Source of the DNA: Polytrichum commune
Lineage: Eukaryota > Streptophyta > Polytrichopsida > Polytrichales > Polytrichaceae
Length of the DNA: 64,000 bases
Assembly: GCA_950295325.1 (NCBI GenBank)
Contig: OX485807.1
Span: 42,808,440-42,872,439 of the forward strand
Reading direction: 5' to 3'
The position numbers were made by a program, and so were the translations under genes. The notes beneath the pieces are model-generated. The model was not told where the DNA came from. It made no database searches and saw nothing but the letters and a program-made list of their open reading frames with translations. Positions 1 to 64,000 of the stretch are shown here, piece after piece (the first letter of the stretch is position 1; each line of letters opens with the position of its first letter).

Positions 1-15
1 TACTTCTTCTAACTA

Positions 16-421
16 CACTATAAAGGATATTTAGTGTTTGCATATATTTAATGTTGTAACCACCCTACCTTGTTCAACACTAATCTTCAATTCCTTGACA
101 ATTAATGTTAAGACATAAATGTGTTGTTACCTTTTCTATTGTCAACTCCTTTCTTGTGAAGTATGGATTTCACTGGACTTGAGATTTTAGGGATGGCGCC
201 CCACCTTCCTGCTCGCTGATCTCTCATCTGCCGAAGTCGACGGCATTTTTTTCATGTCCTTACTACTAACATTTAATTCAAACAAGTAACTTCCACATAT
301 AACCATACTTGATGTTTAGTGGTTGAGTTTACATTTCATATTACTTACTTTCATAGGGTTATTGAAATCTAGTGTGTGTGTTCGTATTTTGTGTATCAAA
401 CACTAAATATCCTTTTTAGTG
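16..421. mobile_element. MITE family A, copy 1 (interrupted)
   Basis: The two ends are inverted copies: the left reads TA-CACTATAAAGGATATTTAG and the right, inward, reads TA-CACTAAAAAGGATATTTAG. TA flanks both ends (14-15 and 422-423), so the target duplication looks like TA, as in Tc1/mariner-type elements. The body aligns through its whole length with 40074-40394, which is about 80 bp shorter because this copy carries an insertion at 173-254. There is no coding capacity, so it is a non-autonomous element. Confidence 0.85.
173..254. other. GC-rich 82-bp insertion in MITE A
   Basis: Absent from the sister copy, which reads straight through this point. The sequence TTTCA occurs just before it (168-172) and at its end (250-254), as a 5-bp target duplication would. 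The insert is GC-richer than its host and has no TIRs and no poly-A. Origin unknown. Confidence 0.6.
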
Positions 422-423
422 TA

Positions 424-1808
424 GTCCACTTCTTCTTGGATATGGAATACGTAGTTTGTACAAGATGATTGGCAAATCCGAGTTGAGGTTGTAGCTGCTT
501 TCCTCATCATTTTTGGAGCTCATATCCTGCATGAATATCTAGTTTATCATCAAAGTGAAGATTCTTGTGCTGATGAAGTGGTCACATACGCCCTTAAGAT
601 TATGTTGCCTATTGAACCTAGAATGGATTATCATATTTTGAGCACGCAACCCAATCTCTTTCAACCACATGTCTTTTTGGTATACACTCTTGAAGTCTCA
701 TCTAACCACATCCCACTTGACAATATAAGTGTCCAATTAAGGTAAGTAAACTATATTAGGCACATCTACCTATGGGGATGAAGTTTTAGATACAAGCATG
801 TGAGAATGTGCATCTACACAAAGATGTTTTGGTGACTCATCGACTCCTTGGGATAAAACCCTTGTCATGTGGGAAGAGCCATTAAAATTAGTAAAAGTCT
901 CCGAGGTTTGGGAACATATTCATCACACTAGCAGGTGAACTTGCCCGTTGGAAATGTGGTTCAAAGTTTTCAGCAAAAATGATGAGTTTTAGCGAGGGTC
1001 AAGTGGAGAAAAGGCTTTAGTAAATTTAAAATGATGTGTATATAGTCTAAGCATTCATCCAATCTTGTCGTAACATGTGTCTTTTGGGTATCCACTCTTG
1101 ACTACATGCCTTGCTGATAGACCACTCATATATACATAGTAAAGGCGCCTATTCCCGACATCAACAATCTATAGGGTACCGGAATTTCGATCAAGTTGGA
1201 ACTGAATTTCGATCAAGCCAAAACCAATAATGCCATGACAGGTGACCTGGTTTTGAGTGTTATAGCGAGGAGGAATGAGTGGTTGAAATGAACGGTTATG
1301 GCAGGCTCTAGACATCGGTAATATGTTTGGGCCAACTTTTGGCTTCAAAAATTCACAGTAATTTTAAATTAAGAAATAAATTACCAAAAAAATTGCAATC
1401 CTCTTGATTTCTATCTTCCTAGAGAGGAAAAAATGTCTTAAGTGATTGGTTATGGGCGCCTCTACTCAAGGTGTCTGATGGAGAAGAGTGCCGTACCACT
1501 TAAGGCCAACATACTTTATGTCCCTTGCCCAAGCCCCGTGTTCCGTCACTCCCCGATGCACATGTTTGACAAATATCAAGCTCCATTTCTTCTATACAAT
1601 GACATAAAGAAATGAAAAAAGAAAAAGAAAAAGAGAAATGTTGATGTTCTTGCAACCTTGACTAAAAGTGTAGTAGTAGAGTGCAAACTCTAAAAGGCTC
1701 GAATATTGGAGACTTCTCATTACCTTACCGTGTGTTAGTGGAAAGGATCTCACATGCACTTACTTTAAAGTTGAGACAACCACCATTAGCCCAATGGTCA
1801 CGGCATGT
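424..1808. other. Intergenic, no feature recognised
   Basis: I see no gene, TIR pair or tandem array here. Base composition is ordinary for the window. Confidence 0.4.
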
Positions 1809-1822
1809 CAATGGATCATATG

Positions 1823-3817
1823 CGAGAAGAAAAGTTAATGCCCGTATCAAAGTACCAGTGTGAATGTGAGTCCGTTGGCTTAATGTTGATTATAGTTATC
1901 TGTAATGCAACTTAAGGTTTTGTTGCCTCTTTTAAGAGGTGGGTTCTAGTGAAGTATTAATAAACCCATAGTTATTGAGGTGGAGGGATGGGTGCTTGTT
2001 TATTGTCAAGTTTTTTTTTTTGTTTAGGATGAGGTATGTAAGGTATTTGATGGCATTCTGGTGTATATTTTTCATGAGGGTTTTAATGTTTGATTAAGGG
2101 ATTTTTAAGTTGGAGAGTTTAATGATTGAGTGTTTGTGTATAGCTCCCTTGACTTATGTTGTGATAGTGATGAGGGGGGTGGTTTGCCATCCACTGTTCT
2201 ATATGGTGTTAATTAGTGGGTCATGTTTGGTGTGTTTATGTGTGAGGGCTTGATCGGGAAATTTGTTGTGGCAATATGTGAATTCGATGAGTTGGACTGT
2301 ATGTGCAAGTGAGGGTGGTATTGGTGTTTGTGTTTGGTTCGGGGCTCCTATGATGCACAAGATGTCCGGTCTTGATTTGGCTTGGCATTGACAGGCAGGT
2401 TGTGAGCATGTACATTTGAGGAGCCATTATGGGATTGTTTGTTCTGGTGGTTTGTTGTTGAGGTTACATGCATTGGTCAATGTGTAGAATCGGGTATTTT
2501 TGTTGGCTTGTAGAGTTTGGGTAATGAGGTTGTTTAAGTATGGGTGTTCACATGTTGATAACAGGTGGGGCCAAGTGTCTCTGTCATTTTTATGGCACAG
2601 TGTACAGTTGGGGTTTTTATGTGTGAGGGGCCAAAATATAGTCTTCTTGTGGTTTCTCATGTATTGGGCATATTTAAATTTTAGAGCTTGGGTAATTTGG
2701 GCATCGGTTATGCTTTCATTTTTCCTGAAGTGATTGGAGAGATCCTGGTTTATTTGAGTGTTCGATAACCATTTGCCCACATATGGGAATTTGTATTTGG
2801 TTGTTGCAACTTCCCAATTTTTATGTTCTTCTGTTATGAATGTGTGGAGATTACGGATGGCTCTGTCAAGTGTGGCCGTGGGGCAACTGGCTAGCCAGTA
2901 GGGAGTAGGGTGGGATGTGTGTATGCAGGGTGTAGTGGATGGTTTTTCTTTAATAGGTGTGCCTTCATTGGCTAATGTATCAACAATTTTGTTTCCGGTG
3001 ATGCCCGAGTGTGCGCATACTTTATGTATGTATATTGTGTGTGGGGTCCAATATATTTGGTATACAATCTATGCTATTAATAATTTGTTTGGGTGGTGAT
3101 GTTATGATGTTGGTGTTCTATGTGATTGTTGATTAAGATTATGCTATTAAGGCTATCTATAAATATGTGCATGTCTAGTTGGTGGTTTGTGTGGTTTTGA
3201 TAGCAATGAGTATGGTGTTGAGTTCTACCCGTAGGATGTTTTGGTACCTTGGGAATCTTTATGCTATTTTGGGGTTGTTGTTGGGGTTGTAGACTCCTAA
3301 GCCGGCGGTCTTGCCCACTATTTGGCATTCAGAGTTTTTGGTGGGTGGGATGAATGAGCCATCCGTGTATATGCATTGTTATGGGTGAAATTTGAGGGGG
3401 TGGATGTGGTTGTATTGGGTTGGTAGGGGGGTTGTGGGGGTGTTTATGGGAGTAGGAGTGTTGGTTTTGGGGGCGTTTTTCCATGTCTTGGAGAATTTGA
3501 TGTGGTATTGTGTGGAGGTAGGTTTGATGGGGTATGTGTCTATATGGATGTTAAGTGTTTTCTTTAGGACGTGTTGTAGTTCGTGGGGGGTTTGTAGGTT
3601 CGTTGTAAGGTTTACTTGGTTGTGTATGCATATTATTAATGTAAGTGATGGTTCTACTTTTTGATAATATTTTTGTCATTCCAGTGTGGGGTCATAATGT
3701 ATAGTTGTATGTATGTCTATGTTGTTGTAGAGTGGGAGTTGTTGTGATGTCCAGTCATTGTGGTTGGCTATTAGGATAGTGAGTGTACTTGTGTCTTCTT
3801 TGGTTGCCATTCTAGCC
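1823..3817 (-). mobile_element. 5'-truncated LINE with RNase H domain (LINE-I copy 1)
   Basis: A LINE insertion on the minus strand, bounded by a perfect 14-bp target duplication, CAATGGATCATATG, at 1809-1822 and 3818-3831. Going 5'->3' on the minus strand it holds the end of ORF2 (RNase H, then a zinc-binding C-terminus) followed by a 3' untranslated region ending in a pyrimidine-rich tail (CTTTTCTTCTC) against the duplication. A run of 11 T at about 2011-2021 lies inside the element. The 3' part aligns with 55368-55813 and with 16463-16760. It is truncated at its 5' end, as usual for LINEs, because the reverse transcriptase domain is missing. Confidence 0.85.
2427..3816 (-). pseudogene. LINE ORF2 C-terminal part: RNase H plus zinc-binding end, decayed
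   Basis: Reading the minus strand from 3816, a frame opens with MATKEDTST and continues through stops and shifts. From about 3380 it shows ribonuclease H signatures in order: YTDGS (first catalytic Asp), RVELNT (Glu), DSLNS (Asp, preceded by Ile instead of Thr), and GNKIVDTLAN (last Asp). The last open part (2427-2780) ends in a zinc-finger-like CTLC...H-x4-C (TWPHLLSTCEHP). Stops and at least two frameshifts (near 3205, 3075 and 3670) make it non-functional. Cellular RNase H lacks the zinc end, while LINE ORF2 proteins commonly have one, so a LINE origin is favoured. Below 2427 the product continues in shifted frames to about 1990. Confidence 0.85.
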
Positions 3818-3831
3818 CAATGGATCATATG

Positions 3832-4939
3832 AGACATGTTTAAGTTTGACAATCTCTTACTGAAAATTGTTCAGTACCTCATGAAGATTGCTTAGAAATA
3901 TAGCACTAGTCCCTAAAGGCCAAGGAGGAGTTTTTATTTTTTTTGGACTCATATTAGCGTACACACTTACGTTATGATTTTATGAATTGGGACATATGGA
4001 TAACTAAAAGCTTGTGTGAACAATCTTCACTTTACAAAGATGTATCCGTATGGTCAGATCCATCATTAGATGTGCAAATTTTGATTTACAAGGTATTGCA
4101 TTGGGATGAACATTTTCAACTAATTTTGGGGAGATTCTACTTGAATTTTTAGATATTAAGTTCTTAAATTGTCCCCACACACGTACCTAAATTTGATGCA
4201 AGCAATAACGCCATTGGTGCATTTCGCCCCAATTGTTTCCATCAAAGTGTAAATTTGGCAAACCCATGGAACCCCTGGATTTGTAATGTCCATGTAAAGT
4301 CATCCATCAAGAAGGTGAAACCACAACGAACTATGTCATAATTTGGGAATTGCAATGTATAGATGATTTGACCATAAAATGCCATTAGTAACCCTAAATT
4401 GATCCTATGGGGTCTAGTCGGAATGAAACACCCCCCACCATGCAGAGGGTGAGGTTTTACTATAACCCCTTTATCCATTATGGATGAGTTTACAAAGACA
4501 CCACGAACCCCAAGCTAGCCCATGGCCCCAAAACAAAATAGAACAACGAGAAAATGAACCTCAATGGACGTAGGTCATACTATGCCTCCACTTGAGATAT
4601 CCGTTTTAGATTCAACCACCTTAAATATCTTGTATATGTTTTGGTTTCAAGAGTACCAACTTATCTGAGCGGTTGTTAATGCTTAAGTTCTCAATAATTG
4701 CTTTTGCCTATATGAGGACAACTTAACCTTGGCTCTAAGTCTTAAACTTTCAAACTTAGCTACAACTATCTACAAATCTAGAAGTGTCATTTCATGTAGT
4801 TGTCAACACAAATAACATGAGAACTAAGGAGTGAAATAAGGAGGGAGCTAGCAACTTAAGATTGATCCACCTATCATAATTTTTATCTTTAATATCTAAA
4901 TACATGTTCTTAAAGGTTTCATATATTAAACTATTGAGC
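3832..4939. other. Intergenic with weak repeat similarity
   Basis: No gene seen. The segment 4430-4520 resembles 27655-27725 (shared words around CCATTATGGATGAGTT and AGACACC), so it probably belongs to an old dispersed repeat. The rest shows nothing I recognise. Confidence 0.35.
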
Positions 4940-5650
4940 GTTTGAACAAACCAATTCCCAAAAAATGGTGGAATGAAATTCCTCTTTCTACCTCTCCAAG
5001 GTGGAAACTCATTTGGCACAAGCATAAGGCACAAAAGGAAGCAACTTTCATTTGGTTAATTTTCCATAAGGCAGTGGCGGTGAATGAGTGGCCTGGACAA
5101 ATCTCAGCGGAGACTTATCATATTTTCTCCCATTATGGCTTGCGATCTATGGAGTACGTGGAGCACAAATTCTTCAGTTGTACATTGGCTCAACAAATGT
5201 GGCACTACGCAACTAACATTATGTGGCCACTTTTTGCCAAAAAAGGTAACCTTGGTCCTCAGAAATCTTTCTCAATGATGCAATGCCTCTTTGATCAACC
5301 TCTCAGTAAGCCATTGAAATCCTTTGGTTAGGTTTGGGTTTTCTAGAGGAGTTGTCTCCCGTGGATTATCTGGCAACAGAGAAATGATTTGGTGTCTAAC
5401 ATTGTTCAATGGCGAGTGGAGGAAACGCACCAAGTTGTGTGGAATTCCTTGCTTGACTATTATAGACTTGAATGGCAACGAACTCTCCAAGACTTGGAAA
5501 AAGCTCCGATGTTGCTTATCAAGATGTTCGTAGAAAATTTGATTCGGTTTGGTGTGTCAAAGGTCTTATTGTTTCTCGGAGCAATTTAGTGGTTACTTGG
5601 AAGGTTTGACCTTGGATGGACATTATTTCTTGAAGTCCGCTTGGTGGTTG
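4940..5650 (+). pseudogene. LINE-II remnant: reverse-transcriptase zinc-binding region
   Basis: An open frame at 4942-5331 has the layout of the zf-RVT domain at the end of plant LINE ORF2 proteins: WKLIWHKHKAQKEATFIWL, then EHKFFSCTLAQQMW. The second half of the zinc site (EHKFFSC) is kept, but the first Cys pair is lost (SHYG). Beyond 5331 the product continues in other frames as IWQQRNDLVSN and LEWQRTLQDLEKAP, so at least two frameshifts separate the pieces. It differs from the RNase H LINE at 1823-3817. Dead remnant; ends not defined. Confidence 0.7.
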
Positions 5651-6402
5651 TACATTTCCTTGCAACTGAATGTGTTTTCAAAATGTGCCAAAAAAGAAAT
5701 CATGTATCAAACTATTGAAATACTATAAAATACATGTTAATTTCTTTTAAATCACATCATTCCAATGTTTTTATAATCATGACCTAATTTTCCTATAAAA
5801 ATAATTCAAACAAACTCACTTTTGGTCTACTTTTGCTTTAAGCTTTAATTGAAAACATGATGTGTGGCAATGAGTGTAACCTATAACGTAGGGTAAGTGA
5901 GACTAGAGTGAGTCCAATGGTATTGAGCTACATCGTTTATGGCATTTAGTGACACATGCACAACAACATCACTTACCATGTTTTGAGGCGTATGCTAGGT
6001 TACACTAATGACCAACAATTTCATCATTAGTGTCACCTCATAATACTTGTCGTGCAAGTGTACTTTTTGATATCCTAGAGTAAGTATGCTCAATATTCTT
6101 ATGAGGTGTATGATCATGCTACACAATGGTCTACAAGTTGATTAAAGTGTACACAAATGGCACTTGGCACTGGTATGTTGAAGAATATCTCCTCTTGCAT
6201 ATTAAAATGTAAATACATGACACTTGCCATTAGTATGCTCAATGATGTCTTCTCTTTAAAATACTAAACTGCAAAAGTATCATCCCAAGCATTCCAATGT
6301 GCTATGCTAAATATCATATGTTAAATGGGTTACTTATGTTGACATATAGTTATCATACTGGCAATGAATGTGACACTTTGAGACTTCTAGGCATCTAGTT
6401 CA
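5651..6402. repeat. Degenerate repeated units, no gene
   Basis: Between about 6040 and 6290 a loosely repeated unit of about 65 bp recurs, with the core CACTTG-CA-T-GTATG-T-AA (for example near 6155 and 6220). The units are too diverged to define limits. The rest of the stretch is AT-rich with no recognisable element. Confidence 0.35.
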
Positions 6403-7145
6403 AGGCCACTTCACACACAAGACTGAGAGCCCATGACCAAGTACACTTCAAGCCACTCTCATTGGTGGAAAAGGCAGAGCCGCTCCGAATTCGCTTCACA
6501 CTACGCTCAAGGGACCAACGGAGTACGTGAATGCAAGATGGATGCAAAGTCTACATGGATTCCTACATGGCACCAAATGAATCATGTTTCATGGTCACTT
6601 GGATTATTTTCAAAAGTCACCTCATGGAGGTAGGCCAAACACAAAACCAACGGGAGACCACGGCACTCCGAACGCTCACAACCGCTGGTTGATTCTATTT
6701 CATCATGCACGAGGATCCGCGTGAATGGAAATCCACTGAAATAGCATCTGGTTGAGGGCCCAGTCTCATACGACTTCACCCTACACTCGAGGGGTCCGTG
6801 ACCCAATGATCGGGGAGATTTTTGGGCATAATCGGTTGACATCCTAGTGTTTGCAAGCCCAACCGGTTATATATCCACATCCTCCGGTTTTCCTTTATTA
6901 AATTGGGGTATATTCTTCTAGAAATTCCTCTAAAACGATCGGTAATTTTCCTATAGTCTTGAACTTCAACCGGTTATTTCTCAAACTCAACCGATTCATT
7001 TGTAACTAACTGCCGGTTCTCCCCGATCATAGCCGTGACCACACCTACATGGTGTTGGAGGTGTGGTGGGACGGCCTTTGGTCACTTTCCTTTGGGCTCT
7101 CACAACATCACGGTCACGGCTCTTGGCTCATGTGTGAAGTGGCCC
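6403..7145. mobile_element. MITE family E, copy 1 (hosts an F element)
   Basis: The ends match the family E terminus GGGCCACTTCACACACGAG (first base A here). The flanking 3-mers are TCA and TTA, one base short of a perfect TTA-type duplication. The body aligns with 10066-10571 and 60958-61460 apart from the 229-bp element inserted at 6804. GGGCC ends with a 3-bp T-N-A duplication fit the Tourist/PIF-Harbinger type. It encodes no transposase; small open frames inside recur only because the copies are similar. Confidence 0.85.
6804..7032. mobile_element. MITE family F, copy 1 (hAT-like), nested in E copy 1
   Basis: Left end CAATGATCGGGGAG, right end read inward CTATGATCGGGGAG. The host sequence CCGTGACC is duplicated exactly on both sides (6796-6803, 7033-7040), and the uninterrupted family E copies have it once. 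An 8-bp duplication with C-A...T/A-G ends is typical of hAT elements. Internally it carries repeated AACCGG motifs. Non-autonomous. Confidence 0.92.
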
Positions 7146-7602
7146 TTAGGGCCTTTGCAAAATAATGCTCGTGGCACACATAAACAACAGTGCTGTGACA
7201 AGGAGCGGCAATAATACATTAAGCAAGGTGGCAGGGCAGGGCAGGGCAGGGGATTGAGAGGAGCATTGGGTTTTTAGCTTATGAGGTCCATGTGTGTTGG
7301 TGATGGAACAAGGAGGAGCTGTCGTCCACGTGGCACAAGGAATCTGGGAGTGGGGCCCACGGGCATATACCCGGGATATACCTGTCGGATATCCAACACC
7401 AGGGTATCTGATCCCCTCTTAAGAGTCTTTATACCCAAAGCTCATCATCGTTATCATGCCAGCGCCAGATTCCCACTGCCAACGTTGTCCCCGCCTGCCC
7501 TCCCTTTCTTTTAGGGCCATGAACACCCGAATCGCTTTTCGACTTTCCTTGTTGCCGTTGTAATTATAGGCTCATTATTATAAGGAGTCAGTTAGACGTG
7601 AT
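7146..7602. other. GC-richer intergenic stretch
   Basis: Contains a short GGCAG run (about 7231-7250) and a small palindromic area around 7365-7400 (GGGATATACC / GGATATCC). The open frame here has no recognisable product. No gene supported. Confidence 0.35.
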
Positions 7603-7689
7603 CAATGTCTGGGGAGGAGTTCTTGGGGCTTATGTTAATCGGTGAAGGAGAACGTCGTCGTCCTAGTGTTTCCGAGCCCAACCAGTTGA

Positions 7690-8114
7690 GGTAGAAATAC
7701 CATAACCCGTGAATTAATAAGGCGATTCGCATTCAAGATCTGGTCTGACAATCATGAGATGATTTTCCCAAGATAGACGAGAAGGATTCGTGAAGAATGC
7801 AAGTTGTTTCGTATTTTTCTGCTCTATACAAAAAATGCTACAATTTTTCAAAGTGGAAAGTTTGTCCGACTCCTTACTCGTTCACTAGATTCTCTCCCTA
7901 CACCGAACATGGTACTCCGCATTTCCATACAGAACATCGCCTAAATCGGTTACCTCATGAGTACATTAACACTTGACTCTCATTGGCTGCACTAAGTGTA
8001 CATGCATTGAAGTTGCCGCCGAGCCATGATCGGTTTTAGAAATGGCAGTTCACCATTATGACGGCAGTCTAGTGCACGGCTAGAGGGTGGTTAACGGGTT
8101 ATGGTATCTCTACC
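7690..8114. mobile_element. MITE family I (PIF-like ends), nested
   Basis: Inverted ends of about 24 bp: GGTAGAAATACCATAACCCG on the left and GGTAGAGATACCATAACCCG on the right, read inward. The flanking 3-mers are TTG and TTA; the uninterrupted F sequence has TTA at this site, which suggests a TTA duplication with one later change. Only one copy is in the window, so the family is provisional. Confidence 0.7.
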
Positions 8115-8122
8115 TTACATGT

Positions 8123-8529
8123 AGTGTTCAAGATTGAAGTCTTCAATGCCCTTTCACACAAGATTTGACCCTTCAGAAATACACCTCTCTCAAAACAACC
8201 CTTCACAACGCAGCCCCAAAATTGAAAAGGAAGACGTCACTCACTTGAAGACTCCTTGATATATGATCTGCATGTCACAAGAACCAACAAATGTAAGACA
8301 TTGTCAAGTGCTACAAGAAGTGGAGTTAGATGATTGATCGTTGATTCTTCACATTGTATTGGAAACATGTACCAGATCTTTCATGCACAAGTTGAATATG
8401 AGTTTTGTGTTTCATTTCTATATTCTTGGATTGACGTCTTGGATTTGAACCGGCCCTTCAAGTGAAAGGCTAAAATTTGAGAGCCCTTCAAAATGAAACT
8501 CGTATGAGGGCTTCAATCTTGAACATTGG
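8123..8529. mobile_element. MITE family J (hAT-like), nested next to family I
   Basis: The ends are inverted copies around GTTCAAGATTGAAG. The 8-mer TTACATGT is present exactly on both sides (8115-8122 and 8530-8537), and intact F copies have it once (GGTTACATGTTG). The left copy of the duplication directly abuts family I, so I and J sit within 8 bp of each other in the same F element. Confidence 0.8.
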
Positions 8530-8679
8530 TTACATGTTGTGATGATCTTTCGGTCTTTCTTTTATTGATTTGAGGTGCATTCCATTTGTTCCTCTGAAAG
8601 GATGGGTAGATTTCCTCCCGTTCATTGGATGTGATCGTCCTTCAACAATTTTCATGCTCTCGGATATCTATGTTACTTG

Positions 8680-8960
8680 TTATCGGCCTTCATTGGATGG
8701 TTACTCTTGACAATTGGCCACGTGGCAGTCGTAGATTGCTTGAGACTCACTCGAATCCCACATGGAAACATTAAGTTTGGGCACCACAAGAGATGGACCT
8801 GGAAGCACCTTATGGTGGACATCGTCACAAGGTCCTTTTACGAAAGGTAGGGAAACGGTGAGACAACTAATATTCAACGTCGTCTCATAAGTTAGCGTGA
8901 AGGATACGATTCCGTTCAAGTTAACTTGGGACACTTCCATTCCACTTTTGTTCACATGGT
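8680..8960. repeat. Dispersed repeat S, unit 1
   Basis: Starts near CGGCCTTCATTG and runs through GGCCACGTGGCAGTCGTAG to GTCGTCTCATAAGTTAG. The same order of motifs recurs at 9685-9945 and, partially, at 9946-10065 plus 10572-10610. A 90-codon minus-strand frame crosses this unit, but the other units do not keep it, so I do not call it a gene. Identity of the repeat unknown. Confidence 0.7.
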
Positions 8961-9049
8961 TACTTTGAGCCATCTAGTAAAAGGCGAAGAATGGTAGGTA
9001 TGAAAGCTTGGATGGGCACCTTTAAGGAAAGAAGCCGGAGTCACGTGTT

Positions 9050-9560
9050 GGGAACTCAAAATCCCATCAATTCAAGGCTTTGGTGCTTCCAACTTTCACA
9101 TACGGCACTGAAATTTGGGGAGGCGACTTCAAAAACTCTCAATGGAAGGTTTTCAAGAAGTGCTTGAAGATGCATATGACGACTCACGCCAAAGTGCAGT
9201 CTCCAACTACCTATCATATATTCTTGCCATTGAAATTGGACGATGCTCGACCATCCCTATCTCTAAGATACTAGATTACGCCACTTTTGCTGCTGTAATA
9301 CAATTGAAAATGAAGCACACTTCGTGTTGGAATGTCCCCTATATAATCCCATGAGAGAATAAGTTTCCATCACTACTTGAGAATGTCGATCTAGGGAACC
9401 TCTCAAAGTGTTTCTTTCAATTGGACCATCAAATGGACATTAGCCTCTATCTCACAGAGACTATTGCACTCCGCCACTCTAAAACAATAGCTTGTTTGAA
9501 ATCATCTTGATGTACTTTCAGTCTCATTAACCTTTTTGGCTGCCCAAAACCTTAAAACCA
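9050..9560 (+). pseudogene. LINE-II remnant: end of reverse-transcriptase ORF
   Basis: The plus strand encodes LPTFTYGTEIWGGD near 9083, the usual motif shortly after the LINE reverse transcriptase core. In shifted frames it continues with ENEAHFVLECPLYNP (second half of a zinc site, H-x4-C, about 9310-9350) and QLDHQMDISLYL (about 9420-9460). Stops and frameshifts break it into several pieces. It looks like a more upstream and terminal portion of a LINE related to the one at 4940-5650. Limits are approximate. Confidence 0.65.
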
Positions 9561-9684
9561 ATTTCATTTCATGTCATCTTCATTCCCATTCCCATTCCCA
9601 TAACTAAGGGAGACTCGATCGTCGTCCTTGAATGTCATGCTATCAGTATATAATTGTCAACCAACATTAACGACCGTAAAGTGC

Positions 9685-9945
9685 TTCCAGGTGCTTCGGC
9701 CTTCATTGACTCTCTCTCTCTCTCTCTCTCTTTCTCTCTTTGCCACATGGCAGTTGTAGATTGATTGGGACGCACTTAAATCCCACTTGGAGATTTTCGT
9801 TTGCCATCAGAAACAATGGACAGTCGGGAAGCACCCTTAGGGGCAGACGTCTTCACAAGGTCCTTTTTCCCTTCACGTGGGCAGGGAATGGTGAGGCAAC
9901 TAAGACTTTTTTTGTCGTCTTATAAGTTAATCTCAAATCGCACAT
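9685..9945. repeat. Dispersed repeat S, unit 2, with (TC)n expansion
   Basis: Aligns with 8680-8960. Where unit 1 reads ATTGGATGGTTACTCTTG, this unit has a TC microsatellite of about 30 bp (about 9709-9739). The alignment then resumes at GCCACATGGCAG. Confidence 0.65.
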
Positions 9946-10065
9946 GGAAATTGTAATTTGCCAACCGAAAAGGTGGACCGGGAAGCACCCTTAGGGTAAA
10001 CGTCTTCACAAGATCCTTTTCCCCCTTCATGTGGGCAGGGAGCGGTGCAAAAACACTACTATTTA
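9946..10065. repeat. Dispersed repeat S, unit 3 (split by MITE E)
   Basis: A partial tandem copy directly after unit 2 (CACATGGA...GGGAAGCACCCTTAGGG...CTTCACAAG). It is interrupted by the family E element at 10066 and resumes at 10572 with GTCGTCTTATAAGTTAATG. Confidence 0.65.
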
Positions 10066-10571
10066 GGGTCACTTCACACACGAGACTGAGAGCCCATGAC
10101 CATTACACTTCAAGCACTCTCATTGGTCGAAAAGGCGGAGCCGGTCCAAGCTCGCTACTTCACACTACTCTTGAGGGACCAACGGAGTATGTGAATGCAA
10201 GATGGATGTAAAAGTCTACATGGATTCCTACATGGCATCGAATGGATCATGTTTCATGGTCAGTTGGACTATTTTCAAAAACCACCTCTTGGAGATAGGC
10301 CTAACCCAAAACAATTGGAAGACCATGGCACTCTGAATGCTCACAACCGTTGGTTTATTCTATTTTATCATGTGTGAGGATCCGCATGAATGGAAATCCA
10401 TTGAAATAGCATCTAGTTGAGGGTCCGGTCACAGATGACTTCACACTACACTTGAGGATCCGTGACCACACTACATGATTTTGGAGGTGTGTTGGGACGG
10501 CCTTTGGACACTTTCTTTTGGGGTCTTACAATTACACAGTCACGGCTCTTGGCTTGTGTGTGAAGTGGCAC
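10066..10571. mobile_element. MITE family E, copy 2
   Basis: Runs from GGGTCACTTCACACACGAG to the inverted end ...GTGTGAAGTGGCAC. TTA is duplicated on both sides (10063-10065, 10572-10574), inside repeat S unit 3. The body is very similar to copy 3 at 60958-61460. Confidence 0.9.
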
Positions 10572-10610
10572 TTAATGTCGTCTTATAAGTTAATGTGAAA
10601 GATCGATCCC

Positions 10611-11537
10611 CACCCTTCCCATTTGAGTACATTGAGTCTAGTGGTGCATCTATTTTGAAGCTATTTTAAAACACTCAACAAATTTTGAGGTGTTTTTATG
10701 TTCTTAATTATAAAATCACTATTGTATTCAGTCCAAGCCAATAGGACGAATATAAACACACGCAACTTCGCAAGTTGTGCCACATTACCATATAGCATTA
10801 GTACATTCAAACTCAACGGCAGTGCCTAAGCCCTCAACCCTAAGCCCTGGACGGAGAACAACGACGGTGACGTCCAACAAGACGAATTTCACATTGGGGA
10901 CGATCCAAGCACAACCTTGGATCAATACTTGGGTTGAGAAGAGCTCGAAGAGCTGATCCCAGAAGAAGGGAATGTTTTCAACAACGATTTGCCATAAAGA
11001 ACCTCACGGATTAATGTCTTCGTTGATTCTCAATAAACAAAAATCGTTTAAAACATTTTGAAATGTTTTATATAATGCCGCCTCTGAAAACACAACACTA
11101 ATTGAGTCCCCATTCCTTTTGAGCTTTTATCTTTTAAAATTTGTGTGATTAGGTACTGTGCTGCCACTGTATTGAGGTGGGACCAAGGCCATGATCCGCA
11201 TCACACACACACGGGACTCTCAAGCCTATTCCTTGAGCTCTATATAAGTGGGTTGGTGTGTTTATTATTTTATTTACATGGGAACTCGTTCTAAGAGGAG
11301 GCCGGTCTCCGATCGGATCAACTTTACAAAGATCCGTAATGTAAAGTTTCGTGACCTGCAATATAGTATATAAAGGGTCGAATAATACCAAACAAACATT
11401 GTGTAGCTTGGAAAACTCTATTTTTGTGACCCCCAAATGGGGGGCCGGGGGATCTAACTTAGTTCAACGGGACCAAGTTGGAATGAAGTAACAATAACCT
11501 TGAGAGGGATATGCTTTGATCTCATTTTATCATGGTA
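10611..11537. other. Intergenic with a promoter-like patch
   Basis: 10611-11140 shows nothing I recognise apart from two CCTAAGCCC words near 10826. At 11150-11450 there are two TATA-like boxes on the plus strand (CTCTATATAAG near 11239, GTATATAAAGGG near 11371) separated by a short GGCCGGTCTCCGATCGG palindromic patch. This could be a solo LTR or an old promoter. No partner LTR was found, so this is a guess. Confidence 0.25.
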
Positions 11538-11821
11538 CACTAAATGTTTTGTTAGAGTGGGTGGGAAATTAGCGTGGACATAACTAATGTAGGTCACGCT
11601 AATTTTCTAGTTGAGGTGAAGTGAACGTGGATACAGAGTCTGTGGGTCTTCCCCTAAGTCTTCATGAAGGTTGTTGACCGACAATTTATGTGAAATAGAA
11701 TAGTCACCTTACTTCAAAAGTAGCACAAACTAAAACAATCACTCACATTAATTTTCTAAAAAAACAATTAATGTGGGCTCTAGAAAGTTATTGTGGCCCA
11801 CAGTAATAAGACTACTAAGTG
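11538..11821. mobile_element. MITE family D, copy 1
   Basis: Begins CACTAAATG after TA and ends ACTAAGTG before CA (a TA with one change). It shares GAGTGGGTGGGAA, CTAATTTTCTAGT and CCTAAGTCTTCATGAAG with 40683-41035, in the same order. Confidence 0.75.
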
Positions 11822-13269
11822 CATTGGTCATGAAGTGATTATGAGATTCATGGGGAGCCATGTTAGGGGGTCTTGTAAAAATTTATTCCCTGCAACCTAA
11901 TCTCACTAAATCAATGTGAGGTCTCTAATGTTAATATTGAGACCAAGACTTCTGTACAAAACTAGGTGTGTGCAGACCTCTACAAATCAAGCTTTGATCA
12001 AGAGTTATTGTGTTATTAAATGAAAGAGAACTTACACCTTTTTATTCTTCAAAATCTCATCACATATTCAATTGCCAAAAACAAAAGCATTGAGATGTCC
12101 ACAACGCTTCGATATATTGCAATATTGTTTGAGAGTTTTGTCATAACCTTAGATTGAATGTCCAACCCACGATTAGAATGCCCATACCCAAGATGCTATG
12201 GTTCATAAACAAACTAAACAAGTACGACAAAGAGTTTTCAATGTTTTCCCTCGAACTTACATGGTTGCCATGACTCCTTTGGCCACGTTCCTCTCTCATG
12301 TATGTGCATTGTACTTTGTCCCTAGTCACTTCATCATATGACCCAAGTACATTTTAGATCCACCGAGGAGAAAACTTTGGTAACTTTACTTGTTGATCAC
12401 TACACCCATTATGCGGGTAGAGCACCAACCGACCGAGTCTCGTTATTGGAGATTCCCCAATATTGATTTCCCTATACAATTGTAGACCCTTAATTAATAT
12501 AGTGGCAAGAACGTGACAACACATAGCTAAACTACCGACTAAAGAGGTCCCATAGTACATGTCTTGTGCGCCTATTATTGCGTGAAGCTAACTAGAAACA
12601 TTATGCATCACATTGTTAAGTTGCACATGCCACTTATATACCTTTTCGCAAGGGAATACTATAGTTTGGGCACCATGACAAGCCATGACACTATCGGGTT
12701 TATCCTAACCGTAGTTAACACCGTGTGGACATGATTTATCTTCAATCTTATTGGGTGTTATATTATGTTGGACCTTCGCAAGGGATACTAGCTACAAGGC
12801 TCAACAATACTATGTGATAATTTTGGAAAACCATTAGTTGAGCAAGAGGTGTGTTGAGGAATTCGTATGATGATAATACCATAGATGTGGGAATAAGAAC
12901 ATTGAGCTCTTGTTGTTGAAAGATCTTCGAGTCGGCCAAAGGGGAGTTGTTGTATTTGAACTACTCCTCATCCATCCACATTGCCAACATGTCCCCCTCC
13001 AAGCTTGTTGTTAATCAAGTCACACTAAGTTAATATGGGGGTTTTTAAGGTTTTGAAGAGAAATTTATGGGTCGGATTAACTTCAAAGTAAGGTCTAGAC
13101 TCATGTCCCGATCACACCAAACTTTCCGTCCAGTTCCGGCCATGAAAAAATGTTGGGGATTATGGTGAGGAAGAGATGTTGGCGCATCACTTTTCACACT
13201 ATTACAACCAGAGATGCCGACGGATGGTGCCAAAAATGACTGGTATGATCAGCCCCTTTCTCATTGGAT
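11822..13269. other. Intergenic, no feature recognised
   Basis: No gene, TIR pair or array seen. Short open frames here have no recognisable motifs. Confidence 0.4.
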
Positions 13270-13500
13270 CAATGGACAGAGAAAACCTACCGTTAATTAT
13301 AGTTGAACTGGTGGAGTTAGAGAAATAAACAACTGAAATTCAAGACTTCAGAAAAATGAGCGATTGGTTTAGAGGATTTTTAGAGAATACACCTCAAATT
13401 AATAAAGAAAAAACTGAAATATGGCAACATGTAAGTGGTTGGACTTGGAAACACTAATAAGACCTTGCCCAATTAGGTCCAAAAACCTCCCCGGATACTG
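13270..13500. mobile_element. MITE family F, copy 2 (reverse orientation)
   Basis: Starts CAATGGACAGAG and ends CCTCCCCGGATACTG. Flanking 8-mers CATTGGAT and CTTTGGAT differ at one base. The body carries the family F order in reverse: a CAAGACTTCAG block, an AATACACCTCAAATTAATAAAG block, then CAACATGTAA and GGAAACACTA. Confidence 0.82.
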
Positions 13501-13754
13501 CTTTGGATGCAATTATGAATGAAAGATACGCATGTGTACAATAATTTCCCACTGCCATTTGACTGATTTTAGGATCCTTGAATGGCAAGGAGTCAATGCC
13601 TTTATCCCCACATGGTTGTAAAGTTGAAAGTTTTTTTAATGGGATTCACACAGTTTCCGAATATACATCCATGCTATTGAAACTTTAGATTGGAGAATGA
13701 CCCGCATTATCGATTCCGAATCAACCTCCAAGAAGCATATCTTGTGGAAAATAT

Positions 13755-14200
13755 GATAGTTTAATGAATGAAATACTTGGTGGTATGTAATGCATAGCTA
13801 CTACTATTGCGATGGTGTATAAGTAAATACATGGTTTCAATACACAATATCAATATTAACAATCTTATCAAACAACTTGTCCTGGAACTGGGTATCAAAA
13901 TCATGATACATGTCATGTATTGATACTTGGTGGATATGAGAAGATGAGAGAATCCTTCTATACTTGAGTTCATGTTTATGTCAATATCGTCCTAGTATCA
14001 TACTTACATTAAGGTGATCATACCTAAGTATGAGGTTCTTACATGGTGTATAGACCCAACTGATATCAATATGTACACTCTCCACAAATACCCATATCCT
14101 ACCAATATCAAAAAAACTGTCCAATCCTCATTATATATACCACAAATGACTTAATAAAAAAACATGATATCAACCCAACACTGATAATTATAGTAACCTC
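13755..14200. repeat. GTATCA-rich repeat N, copy 1
   Basis: A stretch full of GTATCA/TGATAC words, including a local palindrome (ATCATGATACATGTCATGTATTGAT near 13903-13927). Similar composition and words recur at 24030-24290 inside the ceramide synthase gene and more weakly at 19135-19280. Ends not defined. Confidence 0.4.
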
Positions 14201-14549
14201 AATGACATGAAATCGATTTTAGAGTCCGGGAAATCAAAAGACTTAGGGGGGAAAAAGTACGTCATGTTGGTATCAAACCGGCTAATTCCTTAGAGTGGCG
14301 TAGTGCGGTGGCCTCCGTGACATATAGGCTAACATCAACTTGAGGTCCAGCTTGAGACTTGAGACTCCCTAATACTACATTATTAAAAAGCGATTGGAAC
14401 TTAGTCCTAATGGAGTTCTATGGGGAACACTCCAATACGAAAATGTGCCTTAGTTTCAACTGAGTTGTGGAGCCAAAGTGACATAATCTATTATCTATAG
14501 AGATAGCAGGAATAGTCGTCCACTATGTAGTTTCGATGGCAAGTCTATG

Positions 14550-14994
14550 ATTCCAGAGATTTTTGACCAACGATTTTTGAGCATAATCGGTCAAGATCCT
14601 AGTGTCTCCAAGTCCAACTAGTTACATGTTGTGATCTTTTGGGTTTCCTTTATTAATTTGAGGTATATTCCATATATTCCTCTAAATGATGGCTAATTTT
14701 CCTGAAATCTTAAACTTCAACCAATTATCTCTCAAACTCTACCAGTTCATATGTAACTACACTAAATCATCCTATTAGTGTGGGTTATCAATCAGAGCTA
14801 CATGTTTTACCGACCCTATCATTCTTTTAACAACTAAGTTATATCATAATCTTTGGTGGTGTATACTAACTATTTATGCTATTTGGGTAAAACACGATGC
14901 TCTCAATAAAATCGTTCTAGCAATGCCTAACTCCAAATGGTAACCCACACTAAGAGAACAAGTTAGTGTAGCAGTCGATTCTCCCCATTCATTG
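14550..14994. mobile_element. MITE family F, copy 3 (hosts G copy 1)
   Basis: The right end CTCCCCATTCATTG and the internal order GCATAATCGGT, GATCCTAGTGT, GTTACATGTTGTGATC, CCTTTATTAATTTGAGG mark family F. The left terminus is eroded, so its start is approximate. Interrupted at 14760-14968. Confidence 0.75.
14760..14968. mobile_element. MITE family G, copy 1, nested in F
   Basis: The ends CACTAAATCATCCTATTAGT and, inward from the right, CACTAACTTGTTCTCTTAGT run into shared GTGGGTTA. TA flanks both sides. Removing the element plus one TA restores the family F sequence GTAACTA(A/G)CAGTCG, so the TA duplication is read directly from the nesting. Confidence 0.88.
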
Positions 14995-15306
14995 TTTTTT
15001 TAACATTTTGTCCACTATTCTCCAACCAATCAATAACTTTATGGGGTTTGATGCTAATGACGTACACTCGGAGATTTTGTGAGCTCGTGTCGACATATTT
15101 AATTTTGTTTAGAAAAATTAGCTCCCAAACTTCCTTTTTTATGTGTAGATAAATAGATGTTTTGTTTTGACTTTTGGGATATTAACGGACGCCCCTACGG
15201 TCTAGGTAGATATGTGAATTGGATGACATAGTCCTACAAAGGCTGGTATGTGAAATATCCTCTAGTATATCCACTTTCACGGTGGAAAGATCCGGAAGTG
15301 TAGAAT

Positions 15307-15317
15307 GGGGGGGGGGG
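15307..15317. repeat. G11 homopolymer
   Basis: Eleven G in a row, one of about ten G/C homopolymers of nine or more in this window. Confidence 0.9.
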
Positions 15318-15512
15318 TGACCTTTTCTTGGGGTTCCCACAAACAACGTGATCTCAAGCTCAAGCTTGCAAGGTTGGTGGTGGGTCAATGTAAAAAGAAT
15401 TTGAGCCCGTACATGTGCCTAAGATGGTGGAGTTGGGGTGACACTTTATCTAAAGGTTGATTCCAATCCTTTTAGTTTATTCTATTTTATTGATTTCTAG
15501 TTCAATCTCGAA

Positions 15513-15746
15513 TAGTCTCCGAGAAGATTTTTGGACATAACCGGTCGAGATCCTAGTGTTTCCAACTCCGGTCACTTACATGTTGACGTCTTTCAAAAAA
15601 AATTAAATTATTGATTCGAGGTATATTCTCTAGATTCCTCTAAAACAATCGGTGATTAATTAATCTCAAGCCATGATTTCCAACCACTTATTTCTCAAAC
15701 TCAACCGGTTCGTCCCTAACTTGCACTCGGTTCTCCCCGTTCATTG
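15513..15746. mobile_element. MITE family F, copy 4
   Basis: Contains GATTTTTGGACATAACCGGTC and GATCCTAGTGTTTCCAA on the left and CTCCCCGTTCATTG at the right end. The extreme left TIR is altered and no clear 8-bp duplication is left, so the start is approximate. Confidence 0.7.
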
Positions 15747-15825
15747 GTCCAAACTTGTGACATAAATTTTTTTAAAGTCCAATGATTACAAGTTCAAGTT
15801 GGAGCTTGAACTTGACACTCAATCT

Positions 15826-15854
15826 CCCCCCCCCCCCCCCCAAAAAAAAAAAAA
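15826..15854. repeat. C16-A13 homopolymer pair
   Basis: Sixteen C are followed directly by thirteen A. Such joins are replication-slippage hotspots and also assembly risk points. Confidence 0.9.
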
Positions 15855-15969
15855 GGAAAAAAAAGGACCTAAAGCTACATCATTTTTGGCAAATATAATT
15901 AAGGGTCCACATTTTTCGTTTCTTGTACCTTGGCCCACCACGCTTACAAGCTTAATCCATGGGTGGCTA

Positions 15970-16020
15970 CACTAAATTGTCATATTAGTGTGGGTTATTA
16001 TTATTGCCTTAGTAGCCCTC
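15970..16020. mobile_element. MITE family G, left end only
   Basis: After TA the sequence CACTAAATTGTCATATTAGT, then GTGGGTTAT, matches the left end of 14760-14968. I cannot find the matching right end; a C14 tract begins at 16024. Confidence 0.55.
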
Positions 16021-16023
16021 CAA

Positions 16024-16312
16024 CCCCCCCCCCCCCCAATGAATTGTATTTGGAGCAATTGATGATGTCGAGAGGGTGGGTCATTCCCAACCATCATCCA
16101 TGACCAACATGTCTTCCGTAACCCTCTAGAATGGGGATTTGGGCCAACCAACCCATACACTCGTTCCTTGTTGGATGCCTAAACCCTTGCCTCCAAGGAA
16201 CCAGTGTACATGTTGGTTCGTCCTAGCCCTAGAATGGGTGACCAATTACCTTGCTTATTGCCGAGATCAACAAAGACTTCAACAATCTTTGGTTGACACC
16301 CCCCCCCCCCCC
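16024..16312. repeat. Segment bounded by two C14 tracts
   Basis: C14 at 16024-16037 and C14 at 16299-16312 enclose unremarkable single-copy-looking sequence. No gene recognised. Confidence 0.6.
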
Positions 16313-16462
16313 AAATCGCTCCAAACAATGCTTGTTGGCGGTTGAATAACCACTCATGTAGAATGCCATACTTTGAAGCTCGATCAAATGCCCGACATAT
16401 ATGACCATAAAGTGCTACGGTAGCTCAACCTAATACCGACACCACTCCTATGACCACACAGT

Positions 16463-16501
16463 TGAAAAGAAAAGAAAAGAAAAGAAAAGAAAAGAAAAGA
16501 A
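16463..16501. repeat. (AAAAG)n microsatellite
   Basis: About seven perfect AAAAG units. In context it is the expanded 3' tail of a LINE copy rather than a random microsatellite. Confidence 0.9.
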
Positions 16502-16760
16502 TTTGATCTAACATTAGTCGATCTGATGTGAATGTGAGTTTGTTGGCCCTATCCTGCTCAAGTGTCCCCTTGGTGTGGGGCGGGTTTACTACCCACCTTG
16601 CAGTAGATGGACTCTTTGTTTGTAAAACATAGAGTTATTTGAATAGGTATTTGTTGCCTACATGGGGCCCAATACGTGTTCTTGTTTATTGCCAAGTGTC
16701 ATGTTGGTGTGTATCAAGTATATGAGATATTTGCATTAGAAGAGGAAAGGGGGGCCAAAT
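16463..16760 (-). mobile_element. LINE-I 3' end, copy 3, with (TTTTC)n tail
   Basis: On the minus strand this gives the last codons of the LINE ORF (YLIYL...LGNKQ, compare YLTYLVLNKRKLDNKQ at 55.6 kb), then a 3' untranslated region sharing CCAACAAACTCACATTCACA with copy 1, and then a tail that is a pure TTTTC pentamer run (plus-strand AAAAG, 16463-16501). A weak 8/12 match between 16452-16463 and about 16779-16790 could be an old target duplication, in which case the left limit of the ORF side lies near 16778. Confidence 0.65.
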
Positions 16761-16790
16761 GAGCCTAAAAGGACACTCAGTCGGTGAGTG

Positions 16791-17847
16791 AAAATGAAAT
16801 GTTTCGTACGATTTCCGTCCAGGGGCTAGGGCAACCAAGAATCTCACGAGTAGATCTCATTAAAGGAGGAATTCAAAAGATTGGACCCTTTAGACTATTA
16901 GTTTGAGTTGGTTTTCCCCGTTCATTGGTTTGGCGGTGCATGGCACATATTTGGCGCCAAGTATTTGAACAATAATTTTTTCTCTCAATTGCATGAGTGG
17001 CATGTTACGTGCCATGAAGGAAAAGAAAGAAAACATAGTTGGGTGATTTTTGGGGAGAGAGGGGGGGGGCATTCACTAAAAATCCCCAAACCCGAGGCCC
17101 ATTACTATAACACTTCCTCCTCTAGTCTAGTAGCTATTTAGTGGATAATCTTCGTTTAAAAAAATTGTAATGCGGGGATATGTAAGTTTTCAAGGAGTTT
17201 TATGTTGGTTGCATGTATAGCACCTCTTAATCCCGTGGTGATAACTATGGGGGTCTGATATCCAACCTTGTGCTCTTTTTGTGTCTAATAATGTATTAAA
17301 CTCGTCTTTTTTTGGTTTTGTTTATATGGCTTGGTCAAGGAATCTATCATGTGTGAAGGTAACATTAAAGTGAAATAGGGGAATTCATTTTACTATGCAA
17401 ATCTAGGATCTCCAAGGATGTTTTTTTTTCTTTACAACAACCTTCATGAATGAAAGGCATGGAGGTCTTAGATTTGTGTTCCAGATTGAACTCCTCCTTT
17501 TCATTTGAGTGACCAATCACATGTTCGATGTTGGTCTTAGGTTGACTTACCTCATTCAGCTAGAGGATTGTTATTTCATGATTAAGCTAACATGAACATG
17601 CTCATGTTAAAACTCCTGAGTACAAATTTTCTAGGGATCTAGACCCTTGCCAATAACTAGGCATAGATATGGGGTAAGAACCTCCAACTTATGTTCAAGA
17701 AAGTCATGAATCACGTGCAACAAAATCACACGTTTTCAAAGTCCCCTAAACCATACCACCCTCCACCGAAAGATGGTCGTAGCCCATGTACCCAAAAAAA
17801 AAAAAACTCTTCATCAACGCTTGCTTCCACAAGACGTTGGCATATCC
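16791..17847. other. Intergenic, no feature recognised
   Basis: Includes a G9 tract (17061-17069) and a right-end-like family F fragment around 16904-16926 (TTTTCCCCGTTCATTG). No gene. Confidence 0.35.

Positions 17848-17884
<37 letters not shown>
17848..17884. repeat. (CTAT)n microsatellite
   Basis: About nine CTAT units. A second, shorter run lies at 17956-17978, 70 bp downstream, with unrelated sequence between. Confidence 0.9.
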
Positions 17885-17955
17885 GGACATAGGTCTAGGG
17901 GTGGAACGAACAGACACTCCATTCACGTCGGTCCCTTTTTACTAGGGATCGAAGT

Positions 17956-17978
17956 TATCTATCTATCTATCTATCTAT
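17956..17978. repeat. (CTAT)n microsatellite, second run
   Basis: About five to six units of the same tetramer as at 17848-17884. Confidence 0.85.
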
Positions 17979-18879
17979 TCAACAATCCAAATTCAATGAA
18001 TAGCACGATTGTAACTTTGAAACTATTTGACGAATGTGCAAATGTGGAGACATGCTCGGGTGCCTTCCCGAGTGTGTCCTTTTTGCTTCTCAAAGAAGCA
18101 GTCAGCCATGTGTCTGTAACCCTAAACCTTCCACCCGAGATGTTGAAACTTGTCAAAGGTTTTTTGGGGGAGGGAACATGTACCACAATACGGTAGACCT
18201 ACACACAAACTCCACTGCATAATCCCTACACGGATTTTCCAACAAAGTTCGTCCTCTTTCCATTTCAATCCACTTCAATGATGTACTAAAGCGCCGGTTT
18301 AGGCTATGGTGAAGAAGTGCACCGATCGGTCAAGAGTTTCAACCCAAGACAGGGTTATTTGAGACAACGGTTGGTATGATGGTAGAGAAGATGGGAATAA
18401 ACAAGATTTAAGATTTGAAAAATAAATAAGAGTCTCAAGTTGGAGTTCTCCCAAAGGCCACAGACCATTAAGTGGCAATGTTGGGAGGGTACCCTTTGAG
18501 TACCCGCAATATTACCTCCACAAGAAGGGAAAAGCTTGCAAAGCAAGGCTGAATGAATGGAGAATTGATAAAAAAAAAAATTAATTTAAAAAAAAAAAAA
18601 AGCTTCAAAAAGGTATCGAAGAGGTTTCCAATGTGGGTGTCGGGTGACTTTTCCAAAAAATGCAACAACCTTTTTGACCTCACCAACTTTTCCTGTTGCT
18701 TTATAGCTATTTAGATTTGTTTAGATCGTAATTCAACCTAGATTAATGCCTTTACCAGCACTTGGCATTAGTTTTGTCCTAGAAACTGACATAATTAATT
18801 CTAAGCATTGAAAGTAACTACCCAAATAGATTAAAAATAGCTTGAGTAAAACTTGAAAGTAGCGCTACCTTTGCTTTAG
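17979..18879. other. Intergenic, no feature recognised
   Basis: No gene is supported. A-rich runs occur at 18570-18602. A small AATGCC / GGCATT inverted pair lies at about 18744-18768. Confidence 0.35.
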
Positions 18880-18919
18880 AAAGAGCATCAAACCGGCATG
18901 TGCCGATTTGATGCTCTTT
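18880..18919. other. Near-perfect compact hairpin
   Basis: AAAGAGCATCAAACCGGCA is followed by TG and then its reverse complement with one mismatch. Arms are 19 bp and the loop 2 nt. The surrounding sequence gives no gene to assign it to. Confidence 0.8.
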
Positions 18920-20074
18920 TGAGAAGGTCATTCCAAGCTTGCTATTTAATGTTATGCAAGTTTCTTGTCTGAGGGTTTGAGGTTGCCCATGAAATTTGAC
19001 CTCCGGAGAATTCCCCTAGCAAAAAGTGTTGCCATGTTGGCATCCATGTCATTGTTTCATCCATGTTTGAAGTTCTCCACCATAGAAGTCTTGACCACTA
19101 CACTTCTTCACTGTAGTGTAAACACGCCATAATGTTGATATTAAAATATTGATATTGGATTGAAAATACGATTTTGATACCCATGGGTGGATTCTTTGAT
19201 ACTATTATTGATTTTACTCATCAATAAGTACCATGCATTCACCTATATTCCACACCAACACATGTTTGCAGGTGATACTAGAATTTCACAATGATGCATG
19301 TGCAAATGTATCAAGTGGGTATCGACAAATGTATTGAATGACACAATATTAGATATTCACACAAATTTGAGAAATGTAATGAAACATTCCACACCATATG
19401 TATTCAATTTTTCGTAGGGTGGCTTGAAGCCTAGGCCTTAACCCAGCTGCCATGGGAACTCCGAGGTTAAACTGCCTAAGGCCAAATTAGTACAAATGGG
19501 TGACCTTCCTAGCACTTGATTTTGGTGCAGCCTACCACCTATGATGCACCCAATCATAGTAGTCCAATGTCCAAATGAACTGGATATATTCAACCAACCA
19601 TGTGAAAACCTGGAGGCTTGCCTTTAGAGTAGATAGTAAGAAAGGAGGTAGCACACTTCATAGTCCCTCTAATTCTCGTGATGCTTATTTTGGAATTACA
19701 TATAGACTTAGACCAACTTCAAGGAGTTGAAGCAAAAACATAAGTCAGACAAGCGACAACATTGAAGTCATCTCTCTTTTCTCTTTTCTTCAATTATTGT
19801 GTCCTAAGATTGATTCAAAGTACAAATAGATCCCATTGACACATTTTTATATGGTTCTTAAAGCTCTCAAGATCATTGTAAGGTGAGTGACCTTTTTCAT
19901 TCTCTGGTCAACGATCTTCACGGTCCATAGCCGACCCAATAACTAGCGAGATGAACATGATGGTCAAATTCTACGATCAAAAGTATGCACAATGTCGTTA
20001 AGTGTAGGTGTTCACACGACTCAAGATAAGTTTCCATGTTAGCAACTAGAGCACTAAATGTACATGGGTTGCTA
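18920..20074. other. Intergenic, no feature recognised
   Basis: Has scattered GTATCA-type words (19135-19280) like repeat N. Otherwise I see nothing. Confidence 0.35.
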
Positions 20075-20433
20075 CACTAGATATTATATTTAGTGTCACC
20101 AATTCTAATCATCGTGCTCAATACTAATTGTAAACCGTAGTGTAGTGTCACCAACACTAATGTTAACCCAACATTATTTGTCATTCTTTGTAAAGAATTT
20201 GGATGATTATAGATTTACAATGTTGCAATTACAGTCACTTACCAAGCAATTTTTCATCCCAAAGTCAATCATCCATGACAATAATTCATCACAAGAGAAC
20301 GTAGGGTTTTGGCCAATGGTGGACTCATCCATCGTCCATGACAATATTTGTTCACTTATTTACAAGAAGCGTCATCCGAAAAGTTGCCATAGTCACATAA
20401 AATACCATAGGACACCAAATATCATATTTAGTG
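20075..20433. mobile_element. MITE family B, copy 1
   Basis: Bounded by TA on both sides (20073-74, 20434-35). Left CACTAGATATTATATTTAGTG, right inward CACTAAATATGATATTTGGTG. The middle shares TGCTCAATACTAA, TTACAATGTTGCAA and CATCCATGACAATA with copies at 28730-29089 and 49618-49979. Non-coding. Confidence 0.88.
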
Positions 20434-21086
20434 TAGTAATCAAGTAATCAGAACCTTGGTTAATTGAGATCATGACATCTTTATGAAAAGGGTACAGTGA
20501 CTCCTAGACTGGTTTAGATTTAAAGTCGGTTATCAATGAGAGCTATTGGGCAGATCAAAGTTGACTGGAAAAACACATGAAACACACATGGTGCTCCAAA
20601 ATCACATGAATCGTACACATTTATCTCTTCATATATATAAGTACTCAAATTGGTAGTGGTGCCCTTGTGCTCCATCCACTTCATTTTCTCTCTTTATGCA
20701 GATTCTCTTTCATGTAGCCCAAGGCTCACCTAAGACTCAATCCACTCAAATAAAATACAATACATTCTGAGGAAATCTGAAAGGGAGCCTGTCATACTTA
20801 CAAAGCATGACCTGTTTTACTTTACTTACGAATCATTATTCTATGTCTTGTTATCATGATTGCTGCAAGACTTAATATGAAAACCAATACTCTCAGACAC
20901 ACAAGAATGAAGCTTGACAGAGACTATAAGTGCGATCCAACACTTGAAGGTGAAACATGATCCATGACAAATTCATTCTCTACGAAGATAACGAAACATG
21001 TCTTCTGCCTTTCGTGTACTACGGTGATGTATCAATATCTCATACTATGCAGGTTAATTTTGCATACACAATTTGCAAGTTCAATA
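20434..21086. other. Intergenic, no feature recognised
   Basis: No gene or repeat recognised. Confidence 0.35.
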
Positions 21087-21302
21087 CACCGTTTAAGGTA
21101 ATTAGTGTCACTTACTATTCGGAGTTTACACATTGCTATAGCATTTTATTAACGAATTTTTTTACCAAGTAAAGATGTTAATGTTCTATAGTGTTCAAAC
21201 AAACGATTTGACCTTTGTTGGGTAGAAAATGAGATCTATAATAGAAAATTGTAGTGCAATGTAACTCCAGATAGTAAGTGACACTAAATACCATAAATGG
21301 TG
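21087..21302. mobile_element. MITE family C, copy 1
   Basis: Left CACCGTTTAAGGTAATTAGT; right inward CACCATTTATGGTATTTAGT; both continue GTCACTTACTAT. Left flank is TA, right flank TG (one change). Full-length partner at 48930-49146. 216 bp, almost half of it inverted ends; non-coding. Confidence 0.85.
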
Positions 21303-21968
21303 TGCTGAGACTGTGATGAAGCATTCTAAAAGTTGCTGCTATGGAACTTTGGGAGATAATTTAATAAGAAACTTTTTGCAGCTTGGATGTATAATAGTGG
21401 ATGACCATGATTCAATGCTGTGTAAAAGTCCAAAAGCAATATGATGCCTGCAGATATCACGACTATAATTTGAATGGCCAAAAGCGGTTCAGCACAATGA
21501 ATTTCCTCAGCACTGAAGGTCAAACTTCGCCAACAAACTGCACTGGAGATTTATGTAACCCAATTTTATGACCCAACATCTTGAAGGCAATTTAACATTA
21601 AGGGTTCTGGTTTGACAGATGTGTACTGTTGACATGTGATCGCCATCGATGACAATATTGGATTTGAAACTCTGCACCACTTGAAATTAAACCACCTGCC
21701 ACTGGGAGAGAACCTGTTTTGTGGATTTAGTGCACTGCCAATATCAATGCAACCTTGCTGTAAATTTGCTCCTGTGCGATGCTTATTAAAAACATTGAGC
21801 TTTGGGCAAATTACAAGCTGTCGGAAAATGGTAGGACGTTGCGTATATAGCAGCTGCCAAGAGGCTCAATAAAGGATGGAAGTGCAGCCAAAAGACGTAC
21901 AAAAGTCAGGGTAGATCTGTTCCTGGCTGCTACTCTCACAAAAGTTGCGGATTGTAGCCAGGTGACAA
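21303..21968 (-). other. 3' flank of the ceramide synthase gene
   Basis: Lies downstream of the stop codon at 21969 on the minus strand, so it should hold the 3' untranslated region. I cannot place the cleavage site; no canonical AATAAA is obvious in this orientation. A 65-codon minus-strand frame at 21326-21523 has no recognisable features and is left out. Confidence 0.4.
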
Positions 21969-21988
21969 TTAGTTATCGTCCTCTGAAT
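21969..21988 (-). other. LAG1: Terminal micro-exon of the ceramide synthase gene
   Basis: The exon ending at 22403 would otherwise read through its splice donor (GATCAG|GTTTAC) into an unrelated tail. Joining it to the acceptor TGTGACAG|ATTCAG at 21989 completes an Asp codon and adds SEDDN and a stop, restoring the conserved acidic end. Only 17 coding nucleotides plus stop lie in this exon. Confidence 0.75.
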
Positions 21989-24900
21989 CTGTCACAGCCC
22001 ACATTGCAATCTCTTAACAACACTAGGATAGCCTGAACCTATTGTCAAACTAAGTTCTTCCGTAAAAAAAACCAAAATGATGCAAACCTATTGTACCGTA
22101 TAATATAGCTCAACCCAACACCAATGCCGGACCTATGACCACTTGAATTTCAAGAGGGGCTTCATTTCAGAATGCAAACCTTGGACCTCCTGGGATCTTT
22201 CATTTATGAGAGAGCCTTCATAGAATCATAGCTTTGGTGTTGGTTTTAGGTTGAGGTACCTTATATAATGTTCAATTTCCTGAGATGATAATTTTGTGGT
22301 GCGCTTCGTGACTAACAATCATCACTTTTGTTTGCCTTCCAACATACATTGAAAACGGAGCCTCCAATAACTATATGGTGATGGAATGTGGTGTGAGTAA
22401 ACCTGATCGGACGTCTTCACCCACTTTGCCCCGGTTTTGGAGCTGCCGAATGAGCATCCGCCAAATCAGGATCCACCAATAGACATGTAGAACAAATAGT
22501 GTGATGAGGAGGGTGTTTTCAATGTAATACTGGTTGAAATCTTTTCGCCTACTCATGTCCATGTACTGCAACGCCTCTATGCTGCCAATCCAAACATCCG
22601 CCCTTGTTATTCCATGTGATGAAATAAGGAAGAAAGCTCTTGCCTTGCGACTCTCGTGTGTGTTTGGTAATGATACTCCACACATACTATTTCGAGCATA
22701 TCAACAGCCACGGCGGCCCCAAGAAGTGGAAGCCAGCCCCACCTCTTGAAGGCCTCTCCCAAATGTATAAAACAAAACTGCCATTGACCACTTTTGACCA
22801 AAGAAAGGGACAATTTGAAGGGTTCCTGAAAGTTGAAGTATAGTTGACACTGCCAAGCTCCACCTGCCACTTACCCTCGGCAGGAGAATAATTCGGCAAG
22901 GGTTGGAGTAAACATGTTGTGATTCTCAAAAAAACGAACATCTTCAAGCTAAGTGCCACAACCAGGTCCCCGTGGAACATGGCATCTTGTTTATCTCGAA
23001 TGGGTGAGGAAGCATGAGGCTTAGTAATTTTATGTGATAAAAATATATAGGAACTTTCATAAATGCAGGGTGAATTTCCCAAACATGAAGGGCATTTTCT
23101 ACCTGATGCTCCAGATAATCCAGAAGGGGAAGATGATGAGACGAAGAAGTAACCACGAGAGGACGAATAAGCCAAAGAGCACACTTGCGCCCACCTCATA
23201 GCCGGAATACTTGCACAGCTTTGCAGCCTCCAGAAACACATCACTAATGTCATGCAGTAGGAGCGTGCTCACCCCTGCTCGGTATGATCTGCACATCGAC
23301 CGCACACAACAACACCGTAATCAAAACAAAAGTTATAAATGTGACTTTCGGATAACAGTACGAATTAGGCTAGGTAAGGTAAGCGGCCCTCATTCGGTTA
23401 CTTATCTTTAATGGACACCTATGTTTGAGTGCTCAGTGGTTAGGTGTGGATCTAAGAACGGACACCAGAAAAGCATGTGTTTAGAAGAGATTGAAGTATA
23501 TGTTCACGACATGTTCACCATTCTGAAGTCAATACAGTCAAGATAAATTGGGGGGAGGGGGGAGCTATGTGACCTACTTATGGCTCCCTGGCTGTCACCT
23601 TTAGAAATCCGTATCAACTCAGGGTGGGCTCCAAATTCTCTGCAGTTGAACCTGGCTTCTCCTTCCACATTTGTGGATCACCCAAACTTAAGAGTTTGCG
23701 AATTGGAGTTGAATTTGATAGCGACCAGGAAAAAGTAACCATATAAGACACATCTACCTTACGTTGAGCAATTGATTCTGTGAGGTTTGAGGTTTAGTAC
23801 CCATTAATGTAGGATTCGACCATGAGGAAGATGGTGATGACATGGTGGGTCATCATGACACCAAAGTCTTTCCGCCGAGTCTCCCACACCACCAGAGCAG
23901 CCAAGCTGTACATATAGAACCCGCATTGCACCGCGTAGAGCACCTTCAGTTTGAACCTGCATGCATCCGATAGGTTTCAAAACAATGTTGTGCGAGTATC
24001 TAGGTTCAACCTGGGTCTCAATTAGGGTACGTATATGGGTATGAAATACCCGACCTCAGTCGGTATCACATACTTCATTACTGATATTCACACCCACTTG
24101 ATAATTTGCTCATATACCATTTCAGAACTCCATGGTATCACCTCTACACCCTTGAACAATTTACAAAAAAAAATTGATACCATGACCTGCCGGGACCGAA
24201 TTATAAGTTCATTATCAATACCCTTCACGCACTGGTAAATGGAAAGATGCAAGTTCTGCACAACACTGGTATCAATCGCCCAGCTACCTGCGGTGAACTT
24301 AGGTTCTGGGTTTTAAGACCAGGTTTTCTCTAATTTTTAAGAAACCAACCTACGAGTACTTTTCTACCCTACTTTAAAAAGACATACTTGATGGTGTGAT
24401 TTGGCCAGCCGTTCCAAAAGTATTCGGTTTTGCCCAACCACGGCTCGTTCCGGGTGAAGAAGAGCAAGGCGGCCTCCACTGCAAAGTAGTAGGTGAGCTT
24501 CCAAGCAGACTCTGTGAACTTGGACACCTTTTTCTCCCCAGCCTCCCGCACGTGCTTCTTCATGATCATTCCCCTATTCGGGAAAATCACCCTCCTTGCA
24601 AGTTTCTGCACACAAAATTCATGGTCGCTCAGAACTACACTGAGAAATTCATATGTTCATACATTTCTAATCAGAATTTATCAACTCCTCATGATTGTGA
24701 CCAGTTCCTTTTTGAAGGAAATCACCCAGTCGAAATGTGCACAACAGGAACATGGACACGAGCACTGAGGAACCACTGAGGACTGTAAATTAAGGAGCCA
24801 AGATACGATAGGAATCAGCACATTTTGGCTTCAACAGTAACCTTAGGAATGTGTTTGTTATCCCCATACGAATTGCACAACCAAAATTTGAACAAAATTG

Positions 24901-25216
24901 GATCCGCACTGTAAACATGTGATAAGAAACAGCAGAATTGGATTTCAACAGCAACCTTAGAAATTGGGTTTTTATCTCTATACGAAATTGCACAACCAAA
25001 ATCTGAGCTAAATTGGATCCACACTTGAAGCATGTGATAAGAAACAGCAGAATCTGGTTTTGGAACCTCAGAGTTGTTTACCTGGTAAACGAAGCCATCG
25101 AGGAGGAGACGCAGAGCCGGGAAGAGCATGGCAAAAATGATAGCCATCGAGTAGTCTTGCCAACGCGGGAAACTCTCATACTCCCAAAAATTTGGCTTTC
25201 CATATCGCACACCCAT
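21969..25216 (-). CDS. LAG1: Ceramide synthase (LAG1 / TLC-domain sphingosine N-acyltransferase)
   Basis: Catalyses acyl-CoA-dependent N-acylation of a long-chain base to give (dihydro)ceramide in the ER membrane. Six exons, minus strand: 25216-25082, 24605-24388, 23956-23801, 23288-23103, 22581-22403, 21988-21969. All junctions are GT-AG and the sum is 894 nt, giving 297 residues; plant LAG1 proteins are about 300. The start has a good context (GCCATGG). Seen in the product: FPRWQDY near the N-terminus, NEPWLGKTEYFW in the second exon, the Lag1 motif ETRRKDFGVMMTHH (about residues 143-156, with the His pair needed for activity in the family), LHDISDVFLE (182-190), several membrane segments, and a C-terminal EDVRSDSEDDN that matches the DxRSDxE-type tail of ceramide synthases. 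There is no homeobox-like domain, as in plant and fungal members. No frameshift or stop, so it is probably functional. The weakest call is the 20-nt last coding exon, supported by frame and by the expected tail. Confidence 0.93.
23409..23510. repeat. Dispersed repeat O in ceramide synthase intron 3
   Basis: The words GGACACCTATGTTTGAGTG, GGTTAGGTGTGGATC and AAGAACGGACACCA recur at 51560-51680 (forward) and 37485-37570 (reverse). Sits in the intron between 23289 and 23800. Confidence 0.6.
24030..24290. repeat. GTATCA-rich repeat N, copy in ceramide synthase intron 2
   Basis: Within the 431-bp second intron (23957-24387), with repeated GGTATCA / TGATACC words like 13755-14200. It makes up over half of the intron, so the ancestral intron was probably shorter. 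Confidence 0.45.
24817..25065. repeat. Tandem duplication in ceramide synthase intron 1
   Basis: Two units of about 114 bp (24817-24930, 24931-25045) and a partial third. Shared words in order are TTCAACAG-AACCTTAG, TATACGAA-TTGCACAACCAAAAT, AATTGGATCC and GCATGTGATAAGAAACAGC. The array fills half of the 476-bp intron and ends close to the splice donor at 25081. Confidence 0.85.
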
Positions 25217-26087
25217 GGCTACCGAATTGTTGTTACACTAAAAGAATGACTTGGTGACCTCATGCATGAGAATCAATCAGAAACTCCCATAAAAATCTAC
25301 GGGGCAGGGTTTGGGCGAAATTTGTGTTCCCATTTGCATCCCTGCAGATCGTCGCCCACAATGACAGCAAGCACAACTTTGATTCAAGCATGGACAGAGA
25401 AACAAACAAAACTAAATTACAATAATAAGGCTAAAGAGAAACTATGGAACCTTCAGGTTTATCTTCAAGAATTCAATGGAAAGTTCAATTACTACAATCC
25501 AGGGATGACTGAAATCACTGCATATTCAATCTCGTGTCCTCAAAATCCTAACACTTGAGATTTTGCATTTCCAAACTAACCTTAATAAAATTCATCATGC
25601 GAGTGTCATTAATCACTCGCACCTGGCAACTACGAAAGGTATGCAACATCGGACAAAACCTTGGGTATCATCGTCTTCAATGATTTCTATCCACCACCTC
25701 GTTCATGAACTCCATTGCTCAAATTTCTCCGCTCAATTTTCTTTTCACTCAAAGAAACTGGATTCATCTGCACAAGATCGGTGACCGAGCTCGCATTGTG
25801 CTCCCTCAAATCATCCAATAAAATTGAAGCGATGTTCCGAGAAGGTGAGATTGTGATGGAAGCCCGAGAAGGGGAAAGAAATTTGCAGACGTGGGTCGAT
25901 CCTGTATTGCCTTGATTTAAATTCCAAGAAGAGGAAAGAGGGAGTGACGGACGAGCGACGCTTTCTGTCGTTCCCAGCCCTGGGAAGACTGGCGACCCAA
26001 AAACCGTTACGTGATGGCACCCTCCGTTTCCCCGGGTGACCCCCCGCCACCCCCCAGAGGAGTCATTCCTTTGTCAAGAAACTTCAG
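25217..26087 (-). promoter_or_regulatory. 5' flank and presumed promoter of the ceramide synthase gene
   Basis: Upstream of the start codon at 25216. A GC-rich block at about 25920-26060 contrasts with the AT-rich surroundings and may mark the transcription start region. A 5' untranslated intron is possible because an acceptor-like TTCGGTAG lies immediately before the start codon context. I cannot identify a TATA box with confidence. Confidence 0.35.
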
Positions 26088-26220
26088 TAAATATGTGCAA
26101 TTAGGTACCAATAGTTTAAACATGTGCAATTAGGCGCCAATTGTTTAAATATGTGCGACTAGGTGCCAATAGTTTAAATATGTGCAATTAGGCGCCAATT
26201 GTTTATATATGTGCAATGTG
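26088..26220. repeat. About 30-bp minisatellite, 4-5 units
   Basis: Unit AATATGTGCAATTAGG-GCCAAT-GTTTA. Odd units carry CCAATAG and even units CGCCAATTG, so the array also has a 60-bp higher-order period. The last unit runs into the left inverted end of the element at 26199-26667. Confidence 0.85.
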
Positions 26221-26667
26221 GTACACCCTAAACTCCGTAATATCAACCCCCATAACGTCACTCACTCTCTAATATCCCGAAACCCTAGGGAACGGATGTT
26301 CATAGTTCAAATCTCACTCCCTATTGTCACATTTCTCTCCCTTATATCACAAATTTTTTATTAATGCAAACCACCAAATAAGCCAACCCACATCCACGTA
26401 TTGTGCCATGTGTCAACATGTGGAGTGTCGCCTTCTTATTCTTCTTCATATGCCACTTGTTGATTGTTGGTGCATGCGTCTACCACATCGCCCAGGAAGG
26501 CCAAGTTGTCCACACACCTCCTTTGTGTTATTCCATAATGTCACATGCTGCACTAATTCTATAGTATCACGCATCCATGTTAACACTACAAGACTCCATA
26601 ATACCACGTGCACTTTGGTTGCCACAGGTGTGATACTACGGAGTTTAGAGTGTACCTAATTGTTATA
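26199..26667. mobile_element. Foldback-like element M with tandem-repeat end
   Basis: The inverted ends share GGTACAC-CTAAACTCCGTA-TATCA, preceded on both sides by TTATATA and CAAT. The left end is continuous with the minisatellite at 26088, whose units resemble the outermost part of the TIR. No coding capacity. Single copy here, class unknown. Confidence 0.6.
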
Positions 26668-26910
26668 TAAGTTTTTTCTTTTGGTACCATGATAAGAAAT
26701 ATTCGAAATAGTGTGGAATGTCAATATATTAATGTGGGGCAACCAAATTGCAGATATCACCCCAAGATTGACGGCCAAGGATTTGTGGTGTATTTGTAAA
26801 CTCAATCATTACAAAGGTGATGTATCACAACGAACTATTCTATGGTCCGGAAATGGGTATCTTTAGACGATCCAACTCCGGAAGTTGTTTCAAAGACCTC
26901 CAAATTGGAC
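26668..26910. other. Intergenic spacer
   Basis: A short stretch between two elements. Nothing recognised. Confidence 0.35.
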
Positions 26911-26912
26911 TA

Positions 26913-27598
26913 AGGTAGAGGGTGCTTAAACCAACACTTTAAGCTATTGCACATACATATGGCTATGTGGTTGATATATAAAATATATATTCATATTAGC
27001 CTTTGGGCTAATCATAGGTATCAAGAAAGAAAAAACATTTTTAGTCTCAATTGAATATTTGATGAATATTCAAAGTCAAAACTACTAGCTTCCTTATACC
27101 AATTCATAGGCCCCGTGTATGGCAACCTTGCATATGATGAGGACCCCCACCTTCATTGCCTAGAACCAACATAACATAGCTGGGTACTAGACCCAAACTA
27201 CATCAAAGCCCAAGTAGTAATGGTATGCAAAGCCACACGGCTACCTCCATGATCCTTCCCGGTTTGCTTGCAAAACCATCACCTTGCATCCCGGGAACTG
27301 ATCCCCTTGCATCCCAGGAAATGACCTTGTTGTGCTTTGTGGGCCTACCTCCTTGGCGTTGTGAATAGAATGACTAGAATAGGCATTGACAAGCCACCCT
27401 AATCCCACCATGAACCAACCCGAGATAGAGTGGAGCCTGTTACACCAATGGCACTTAATGGCACCTAAAACAGTCACTCCATGGGCCTAGACACTCCTAC
27501 ACCTCCGGGTACGGTTCAAGGTTGTAGAGTGTTGGCAATTGGGAGGCATTTATAGGTGTTGGTTTTGGATGGGGTGTTGGTTTTAGCACCATCTACCT
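26913..27598. mobile_element. TA-flanked element P, copy 1
   Basis: Left AGGTAGAGGGTGCTTAAACC; right inward AGGTAGATGGTGCTAAAACC. TA lies on both sides (26911-12, 27599-600). One end of a second copy is at about 62709-62740. An internal duplication of CTTGCATCCC occurs at about 27283-27310. Non-coding. Confidence 0.75.
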
Positions 27599-27654
27599 TA
27601 GTGTGATCCAATTGGAACTAATCAATGTCCAACTTTATAGAGGGTTGTTTTTCT

Positions 27655-28100
27655 TATTGTAACCTCTTCATCCATAATGAATGAGTTCATATAGACACCG
27701 TGAAGTCCAAGTCAAGATCGGCTACACTACACTTATGGTTTAGCGTGGTCCACACCATTCATAGTTGATCTTCACAAGTTATTACATAATCACTCAAATT
27801 GAGGTATGTGGCCCTATTGTGGGAACTTCCAACTCTATAAACAATTTTGGGCGTTGAAGATGATCGGGAATTATCTTACGCAATTAGCAATTATGAATCA
27901 TGAAGATTGTTGTGTCAAGTTACAAGATTGCAATTGAGCTACACAATTCATAGGAGACCAAAGTGAGACTTCTCTTTCACTTTGAGCGATCACATAGACC
28001 CTCCCAATTGTCCTATTTATTGAACCTAGAGTAGACATGGTTCAATCTCATCACAAGTCATGTATTTTTGGAGTAGTTTTGTCATCTATCACTTATAATA
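27655..28100. repeat. Dispersed repeat Q fragment
   Basis: Shares ATGTGG-CC-ATTGTGGG and the following ACTTCCAAC with the stretch at 54740, and its first 70 bp resemble 4430-4520. Part of the same decayed family as 54110-55020; no readable frame here. Confidence 0.45.
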
Positions 28101-28284
28101 TAGGCATCCAATCAAGAGGAGGGACCACAATAAGGCTCACATCCCTTATCCTCAACCTAGGCTTAAGAGGAAGACCATGAGGAAGACACACTATGTTATC
28201 ATTGTAAACTAGGATTCGAATGCCACCTAAAAGCTAACAACGAAACAAAGGCCATATCCGCAATGACAATGACCACTACAATAT

Positions 28285-28609
28285 ATAATGTATGTCAAAA
28301 TCCTAGTGTTTCCAAGTCCAGCCGGTTACATGTTGCGCTCTTATGGTTTTTCTCTCTTGATTTAGGGTATCTTTCATACATTCCTTTAAAACAATCTCGA
28401 ACTTCAACCAGCCACATCTCAAACTCAAGCAGTGGATGAGTGCTGGCAGGAACGGAGGAGATCAGGGGAAAGTTACATCGGTCAAATCCGACGGTCGAGA
28501 AAGCACAGGCAACATGGCCTCACCAGAAGCCAGAAGCTGCTTTCATCGCCCATAGACTTCTTCTCGACAAGTTCATTTGTAATTAACAGTCGGTTCACCC
28601 CGCTCATTG
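28285..28609. mobile_element. MITE family F, copy 5, with insertion
   Basis: Carries ATCCTAGTGTTTCCAAGTCC and GGTTACATGTTG and ends CACCCCGCTCATTG. The left TIR is lost. The F body is interrupted near 28432-28570 by GC-rich sequence that is absent from the other copies. Confidence 0.7.
28432..28570. other. GC-rich insert in MITE F
   Basis: About 140 bp between family F motifs CTCAAACTCAA and AAGTTCATTTG. Clearly GC-richer than its host, with no TIRs or poly-A, and open in one frame for its full length, but with no recognisable product. Could be captured host DNA or repair filler. Confidence 0.55.
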
Positions 28610-28667
28610 GTTTACAATGAATGTTGAGCAAGACAAATATAATTGGTGACACTAAGTACAATAATTA
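28610..28667. mobile_element. Inverted left end of MITE family B
   Basis: Reverse complement of the family B left end (from GGTTTACAAT through TTGAGCAAGAC to AATTAGTG before TA). It faces the forward copy beginning at 28730, so the two form an inverted pair with a 62-bp spacer. Confidence 0.7.
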
Positions 28668-28729
28668 GTGTAGTTTCCCCAAAACTTAGTCGATCTGGTG
28701 GGTAAAATTAAAATAAATATCCCCATTAA

Positions 28730-29089
28730 AATTGCATTTAGTGGCACCAATTTCGTCTGCCTTGCTCAATACTAAATATAAACTGCCCATGTACTGACAC
28801 CAACACTAATTGTAACCTAACATTATTTTCTATTCCTTGCTACAATTTTTGAGCATTATAGATATAAAATGTTGCAATAGCTTACTTACTAAAACAAATT
28901 CATCTAGATTTCAATCATCCATGACAATACTTCACTACTACAAAAATGTCTGGATGCAGATTAGACCAAACTTTGTTTCAATAATTGGCACTTAGATGAA
29001 CTTCTAGTACGTTGGGATGTCTTCTAGTACGAGAGAAGTCACCAGAGTGACAGAAAAATACCACATGACACTTCGTAAGATATTGAATG
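28730..29089. mobile_element. MITE family B, copy 2
   Basis: Aligns with 20075-20433 and 49618-49979 (TTAGTGGCACCAATT, CTTGCTCAATACTAA, CATCCATGACAATA, CACATGACACTT) and ends before TA at 29090. The extreme left terminus is missing. Confidence 0.78.
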
Positions 29090-29091
29090 TA

Positions 29092-30392
29092 GGAGTTGTT
29101 TGTGGAGCTTCAAAATACACAACTGCCCACTGACTCATTCCCAGACGCATGCTCAATCATGCTTTCGTACTTCATTTGATAGATACATTACAAATTTATT
29201 TTCTTTCAATACCTATTTAGAAGCATGACACTCGCTAACCTCGCCATACAAAATTAAACTGACAACTCTGTCCACAACCTAGAAACAAATACCCTCATGA
29301 AAAGAATCTAGACTACGCCACCAATATATATACGTTTTCATCAGGATTCTATTTTTAAATGGCAGCATTAGTTCCCACGCTCTCCAACACCCTCAAGTTC
29401 GATTAATGAAAACTAATCTTCTCATTTCAGAGAAGGATAACCTGTTGAGAAAACGTAGGATCGGTGCACGCACAACCACAACAAAACTCAAAACCCTAAA
29501 CGTAGACTCTTGTTTTGAAAACACCTTTTGAAACAGACAGAAACGTGTTTCATTGCAAACACATTTCCAAACATATTTGCATATGTTCGGAATTGTGTAT
29601 GCTTCTATGTAGAAGTCAAACTTAACGAGATCTATGAGAGCCCTTCAGCAATTCGCTCAACAGCAAATACTAGCATCTTTCAAGAACAAAGAACAAGGAA
29701 GCAAACGAGCACAGAAGAGCCTTCCTGAAGACCCTCATTGAAGGATCCACCTGAAAGCAGAAATGGAAAGCACCAGGAAACAAGACTGACAAAAGCCACA
29801 AAAACCTGAAAGGGGGCATCATTTCATTGTGTGCCTGATTAAAAAAATGGTCATAGGTAAGCAGCTAGCAGTTTTGTCAACCTACATCACCTGGTGGTGA
29901 TGATGGTCACACAGAAGACTACAAACCCCTGAAAATAAGAAACAATTTTATACGGCTCAAAACCAACATCTTGCAGCTCACCAGAAATGTCGCCTTTTAC
30001 CTTATGCTCGGGGTTCCGTAAAATGCATTTCAAAGACGGAAGAGTTCTCCATGCAGGCCAACAAGCCCTGAGAAAAACTGCATTTATCCTGAAGAAGGGT
30101 TGATGCTTGTTTCCAGGAGTCTTCAGAGCTACATTAGCAGCAGCAATAGATGATGGCTTACGACGATGGTAATACAACCCCCTAGAAACCCCTCTTGGTC
30201 AGTTGTGACCACAACCCACTGGGTCACATATTTTTTCACTTCTCTGAGTCTCGATGCTGTCTGTCTGTCTCTCTACAATAAATGCCTATGAGCTATAAAT
30301 CACAACCCCATCCTCCAGACATCTAATTGCTGAACCCCTCTAGACCAAGAATGTACATGTTACTTCTACAACTACACCATCCTGAGTTGCAC
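29092..30392 (-). other. 3' flank of the nonaspanin gene
   Basis: Downstream of the stop codon at 30393 (minus strand). It should contain the 3' untranslated region. A 96-codon minus-strand frame at 29887-30177 has no family motifs and no splice link to the gene, so I do not call it. No repeats recognised. Confidence 0.4.
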
Positions 30393-33300
30393 TTAATCAA
30401 TCTTCACTGAGGCGTAGATCATTCTCACAAACCAGTAGCAGGCATAGAAACCTATCGTTCCAGTCAGTACAAAGAAGGAATATGAGATGATCACCATGTA
30501 TCCAAAGTACAAAACTCCTGAAACCACCTTAGTGATGTCAAGCTTTGTGAAGAAGTAGAACGCAGCATAGAGGAAAAGGTAGAGTGCTGATGACCCAGCA
30601 GTCAAATATGCCCTCCACCACCAGTGGTAGTCCTCACTGCATAGTTGGAAGTAGCAGAGCACAATTGTGATCTCAGCACAAGTGACCATGAGGATTATGA
30701 ACACAATGAAGAGGAACCCAAAAATGTAGTAGAACTGGTGCAGCCAGATTGAAGTCAATATGAAGAAGAGCTCGATAAACACAGCGCCAAAGGGTAGAAT
30801 TCCTCCGATCAGGATGGAGAACATAGGGCGCATGTACCAGGCCTGCTCTGGCACCTGTCTGGGGATCTTGTTGGTCCTCACAGGGTCTTCAACAGCTGGT
30901 TTCTTGAAGCCAAAATAGCTGCCAATGAAGACCAAGGGCACAGAGATTCCAAACCAAAGCAAAACCAGAGCGAACATGGTTGTAAATGGTACAGCTCCAG
31001 ATGACTTCTGGCCCCAGATAAGAGCATTCAAGAGGAAGAAAATCACGAACACAACAGCTGGGAACATAAACGCAGTCCTCAATGTGTTAAGCTTCCAGTC
31101 TGTGCCCTTGAACATCTTGTACAGACGAGCCGACGAATACCCAGCGAACAATCCCATGAAAACCCACAAAAGAAGCATTGCTGTCATGAGTCCACCCCTG
31201 TTTGCTGGAGAGAGGAAGCCTAGAACAGCAAAGATCATCGTAACAAGGGTCATGCCAAAGAATTGCACTCCTGTACCCACATAAGCACACAGCAAACCGG
31301 CATGACCGGGAGGCCTGAACACATCCCCATGAACCAATTTCCAGCCAGTTTCTTCTTGAGCTTCTTCTTGAGTTTCGAGCTGATTGTACTTTGAAATATC
31401 GCGATGCAATGTACGCATCATGATCATGGCTACCATGCCAGAAAGGAAGAGTACAATCATGAGAGAATTGATGATTGAGAACCAGTGAATTTGGTCATCT
31501 TGCATCAGAAGATAAGTATCCCAACGCGATGCCCACTTCACTTCACTTGGCTGCGCATACACCAAAAGGTATGAATAAGTCACTGAGGTTTACTAGGTTG
31601 CTTACACCCTGGTGTCTCATAATTATCAACAAACATGAATGTGCAAAACTTCAAAACAGTCAACGTTACCATTCTTAGAGTATAAACACCTAGAAGTTTT
31701 GGGCTGTCAATAAACTGAATTGCTATGGCCAGCCCTATCACTACATTAGCAGTCAATGATACTAAAATGGTATAATTTCTTACCTTGAAGGCCACATCGT
31801 AAGTAAATATAATCTCCTCATTGGCAGTAACTTCCTGAGGAGGTTGATGGCTGGTCACAAAAACCTTTGATGCTGGATTGCAGGTCTTCAATTTTGTACT
31901 CTTATCTTCCCATGATTTTTCATACTCATGCTTCACACTGCACACAAGATAAGTGCGTTAGGGACATCACCTAAACTAGTAATAGGGGCACATTGCATTC
32001 GCAAAAATAAACCACTTCTAAATGTGTGAGCTTCTCATTTAGTGTGAAGCACAGTTCCTTGATCTAACCTAAATGTACGAGAATCTCCTGCCAATAATTC
32101 AGATTTCCAGAATTTCGGAAATGTGGCCAGAAAATATTCAAAATACCGTTCTTCAAAATGACTAGACAGTACATGCTCATAAAACATAACAAATGACATA
32201 CCTCATAGGGGTCACCTCAAACCCAACAATCCGAGAAGTTGAGGTTTCAGAGTCCCGATGATATAACACAACAAAGCTAAGATGATTGAAGATGAAGTAC
32301 TTCTCTTCCTTGTTGCCCTGCGAGAAAGGCCAAAGAGTTCGCTGATGCATCATAATTCAGCCCATCAGCAGACTTGAGTACCAATTAGAAACAGAAGAGA
32401 AAAACAACATTTCAAAAACATTAAAACATCACACTCACAGTTTCATAAGAGGCCTTGAATCCAATGGGAAAACCACGATCATATGTAACACCTTCGTTCC
32501 TCCTTCTAACCACAGCCACTGGAAGGTTGTCCAAAATCCTGCAGGTGCAAGTGGCACATTAAAACAGACACTTGCAAATAACTCAAACCAGAAGAAGTAG
32601 CACTCCAATCAGCAGAAGCTACAGAATTTAAATGAAATGACACAGACCAACAAATGTCAACTTCTCATGGGCAATTAAAGAGGGAGATAAGACACCAGAA
32701 CATACATGTTGACTCTGTAGTCGTTCTCAATTCTGTCTTTGAACCCCTTGGCAGACTTATCTGAGAGCTTTTCAATCCGACAGACAATCTTGCATTGCTT
32801 ATCTTCCTTCATTTTGAACTGGAGAATGGACAAGTAAGAAGGCATTAGTCACTAACGCTGGCACACTAACAAACTCTTAATGAGGTCCATAATAAATAAT
32901 AACTATAGATTCATAATATTAATTGAGGCATCTTATAGCCGACATGTGCCCAAAACTGCGTCTCTTTCAGCCTAAGAGGAAAACCTAAACTGCTTAGCAT
33001 TTCTCTAGGAACATGCGCCAGAAAATAAACAAAGGACCAGTCAACTGCAGATAAAGTCGCATCAAGCTCTAATCTCACAGGTATACGTCCAATTCTTCAG
33101 GCACTAGAAACTCTAATGAATTGCAGTAAAGCTTCAGCTATTCAAAAATCAACAAAAATGTACAACGTGTCAGAATACCTACAGTGTGATTAAAAATAAC
33201 TTACTCTCTCGCACTCCATTGCAAAATATACATTTAAGAAAAAAAAATTCAATCATATATGAATAATTATAAATTGGCAGGACGATAGAAATATGGAACT

Positions 33301-35934
33301 CACAATGTAGGGAGAATTCTCAATCCGGTCCCCTCGAAGAACCTCCCCAAGATTCTCGGCAAGGTTAATGATCTTCTTTGGTGGGCAGTAATCGAGCGAG
33401 TAGTATTCATAAGGTAGCTGTGTCTTCGTAGACGTGATCTTGTTGACTTTCACCTGGATCTCGTCCCCCTGTCTCAACAAAAGCTTCATATAAATCTTCT
33501 AATTGATTCAATGTGCACTCCAGGTATACCCATTCTCTTCAGCAATAGCAGAAGAGCTTCACAGGATAGAGTCAAATTGACCAGATTCTTTGAAGTTTTT
33601 TTAAAGTAACTTCCACAAATATACAAAAGGCAAACAGCCCCACACTGGAGCAGTGTTGTCATCGACTGATCCGCCATGTATCCAGGGCTACTCCCCTTTA
33701 ACAAGGCGAACCGAATCAAAATCCAGTACATAATTTACAGCTTATAATAAGACGCCTGGCAGAGATTGGCACTAGTCAAGAAACCAAAAGAGCGATAGTG
33801 TCCCAATTATCAACAGAAAGGACTTCCAAGCAAGATGATTCATATGTGAACAACAGATACGAAAGATGTACATCACATCACACCCCAAACAGACGAAAGT
33901 GCAACAAAACCTAGTCTACTGCAACAAGCGCAATCATGCAATTGTTCGATTGTCAACCACATACATTACCTTTGAAAGTGTTCAACAAGAGTCTATAGAC
34001 TTCCACAGGAATTGCATGTACTACATATTAACTAGAACTAAAGAGAGTGATAGAGACACATGTCGTACAGAGATTCCCTTGTCAGGCACCTTTCACACTA
34101 AAGATCAAGGGCACTGACTACATGAACTCTTATGGGCCCCATGTGCATTCCAAACGAGGGTACAAAGAGAATATGAACATTTTTTCTCCGATACTTACCC
34201 TTCAGTCCCTTCTGCAGGCATACTTCGAGAGCGAACCACATTAGAGATCCATGCAAAATCAAATTGATCTCCAAATGTGACAGCTTTACTATCTCAAAGT
34301 ATAAATCAGAAAATCAGGATCTCACGGCTTTCAATCGAGTTTAACACCAGACAGTTAAACAGCAACTACTTCTTGTAATCTAGAATAGCTTCAGTTACTA
34401 TTGATTACAGAGTAAAAGGACCATGGTAGCACTGGTGAAAAAATCCACTGATCACTTTACGTTGATTTGGTTCTCGAAGGATATGGAAAATCTCTAATAT
34501 GGAAATCAATCGATTTTGAAGATAACTTCTACAGCAACATCGGAGAAGCATAGTTAGTTTTTTATTGATTGCAACGAGTTGTGTACCAATGAAGTCATGT
34601 GTGATGATCATTACATTGAAATCAGAACTTGAATTAGGTTAAGCATCCAAGCCAATTTCAGGGGTAGCAGAGGTGTATGGCATTAGGAAAAACCATTATA
34701 AGTAGACCATTAGTAATTTCCTTCTATTAGAAGGACGAAGATCACGCCTGATTATAATATCAGGCCAACATTCAATGCATTAATCCTGATGACTAAGAGT
34801 CGACAAGCCATGTCTCCTTTCGAATTTCTTTAGTAAAATAGAAATTACTTAAATCTAACCCGAGAGCTACAAAGAATATATGCCGTCACAACAATGTCCT
34901 GATCAGGCCCGTGGCAACTTATTTGAACCCACATATTGTCACGAATGGAAAACAGCAAGAGCTAAACCAAGCCCTTAAAACGCTGACACTCTCGTCAAAA
35001 GAAAACCAGGAAAAGGTATACAATTTGAGTTAAAAAGCCTCGATGCAAGTACATCAGCACAAAACACCACAGACACGATGTAAAAAGACCTTGCAAGCCT
35101 CCCCTCCAATAGTATTTTTTCGTTATCTTTACACCCGTCGCAGATCTATATTGCTAAGTTTCTTAAGCTACACACATCGATCGCAGATCCTTGAAAAGTG
35201 CCCTGGCACAATGCATCATCAAAGCATCTACGTTCACTTAAGATCCATCCAAGTTTTTAAAAGCAGCGAGAGTCCTGAGCATAATCCAACGCTCTTACAA
35301 ACACTTCTCATAAACATGGCGAGGCATAGCACCCCTCCTTCCACGTAGATCGGAAGGATCCAGGATAAATGAAAACCTGTGAGACCTGAAGTTATTCACC
35401 TTGCGATGAAGTTGCTGTCGTCACTACAAGGTAAAAAAATCCTTTACAAACCAAAACAAACCTCACCAGAAGAAGCAAGGCAGCTCACTTGCATTTCACG
35501 GCATCGAAAGAACACCATAACGGAAAGAAGTTCCAAAGTCCCTAAGGTTAAGACGCACGACCTAACGTTGACCAGCAACAACCTGGCCATCCTTTACATG
35601 GACCACGGCAAAACACACGAGCTGAAAGCTGCCTTTTAACATAAAGAAAGACGACAGGCAAACGAAATCACAAGACTCTCCGCCAAGAACACCTGGCGCC
35701 TAAATACGAATCATGCGAAAACCACGTCCCCGAGCCACCGTGATACCAAAATCGGAAAAAGGAAAAGAAAAAACAAGCCAGAGAAGCATGGGATCGTGTC
35801 GCGAAGGGAAGCGCACGCACCTGCGCGAGGTCTAGAGGAGCAACGCCGGGGAGATAGAAGGCCGACACAGCGGGGAGGAGGAACAAGAGTGTGACGCAGA
35901 GTGCCGCTCCGACGGCGGCCATTCGTGCCGCCAT
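30393..35934 (-). CDS. TMN: Nonaspanin, transmembrane 9 superfamily (TM9SF/EMP70; plant TMN)
   Basis: Nonaspanins are nine-helix proteins of the Golgi and endosomes implicated in sorting of membrane cargo. Seven exons on the minus strand: 35934-35821, 33468-33304, 32818-32706, 32538-32439, 32317-32202, 31937-31784, 31550-30393. All introns are GT-AG; the sum is 1920 nt, giving 639 residues, normal for the family. Residues 1-25 are a signal peptide ending PAVSA before FYLPGVAP, the usual mature start. The lumenal domain (26-278) has [44 protein letters not shown] and [11 protein letters not shown]. The last exon alone encodes all nine membrane helices (from about residue 279). It keeps [32 protein letters not shown] and [13 protein letters not shown], and ends VKID, a KXD coat-binding and Golgi-retention signal known for plant TMNs. 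No disabling change seen. GC-rich first exon followed by a 2.35-kb intron. Confidence 0.96.
33469..35820 (-). other. Long first intron of the nonaspanin gene
   Basis: 2352 bp, far longer than the other five introns (121-485 bp). Several short frames on either strand lie here with no recognisable content. I find none of the MITE families of this window in it. Long first introns of broadly expressed plant genes often carry enhancing elements, but I cannot point to one. Confidence 0.6.
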
Positions 35935-36300
35935 GAGGACGAGTCACCGCAGAGGGTGAGGTGATGCGATGCGAGACGATCCAGGCCGAGACGATGGCCA
36001 GGCCGGAAGCAGGGAGAAGACACAACGATGAGCGGAAAGGAAGGGAAGGGAAGGGAAGGAAGAAAGTGAAGCCGACGACGCAGCAGCAGAAGCAAGCAGC
36101 GAGTAGCGAGGGTTTGGTCGGAGGGAGAGGTCTCCGAGGGTTTGGAACTTGGGAAGAGAAGAGACTTGGGGATGGCAGCCATAGCCATGGCCATGGCCAA
36201 CCCTTGTTCACACGTCTCGCGCGCCAAACCAGGTCTCATGACCCCGTTCACACCGGCGACCATGCATATAATGCATGTGCGACTTTATGACCTCCTTCCA
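35935..36300 (-). promoter_or_regulatory. 5' leader and presumed promoter of the nonaspanin gene
   Basis: The block 35935-36240 is GC-rich compared with everything beyond 36300, as is exon 1. On the coding strand it contains a pyrimidine tract (TTCCC repeats, 36039-36062) typical of plant 5' leaders, and a TATA-like ATTATATGC at about 36263-36271. The transcription start is not determined. Confidence 0.4.
36039..36062. repeat. (GGGAA)n run in the nonaspanin leader
   Basis: About four to five GGGAA/GGAAG units; reads as a CT-rich tract on the coding strand. Confidence 0.8.
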
Positions 36301-36573
36301 TTGGCCTACACAATGTGGCCACTCCGCATTTTAATATACTAACTTAACCTCGCTTATTATGATGCCTACTAATAAGGTGCATACAATGGGTGTTGAAGGG
36401 TTGCTTTTCTCTATTAACTAAGGTATGTGGGTGTTATTTGGACCGTTTTTCATGGTCTCGAGCTTCCCTTGATATGGTTGCATGAGGTAGTAAATCTATG
36501 ATGAAACATTTGTAAAAAACGGATTGAAAATCGGACCTTCCCTTATTTAGTTACGGTTATCGGAAGTGCATGT

Positions 36574-36998
36574 TTGTTGGCTCTGTCTGTAGGACAGAGA
36601 CTATACATCAACTTCTTCGTTTCAAGAGCAAATTTCCTAACCACTTTGCGTTCACACTTGGACGTTACTTGTTCTTGTTATTTTTGGTCCACTTTATTTA
36701 ATGTGGATGTTAACTATAGTTTATTTATATATATATATGATTGCTTCCTAAAATGTATTGAAAGAAATCTAGTTAACTATAGTTATTTTGGCAGTTCTTG
36801 ATTATTTATTTTAGAAATTACGGGTGATAAATGAGTAGCTTCAATCCTTGACTTGCATTTGAGAAGAAGGTGCACAAAATCCAAGAAAGGTTTGGTATAG
36901 TAAATAGCCATGGAATGGCATGAGCAAAGTGGACAACTACAATTATAGTCTTTCATAGTAAAGGACAAAGTCTCCCGGTTCTACCATTTTCTTGTTGA
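36574..36998 (-). repeat. Repeat K, copy 1, with conserved reading-frame end
   Basis: Aligns in inverted orientation with 42855-43277 over its full length. On the minus strand both copies contain the same reading frame end: VEPGDFVLYYE, DYNCSCPLCSC, KPFLDFVHLLLK, SRIEATHLSP, INNQELPK and a stop. PGDFVLYY resembles the start of the C-terminal region of Ty3/gypsy integrases, but what follows does not match that family, so the class is open. One single-base length difference breaks the frame between YYE and DYN in this copy. Confidence 0.7.
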
Positions 36999-37964
36999 TT
37001 TCTTATTACTTGGATTACATAGGTCCTCCTAATCGTGTTCATTGTTGAGTGTGGAGTGGTTATCGATATTTGAAGGTGTAGTTAAGTCTCTTTTGAACAT
37101 GTGGCTTTATGATGTTTGCATTTTGATCCGAACTGAACCAAGTACCAATCAAAATGACGTTTTAAAGTAAATCTAGACATATTTTCAAAATGTGGGCTTT
37201 TTGATTGCTTCAAACCTATGGGCCAATAAATGTTGAATAGTGAAAAGTCGATCAAAAGAATTACTATTAGAATATCATAATCAGTTATGCACATTCTATT
37301 GGAGGATCTTAGCATACAATCGTATCGTAGGATTTTCATATAGAATTCAACATATTATAATTTTGGACTTGGACTCAGTCCATTTTTTTACTTAAATATG
37401 AGATTCAAATATAGAGGTCCGATTAACAAAACAAGCCACTCAAGACTAGATGGTTAGAATATTTTGAGCACGTAGCTTATTTTTATTTTATTTTAAACAC
37501 ATGTATTTTTGGTGACCGTTCTTTGATCCACACCTAACTACTTACCACTCAATTTGAGGTTTCCAAATTATTGCTATGTTAGATCTAGGTATGTCTACCT
37601 TAAGATAAGTCTGGTTAAAACGTTGTATTTGCCAATTCCATTTGCTAACCCTTTACTGCCCCCGGATGCATTCTAATGAACTTGCAACTCTCAAAAGGCT
37701 TTTGATGTCGAGGGAAATTTATGCCACTATTATCAACATATGTTATGACCGGTCACTTGTACGTGGCAACCAACTTCATTGTGAATACCGTATGTGCAAA
37801 GAGAAAAATATTTTTCTTTTACAAGCTTTGAGCCTATCCAAATGTCACAAAGTCATAGTCCTCAAATTGGGGCAACTAGTGAAAAAAAATTAAAAATCGT
37901 TTAAAACTTTGGATGATTGGGTGGATGAGGAAGTTCAATAAAAGTGTATATAATTCAAGTACGT
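36999..37964. other. Decayed repeat region between K and R
   Basis: 36999-37080 and 37485-37570 (both reverse) match parts of 51560-51740 and 23409-23510, including GGTGTGGATCAAAGAAC read on the minus strand. The piece between looks like an insertion into that repeat. No gene. Confidence 0.4.
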
Positions 37965-38350
37965 GTATGTGTGAGTTAATTTTGAATTTTGGAGTTCACA
38001 TGCTTATTTTAGAGGTGGTCAGAGTTGATTGACCGGATGATGAATGTCTCTCTTGAATGCCACTTTTGAATCATATTTGGCTCGAGGGTGTTGCTCACAC
38101 TACTGAACATGGTTGATTCTACAATGGGCAACACCCACATGCATGAAAAATCTCTTCCTTGTTCAACGTTTAATGACCTTCTACAAACTTCAAAATGACT
38201 TTGAAGCATCATTCTCCTTCAAAAAACACATACACATGCATATATATATAAAAAGAAGAAGAAAACAAATTGGACTTGCACCCATCTATTCTTGAAACTT
38301 CAAAAATCTCCAAGCCAATTGGAACCCCAAATGAAGGCATAATGTTGCTC
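37965..38350 (+). repeat. Dispersed repeat R, copy 1
   Basis: Co-linear with 57590-57930: TTGGAGTTCAC-TGC, GAGTGTCTCT, GGTGTTGC, AACACCCA-TGCATGAAAA, AGCATCATTCTCC, ACTTGCACC and CAAAAATCTCCA. About 340-380 bp, non-coding. Possibly a solo LTR or leader of a retroelement; ends not defined. Confidence 0.65.
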
Positions 38351-38493
38351 CACAATGGCTTCTCTTTTGGAGAGAAAGCATGCAAGGCTCTTGGGGTAAT
38401 GAAGTGCTAAATCTAGTTGCTTATCCCCTAAATGCCCAAGAAGCCAAGAAGTGGTTGTGAGCATTTTCAGGATATATACTTCCCGAGGCAAAC

Positions 38494-38527
38494 TTTTCTT
38501 TTTCTTCTTCTTCTTCTTCTTCTTCTT
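38494..38527. repeat. (TTC)n microsatellite
   Basis: About nine TTC units with a T-rich start, just 3' of repeat R copy 1. Confidence 0.9.
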
Positions 38528-40073
38528 TCCCTTGCACCTTGACATGATAAAATTTTGCACCATCAGGAGCAAATCGATTTAAATTTTATATCAACGACTC
38601 TAATGCATGGACCTTGAAGTGGTTGGAACCTTTATTTATTTTTCTTTATTACAAAATTAACTATGTTGGGAAAGTAACAATGTCAACGACATAAATATTT
38701 TTGGGTTTTCCCACCAAATTATGCAAATCATAATTCTAGCCAATCGTATCGAAGATTAAGTGCTTTTGATACAAATCTTGGAGATTTGTATTTTATGAAG
38801 GAAAATGCTTGTAAAATGATTAGGTGGAAACCAAGAATAAATATCTATAATCCAACCACACATATATGATTCAAAATTAACTCTCCGAAACTTTCTCTTA
38901 TTTGGCAACACAAAATAAAGTTTATAATTCATACTTTATAATACATCTTGGATTCAAGCTAAAGCCATGTGTTTTTAGGGGTTAAATGCCAAAGTGGATG
39001 CTTTTGGAATCGGAGGGCATTACATGTGGGGCTAGTGCCTTTTGTGCAGGTGGAATGCACACTTGCTAAGTATGCAATGTCGGAATGAAACTCCAAAATC
39101 CCTGCACACTTTAAGCAAGTTAAGGCCCTAGGGATTGGTTTACACCATGGAACACAAATTCATACCATGTAAGATGGCATTTTCCATGGTCCGACTTGAT
39201 GGTCCATCTTCCATGGTTTGATTTCTTTTAAAAATCAACTTACAAAGCCTTTGGGCCCCTCACTAGTTGTAAACCGAATGTGGACCAAGAAGAATGACCA
39301 TGCACCAAAAAGTGAATGTGCTTAATTTTTTTTAATATATGCCCAAAAAGGGCAATACTGAAAAGAAAAAATAAATCAAGTTTGACCATTCTCTTGTTTT
39401 CTCTTGCCTTCACTTCTCTTCACTTCTCAAAAAAAAACTCATTTAAAATTATCATAACAACATTTCTTTGTCATGGGCCCCTACCTTTTTCTACCAGAAC
39501 ACCTCTTTTGCCTTTCCCATCGCAAAACATGTGGGACCATGCCAATGGACAACGAAGGCCTTAAAATATCTCTTTTGGGGACCTCGAACTTCATGATCAC
39601 TCTGAATTTTTTTTCCTTGGTGTAAATTGAAGTGGTCCCAAGACGAGTTCAACGACCAATCGCAGATTTTACACAGCCTTGGGACGACTTCACGGTCCAT
39701 GGTGTAAACAACCCCTAAGTAGAGAGCTTCGTGGAAACCAAGGGCCCTTGACCCAAAGTCAAGCAAAGACCTTGACTTCCATAAAGCCCTCCCCTCGGGG
39801 CCTTATCTTATGTGTAAACACTTTGTTACAAATGAAAGTTAAAAAAAACTTAATTGCAACATGGGGGCTTTCCATCATGGAATCAAAAAGTTACATGCAT
39901 TCCAAATTACAATGTATGCACTAGACCAATGCAAGTCATTATGATGCATAATCCAACCGCCACATTAGATGACGGCATTTACTTGTCTTAAATTTTGCAA
40001 GGGTTGACGGTGGGTAAGCCACCTCCCTATCCGATTTGTCACTCAAGGTCCATGCCCGAGCTAAGTACCACTA
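38528..40073. other. Intergenic, no feature recognised
   Basis: No gene or TIR pair seen. Composition AT-rich. Confidence 0.35.
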
Positions 40074-40394
40074 CACTAAAAAGTTATATTTAGTGTTTGA
40101 TTGTATTCAATGTTGTTACCATCTCACCATGTTCAACACTAATTTTGAACTCCTTGATAATTAGTGTTAGACATAAATGTGCCACTACCTTCCCTACTGC
40201 CACCTCTCTTCATGTGAAGCATGGATTTCATATCCTTACTAACACTAAATTCAAACACGTAACTTCCACATATTACTATAGTTCATATTTAGTGTTTGAG
40301 CTTACATTTAATGTTACTTACTTTCATACGATTATTGACATTTAGTGTATGCGTTCATATTTAGTGTATCAAACACTAAATAGCCTTTTTAGTG
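40074..40394. mobile_element. MITE family A, copy 2 (intact)
   Basis: CACTAAAAAGTTATATTTAG on the left, CACTAAAAAGGCTATTTAG inward from the right, TA on both sides (40072-73, 40395-96). Uninterrupted version of 16-421, so it is the reference for the 82-bp insert there. Confidence 0.9.
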
Positions 40395-40682
40395 TAGCTT
40401 GTGAACATGAAGCCCCCGCGGACATATGATTTACGCTACCCTAAATTCGTTGGAACTTCACTTCATTAGTTGGACTCGAATGCACATGAAACCTATTATG
40501 TGAAAATCCGGGATTCAACCATAGGGAAGTAAAAAAAACAAAGTTGATCGTACATTTTGGGGTTTAAAAGATGCACCATTTGGTGTATATTAAGGGTGGT
40601 TTGGACCATTAAGTCAATTGTGCCCACTTTGTTGCACGTGACCGCATGGAGTGGGTGTCCAAGACCCAAAATTGTAGTGGCA

Positions 40683-41035
40683 CACTAAATAGTCCGATTA
40701 GAGTGGGTGGGAAGTTAGGGCGGAAATAATTAGTGTGGCCATGCTAATTTTCTAGTCAAGGCAAAATTAACGTGGGTTCCAAGGCCTCAGTTCTTCTCCT
40801 AAGTCTTCATGAAGACTTCCGACAAAACATAAAATTTTAATGGTAGGGCAAAAGTAGCACATAACAAAGTAATCACCCCTGTCAATGTCATATTAAGAAT
40901 ATAACTGATAATAATATGGCCCACACTAAATTTTGTGGGCTGAAAATTGATGTGGCCCACATCAGTTCTCATTATGAGACTTAGTGTGGGCCATAGAAAA
41001 TTACTATGAACCATAATAATTGGACCTTTTTAGTG
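40683..41035. mobile_element. MITE family D, copy 2
   Basis: CACTAAATAGTCC on the left after CA, and CACTAAAAAGGTCC inward from the right before TA. It contains several TGTGGCCCACA-type words near the right end. Aligns with 11538-11821 and loosely with 48630-48924. Confidence 0.82.
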
Positions 41036-42854
41036 TACTTTGCATGGTCTTTGTCATGTAAACCCAATGACATACAACTCTTTGCAAATCATGTACCTTT
41101 TTTGTTTTTGTATTTGTTTTCACACCTTTACATTAAATTTTAAAATAATATATTTATCTAAAGAGATATTCTTAGTTCTCTAATGTACCTAGAAATATGA
41201 GTACTTACACAAAAAAATTAAGTCTCCGAGTTTTTTTTAAAGTTGTATAATGAAGTTTTTGGTGAATCATCTTCATTTGAATGAATTACTTAACCCAAAA
41301 TACTCAATCCTTTTATTTTCTTTTTCAAATAACAACACACATTGTTTATTTGCCATAAAGTGAAGATTGCAAGTTTAGAGAGAAAAATTTGTATGAAGCA
41401 TATTTGTGTGATAACATTGATTTATACATCACACCCTTCCAATAGGTGAGTTCCATGTAAGCAATTTCTAAGATAAATAAATAAATAATTTAAATTACTT
41501 TCATTAATTATTTAAAAAATGATCATGAAAAAACACACACACAATATTAGATGTAATATTTCTAGATGTTGGTTGAATTTAATGGGAGTGTTAGGTAAAT
41601 GAAACTATATGATGCACAAAAGGCAATATTAAATGACAATTAGTTATAAATGACATAATAAATAAATAATAAGATGAAAACTTATTAGTAAGTTGATTAC
41701 ATGGTCTACTACAAAATATATCACGATCCCCACAATTCATTGCACGTAGTCAACCATGTAGTTGATAATGTAATTCACATTTAAGGTCAATTACAATGGC
41801 ATTTTCATTGGTTAATTTAGGGTTCAGGATTCACAAGTGTCTTATGTACATGCAATCAATGCAATCATTGACATGAAATTGAGGGAAAGGATGTAAATGA
41901 GTACATCACATATTTCATTGATAACATCTATGTGTTATTTTGTAAATGTTAGCCCCATATAAATTTCCCAAGTATATTCATACACCAACGTCATGTTATA
42001 CAACATGTAGAACCACATTTGTAGAATTGTATGCATGCATGTTTGTGATATATAGTAGAAGGTATCAATCGTTTTAGTTATCCTTACTCTCAACGGTGAG
42101 TAATTTAATTTATAGTTTCAAAAAAAGAAACCAACATGTAACCTTGGAAGCACATTGATTGAGATCCAAATCAAGTTCGACCGGTGAGCCACGGCCACAG
42201 CTTGCTCCTATTGCTTGTGCTAGCTCGACATCTGGTGTACCTCACATTTCTTTGCCTTTGCACATGACGACTTGCATGAATTTCCTCAACACATTGTTCA
42301 ATTGTTAGTTGTTGTGACCAATGCACAAACTCGACCCACAACCTCTAGTTGTTTATCTCATGCATGCATGTTTGTTGCATGATTGATGACATGATCTTGC
42401 ATGATAGGGCTAGTTGAACCATATTGTGGACCCACCAAGTCGTTAATCATTTGCCACTCATTCGTTCTTAGTAGTTGGAGCATTGACTATTTGAACAAAA
42501 CTCATATTGAGGCATGAAATTACTTTTATTCATCGTTCACAAAGGTTTAGACATCCTAGAGTTGTTGCATCTCCCATTCCACCTTACTTGGAGGCTTTTC
42601 CCACCACAACACACCTACGATGAATTGGCCATTGGAATCTCACTTGTAAGTAGGCGAGCTTTCCCCCTTTACCATGATTCCCTACATGACCATTCCAAAA
42701 GGGGATACTAGAGAGTGTAAAAACATATGGCCCATTTTGAATCACTTGGATCAAAATCAATCGTCGCGTTGGTGATAAGCTCAGTGGTCGTAGTTTGGGG
42801 GTCAATGATGTAGGCTTCATGCTTAAGCTTACCAACTCCATTCAATCTTGTTCT
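41036..42854. other. AT-rich intergenic region
   Basis: An inverted pair at 41691-41713 and 41747-41767 (GATTACATGGTCTACTAC versus GTAGTCAACCATGTAGTTGAT) can form an imperfect hairpin with a loop of about 33 nt. Otherwise nothing recognised. Confidence 0.4.
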
Positions 42855-43277
42855 TATAGTAATAATAACAAGAAAACGGTAGAACCGTGAGGCTCTGTTC
42901 TTTATTATGAAAAAGATTACAATTGTAGTTGTCCACTTTGCTCATGCCAATTCATGGCTATTCACTATGCCAAACCTTTTTTGGATTTTGTGCACCTTCT
43001 TCTCAAATACGGGTCAAGGATTGAAGCTACTCATTTATCACCCGAAATTTTTAAAATAAATAATCAAGAACTACCGAAATAACTATAGTTAACTAGATTT
43101 ATTTCAATGTATTTTAGGGAGCACTTATATATAAACTATAGTTAACATCCACATTAAATAAAGTGAACCAAAAATAACAAGAACAAGTAACGTCCAAGTG
43201 TGAACACAAAGTGGTTAGGAAATTTGCTCTTGAAACGAAGAAGTTGATGCATAGTCTCGGTCCTACAGACAAAGCCA
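42855..43277 (+). repeat. Repeat K, copy 2
   Basis: Forward orientation; inverted relative to 36574-36998 and about 5.9 kb away. Here the frame is continuous from VLYYEKDYN through CPLCSCQFMAIHYAKPF and IEATHLSPEIF to INNQELPK and stop at about 43081. The non-coding 3' part matches as well, up to the AAT microsatellite. Confidence 0.7.
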
Positions 43278-43294
43278 ATAATAATAACAATAGC

Positions 43295-43330
<36 letters not shown>
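43277..43330. repeat. (AAT)n / (ATT)n microsatellite
   Basis: AAT units switch to ATT units at about 43317, making a self-complementary run exactly at the edge of repeat K. Confidence 0.88.
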
Positions 43331-43331
<1 letters not shown>

Positions 43332-46300
43332 AAACAAACTTGTTGGGACACAACACATGTGGCATTCTAGTAAAAACTATAGAGGATACCACATGATAAA
43401 CTAAATCGCTTGTTTAATTGTTTGGCAATCATTGATGTAGGGATGTAACATGCAATATGGACAACAACCTTGTCTCATCTTGTAGGGAATGAACATTGGG
43501 GGTGCACACTTGAATGTTTGCACATGCCCAATACCCACAACATTTTCATGTATTTGTGGAACATAACAAACATGACACAAAAACCTCTCGTCATGGATTT
43601 AATTGGGTAGTGGGGATACCTTGATGCTTCCCACGACAATGTCAGTCCACCCCCCCCCCCACCCCCGCCCTCTCATTGGTTGTGTGCCAACTTGACAATC
43701 TTCTACAATCATTCAAGTTTGGACTTCAAGTTCCAATAATTTATTTGTTTATTTATTTTTGCTGCAAGGTTTGATGTCTAGGCCATTGTGCCACAAACCC
43801 CCTATAATAGGCCAAAATGTGGATAGGAGATGGGTGCATTGGGACAAACATGCTTCTAGTGAGTTCCTTGACCTCTCAATTTTTTTGCAAAAATGTCCTC
43901 TCTCTTGTTCTATACATCAAAGTGGCAGTGAGCATCATGTGGTACTTTGAGCCCATAACTTAGTTCACCTCATTAACGTCCAATATTGACGAGTGGTTGC
44001 TTCACAACCCCTTTGTAATTCTATGTAGTGTGTCCCCATCTCTTAGAGAAATGCTTTCACGTTGGTTTTATATTTGGTGGCGTCCTCCCTAACTTGTCAT
44101 GTCATGCCCCTATGTGGGAAGACATGATCATGCAATATTTTTAACATACACATGTTTTGTAGTCATGGGCACCATGGTTTTTGCTTGAGCCCACGCATGT
44201 TCAAAATCGGTTGTTGCGTCACAACCCATCCACCTTAGTCACAACTAAAGAGATATGTTTGTCACATAGTAGTTGCATTTCACAAGCATGATCAAAATGT
44301 AGTGTTTCCATGTCCTTTATGCATGCTAGTCAAATGCACTCCATCTCAACTAATTGATGAACTACTTTTGGCAAAATTGTTTTCAGCAAAAACAAATTTA
44401 CAAAAGTTGGGTCCACTATTGGTTCCATAATCACATCACATTAGTGGGTGAGGAAGACAAGCAACACAAAATAGGACGCACGTGGGGCATCTTCTCATGT
44501 GTTTTTATTATTGAGTAACGTTGTTAATGCCATGGTTGAACATGTTAAGGTAATTCCTTAGCTTGAGGATCTGGAATGGGTTTAGGTGTTGAAGTGTCGC
44601 AATGAGGTTCAACTACATGTGACATAGGTTGCTAGGATAGATGCTTTGTTTGGATTTCTAGGATGGTGTTTGGCACATGCGATCATGAGTTGGATTGTTG
44701 ATGGATATGACCCTTCATTCTCCCAATTGGAAAGAGCCACATGTCTATAATAACTAGTGCAACTAATTGTTGTTATCCACTTTACCAAGGGTTTACCAAG
44801 GGTGAACCTTTAGGATGAAACAATCAACCCCCCCCCCCTTCCCATGTCTCATTGATTGATGAAAAAGAGCCCATTATCACATGATGCACAAACATTGACT
44901 AGACAATACTAATACTACCATAAACTACCCTAATTACAAGTTAGTGTAATTGGGATGAAAAATCATTATGTGGTAAAACACATTGGCTACTTCTGAAGAA
45001 TAATTGTCAAGTGATTGTCACACCCATATTAGCATGTTGGGGATGGGAAAAAAAAGAAAAAAGAAAAGGCAAAAACATTTGCTTTTGGATGGCAATTTGA
45101 GGTATGTAAAGTCAAATATTTGGGATGAGAAATATGTTAGTTAGTATTTTTGCTATCAGATGATAAGTTGAGTTATCGGAATCATCATAGTTTGCATTAG
45201 ACATAGCAACCAAAGTTGACTAAGTGCCAAATTTTGTTGGCTAGTATTATTGGTCTTGAGTGCTAACACAAAGTTTAGAATTTGATCTCGAGTTATGTTG
45301 AGATGCTTGTCAACATCACTTGAGATATCCATACTCACATGATAGCACACCCGTTTTGTAAGGTATATAATTACAATCAAGTTCTCTAAGTCAAGCTTCA
45401 CACAATTGTGTTGTTATGTGCAATTCTTAGATACTATGAATGTTCATTTACATTCTACATTAATTTTGGGCCACATTTTTCAAGGGCAATAGAGAGATAA
45501 AGAGAGAATTTAAGCACCCGGGGACCGGGGGGGGGGGGACTTACATGCTCGCATGAATGAGAGACACTTTACCTTTGGGCACAAGCCAAGCTTATATGTA
45601 AATTTGGCCGTTGGTTGATAACATGAATGACTTAACCCCTAAGTGCCTAAGCCTTTCGGAATGCACTTTTCCTAAGAAATATGTGCATGGCTTTAATACA
45701 ATCCCCAATGGAGGAATTTGTCTTTTATCCAAAATCTAACCGTATAGATGTTTAAAGAACTTGTTTATTAGTATGCATACCAATTTTGAGACCGAGATTG
45801 CATAAGAGTTGTGAGATTCAATCAAGAGAAATGTATACATTCTTTTTTTTGTATGCCGCCCCTCCCCACAATGTTGGTATGATTTGCTCATAAGTGTTTT
45901 TAGGAGTTTGAGGTGACACGAACAACTCCAACATGTGAAAGAATACGAAAATGTGATTCCAAAGACCCTATGTATGCACATAGAGCTATCCCAATCATTT
46001 CGCAATCCTCCTTGCAATTCTTGAAATGCATTTTGTTTATTTTAACACTTGACGATTTGATATTGCAAATTACTTCACATTGGTAATTGTGAATACTAAT
46101 ATTTGACGGTCAAAAATATGGAATTTTTTTACACTTTCCACTACGACACTTTTCAAAAGAACTGAATAATGAGAATTCTTTGGATGTCAAAAACAAGTAC
46201 AATAGTCCAATTAGCTGAAACATTGAGGAAATAGTAAAGCACTTTCTCCACCCATTCCCTATATCACGGACATATATGCCTTTGCGACCCTCTCTAAAAT

Positions 46301-46869
46301 CAAATATTTACTCTTTTTGGTCAAAAATGCCTCAATCCAAAAGTTGCCCTTCCATACTGCCCGCCAAAAAAATTTACGCGGTCAAAGGAATTTACATGCC
46401 CACACACAAACGAGCCGAAATTTTTGGTCAACTATATATGGTTGCTCGGGCACTTAGGGGTTAACATGCTATTTGCATTTGCATTCATACAAAAATTTTG
46501 GTTGATCCTCAATTTGATGAAGCACAAAGTCTCAAGCATAGACTTTACACGTGGTGCAATAATCTTTTATTGTCACAACGATGGATTTGTTATATCCACA
46601 TTACATATGATGAAGGATGTTGTATGAAGATATAGGTAACATCATAGTACCTTACTACACCTTTTACACATACTATTGTGGATTGAAAGTTAGCGTGGGT
46701 AGAAAGGCATTTTATAGTTTGGACCCGTGCCGTTCCAACATGTTGCACATTGTAGTTAGTTTTTGCTATGGCTTAAAACAACAAAACCCAGGGAACAAAG
46801 TCTCCAGGAAGACTGAGCTAGTGTCTATAAGGGTTATTGTCACATTGGATTAAGGATTTTATTAACAAC
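43331..46869. other. Intergenic; homopolymers only
   Basis: Contains C11 at 43650-43660, C11 at 44828-44838 and G12 at 45527-45538. I recognise no gene and no paired TIRs in these 3.5 kb. Confidence 0.4.
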
Positions 46870-47140
46870 TTAAGACTTTGCCTTTTTCGTTCCTTCCTTA
46901 TTCCACTTATCCCACCCTCTTATGATTCTTTTGTGCACTTTCAGTAGTGAGTGATTCCGTCCTTTCATAAGGTAATTTTCTATCACTCTATGGTTGTGAC
47001 CTATATCAGTCGTGAAGCCCAAAAGCTTGGCAAGTTGGCAGGGCAATTTGTCAGGACCGAAGTCCGGGTAATGTCTTTTAGTAACCACATCGTCTTGAGT
47101 ATGCCAGAGATAAAACTTGCAAATTCCTTAATTAACTCCT
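46870..47140 (-). pseudogene. Unclassified coding remnant
   Basis: A minus-strand frame of about 88 codons free of stops, running through GICKFYLWHTQDDVVTKRHY, PDFGPDKLPCQLAKLLGF and RVIENYLMKGRNHSLLKVHK to WNKEGTKKAKS and a stop. The composition is protein-like, with no low-complexity runs. I do not recognise the family. It begins right after an in-frame stop, so it would be an exon or a transposon remnant. Confidence 0.4.
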
Positions 47141-47369
47141 TGTTATCAACTTACCAGCCTCATACATGTCTTCATGTGCTCAAGTCACCACCTTAGTCTT
47201 CAACCATCTGGTGACTCATCTCAACAACCATTCACTTGTTAATACAAAAGTCATGCATTCACAGCTAGGCTATGTTCTTCCTTAAGGATTTAGTCCTCTA
47301 TAGACTAATCAATCAACATACAAAGGGTAAAGTCTTACTCCAGTAAGATATTCTTTCCTTTAGGGGAAG

Positions 47370-48490
47370 GTACAGCTTTGACAGCCTATAGCCTGCCTCT
47401 AGCCCTTCCATCTTTTCAGCTGACACTTTGCTTAACTCTTCTCTTCTTTCCCTCTTTGACACACTAGCTAATGGCTGTGAATTTGAGGCGCTAGCCCAGG
47501 CGATGGCCTCACTCTAGCCTCCCTGTCTTTCTCTCTTCCTAAGACTATTGCCCTTCTCGGCTGGCTACTAAGCAACCCCTCGGGACCTCTCAGTCCTCTC
47601 TACAGACTATGGCCATTATCTTTTCTTGACTTGGCCCATGGCCTGATCCCACTGGTCTCGGCTACTAGTCTTTAGCCAAGTCTATTGCCCTTCTTGCTTC
47701 TCGTCAAGCTTGCCTAACATGCCTTCTTCACGACAGGTTGTCTGTGTCCGTCAAGTTCCCTTCTTCGACTGACCAGGTGCCTCGCCACTCTCTGGCCTTT
47801 TATCAAACTATTGCCTGTCTTAGCCTTGCTCTCGGCCACTTCTTGATCTTTCAGACCATTGCCTCACCTCAGTCACACTCCATATCTCTCAACCTCTTTC
47901 CGTCTCATCTCTGATCACTCACTCTGAACCAATCTCTACTCTTCCGAATGCAGATTTCCTCTCAGACTACTTGCCTGATTTTGTCATTACAATGCTATGT
48001 CAGACTACTTGCCCAACCTTACTTCCAAATATCACTCACAACATTTCACATAACTTACTTCAACAATCCTCTTCACTCATAAGACAAACAATTTCACATA
48101 ATACTTCACTCATAATCATCTCATTAACACAAAAGAGATAAGTCCACTTCAGGGTCCAAGTTTTGCGGCCCTTTAACTTCCTAACATTGTCATTCCAAGC
48201 TTCCTGCTTGGTCAAGACTATTGCCTGGCTCAATCACTGAGCTACAGACTTCTACACCTATTGCTAATCTGAGACTATGTAAGATCTTGTTGTTTGCAAA
48301 TAGCCTGTCTTCCTACTTGCCTGGCTCCTTCTTAATGTCGAGAGAGAAGACCAGGTGGTTAGCCGTCGTAACCACTTCTTAACGGCTATTGCCTGTTTTC
48401 ATCCCTTTGGATGGCTACTGACTGCCTATAGCCGAATGAAAGACGTTAAATTTCAAGAATTGTCCTTTTCAGACAGGCGATAGCCAAAAA
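47370..48490. repeat. Pyrimidine-rich island with recurrent GACTATTGCC motif
   Basis: Variants of (A/C)AGACTA(T/C)TTGCC(T/C) and of CTATAGCC / GGCGATAGCC recur more than a dozen times at irregular spacing (for example near 47541, 47597, 47679, 47809, 47851, 47967, 48000, 48219, 48385, 48478). The strand is rich in C and T and higher in GC than its flanks. No frame is open for long. Probably a highly diverged tandem array or non-coding retroelement part. Confidence 0.5.
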
Positions 48491-48629
48491 ATCAGTTCTC
48501 TACACATGTGCATATGAATTTTGAACCAGTTTAACGCACGGTTTAACGTGGTCCCCAACGATCCAAATATGCCATCATTTTCGACCATCATTTTTTGAAC
48601 GATGGGACAATGGACTCACCTCCACCATG

Positions 48630-48924
48630 TTGTGTGTTGTATAATAGATGTGTGGGTGGGAAATTAAGATGGCTTATTGATCATAAACTATTACATTCAA
48701 ATATAAAATGATGAATATACCAAAATGTTTATATTATGGTTTAGTATTTATATTTATATATTCTAACCCACAATCGTCCATGTTGTGTAAAATAGATTGA
48801 TTATGAATTTGTGATTTTCAAACACATAATATTGTGGGCTCAAAACGGCATGAACCAAGAGAAAGAGATATTGAGCAAAATTATTGTGATACGACAAAAT
48901 TATTGTGGGCCACAAGACTAGGTG
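48630..48924. mobile_element. MITE family D, degenerate copy 3
   Basis: Shares GTGTGGGTGGGAAATTAAG on the left, and ATTGTGGGC and TTATTGTGGGCCACA on the right, with the other family D copies. Ends are eroded; family C copy 2 starts 6 bp further on. Confidence 0.5.
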
Positions 48925-48929
48925 TATAA

Positions 48930-49146
48930 CATTGTTTGTGGTATTTAGTGCCACTTCCTATTCGGAGTTACATAGTGCTATAATTCTTTATTAGGAATGT
49001 AATAATTTACCAAGAAAAATCATTTATGTTCTATAATGCCCAAAGAACCTAATCATCTTTTGTTAGTAAAAATTGAATTCGGGAGTGAGAAGTTAATGTA
49101 TTGCATAATTGCAAATAGTAAGTGACACTAAATACCATAAACAATG
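48930..49146. mobile_element. MITE family C, copy 2
   Basis: Left CATTGTTTGTGGTATTTAGT; right inward CATTGTTTATGGTATTTAGT; right flank TA, left flank TAA. Aligns throughout with 21087-21302 (CTATTCGGAGTT, TTATGTTCTATA, AGTAAGTGACACTAAATACC). Confidence 0.85.
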
Positions 49147-49617
49147 TAGTACCTTGAGGAGGTACAACACATATTTGGTAAATCTGTAGTATGTTTCATA
49201 AAATTTAGAGAACACCCTAACGTATTCAGGTGTATCTTCACAAAACTACGTTCTTTTGACTATAATATTTCTCAAATGTGCAAAACTTAAACAAAAATTG
49301 GTTTGAGATGATCCTAAACTACTGGATGATGGTGGAGATGTACGCAAATCGAACGGCATGATTGGCGGTTCAATTCTCAACCATAATATTGTCTCTCTAC
49401 TTGATGGAAAACTAGCCAAGTGGTCAAGTGCCTCCTGTGTTCTACACACCATAAATAAATTCAAAATAAAACTTAAACAAAAATTTACTCCCCATCAAAT
49501 GTTTCATGGTGGTGTGATGTTTCATGTGATTATGCAATTAAATACATATGATTCACATGAGTGCAACATCTTCTTTTATAGGATGCTTTTATAACGATTA
49601 TTTTCATTAAAATGCTA
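49147..49617. other. Intergenic spacer
   Basis: Nothing recognised between the family C and family B copies. Confidence 0.35.
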
Positions 49618-49979
49618 CATTAAATATTGTATTTATTGTCACCAATTCTATTTGTCTTGCTCAATACTAATTGTAAACCGCCCGTGTAGTGTTACCAACA
49701 CTAAATATGAACCTAACATGATATGTCATTCCTTGTTTAAAAAATTTGCGGCATTATAGGTTTACAATGTTGCAAATGTTGTCACTTACACTAAGTGATT
49801 TTTTCATCCAAGTTTCAGTCATCCATGACAATATTTCATTACATAAATGTTAGGATGTAGATTATACCAAAATTCATTCCAATAACTGGCATGGATTTCA
49901 TCCATAACGGTGCTTGTAAAGTGTCAAAACTACTACAATAACATAAAACACTATATGACACTAAACACAATATTTAGTG
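49618..49979. mobile_element. MITE family B, copy 3
   Basis: TA on both sides (49616-17, 49980-81). Left CATTAAATATTG (one change from CACTAAA), right inward CACTAAATATTGTGTTTAGTG. Body as in 20075-20433. Confidence 0.88.
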
Positions 49980-51559
49980 TAGTAATTTGTCATATTTTAG
50001 TCACGTGATTTGTTGAATTCTTGGTTTAAGTGATTTAAAGTCAAAATGTTGGCATCTTTTTCATAGTGTCCCCACACCTACATATGCATAACAAATCGTA
50101 ATGGTAAGCCCTCCATTTCCCATAGTGAGGTTGTTTCATAGTCACTTATTTGTTGTAGAGCTTAGCATACACTTATATCTTCAAGAGACCATAACCGATC
50201 ACTCTTCCAAAAACAAATGGGTTATCAAAACTTGTTGTAACATTTAATCTACGGAGGCACAATATCATCCATAATTCTCATGAGTTGATCGATTATGATT
50301 AATAACCATCTCGAGTAGGTGGGTGACTCGCTGCTCTCGCAACTCGTCACCCACTCTCCTCTCATTGCTTATCTAGTCCATAGTTTCATGGGCATGGTGT
50401 TGTATTTGGTATAGTAGAACATGTTTAAGTGAACGGTGTTAAAACGAATGATGTTAAAATGAATCGATACCACTCCAACATTGGAAGTAACCAACAATGT
50501 GATACAATCCATTATCCAAGCGTTGAGGCCACTGCACAAAATGCAGCATGGGATATCATCATAGCACACACGGTGATTTCCCATACGAAATCTCATCCAC
50601 TGGATCCTTGAATCTCAAATCCAACAACACCAATGCACTCTACCTTGACACCCAATATTGACAACGGACAAAAAAGACACAACATAATATACGACAAACG
50701 TGATCTTAGTACCTCCAAAGGCAATGGAATGGTGGTACAATCTATGAGACAAGTACCTTACCTCGTATAGGACATGCAATCTTAAAGAAGTCCAAGGACT
50801 TATTAAACTTACATTAAGGAACTTCACAAATGATGTGACATGACCCAAGGCTTCACTAGATGTAATGTATGTGGGGCCTTATGTGGCCACTCTTCTCAAC
50901 CCTTGTTTTGCCTAGGGTTTGATTTCTTTCCAAGATTGATTATAATGTGAGTTTTGCAAGCTTGTTTTATGAAACTTTTGTGGAGCAAGATGGTTCACAT
51001 AAAGTTGGAGAATATGTATGTATGGTTGGGGTTTCTATATAACGTCATGAGATTCATGTAAGAATAGTCAAAGCAAAAACTTCTAAAAAATAAAATCGTA
51101 AGATAAAGAGAATAGTTTGTCTTGGTATTTTTTTATAGATATATTCATCTTATAAATACATATGACTCATTCTAAAATGAAGGCGTGAATGCGATTCTAT
51201 GTGTAGAGTGTGAATGACATTTGTTAATGAAATAAAGAAAGAACACCAAAGATACTTGTTATTAAAAGAGATTGGATTGTGTGCTCAAAATTTGCTAACT
51301 ATTGAAGGCTCAACAATTATATATATATATATGAATTTTTTTCACTTTGACAATGAAACAAGAATTTTATGAGCTCCAAAAACTATGAGAAAAATGACTA
51401 TTCCTAACATGATTTGGAGTTGCGCCACCTAATCCCTAGACATTGGGGGTACTACTAATCATCTTGCACCAATTGTATGCTTCATATTATTATGCAAAGT
51501 GGGTGCAATGCTAGAAGTGTCCATTTATAGTTTACAAGTGTTACTCAGTTATTTTTCTT
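49980..51559. other. Intergenic, no feature recognised
   Basis: A short (TA)n run lies at about 51318-51332. No gene supported. Confidence 0.35.
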
Positions 51560-51740
51560 CATTGGACACTTATATTTGATTGGTGTGTGATTAAGTGAGG
51601 ATCAAAGAACAAGCACCATAAAGACACAAGCTTAAAAGAGATTGGATTATATCTTCAGATTTAATTAACTACTCCATATTCAATCGTGAGCACAATCAAG
51701 AGGACCTATGTAGTATTCAATCAAGGAATCAACAAACATG
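51560..51740. repeat. Dispersed repeat O, copy 2
   Basis: Forward copy containing GGACACTTATATTTGATTGG, GAGGATCAAAGAAC, AAAAGAGATTGGA and AAGAGGACCTATGTAG. The second half matches the reverse complement of 36999-37080, which lies next to repeat K copy 1, so O and K may be parts of one element. Confidence 0.55.
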
Positions 51741-52350
51741 CGATTCTAAATATCACAATTAATCAATAAAAACTCCAAATTTCAATATGATTTTTGTTAA
51801 TGCTTCGTCATAGACGTTCTCTTGCAAAAGAAGTTATGATATGTATATCTAATTGGCAGGTGTTTGACAATGTGAAAGTCAAACCAAATTGTACCCCTTC
51901 AAAAGACCCATTTACCTTACTTTATTAACAAATATGGATATAGTGTACCTACTAGTACACATGCACTACAAGTAGTATCTAAGGTCCATTTTACATGAGA
52001 GGTGAACAAGGCTTTCAAAATCCGAAGCCAATTGACACAAAATTTTGACTCGGGCCAAGAAAGGAGGAAGTTCTCACATGGTCTCAAGGAAACAAACTTG
52101 GTTCCCACTTTGCTTTAACCCATTCCATCACTGTGCCATGTTTTGTCTTCAGTGCATCAAAATACAACTTCATCTCATTTGAATACGAATCTCAAATTGA
52201 CCTCGACTTTGTTAGGTAAAAGTCTCGGGGTCAATTCAGCGGATTGGACCAATCACATACAATGGATTTACACATGTCAGAGCCCCAGATTGACGTTGAC
52301 TCCTCATGTAATGCGACCCTAAATTAGTGGAGGTGGTTGGGAGAAGAGAT

Positions 52351-52536
52351 CCCACCACTGGTAAGATTGCAGGTCTAGAACACACTTCTCATTTGACACA
52401 AGCAGTCATTGCGACACGACTTCGTTCACATGTCCCAAGTCCAATCTACAATTGTCACATGGGGTCTTGTCGCAATGACTGTCCGTGCCAAATGGGAAAC
52501 GTTCTAGACCCCACAATACTAGTAACATAGTGGACC
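52351..52536. other. Imperfect long hairpin, precursor-like
   Basis: Left arm 52351-52420, right arm 52461-52536, loop about 40 nt. Perfectly matched cores are GGTCTAGAAC / GTTCTAGACC and CAGTCATTGCGACA / TGTCGCAATGACTG, separated by bulges and mismatches, the shape expected of a plant microRNA precursor or of a young inverted-repeat element. No TSD is evident. Confidence 0.65.
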
Positions 52537-53869
52537 TTGGCCAAAATGCACGGTCCACAATGAGCACCACTCATTGGGACAAAGGGTGGGCCCCGTAAAT
52601 AATATGTGTTTTTTTCTTGCACAATAATGGTGGTGCTTCTATGTAGCCACTATGGTGGGAGGAAGTAACCGAGTTCGTGAGGGAGCCGAGTTAACTAATA
52701 TTGTTCTCCCTCTTTAGTACGATACGGTTGGGAAACACGAAAAAAAAGTTGTATTATCGAGGTGTCGTCTTCTCATTGATATGACAAATGGTGTAAAGTT
52801 GTCGTATTATTGAGGGAATATGAAAACATAAGTACTATGAGCTTAATAATATACATAATGAGTTTAAGCAATATAGATGGTATGAAATAATGACTTATAA
52901 CTCAAACAAATACAAATGTTCTCAAGAACTCTTGAAATAGGAGTCCAAAGATCTCTGCTGTTGCCTACCTAAGTGAGCAACTGTGATCTTATCTAAATTC
53001 CCTACTAACTTCTGAAAACTAATATTTTTATTAACACCAAAATATAGAGAGTTTTATAATAAGAAACTAGACAACAATGATGCATGACGCTTAGCATCAA
53101 GATGTTGGTGATACTAAATCACCCATGTACAAAGCGACATACTAGGCAGGATGCCACTCTAACCCTAACCATGTCCATTCTACACTAGTAACCCTAATTA
53201 TCATTAAGTTCCCAATGATAAGTGAAGTTCCCAAGTAGTTCCCAAGTGAGAATGGATGTATTTTAGATGTACAGAACGTAGATGAAAGGAATTTCAGCAT
53301 CAACTACCTCTTTAGTATGACAAAACATAGATTCTACATGTCGCATTATCGAGTGTCGTAGTCATACAAAAGAGGGAGTTTCGAACTAAAAAGTTTGGTC
53401 TTGCAAAAATGTGTTGGAATATCGAGGGTGTCGTATAAACGAGTGTCATACCAACAAGGGTGGACCATAAGGACAAGCAAAAGTTCTCGCATCCACCAAC
53501 CGATGGGATTATCATAATAAATAACTTGGGGAAGGAAGTCGCCATTTGCAAGAAGTTAGAGATCATGTGGACGTATGCAAGTGTCTTGCATTCTTGTCAA
53601 GTCAACCTCCGTCCTCTTCTCTTGTGTACTCATGCCATATTCCTACTTATAAACTACGGTGAATATTCATTTATTTATTTCAAATGTGTTTCAAAAATAG
53701 AGTCTACCCTTGGAAGAGGGCATCAAGGGTAGCATGCGCCATCTTGGTCCTAGAGGTCACGATGATAGCACTTCTCTCTCCCCCTCCCCCCTCAACAATC
53801 TCTTCATTCAGGTTGGCCCTTCATGCCAAAGTTCTTCTTCTCTCTCTCTTTGTTTTAAAAGAGGAGTAT
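52537..53869. other. Intergenic, no feature recognised
   Basis: No gene or TIR pair seen. A cluster of GTGTCGTA words occurs at about 52760-52815 and 53340-53455. Confidence 0.35.
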
Positions 53870-54098
53870 CAATGAATGAGGAGAATTGGCTAGTAGTTAC
53901 ATATGAACCGGTTGAGTTTGAGAAATAACTGGTCAAGGTTCAAGACGTTAGGGAAAACACCCAACATCTTTAGAGGAATCTCTAGAGTTATGCCCCTCAT
54001 TTAATGAAGAAAGACCGAAAGATATGAACATGGAACCGGTTGCACTTGGAAACACTAGGATCTTGATTGATTATGCACAAAAACCTCCTTGGATAATG
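53870..54098. mobile_element. MITE family F, copy 6 (reverse orientation)
   Basis: Starts CAATGAATGAGGAG and ends CCTCCTTGGATAATG. Flanking 8-mers AGGAGTAT and GGGAGCAT match at 6 of 8 positions (both differences are transitions). 229 bp, the same length as copy 1. Confidence 0.8.
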
Positions 54099-54109
54099 GG
54101 GAGCATTTT

Positions 54110-55020
54110 CTACTACTATTGGAGTCACGAAGCCAAGTAATGGGTTATTATATAATATTTCATCCAATATGTGTACATATACATATTCATCCAGCATTTG
54201 GTGACTTCATCCATTTTATTATTAATTTGAGGGGTTTTTGGGCTACTGCATCCATAGAAAATCACATAATATTTATTTTTTCTATTTTTAGGATTTCGAA
54301 TCAATGATAGATAACCATATTAAAAAGCATTGGGCGTATAAGTAAGGTATGTGGGTGTTATTTGGTTTGTTTTTTCATGTTCTCAGGTTTCCATTGATCA
54401 AAGTTGCACAAGAAAATTGTGTTGCATTAGCAAATATGTGGTGAAACCGTTTAACAAAAGTCAATTTGGAAATTGGACATCCCTTGATGTAGTCATGATT
54501 ATTGAAAGTGCATGTGTGTTGGCATCTTTGATTAATTACCAAGATCTCCCCATTACGTTGGTTGTTAAATCTAGAATGGTGGATAGAAATTCAACATGTA
54601 GTCTTGTCCCTTTTAAACACATGTCTGGTTGGGTTCCATTCTTAGATCTCACCTAAGCACACACCACTCATGTATATTAGTTGTCCGATTAGGATAAACA
54701 ACCTAACAAAGCATGCGTATCTTATTATGTAACTTATGTGGTCCCATTGTGGGCACTTCCAACTTCACATACAACATTGGCCGTTTGATTGGCCTGGGAA
54801 TTTCATATGGTCAGCTATTGTAAATTACAAAGATTGTCATTTCAAGTTTTATTATATAAGTTTCATGGATGCAAAAAAATTTATAAGTAATCAACAAAGA
54901 CAACAATCTCCCATCTCTTTAACTCTTGAATGCCTATATGTTTGGCTACCCCGAATTGATCTTAAAGGCCCATATGTGAGTAATAGAACTTTGGACGATT
55001 TTCAACACCATGTCTAATTA
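54110..55020 (+). pseudogene. Unclassified transposon-like coding remnant (repeat Q)
   Basis: 54110-54310 aligns with 56330-56600 and 54340-54515 aligns with 36415-36574. A frame at 54736-55017 reads MWSHCGHFQLHIQHWPFDW to LDDFQHHV and a stop. Similar DNA occurs at 27780-27900. Coding-like and multicopy, so most likely a mobile element, but I recognise no diagnostic domain. Confidence 0.45.
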
Positions 55021-55367
55021 GCAAATTACAAATCCAACTATCTAGATGTTTGGAGCAAGTAGACATGAGAAGTACATCGAACAATTTTTGCCGTCAAAAT
55101 ATCTCTAGCAAGAATGTTCCAAGGTTTATGTGATGAGGATTAAAGGACATCCTTTCACATTGGTTTCTTATCTAGAGCCATAATTTGTTTGGATGCATCG
55201 AGTTCAACAATACACCATCGGAAAGGTATTTAAAATACCAACCACACACACTTCATAACTCCCACAATGCTACGTTTTGAAATGTGAGGAGGACCATTGC
55301 TATGGGAATCGGACATTATTGGATCGAATCTCAATCTTTTGACAAAGCTACATGTGGACCTCAAAAC

Positions 55368-55813
55368 ATTCCCATAACAAGCCATCACACAAAAACAAGC
55401 CAAATACGACCCCTTAATTAACACCATACGAAACAAAGGACGGAAAATAAACCCCCTTATCGCGATTACAGCAGGAGTTAGAGGGGCTATACACGAACAA
55501 TCCATTAATAAATTAGATGAACTTAACATCCCAACGACCAACATCAAAAACCTCATGAAAAATATACATCAAAATGCCATTAACTACCTAACTTACCTCG
55601 TACTCAACAAAAGGAAACTTGACAACAAACAAACCACCATTGCACCTCCCTAAAATTGGGTATTATAGATTAATTGTCAACTGATAGAGCCCACCTCCCA
55701 AAAGAGGCATAACCCCTCATGCCACAACACGATTAGTCGTGTTTTGCATTTGGGTAACGGGCTCATATTCATGCCGGTACTATGTACGGGCATTATTTTT
55801 CTTTTCTTTCTTC
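55368..55813 (+). mobile_element. LINE-I 3' end, copy 2
   Basis: Bounded by a perfect 13-bp duplication TGGACCTCAAAAC (55355-55367 and 55814-55826). The plus strand is open from 55371 to the stop at 55651-55653: YDPLINTIRNKGRK, AITAGVRGAIHEQS, LMKNIHQNAINYLTYLVLNK. This is the extreme C-terminus of the ORF that is scrambled by frameshifts in copy 1. The 3' region and the TTTTCTTTTCTTTC tail follow. Only 446 bp, so severely 5'-truncated but little decayed. Confidence 0.85.
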
Positions 55814-56207
55814 TGGACCTCAAAACCCAAATCCCAATAGTATATGTGGCATAAAGAATATAGAAACAATTATGACTAAGTTTGATGAATGAGCGAGATA
55901 AATGGTTCACATCAATTCCACCATAAGCACAGTCATAAGCAATAGTTTATACCTGGGGGTGGACTCTTCATACCAAAATACGAACAAATGTGAGTGTAAG
56001 AAGGGGTGTTATTTGAGGTATTAGTGTACATTAGAGACATTGTAGCCTGAAGGTCACATGTGTTCTATGGTCATTATTCTAGTATCATGCATATGTTATT
56101 TGGCACCTTCGTATAATTTTTTTCATTTCAAACTCTATGAATGCATAATGCAACCTATTCTTAGTTATGAATTTTTTTACGATGTGTGTGGATGTAACTT
56201 TGCCAAA

Positions 56208-56216
56208 CCCCCCCCC
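56208..56216. repeat. C9 homopolymer
   Basis: Nine C in an otherwise AT-rich stretch. Confidence 0.85.
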
Positions 56217-56329
56217 TAGAAAAGAGTATGAAGATGCCCATTCTCTATAAGTTGGGGGAGCTTACAAATCCCTTTTGCTTCTAGGAAGTCCCCATTCAAT
56301 ATTTGATAATAGAGTCACCGCCTTGGGGG

Positions 56330-56700
56330 AGGTTAATGATTTTATTTTGCAAGTTTCCAAGAGAGGAGCATTGGCTACAACTAATGGAGGGATGAAGCTA
56401 CATATGAATGGTTATACATATTTCCGTTCAAATTGAAACACATCCACCCAAAAGGTCGCAATCTCATCCACTTTTTATGATTTTAAGGGAAAGTTTAGGC
56501 TATTTCATCTGCAAAAATCATGGGTATAATCAAAGAGTATTATTTTTTCTACTTTTAGAAGAAAAAAAGCACTATCTCGTAGCCATATTTAAAATTGTTG
56601 GAGAAGACACCTCTATAAAAAATTGGCATATACGTGCAATAACTAAGTATTTGATTAGGGCTATTTACCTTAGACTTTGAACATGGTTAGAATCTTACTT
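56330..56700 (+). pseudogene. Unclassified transposon-like coding remnant (repeat Q), second copy
   Basis: Aligns with 54110-54310. Broken frames give MNGYTYFRSN, ISSTFYDF and, near the end, GEDTSIKNWHIRAITKYLI followed by RAIYLRL and a stop at about 56680. Family not recognised. Confidence 0.4.
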
Positions 56701-57589
56701 ATCACTGTTTCCCTCCACCCCTATAGGTAATTACAAATTCTAGTATCGTGCAATTCATTGCAACCTATTTATTCATAGAAAGTATGAACTCATTCAATTT
56801 GTTTGCTCATGGTATTGAAGTGGAGCTCCTTGTTTGTTGATGTTTGTCATGTGAGGAAACATAGCATTGGGAAGAATCAAACCAACAAGTACATACATTC
56901 ATTTAACCACATCACAATGAGCACAATATTTCAAATATGAGGGCAAATGCAACGATTATGGTTTTAGAGTTTTAGGGTATATGGCAATCAATTACAAAGT
57001 GTTCAAGGAGTTTCCTTTGAATAACTAAACCAACTCCATGCCCCAACCTCATATGCACACTAATCCATAATGAAAACAATGAACGATGCCTTACAAAAAC
57101 CCTTCCATGAATTGACCAAGAATGAACACCTCAAACTGTAAACTAATCTCTTGTAACACCTTACAACAAATAAAGAACACCACTTGAGCAATTGAAATTG
57201 CCTCAAACAATTCAAGAATGAGTGCAACGTGAGCAAGAATGAAGATGAATTGAGCACGTAATCAATTGGGCCGACATTGTCTCTCTCCAAACCAAACCTT
57301 CACCAACCTCACAACACTCTAGACCCTCACCCCCACTATCTCAATTCAAGACAACAGAAGATGAAGAAGAAGCCCTATGCAAAATGAAGATGGTTGCAAC
57401 TTGTGGGTGGGTAATGAAAATTGATTTGTAGAGACTTTATAATTACATTTACTAAGTAGTCATAGAAAATAACAGTGTATTATAATTCCAACAACAAAGA
57501 AGACAACACGATATACAAAACTTTATTCTATCATCAAGTTTTCCAAGTTGTGCGAATTTATGTACTCTTAACTCTTTATATATATATAC
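56701..57589. other. Intergenic, no feature recognised
   Basis: No gene or repeat recognised. Confidence 0.35.
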
Positions 57590-57930
57590 ACATATGCAGG
57601 AATTTGACTTCTCAAATTTGGAGTTCACTTGCCTATTCTATAGGTGGTCAATGTTCATTGACCGGGTGATGAGTGTCTCTTAGTTGAATGCCAATTTTTA
57701 AACATTTTTGGTTTGGGGTGTTGCTTACAATACTTTTAAGATGGTTGATCCTTGCAACATGCAACACCCATGCATGAAAACTTGCTTCCTCCTTCAAGTC
57801 TTAGTGACCTTCTTCGAGCTTCAAGAATATTTTGGAGCATCATTCTCCCTCGAATGAAAATGAAATCAAATGAGACTTGCACCTCTTTATTCTTGTAACA
57901 TTAAAGAATCTCCATGCAGAGTGGGTCCCC
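57590..57930 (+). repeat. Dispersed repeat R, copy 2
   Basis: Co-linear with 37965-38350, same orientation; see that entry for the shared words. Confidence 0.65.
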
Positions 57931-58000
57931 CGGAATGAAGATATTGTGCTATAGGATAAATCATAAAGTTTTGAAAATGGATATTTTGCTTTTGAGAAGT

Positions 58001-58019
58001 GTTGTTGTTGTTGTTGTTG
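58001..58019. repeat. (GTT)n microsatellite
   Basis: Six GTT units. A G13 run lies at 58063-58075. Confidence 0.88.
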
Positions 58020-58515
58020 CAATGTGTTTACACCCCAAAGCCTCTAAACCAACTGCGTGTATGGGGGGGGGGGGGAATGGGAAGTGGGGAGTAAATACAT
58101 TAGAAATCCCAACCAACACGCATTTGAGTAAATTCCCCATGTCTCATGTCTGGTCCAGTTTGCGAAATAATTACCTATGGACTCCAAATCTTATAACTTA
58201 TAACACCTAACATACTAAAATATCAAAATATATAGAATAAAATTTCAATAAACAAAACCCACGAAAAACACACCCATTTGGTTGCATTCGAACTCCTTAA
58301 ACATTTGGAAGTCAATCTATTACAAACCTAAACCTACCTATTTGTGTTAACCAATGATACACCTAGAATCACGATGTGTTCCTTTTCGAACACATAGTCC
58401 AACCTCATCAACACACGTGTTTTGTTGGGTGTCCATATAACCACTCAGTTATCCCTACCGTGTCCAATTAATAAGCGCCACCTTTCATGCGTTCATCTGA
58501 AAACCACACCTCCTC

Positions 58516-59357
58516 CAATGAATGGGGAGAACCGGATGCTAAGTTACCGGTTGAAGTTGAAGACTTCACCAAAGTTACTGACCATTGTAGAGGAATCTAT
58601 GGAATATACCGTAGCACCATAGCTGGGTCGTGCACCTCAAAATGAATATTTATTTCTTTTTTGAAAAATAAGGTTCGTCAACTAAAAATATAATTTATGA
58701 AAATTTGTAAGTCTTATGATTTAAAATAATTTAATTCGTTTTTTTGGGTAAGGTCCAGTAGTACTAGAAGTAGGTTATTGTTTTTTTCATTCATTCGTGG
58801 CAGCTTCTTGGCCTTAAACCTAAGTATCCACCTTAACCTTACTTAGTGTGGCTTTTGTTTGTCTTTGCATAGTGTATGTGTTAGGTCTTTTGTATGTATT
58901 TGCACTTTGACATGTGTGAGAAGAGTGTTAGAAATGGCACCAAAACAACGACATGTTGATTTTTTTTTATCCCTATTAGCAAGGAGGAGAGGGAGATGGA
59001 TATAGAAAGAGAGTTTGCCGCTTTGAGTGAGCAGGGCGCCGAGCCATTAACGCATTAGCATGCAACCTCTTATGGCGCATTGACGTGGTTGGAGCTTAGA
59101 AGAATCCAAAATTTCCATTAATTAGTTTTTTTTTCCTAATATAAAATTTCACTTGTTCATTTGATTGGGTTCATAATTTCCAACTTTTTTGGTTTTTTAT
59201 TTGGAAATTATTTTTGCACGAACTAGCTATGGTGCTACGGTACCCACAATTTAATAACAAAAAAACAAAAAGAATGTCATGAACATGTAACCGGCCAAGC
59301 TTGGAAACACAATAGGATCTCGAGACCGATTGTGCTCAAAAACCTCCCCCGACACCG
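58516..59357. mobile_element. MITE family F, copy 7 (hosts element H)
   Basis: Starts CAATGAATGGGGAGAACCGG and ends CCTCCCCCGACACCG. Flanks ACCTCCTC and CACTCCTC share six of eight bases. Without the 58609-59240 insert and its TA, about 208 bp of family F remain, in the reverse orientation. Confidence 0.8.
58609..59240. mobile_element. MITE family H, nested in F
   Basis: The ends are long and clean: CCGTAGCACCATAGCTGGG on the left and CCGTAGCACCATAGCTAGTT inward from the right, both followed by CGTGCA. TA flanks both sides (58607-08, 59241-42), and excising the element plus one TA restores the family F words GGAATATACC-CAATTTAATAA. 632 bp with a GC-richer core at about 58985-59095; no transposase frame. 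Confidence 0.88.
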
Positions 59358-60921
59358 CACTCCTCCCCTTTCTTCATTGAAGGTTTCAATCCCGTACTTT
59401 ACTCCAACTTTTTTGAGCCTCGAGACACTTTTTTCAGCTCATCCGACAACACAAGTGACGTCATCGACTTCAAAAAGGGGGAAGTAACAATTCCACCCTC
59501 CTTCCAAATGGGGTTTCATGATTGTCTTGTCATTTTGGAATACTTGGAGTAAGTCATGTGTTTTCCCCATAATGTAGGCTCACCAATTGCTATTGTACAA
59601 CGCTTGTGAATAATGGGAAACATATCTATTACGTGATGTCACTTAGGTAGCGGAAATAATTCATCAAATAGAATTGTAGCGTGACCAATCATTGGGCACT
59701 TTGTACCTCGAAAAATGATATTGATAAGCGTATGACAGAGTGGGAGTCCGCGACTCGAGTGTGCTTGTCATAGGCGACCCCACCAATGTGTTGCAAAGAG
59801 TTTTATAACGTGCGGTTTGTATTAGTCAGCCAAGCACTTAGAAAGGATGCTTATAGGACAAGGAGTTCATTTTCATACAATCATTTCTTGGATACAGTCA
59901 AACACCTCTGTTCTGATAGCCAAAAGTTGGGGTTCCTTGCACCATTTGAATGTTCCTTGAACATTATAAACGATCAAAAGCGAGGCTAGACGCCCTTCTT
60001 AAACATGACTTTTGAGAGACCTCAAGGACAACCCTAATAATTCTTTTAACTTGAACAACCCAAAGCGACTTTTAGGGTGATTATGAGACCGAAATGAACA
60101 TGACCTTAATCCCTTAACATCAAAGGCCAAGAAGGATTTTTATAATTTAATTAATTGATTAATTAATTTTTGGTTTGTTATGGCGACAACTCCTGCATAA
60201 CCATACCCACACACATGCATACAGGTATAATCTTTCTAATTTGGGACGCATAGACGCTTTAATTTATGTGTGTGTGAATAATCGTATAACTTTTCAATGA
60301 TGCCCATCCATACGGTTAGAAGCACCATTAGAAGAACATATTCTCTTTACCAAGTTGCTAAAGTTGGATGAACTTTTTATAGGCAATTTCGGAGAGCTTT
60401 TGTTTTGAGCCTTTAGGGGTTAAAAAGAATTTATGGACTCTCCATCTATTGGGCTCTCTGGTACAAAAACCCTTTCACATCCACATACACATCCATTGAA
60501 AAATCCACAACAAAGTTATAGCTGATGATGAACCTTGACCTGGTTGTGAGTGTTGTGAACACATGTACATGACGTTATTTTCAATGATACACTTGTTGAT
60601 TCATTGACGGGTGAGGGGAGCACTAAAACTATTACCGAATGTTGGTTTTATAATATGGCCACAAATTGGAAGGGAGCATGGGACCCCACACATCAAGTGC
60701 CATCGAGTTTTTGGCCATTGAAGCGGACAAAGAGGCAGGTGGTTCATTAGAGCAAAATGATGAAAAAAAGAGAACAAAAACAAAAAAAGAAACAAAGGAC
60801 TGACAAGCACCTTTTACACCTACAATTAAAAAAAAACAATTGGGTCAACGCACGTGCCATTCTAGCGTACAATGTTGATTGAAAGTTTTTTGGGAGGCCC
60901 GCTACCCACCAAGCCCTCAAC
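59358..60921. other. Intergenic, no feature recognised
   Basis: No gene, TIR pair or array seen. Confidence 0.35.
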
Positions 60922-61647
60922 CAATGAACAACAGCTAGTTTCAATTGAACCAGTTGAGGGCCACTTCACACACGAGACTGAGAGCCCGTGACCATTACAC
61001 TTCAAGCACTCTCATTGGTGGAAAAGGCGGAGCCGATCCAAGTTCGCTACTTCACACTACGCTTGAGGGACCAACGGAGTATGTGAATGCAAGATGGATG
61101 TAAAAGTCTACATGGAGTCCTACATGGCATCGAATGGATCATGGTTCATGGTCACTTGGATTATTTTCAAAAACCACCTCTTGGAGGTAGGTCTAACATA
61201 AACCCCGGAGACCATGGCACTCCGAATGCTCACAACTGTTGATTTATTCTATTTTATCATGTGTGAGGACCCGCATGAATAGAAATTCATTGAAATAGCA
61301 TTTGGTTGAGGGCCTGGTCACGTATGGCTTCACACTACACTTGAGGATCCGTGACCACACTACATGATTTTGAAAGTGTCTCGGGACGGCCTTTGGACAC
61401 TTTCTTTTGGGCTCTCACAATTTCATGGTCATGGCTCTTGGCTCGTGTGTGAAGTGGCCCTGAGCTTGAGAGATAAATGGTTGAAGTTCAAGACTTCAGG
61501 GAAATTACCCCATCATCTAAGAAGAATATATGGAATATACCTCAAATCAAGAAAGAAAAACCAACAAAAATCACAACATGTAACCAGTTGGACTTGGAAT
61601 GTGAGGATTTGGACAGATTATGCCCAAAAGCCTCACATGACACCGGG
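60922..61647. mobile_element. MITE family F, copy 8 (hosts E copy 3)
   Basis: CAATGAACAACAG start; the right part carries GTTGAAGTTCAAGACTTCAG, CACAACATGTAACCAG and GATTATGCCCAAAAGCC. Flanking CCCTCAAC and CCCCCAAC match at 7 of 8. The body is split by the family E element at 60958-61460. Confidence 0.75.
60958..61460. mobile_element. MITE family E, copy 3, nested in F
   Basis: GGGCCACTTCACACACGAG on the left and GGGCCACTTCACACACGAG inward from the right: the outer 19 bp are perfectly inverted. TGA is duplicated at 60955-60957 and 61461-61463, and the F host would read CCAGTTGAGCTTGAGAGAT without it. Confidence 0.92.
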
Positions 61648-62708
61648 CCCCCAACATTCTCCTTTGTAGATTGTTTGAGGAGGTTGTAACTTTTGTGTTT
61701 TTCTTTGAAGATGTGTCGATAATTTCACCATACTTTGCACCTGAAACTTTAACCTTCAAGGATTACGTGATGAATGAATTCATCATGTCTTGGCAATTCG
61801 TTAATGTGCACGAAGCAACATAGCTGCCGTAAATCTAAACCACGACCTTGTGCCTCTTGATCTCGCTTTGGAGTTGAATGTCTCGTGGTTTTTGGATCAA
61901 CATAATATGTTCATTACCTAATTGTTTTGTAATTGTGATCCCATGTGGGTACAGGCACGGTAAAGTGGACAGCTCGTGATCCCTACCCAGTGTTCAATGA
62001 AAGTGATTCAAAACTATACACTAACTTTGCATTTTGTGAAAAATAAAATCACACGTATTTAAAAAAAACATATTGATCTACAAAGCCAAGCAAATTATGA
62101 CGACAAAAAAATATTCCAAGAAAAGTTTGTATATTTTAGAAGACGGTGCAAGTGATGTGCAAGTAGGTGATATTGAACAAGTGATTGTCTAAAAATTGTT
62201 TGAAGTACAATAACATTACATTAAATTCATGGTTTTCCAACAAATTTTGTGATGATGCCCTCAATTAGATAACAAATTCAAGGAATATGAAAGAAAATTC
62301 CAATTCCAAAATAGTTAAGGTCATGAAATTTACGTTCAAAACCAGACTCAATCATTTTCTTTTGAGCACTACTTTTAATGATAAGTATTGAAGATCTCAA
62401 CTTGATTTTCTACATTTGAGTATTCAACATAACAACAAAGGTCATCTTGAAAAGAAAATTCAATCTAAACAACGCTTTGCTACTACTTTTAGGCCTTTGA
62501 CCAAAGACATTATGGTTTTAGTATACTGCAACACTTTCTTGGTCCACTTTACCATGCTTGCACCCATGTAAGTGTAATGTGTACATGTTTTTGTATATGA
62601 CAATTTCATGCGGAATGTCAAGCTTGCATGACAAATATATTTAAGTTGATGGTTCTTTCTCTTCTTTTTTACAAGAAGGGTATGCTTTACACTTGAAGAT
62701 CCCCACGT
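61648..62708. other. Intergenic, no feature recognised
   Basis: No gene seen. Confidence 0.35.
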
Positions 62709-62740
62709 AAGGTAGAGGGTGCTTAAACTAACCTTTTGGT
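62709..62740. mobile_element. Element P, one end
   Basis: After TA the sequence AAGGTAGAGGGTGCTTAAAC matches the left end of 26913-27598. The other end is not found in the window. Confidence 0.55.
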
Positions 62741-62879
62741 TTATTTAGCCTATATACATAGCATCCAAATTGTATAAGAGATGCCATGTATGCCTTAGCA
62801 TATGCAACCACATTGCCATAGTTTTTTTCCCCACTATAACTTGAATATAGTAATTCATTAATTTCACCACATGTAGTAG

Positions 62880-63230
62880 CTTTTCAATGTTGTCGTATAG
62901 GGGGTCTTTACTAGGCCACTACTTGACTGCAAAGTGAGTTCTTTATAGCCTTAATCTGTCCACACCTAGCCTTTCTTGGCTCGTCTTGCCCTTGAGTCAA
63001 TTTGCTACAACCTCAATCCGTCCATCCCCGTTAACTCTATGAACCAGACCCCATGTGGCTTAATCCATCCACAAGCCAACACACCACTTACTAACTTCAA
63101 GGCCATTTGCTTTCTCGTGCATCATGCCTCACTACATCTAGTTGACTGCAATCTCTAACTAGCCTTTCTTGACTCCAAGTAGCCAGTGACAAGTCCAGTC
63201 AATTCGCAACCTCACAACACTCAATACCGA
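62880..63230. repeat. Degenerate internal repeats
   Basis: Loose repetition of CT-AATC-GTCCA-CCC and CTAGCCTTTCTTG-CTC units (near 62951 and 63159 for the second). Open for 60 codons in one frame but without any recognisable product. Confidence 0.35.
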
Positions 63231-63464
63231 CCCTTGAAATATGTACTTAAAGTGGGACAAATTTAGGTTGCCTAACCCCTAAAGGACCATAAGGGCATAT
63301 TTGGCTTCTTGAACACTTTTGATTTGGTCCATAGACTTTGTGTCAAAGCCAAATAGTGATTTATAATGATCAAGGGGTCGGTTTTGCAAGGCTTTATCTT
63401 TTGGCCAGAAATAAAATCATTTGACATTGATTTGCTATGTTTACCCATTAAAAATTACTATAAT

Positions 63465-63895
63465 TCTATAATACTATATACTATATATATTTAATACCTT
63501 CTACAATCACAAAGTTTTCATACGCATTTAAACTAGTTAAGTAAGATTGAATGCAACTTAGTCTAATAATTTCTGATTAATCCTAATTAATCCTATTCAA
63601 GCCCAATTAAATCAGAAAATATGCATACCAAATTAATTAAGCCTAATTAATTATAAAATGTCCTTACTGGAATTAGTCATGATTTAAATGGAATTAACTC
63701 CAGTAAATATAATTTATGATTAATTAGGCTTAATTAATTTGGTAAGCCTATTTTCTGATGTAATTGGGTTTAATTAGGATTAATCAGAATACATTAGACT
63801 TAGTTGCATTCAATCTTACTTAATTAGTTTAAATGCATATGAAAACTTTGTGATAGTAGAAGGTATTAACTATATAATATATTATATATTATATA
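63465..63895. mobile_element. Long palindrome / foldback element
   Basis: Two arms of roughly 190-210 bp (63465-63678 and 63697-63895) are near-complete reverse complements: for example TTAATACCTTCTACAATCAC opposite a GTGAT-GTAGAAGGTATTAA block, and ACCAAATTAATTAAGCC opposite GGCTTAATTAATTTGGT. The spacer is only about 20 bp. AT-rich and non-coding, it looks like a foldback-type MITE. Confidence 0.85.
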
Positions 63896-64000
63896 AAAAC
63901 ATAAAAATATAAAAATAAATCGTAAATTTTAGTTTCATTTTAGAATGACAAAGTCCCTTTCAATTGTAAGTGACAAAAATTATAACCTCAGTGGTGATGA

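Follow-up and report, generated by a model that had tools for sequence, protein, structure and literature searches.

The short transposon-like elements I and J lie almost side by side within a third element, F, at positions 7603–8627 of the 64,000-nt stretch of Polytrichum commune DNA analysed here (the window), which raises the question of whether they mark a point that attracts transposons, moved into F together, or came one by one, the first making room for the second. Three pairs of inverted ends were found within 7595–8635, one each for F, I and J, and the sequence separating I from J is F's own, supporting the earlier proposal that three independent elements are nested here. It is likely, when taken jointly with the order of events proposed below, that the nest is an ordinary one made up of three short non-autonomous DNA transposons.

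F, a hAT-like MITE serving as host, was delimited by its ends (CAATGTCTGGGGAG and CCCGTTCATTG), by its family relatives and by a frame scan, and its own sequence comprises 7603–7689 and 8529–8627 (no strand is assigned to any feature of the nest). The adjoining GACGTGAT (7595–7602) and GATGTGAT (8628–8635) match at seven of eight positions, confirming F as a host with a 7/8 target duplication. I is a 425-bp element (7690–8114) with 22-bp inverted ends that pair at 20 of 22 positions. It is followed by TTA (8115–8117), which also lies within the left duplication copy of J, and preceded by TTGA (7686–7689), probably an altered copy of TTA; seven of eight F relatives have TTA at this place and the other, copy e, has TTC. 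J, a 407-bp hAT-like element (8122–8528), has ends TAGTGTTCAAGATTGAAG and CTTCAATCTTGAACATTG that pair at 16 of 18 positions. When J is read with hAT-type ends (TAGTG...CATTG), its left duplication copy is CTTACATG (8114–8121), the first base of which doubles as the final base of I, and its right copy is GTTACATG (8529–8536), which carries F's native G. The spacer between I and J in this frame is TTACATG, 7 bp long; the preliminary description had the nest and its end pairs right but placed I and J 8 bp apart.

A BLASTN search using copy a and its flanks (6790–7050) as the query found eight F copies outside the nest, within the window. Copy a (6804–7032) is 229 bp, and reading of the ends gave 231 bp for copy b (13281–13493), 234 bp for copy d (15525–15744) and 229 bp for copy e (53872–54088). 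Copies c (14572–14759), f (61461–61629) and g (28300–28607, interrupted) are incomplete at one or both ends and were left out of the duplication scoring, and copy h (58546–59349) is interrupted. Full-length members of the family thus measure about 229–234 bp, in keeping with the 230 bp first given for F, but the nest host itself retains 186 bp (87 + 99), with a stretch missing before its right end and a short additional stretch in its left part.

Copy a, with terminal inverted repeats CAATGATCGGGGAG and CTCCCCGATCATAG, is flanked on both sides by CCGTGACC, identical at 8/8 positions and directly outside its ends. It lies inside one copy (X1) of a larger repeat, X, other copies of which (X2, 10066–10571; X3, 60958–61460) lack copy a, and in X2 the segments matching the two halves of X1 share exactly eight bases (10460–10467), providing an empty site. 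When the 8-bp target duplications were scored directly outside the ends (frame 0), copy a had 8/8 matches, copy b and the nest host 7/8, copies e and h 6/8, and copy d 3/8, with no duplication visible. Frame 0 was the sole best frame for copies a (8/8) and b (7/8), but was tied with +1 for the nest host (7 each), was also tied for copy e (6) and was not the best for copy h (6 versus 7 at −1 and −2). hAT-like is a good label for F, which is a mobile element. The pattern for F retrieved none of the viral contigs, and three matches of 14–19 nt (E 0.51) there were not accepted as F relatives.

Repeat X (~500 bp; X1, 6403–7145) has GGGCCACTTCACACACGAG-type ends and is flanked by TTA/TTA in X2, TGA/TGA in X3 and TCA/TTA in X1, making it a better candidate for a PIF-like family than I. 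Nesting between F and X is reciprocal, as F copy a lies inside X1 and X3 lies inside F copy f.

YARTG is a known end type of hAT elements. The F ends in the window are of this type, with a right end that is mostly CATTG (in copies b, d, e and h and in the nest host), as in J. An 8-bp duplication is present next to the J ends, with 7/8 matches in the hAT-type frame and a perfect 8/8 match, TTACATGT, if J is placed one base to the right; the perfect duplication first reported for J is therefore present, though not in the frame defined by hAT-type ends. Pairing of the J ends was rejected as a guide to the frame, as the outermost bases are unpaired in both (T versus C in the first, A versus C in the second). 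The hAT-like label is a fair one for J. The heptamer CCCTTCA occurs near both ends of J, at 8169, 8199, 8454 and 8484, always on the same strand, and has 12 plus-strand occurrences window-wide; the four near the J ends may be subterminal repeats of the hAT type. BLASTN found no copy of J in the window other than J itself. The 19-base end of J matched 34 viral contigs, which were rejected as J relatives because all of them match the end region only (up to 24 nt), except for two further pieces of J, 14 nt in L024 (E 0.96) and 29 nt in L005 (E 0.28).

Target duplications of PIF/Harbinger elements are described as TTA or TAA, and the motif G(N)5GTT is reported at the ends of Medicago elements (PMC2213677). 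PIF elements are also described as favouring an extended target of 9 bp (PMC2836001). I resembles the Tourist-like MITEs of this superfamily in that TTA borders it on the right and its ends are of the form GG...CC, and it appears to target TTA. However, with TTGA at the left the 3-bp duplication is imperfect, and its ends (GGTAGAAATACC and GGTAGAGATACC) lack G(N)5GTT, a motif that may not hold for every PIF group. As the left flank is TTGA and this motif is missing, the PIF-like label that was originally given to I is weak, and I is PIF-like only through its apparent TTA target. I was the only copy of itself found in the window by BLASTN, and the pattern for I matched none of the viral contigs.

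A 20/22 pair of inverted ends such as that of I, spanning 100–700 nt, occurred once in the 4 kb around the site and in none of 60 dinucleotide shuffles of it. A 16/18 pair such as that of J occurred twice in the real 4 kb and four times in the 60 shuffles (two shuffles affected). A 16/18 pair combined with a 7/8 match of the flanking 8-mers was absent from all 20 shuffled versions of the entire window (shuffled base by base in 500-nt blocks); the real window has three such cases, namely J and two pairs nested within the region 63484–63876. Here the sequence forms a long fold-back; its arms are inverted, the 8-mers flanking it match at 7/8 or better, and it is probably another MITE.

The longest stop-to-stop frame overlapping 7603–8627 encodes 60 aa, and none of the 10 frames scanned with Pfam, out of 17 of at least 40 aa, matched a family, including the frames tested from I and those from J. 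No hAT transposase was found for F or J among the frames overlapping the nest (Pfam on 10 of 17). As no transposase is expected for a MITE, only non-autonomous status can be claimed for F and J.

Elsewhere in the window, a 398-aa frame on the minus strand (30396–31589) matches Pfam EMP70 (E 1.4e-166) and probably represents all or part of a gene. Two frames in 2430–5328 match RNase H (below the cut-off) and zf-RVT, which suggests a decayed plant retroelement. The 2-kb bin at 2001–4000 has a GC skew of 0.48 and an AT skew of −0.33, each exceeding in magnitude the values of all 31 remaining bins. No Rfam matches at the gathering threshold and no tRNA or tmRNA genes (ARAGORN) were found in the window.

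The order of insertion was examined using the F relatives, which can be aligned through the site without a break, their left part ending AACCAGTT(GA) and the right part beginning GTTACATGTTG. In the nest, the left part of F ends CCAACCAGTTGA and the right part likewise begins GTTACATGTTG. The F sequence at the site is TTACATG in six of the eight relatives (b, c, d, f, g and h), TTATATA in copy a and TTCCATG in copy e, and the base preceding this position is G in six and C in two (b and d). The right duplication copy of J begins with F's native G, and the mismatched C of the left copy is the last base of I, where it pairs with the initial G of the opposite end of I. As the right copy retains the G of F and the C of the left copy belongs to I, it is probable that J was inserted before I. 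The G/C difference between the two J duplication copies in the hAT-type frame thus points to F, then J, then I as the likely order. F, a hAT-like MITE, would have inserted first; J, a second hAT-like MITE, would then have entered GTTACATG in F, duplicating GTTACATG and the TTA within it; and I, apparently TTA-targeting, would finally have entered the TTA in the left duplication copy of J.

The choice of frame for J, which rests on the hAT end type and on F's own frame, is the weak point of placing J before I. The hAT-type frame is supported by copy a, with its perfect 8/8 duplication outside the ends and the matching empty site at 10460–10467, and by copy b, which is also best there; it is not settled by copies d, e and h. 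The alternative, in which I entered F first and J was later inserted beside it, gains from a one-base rightward shift of the frame, in which the perfect duplication of J is compatible with either order. A C preceding TTACATG in two relatives (2/8) shows that this base is allowed, though the left flank of the nest host itself (CCAG) shows G. The TTGA at the left of I means that TTA targeting is not clean, and the ends of I and J, each single-copy in the window, are without confirmation by relatives. Had I been first, however, J, read in the hAT-type frame, should be flanked by CTTACATG at either end, but the right copy reads GTTACATG with F's G, and one extra substitution (C to G in the right copy) restoring the family base by chance would be needed. 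Under uniform targeting, the chance of I landing in a duplication copy of J is 3.5% if J came first (3.7% when copy a is taken as the host), and the chance of J covering a TTA copy of I is 2.0% in the reverse order (1.9% with copy a). These numbers favour J first by a ratio of only ~2:1 and are not the main argument for the order. Insertion of I before J is considered unlikely.

Were I and J a single composite element that had entered F in one piece, their both being single-copy in the window and side by side would be accounted for. However, the 7-bp spacer is F's TTACATG, exact in six of the eight relatives, each of the two has its own inverted ends, and the outer pair of a composite would have unlike ends. 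With the spacer belonging to F, a composite was dismissed and is very improbable. The suggestion of a true hotspot, with the conserved GGTTACATG in F favoured by several transposon types with unrelated transposases, draws on the presence of two elements of different kinds within 8 bp and on records of MITE insertions at the same or nearly the same site (PMC3695323). It was not borne out, as BLASTN found neither I nor J in any of the other eight F copies within the window, admittedly a small sample, and the insertions in copies f, g and h are at other positions in F. In copy f, the PIF-like X3 is inserted between CTCA and TCAAC, with TCA on both sides. Copy g contains an unexplained stretch of ~140 bp without clear ends, near the position at which X3 entered copy f. 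The element inserted in copy h is 632 bp in length, with long CCGTAGCACCATAGC ends and a TA flanking it on either side; it is mariner-like in its target only.

The coincidence of I and J is expected in 2–4% of doubly inserted copies under uniform targeting, and, given the site of J, two of the nine TTA/TAA sites in F plus J are inside the J duplication. A hotspot is therefore not called for. It is very improbable that unrelated transposases favour GGTTACATG, or that TTA-targeting elements are actively drawn to a fresh duplication left by a hAT element. The other suggestion made at the outset, that one insertion exposed the site to the second, is supported in a simple form: had J come first, its duplication would have doubled a TTA that I could use.

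F and J resemble MITEs of the hAT superfamily, for which 8-bp target site duplications and terminal inverted repeats of 10–25 bp are described (PMC3942097), in having 8-bp target duplications and short inverted ends with no coding sequence found. They differ in that F and J, being without transposase, are assigned to the superfamily from their ends and duplications only. Jiang and Wessler (2001) is reportedly the classic study of nested MITEs. The insertion of a MITE into a MITE, as seen here, has parallels in carrot, where a Tourist-like MITE with a TTA duplication is described inside a Stowaway-like MITE, and insertions at the same or nearly the same site are reported from carrot, rice and Triticeae (PMC3695323). 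A published tool derives the order of nested insertions from the nesting (PMC2672092). The P. commune nest differs in that two insertions share one duplicated target, and for this reason one base is informative on their order.

Nested MITEs are already well described, and the nest alone is of little significance. If a preference for GGTTACATG, or attraction to the duplication, were true, small transposons would stack at one point. Where a second element has entered the target duplication of the first, a displaced base can reveal the order of events, and an apparent hotspot must be weighed against the doubling of the target by the first insertion.
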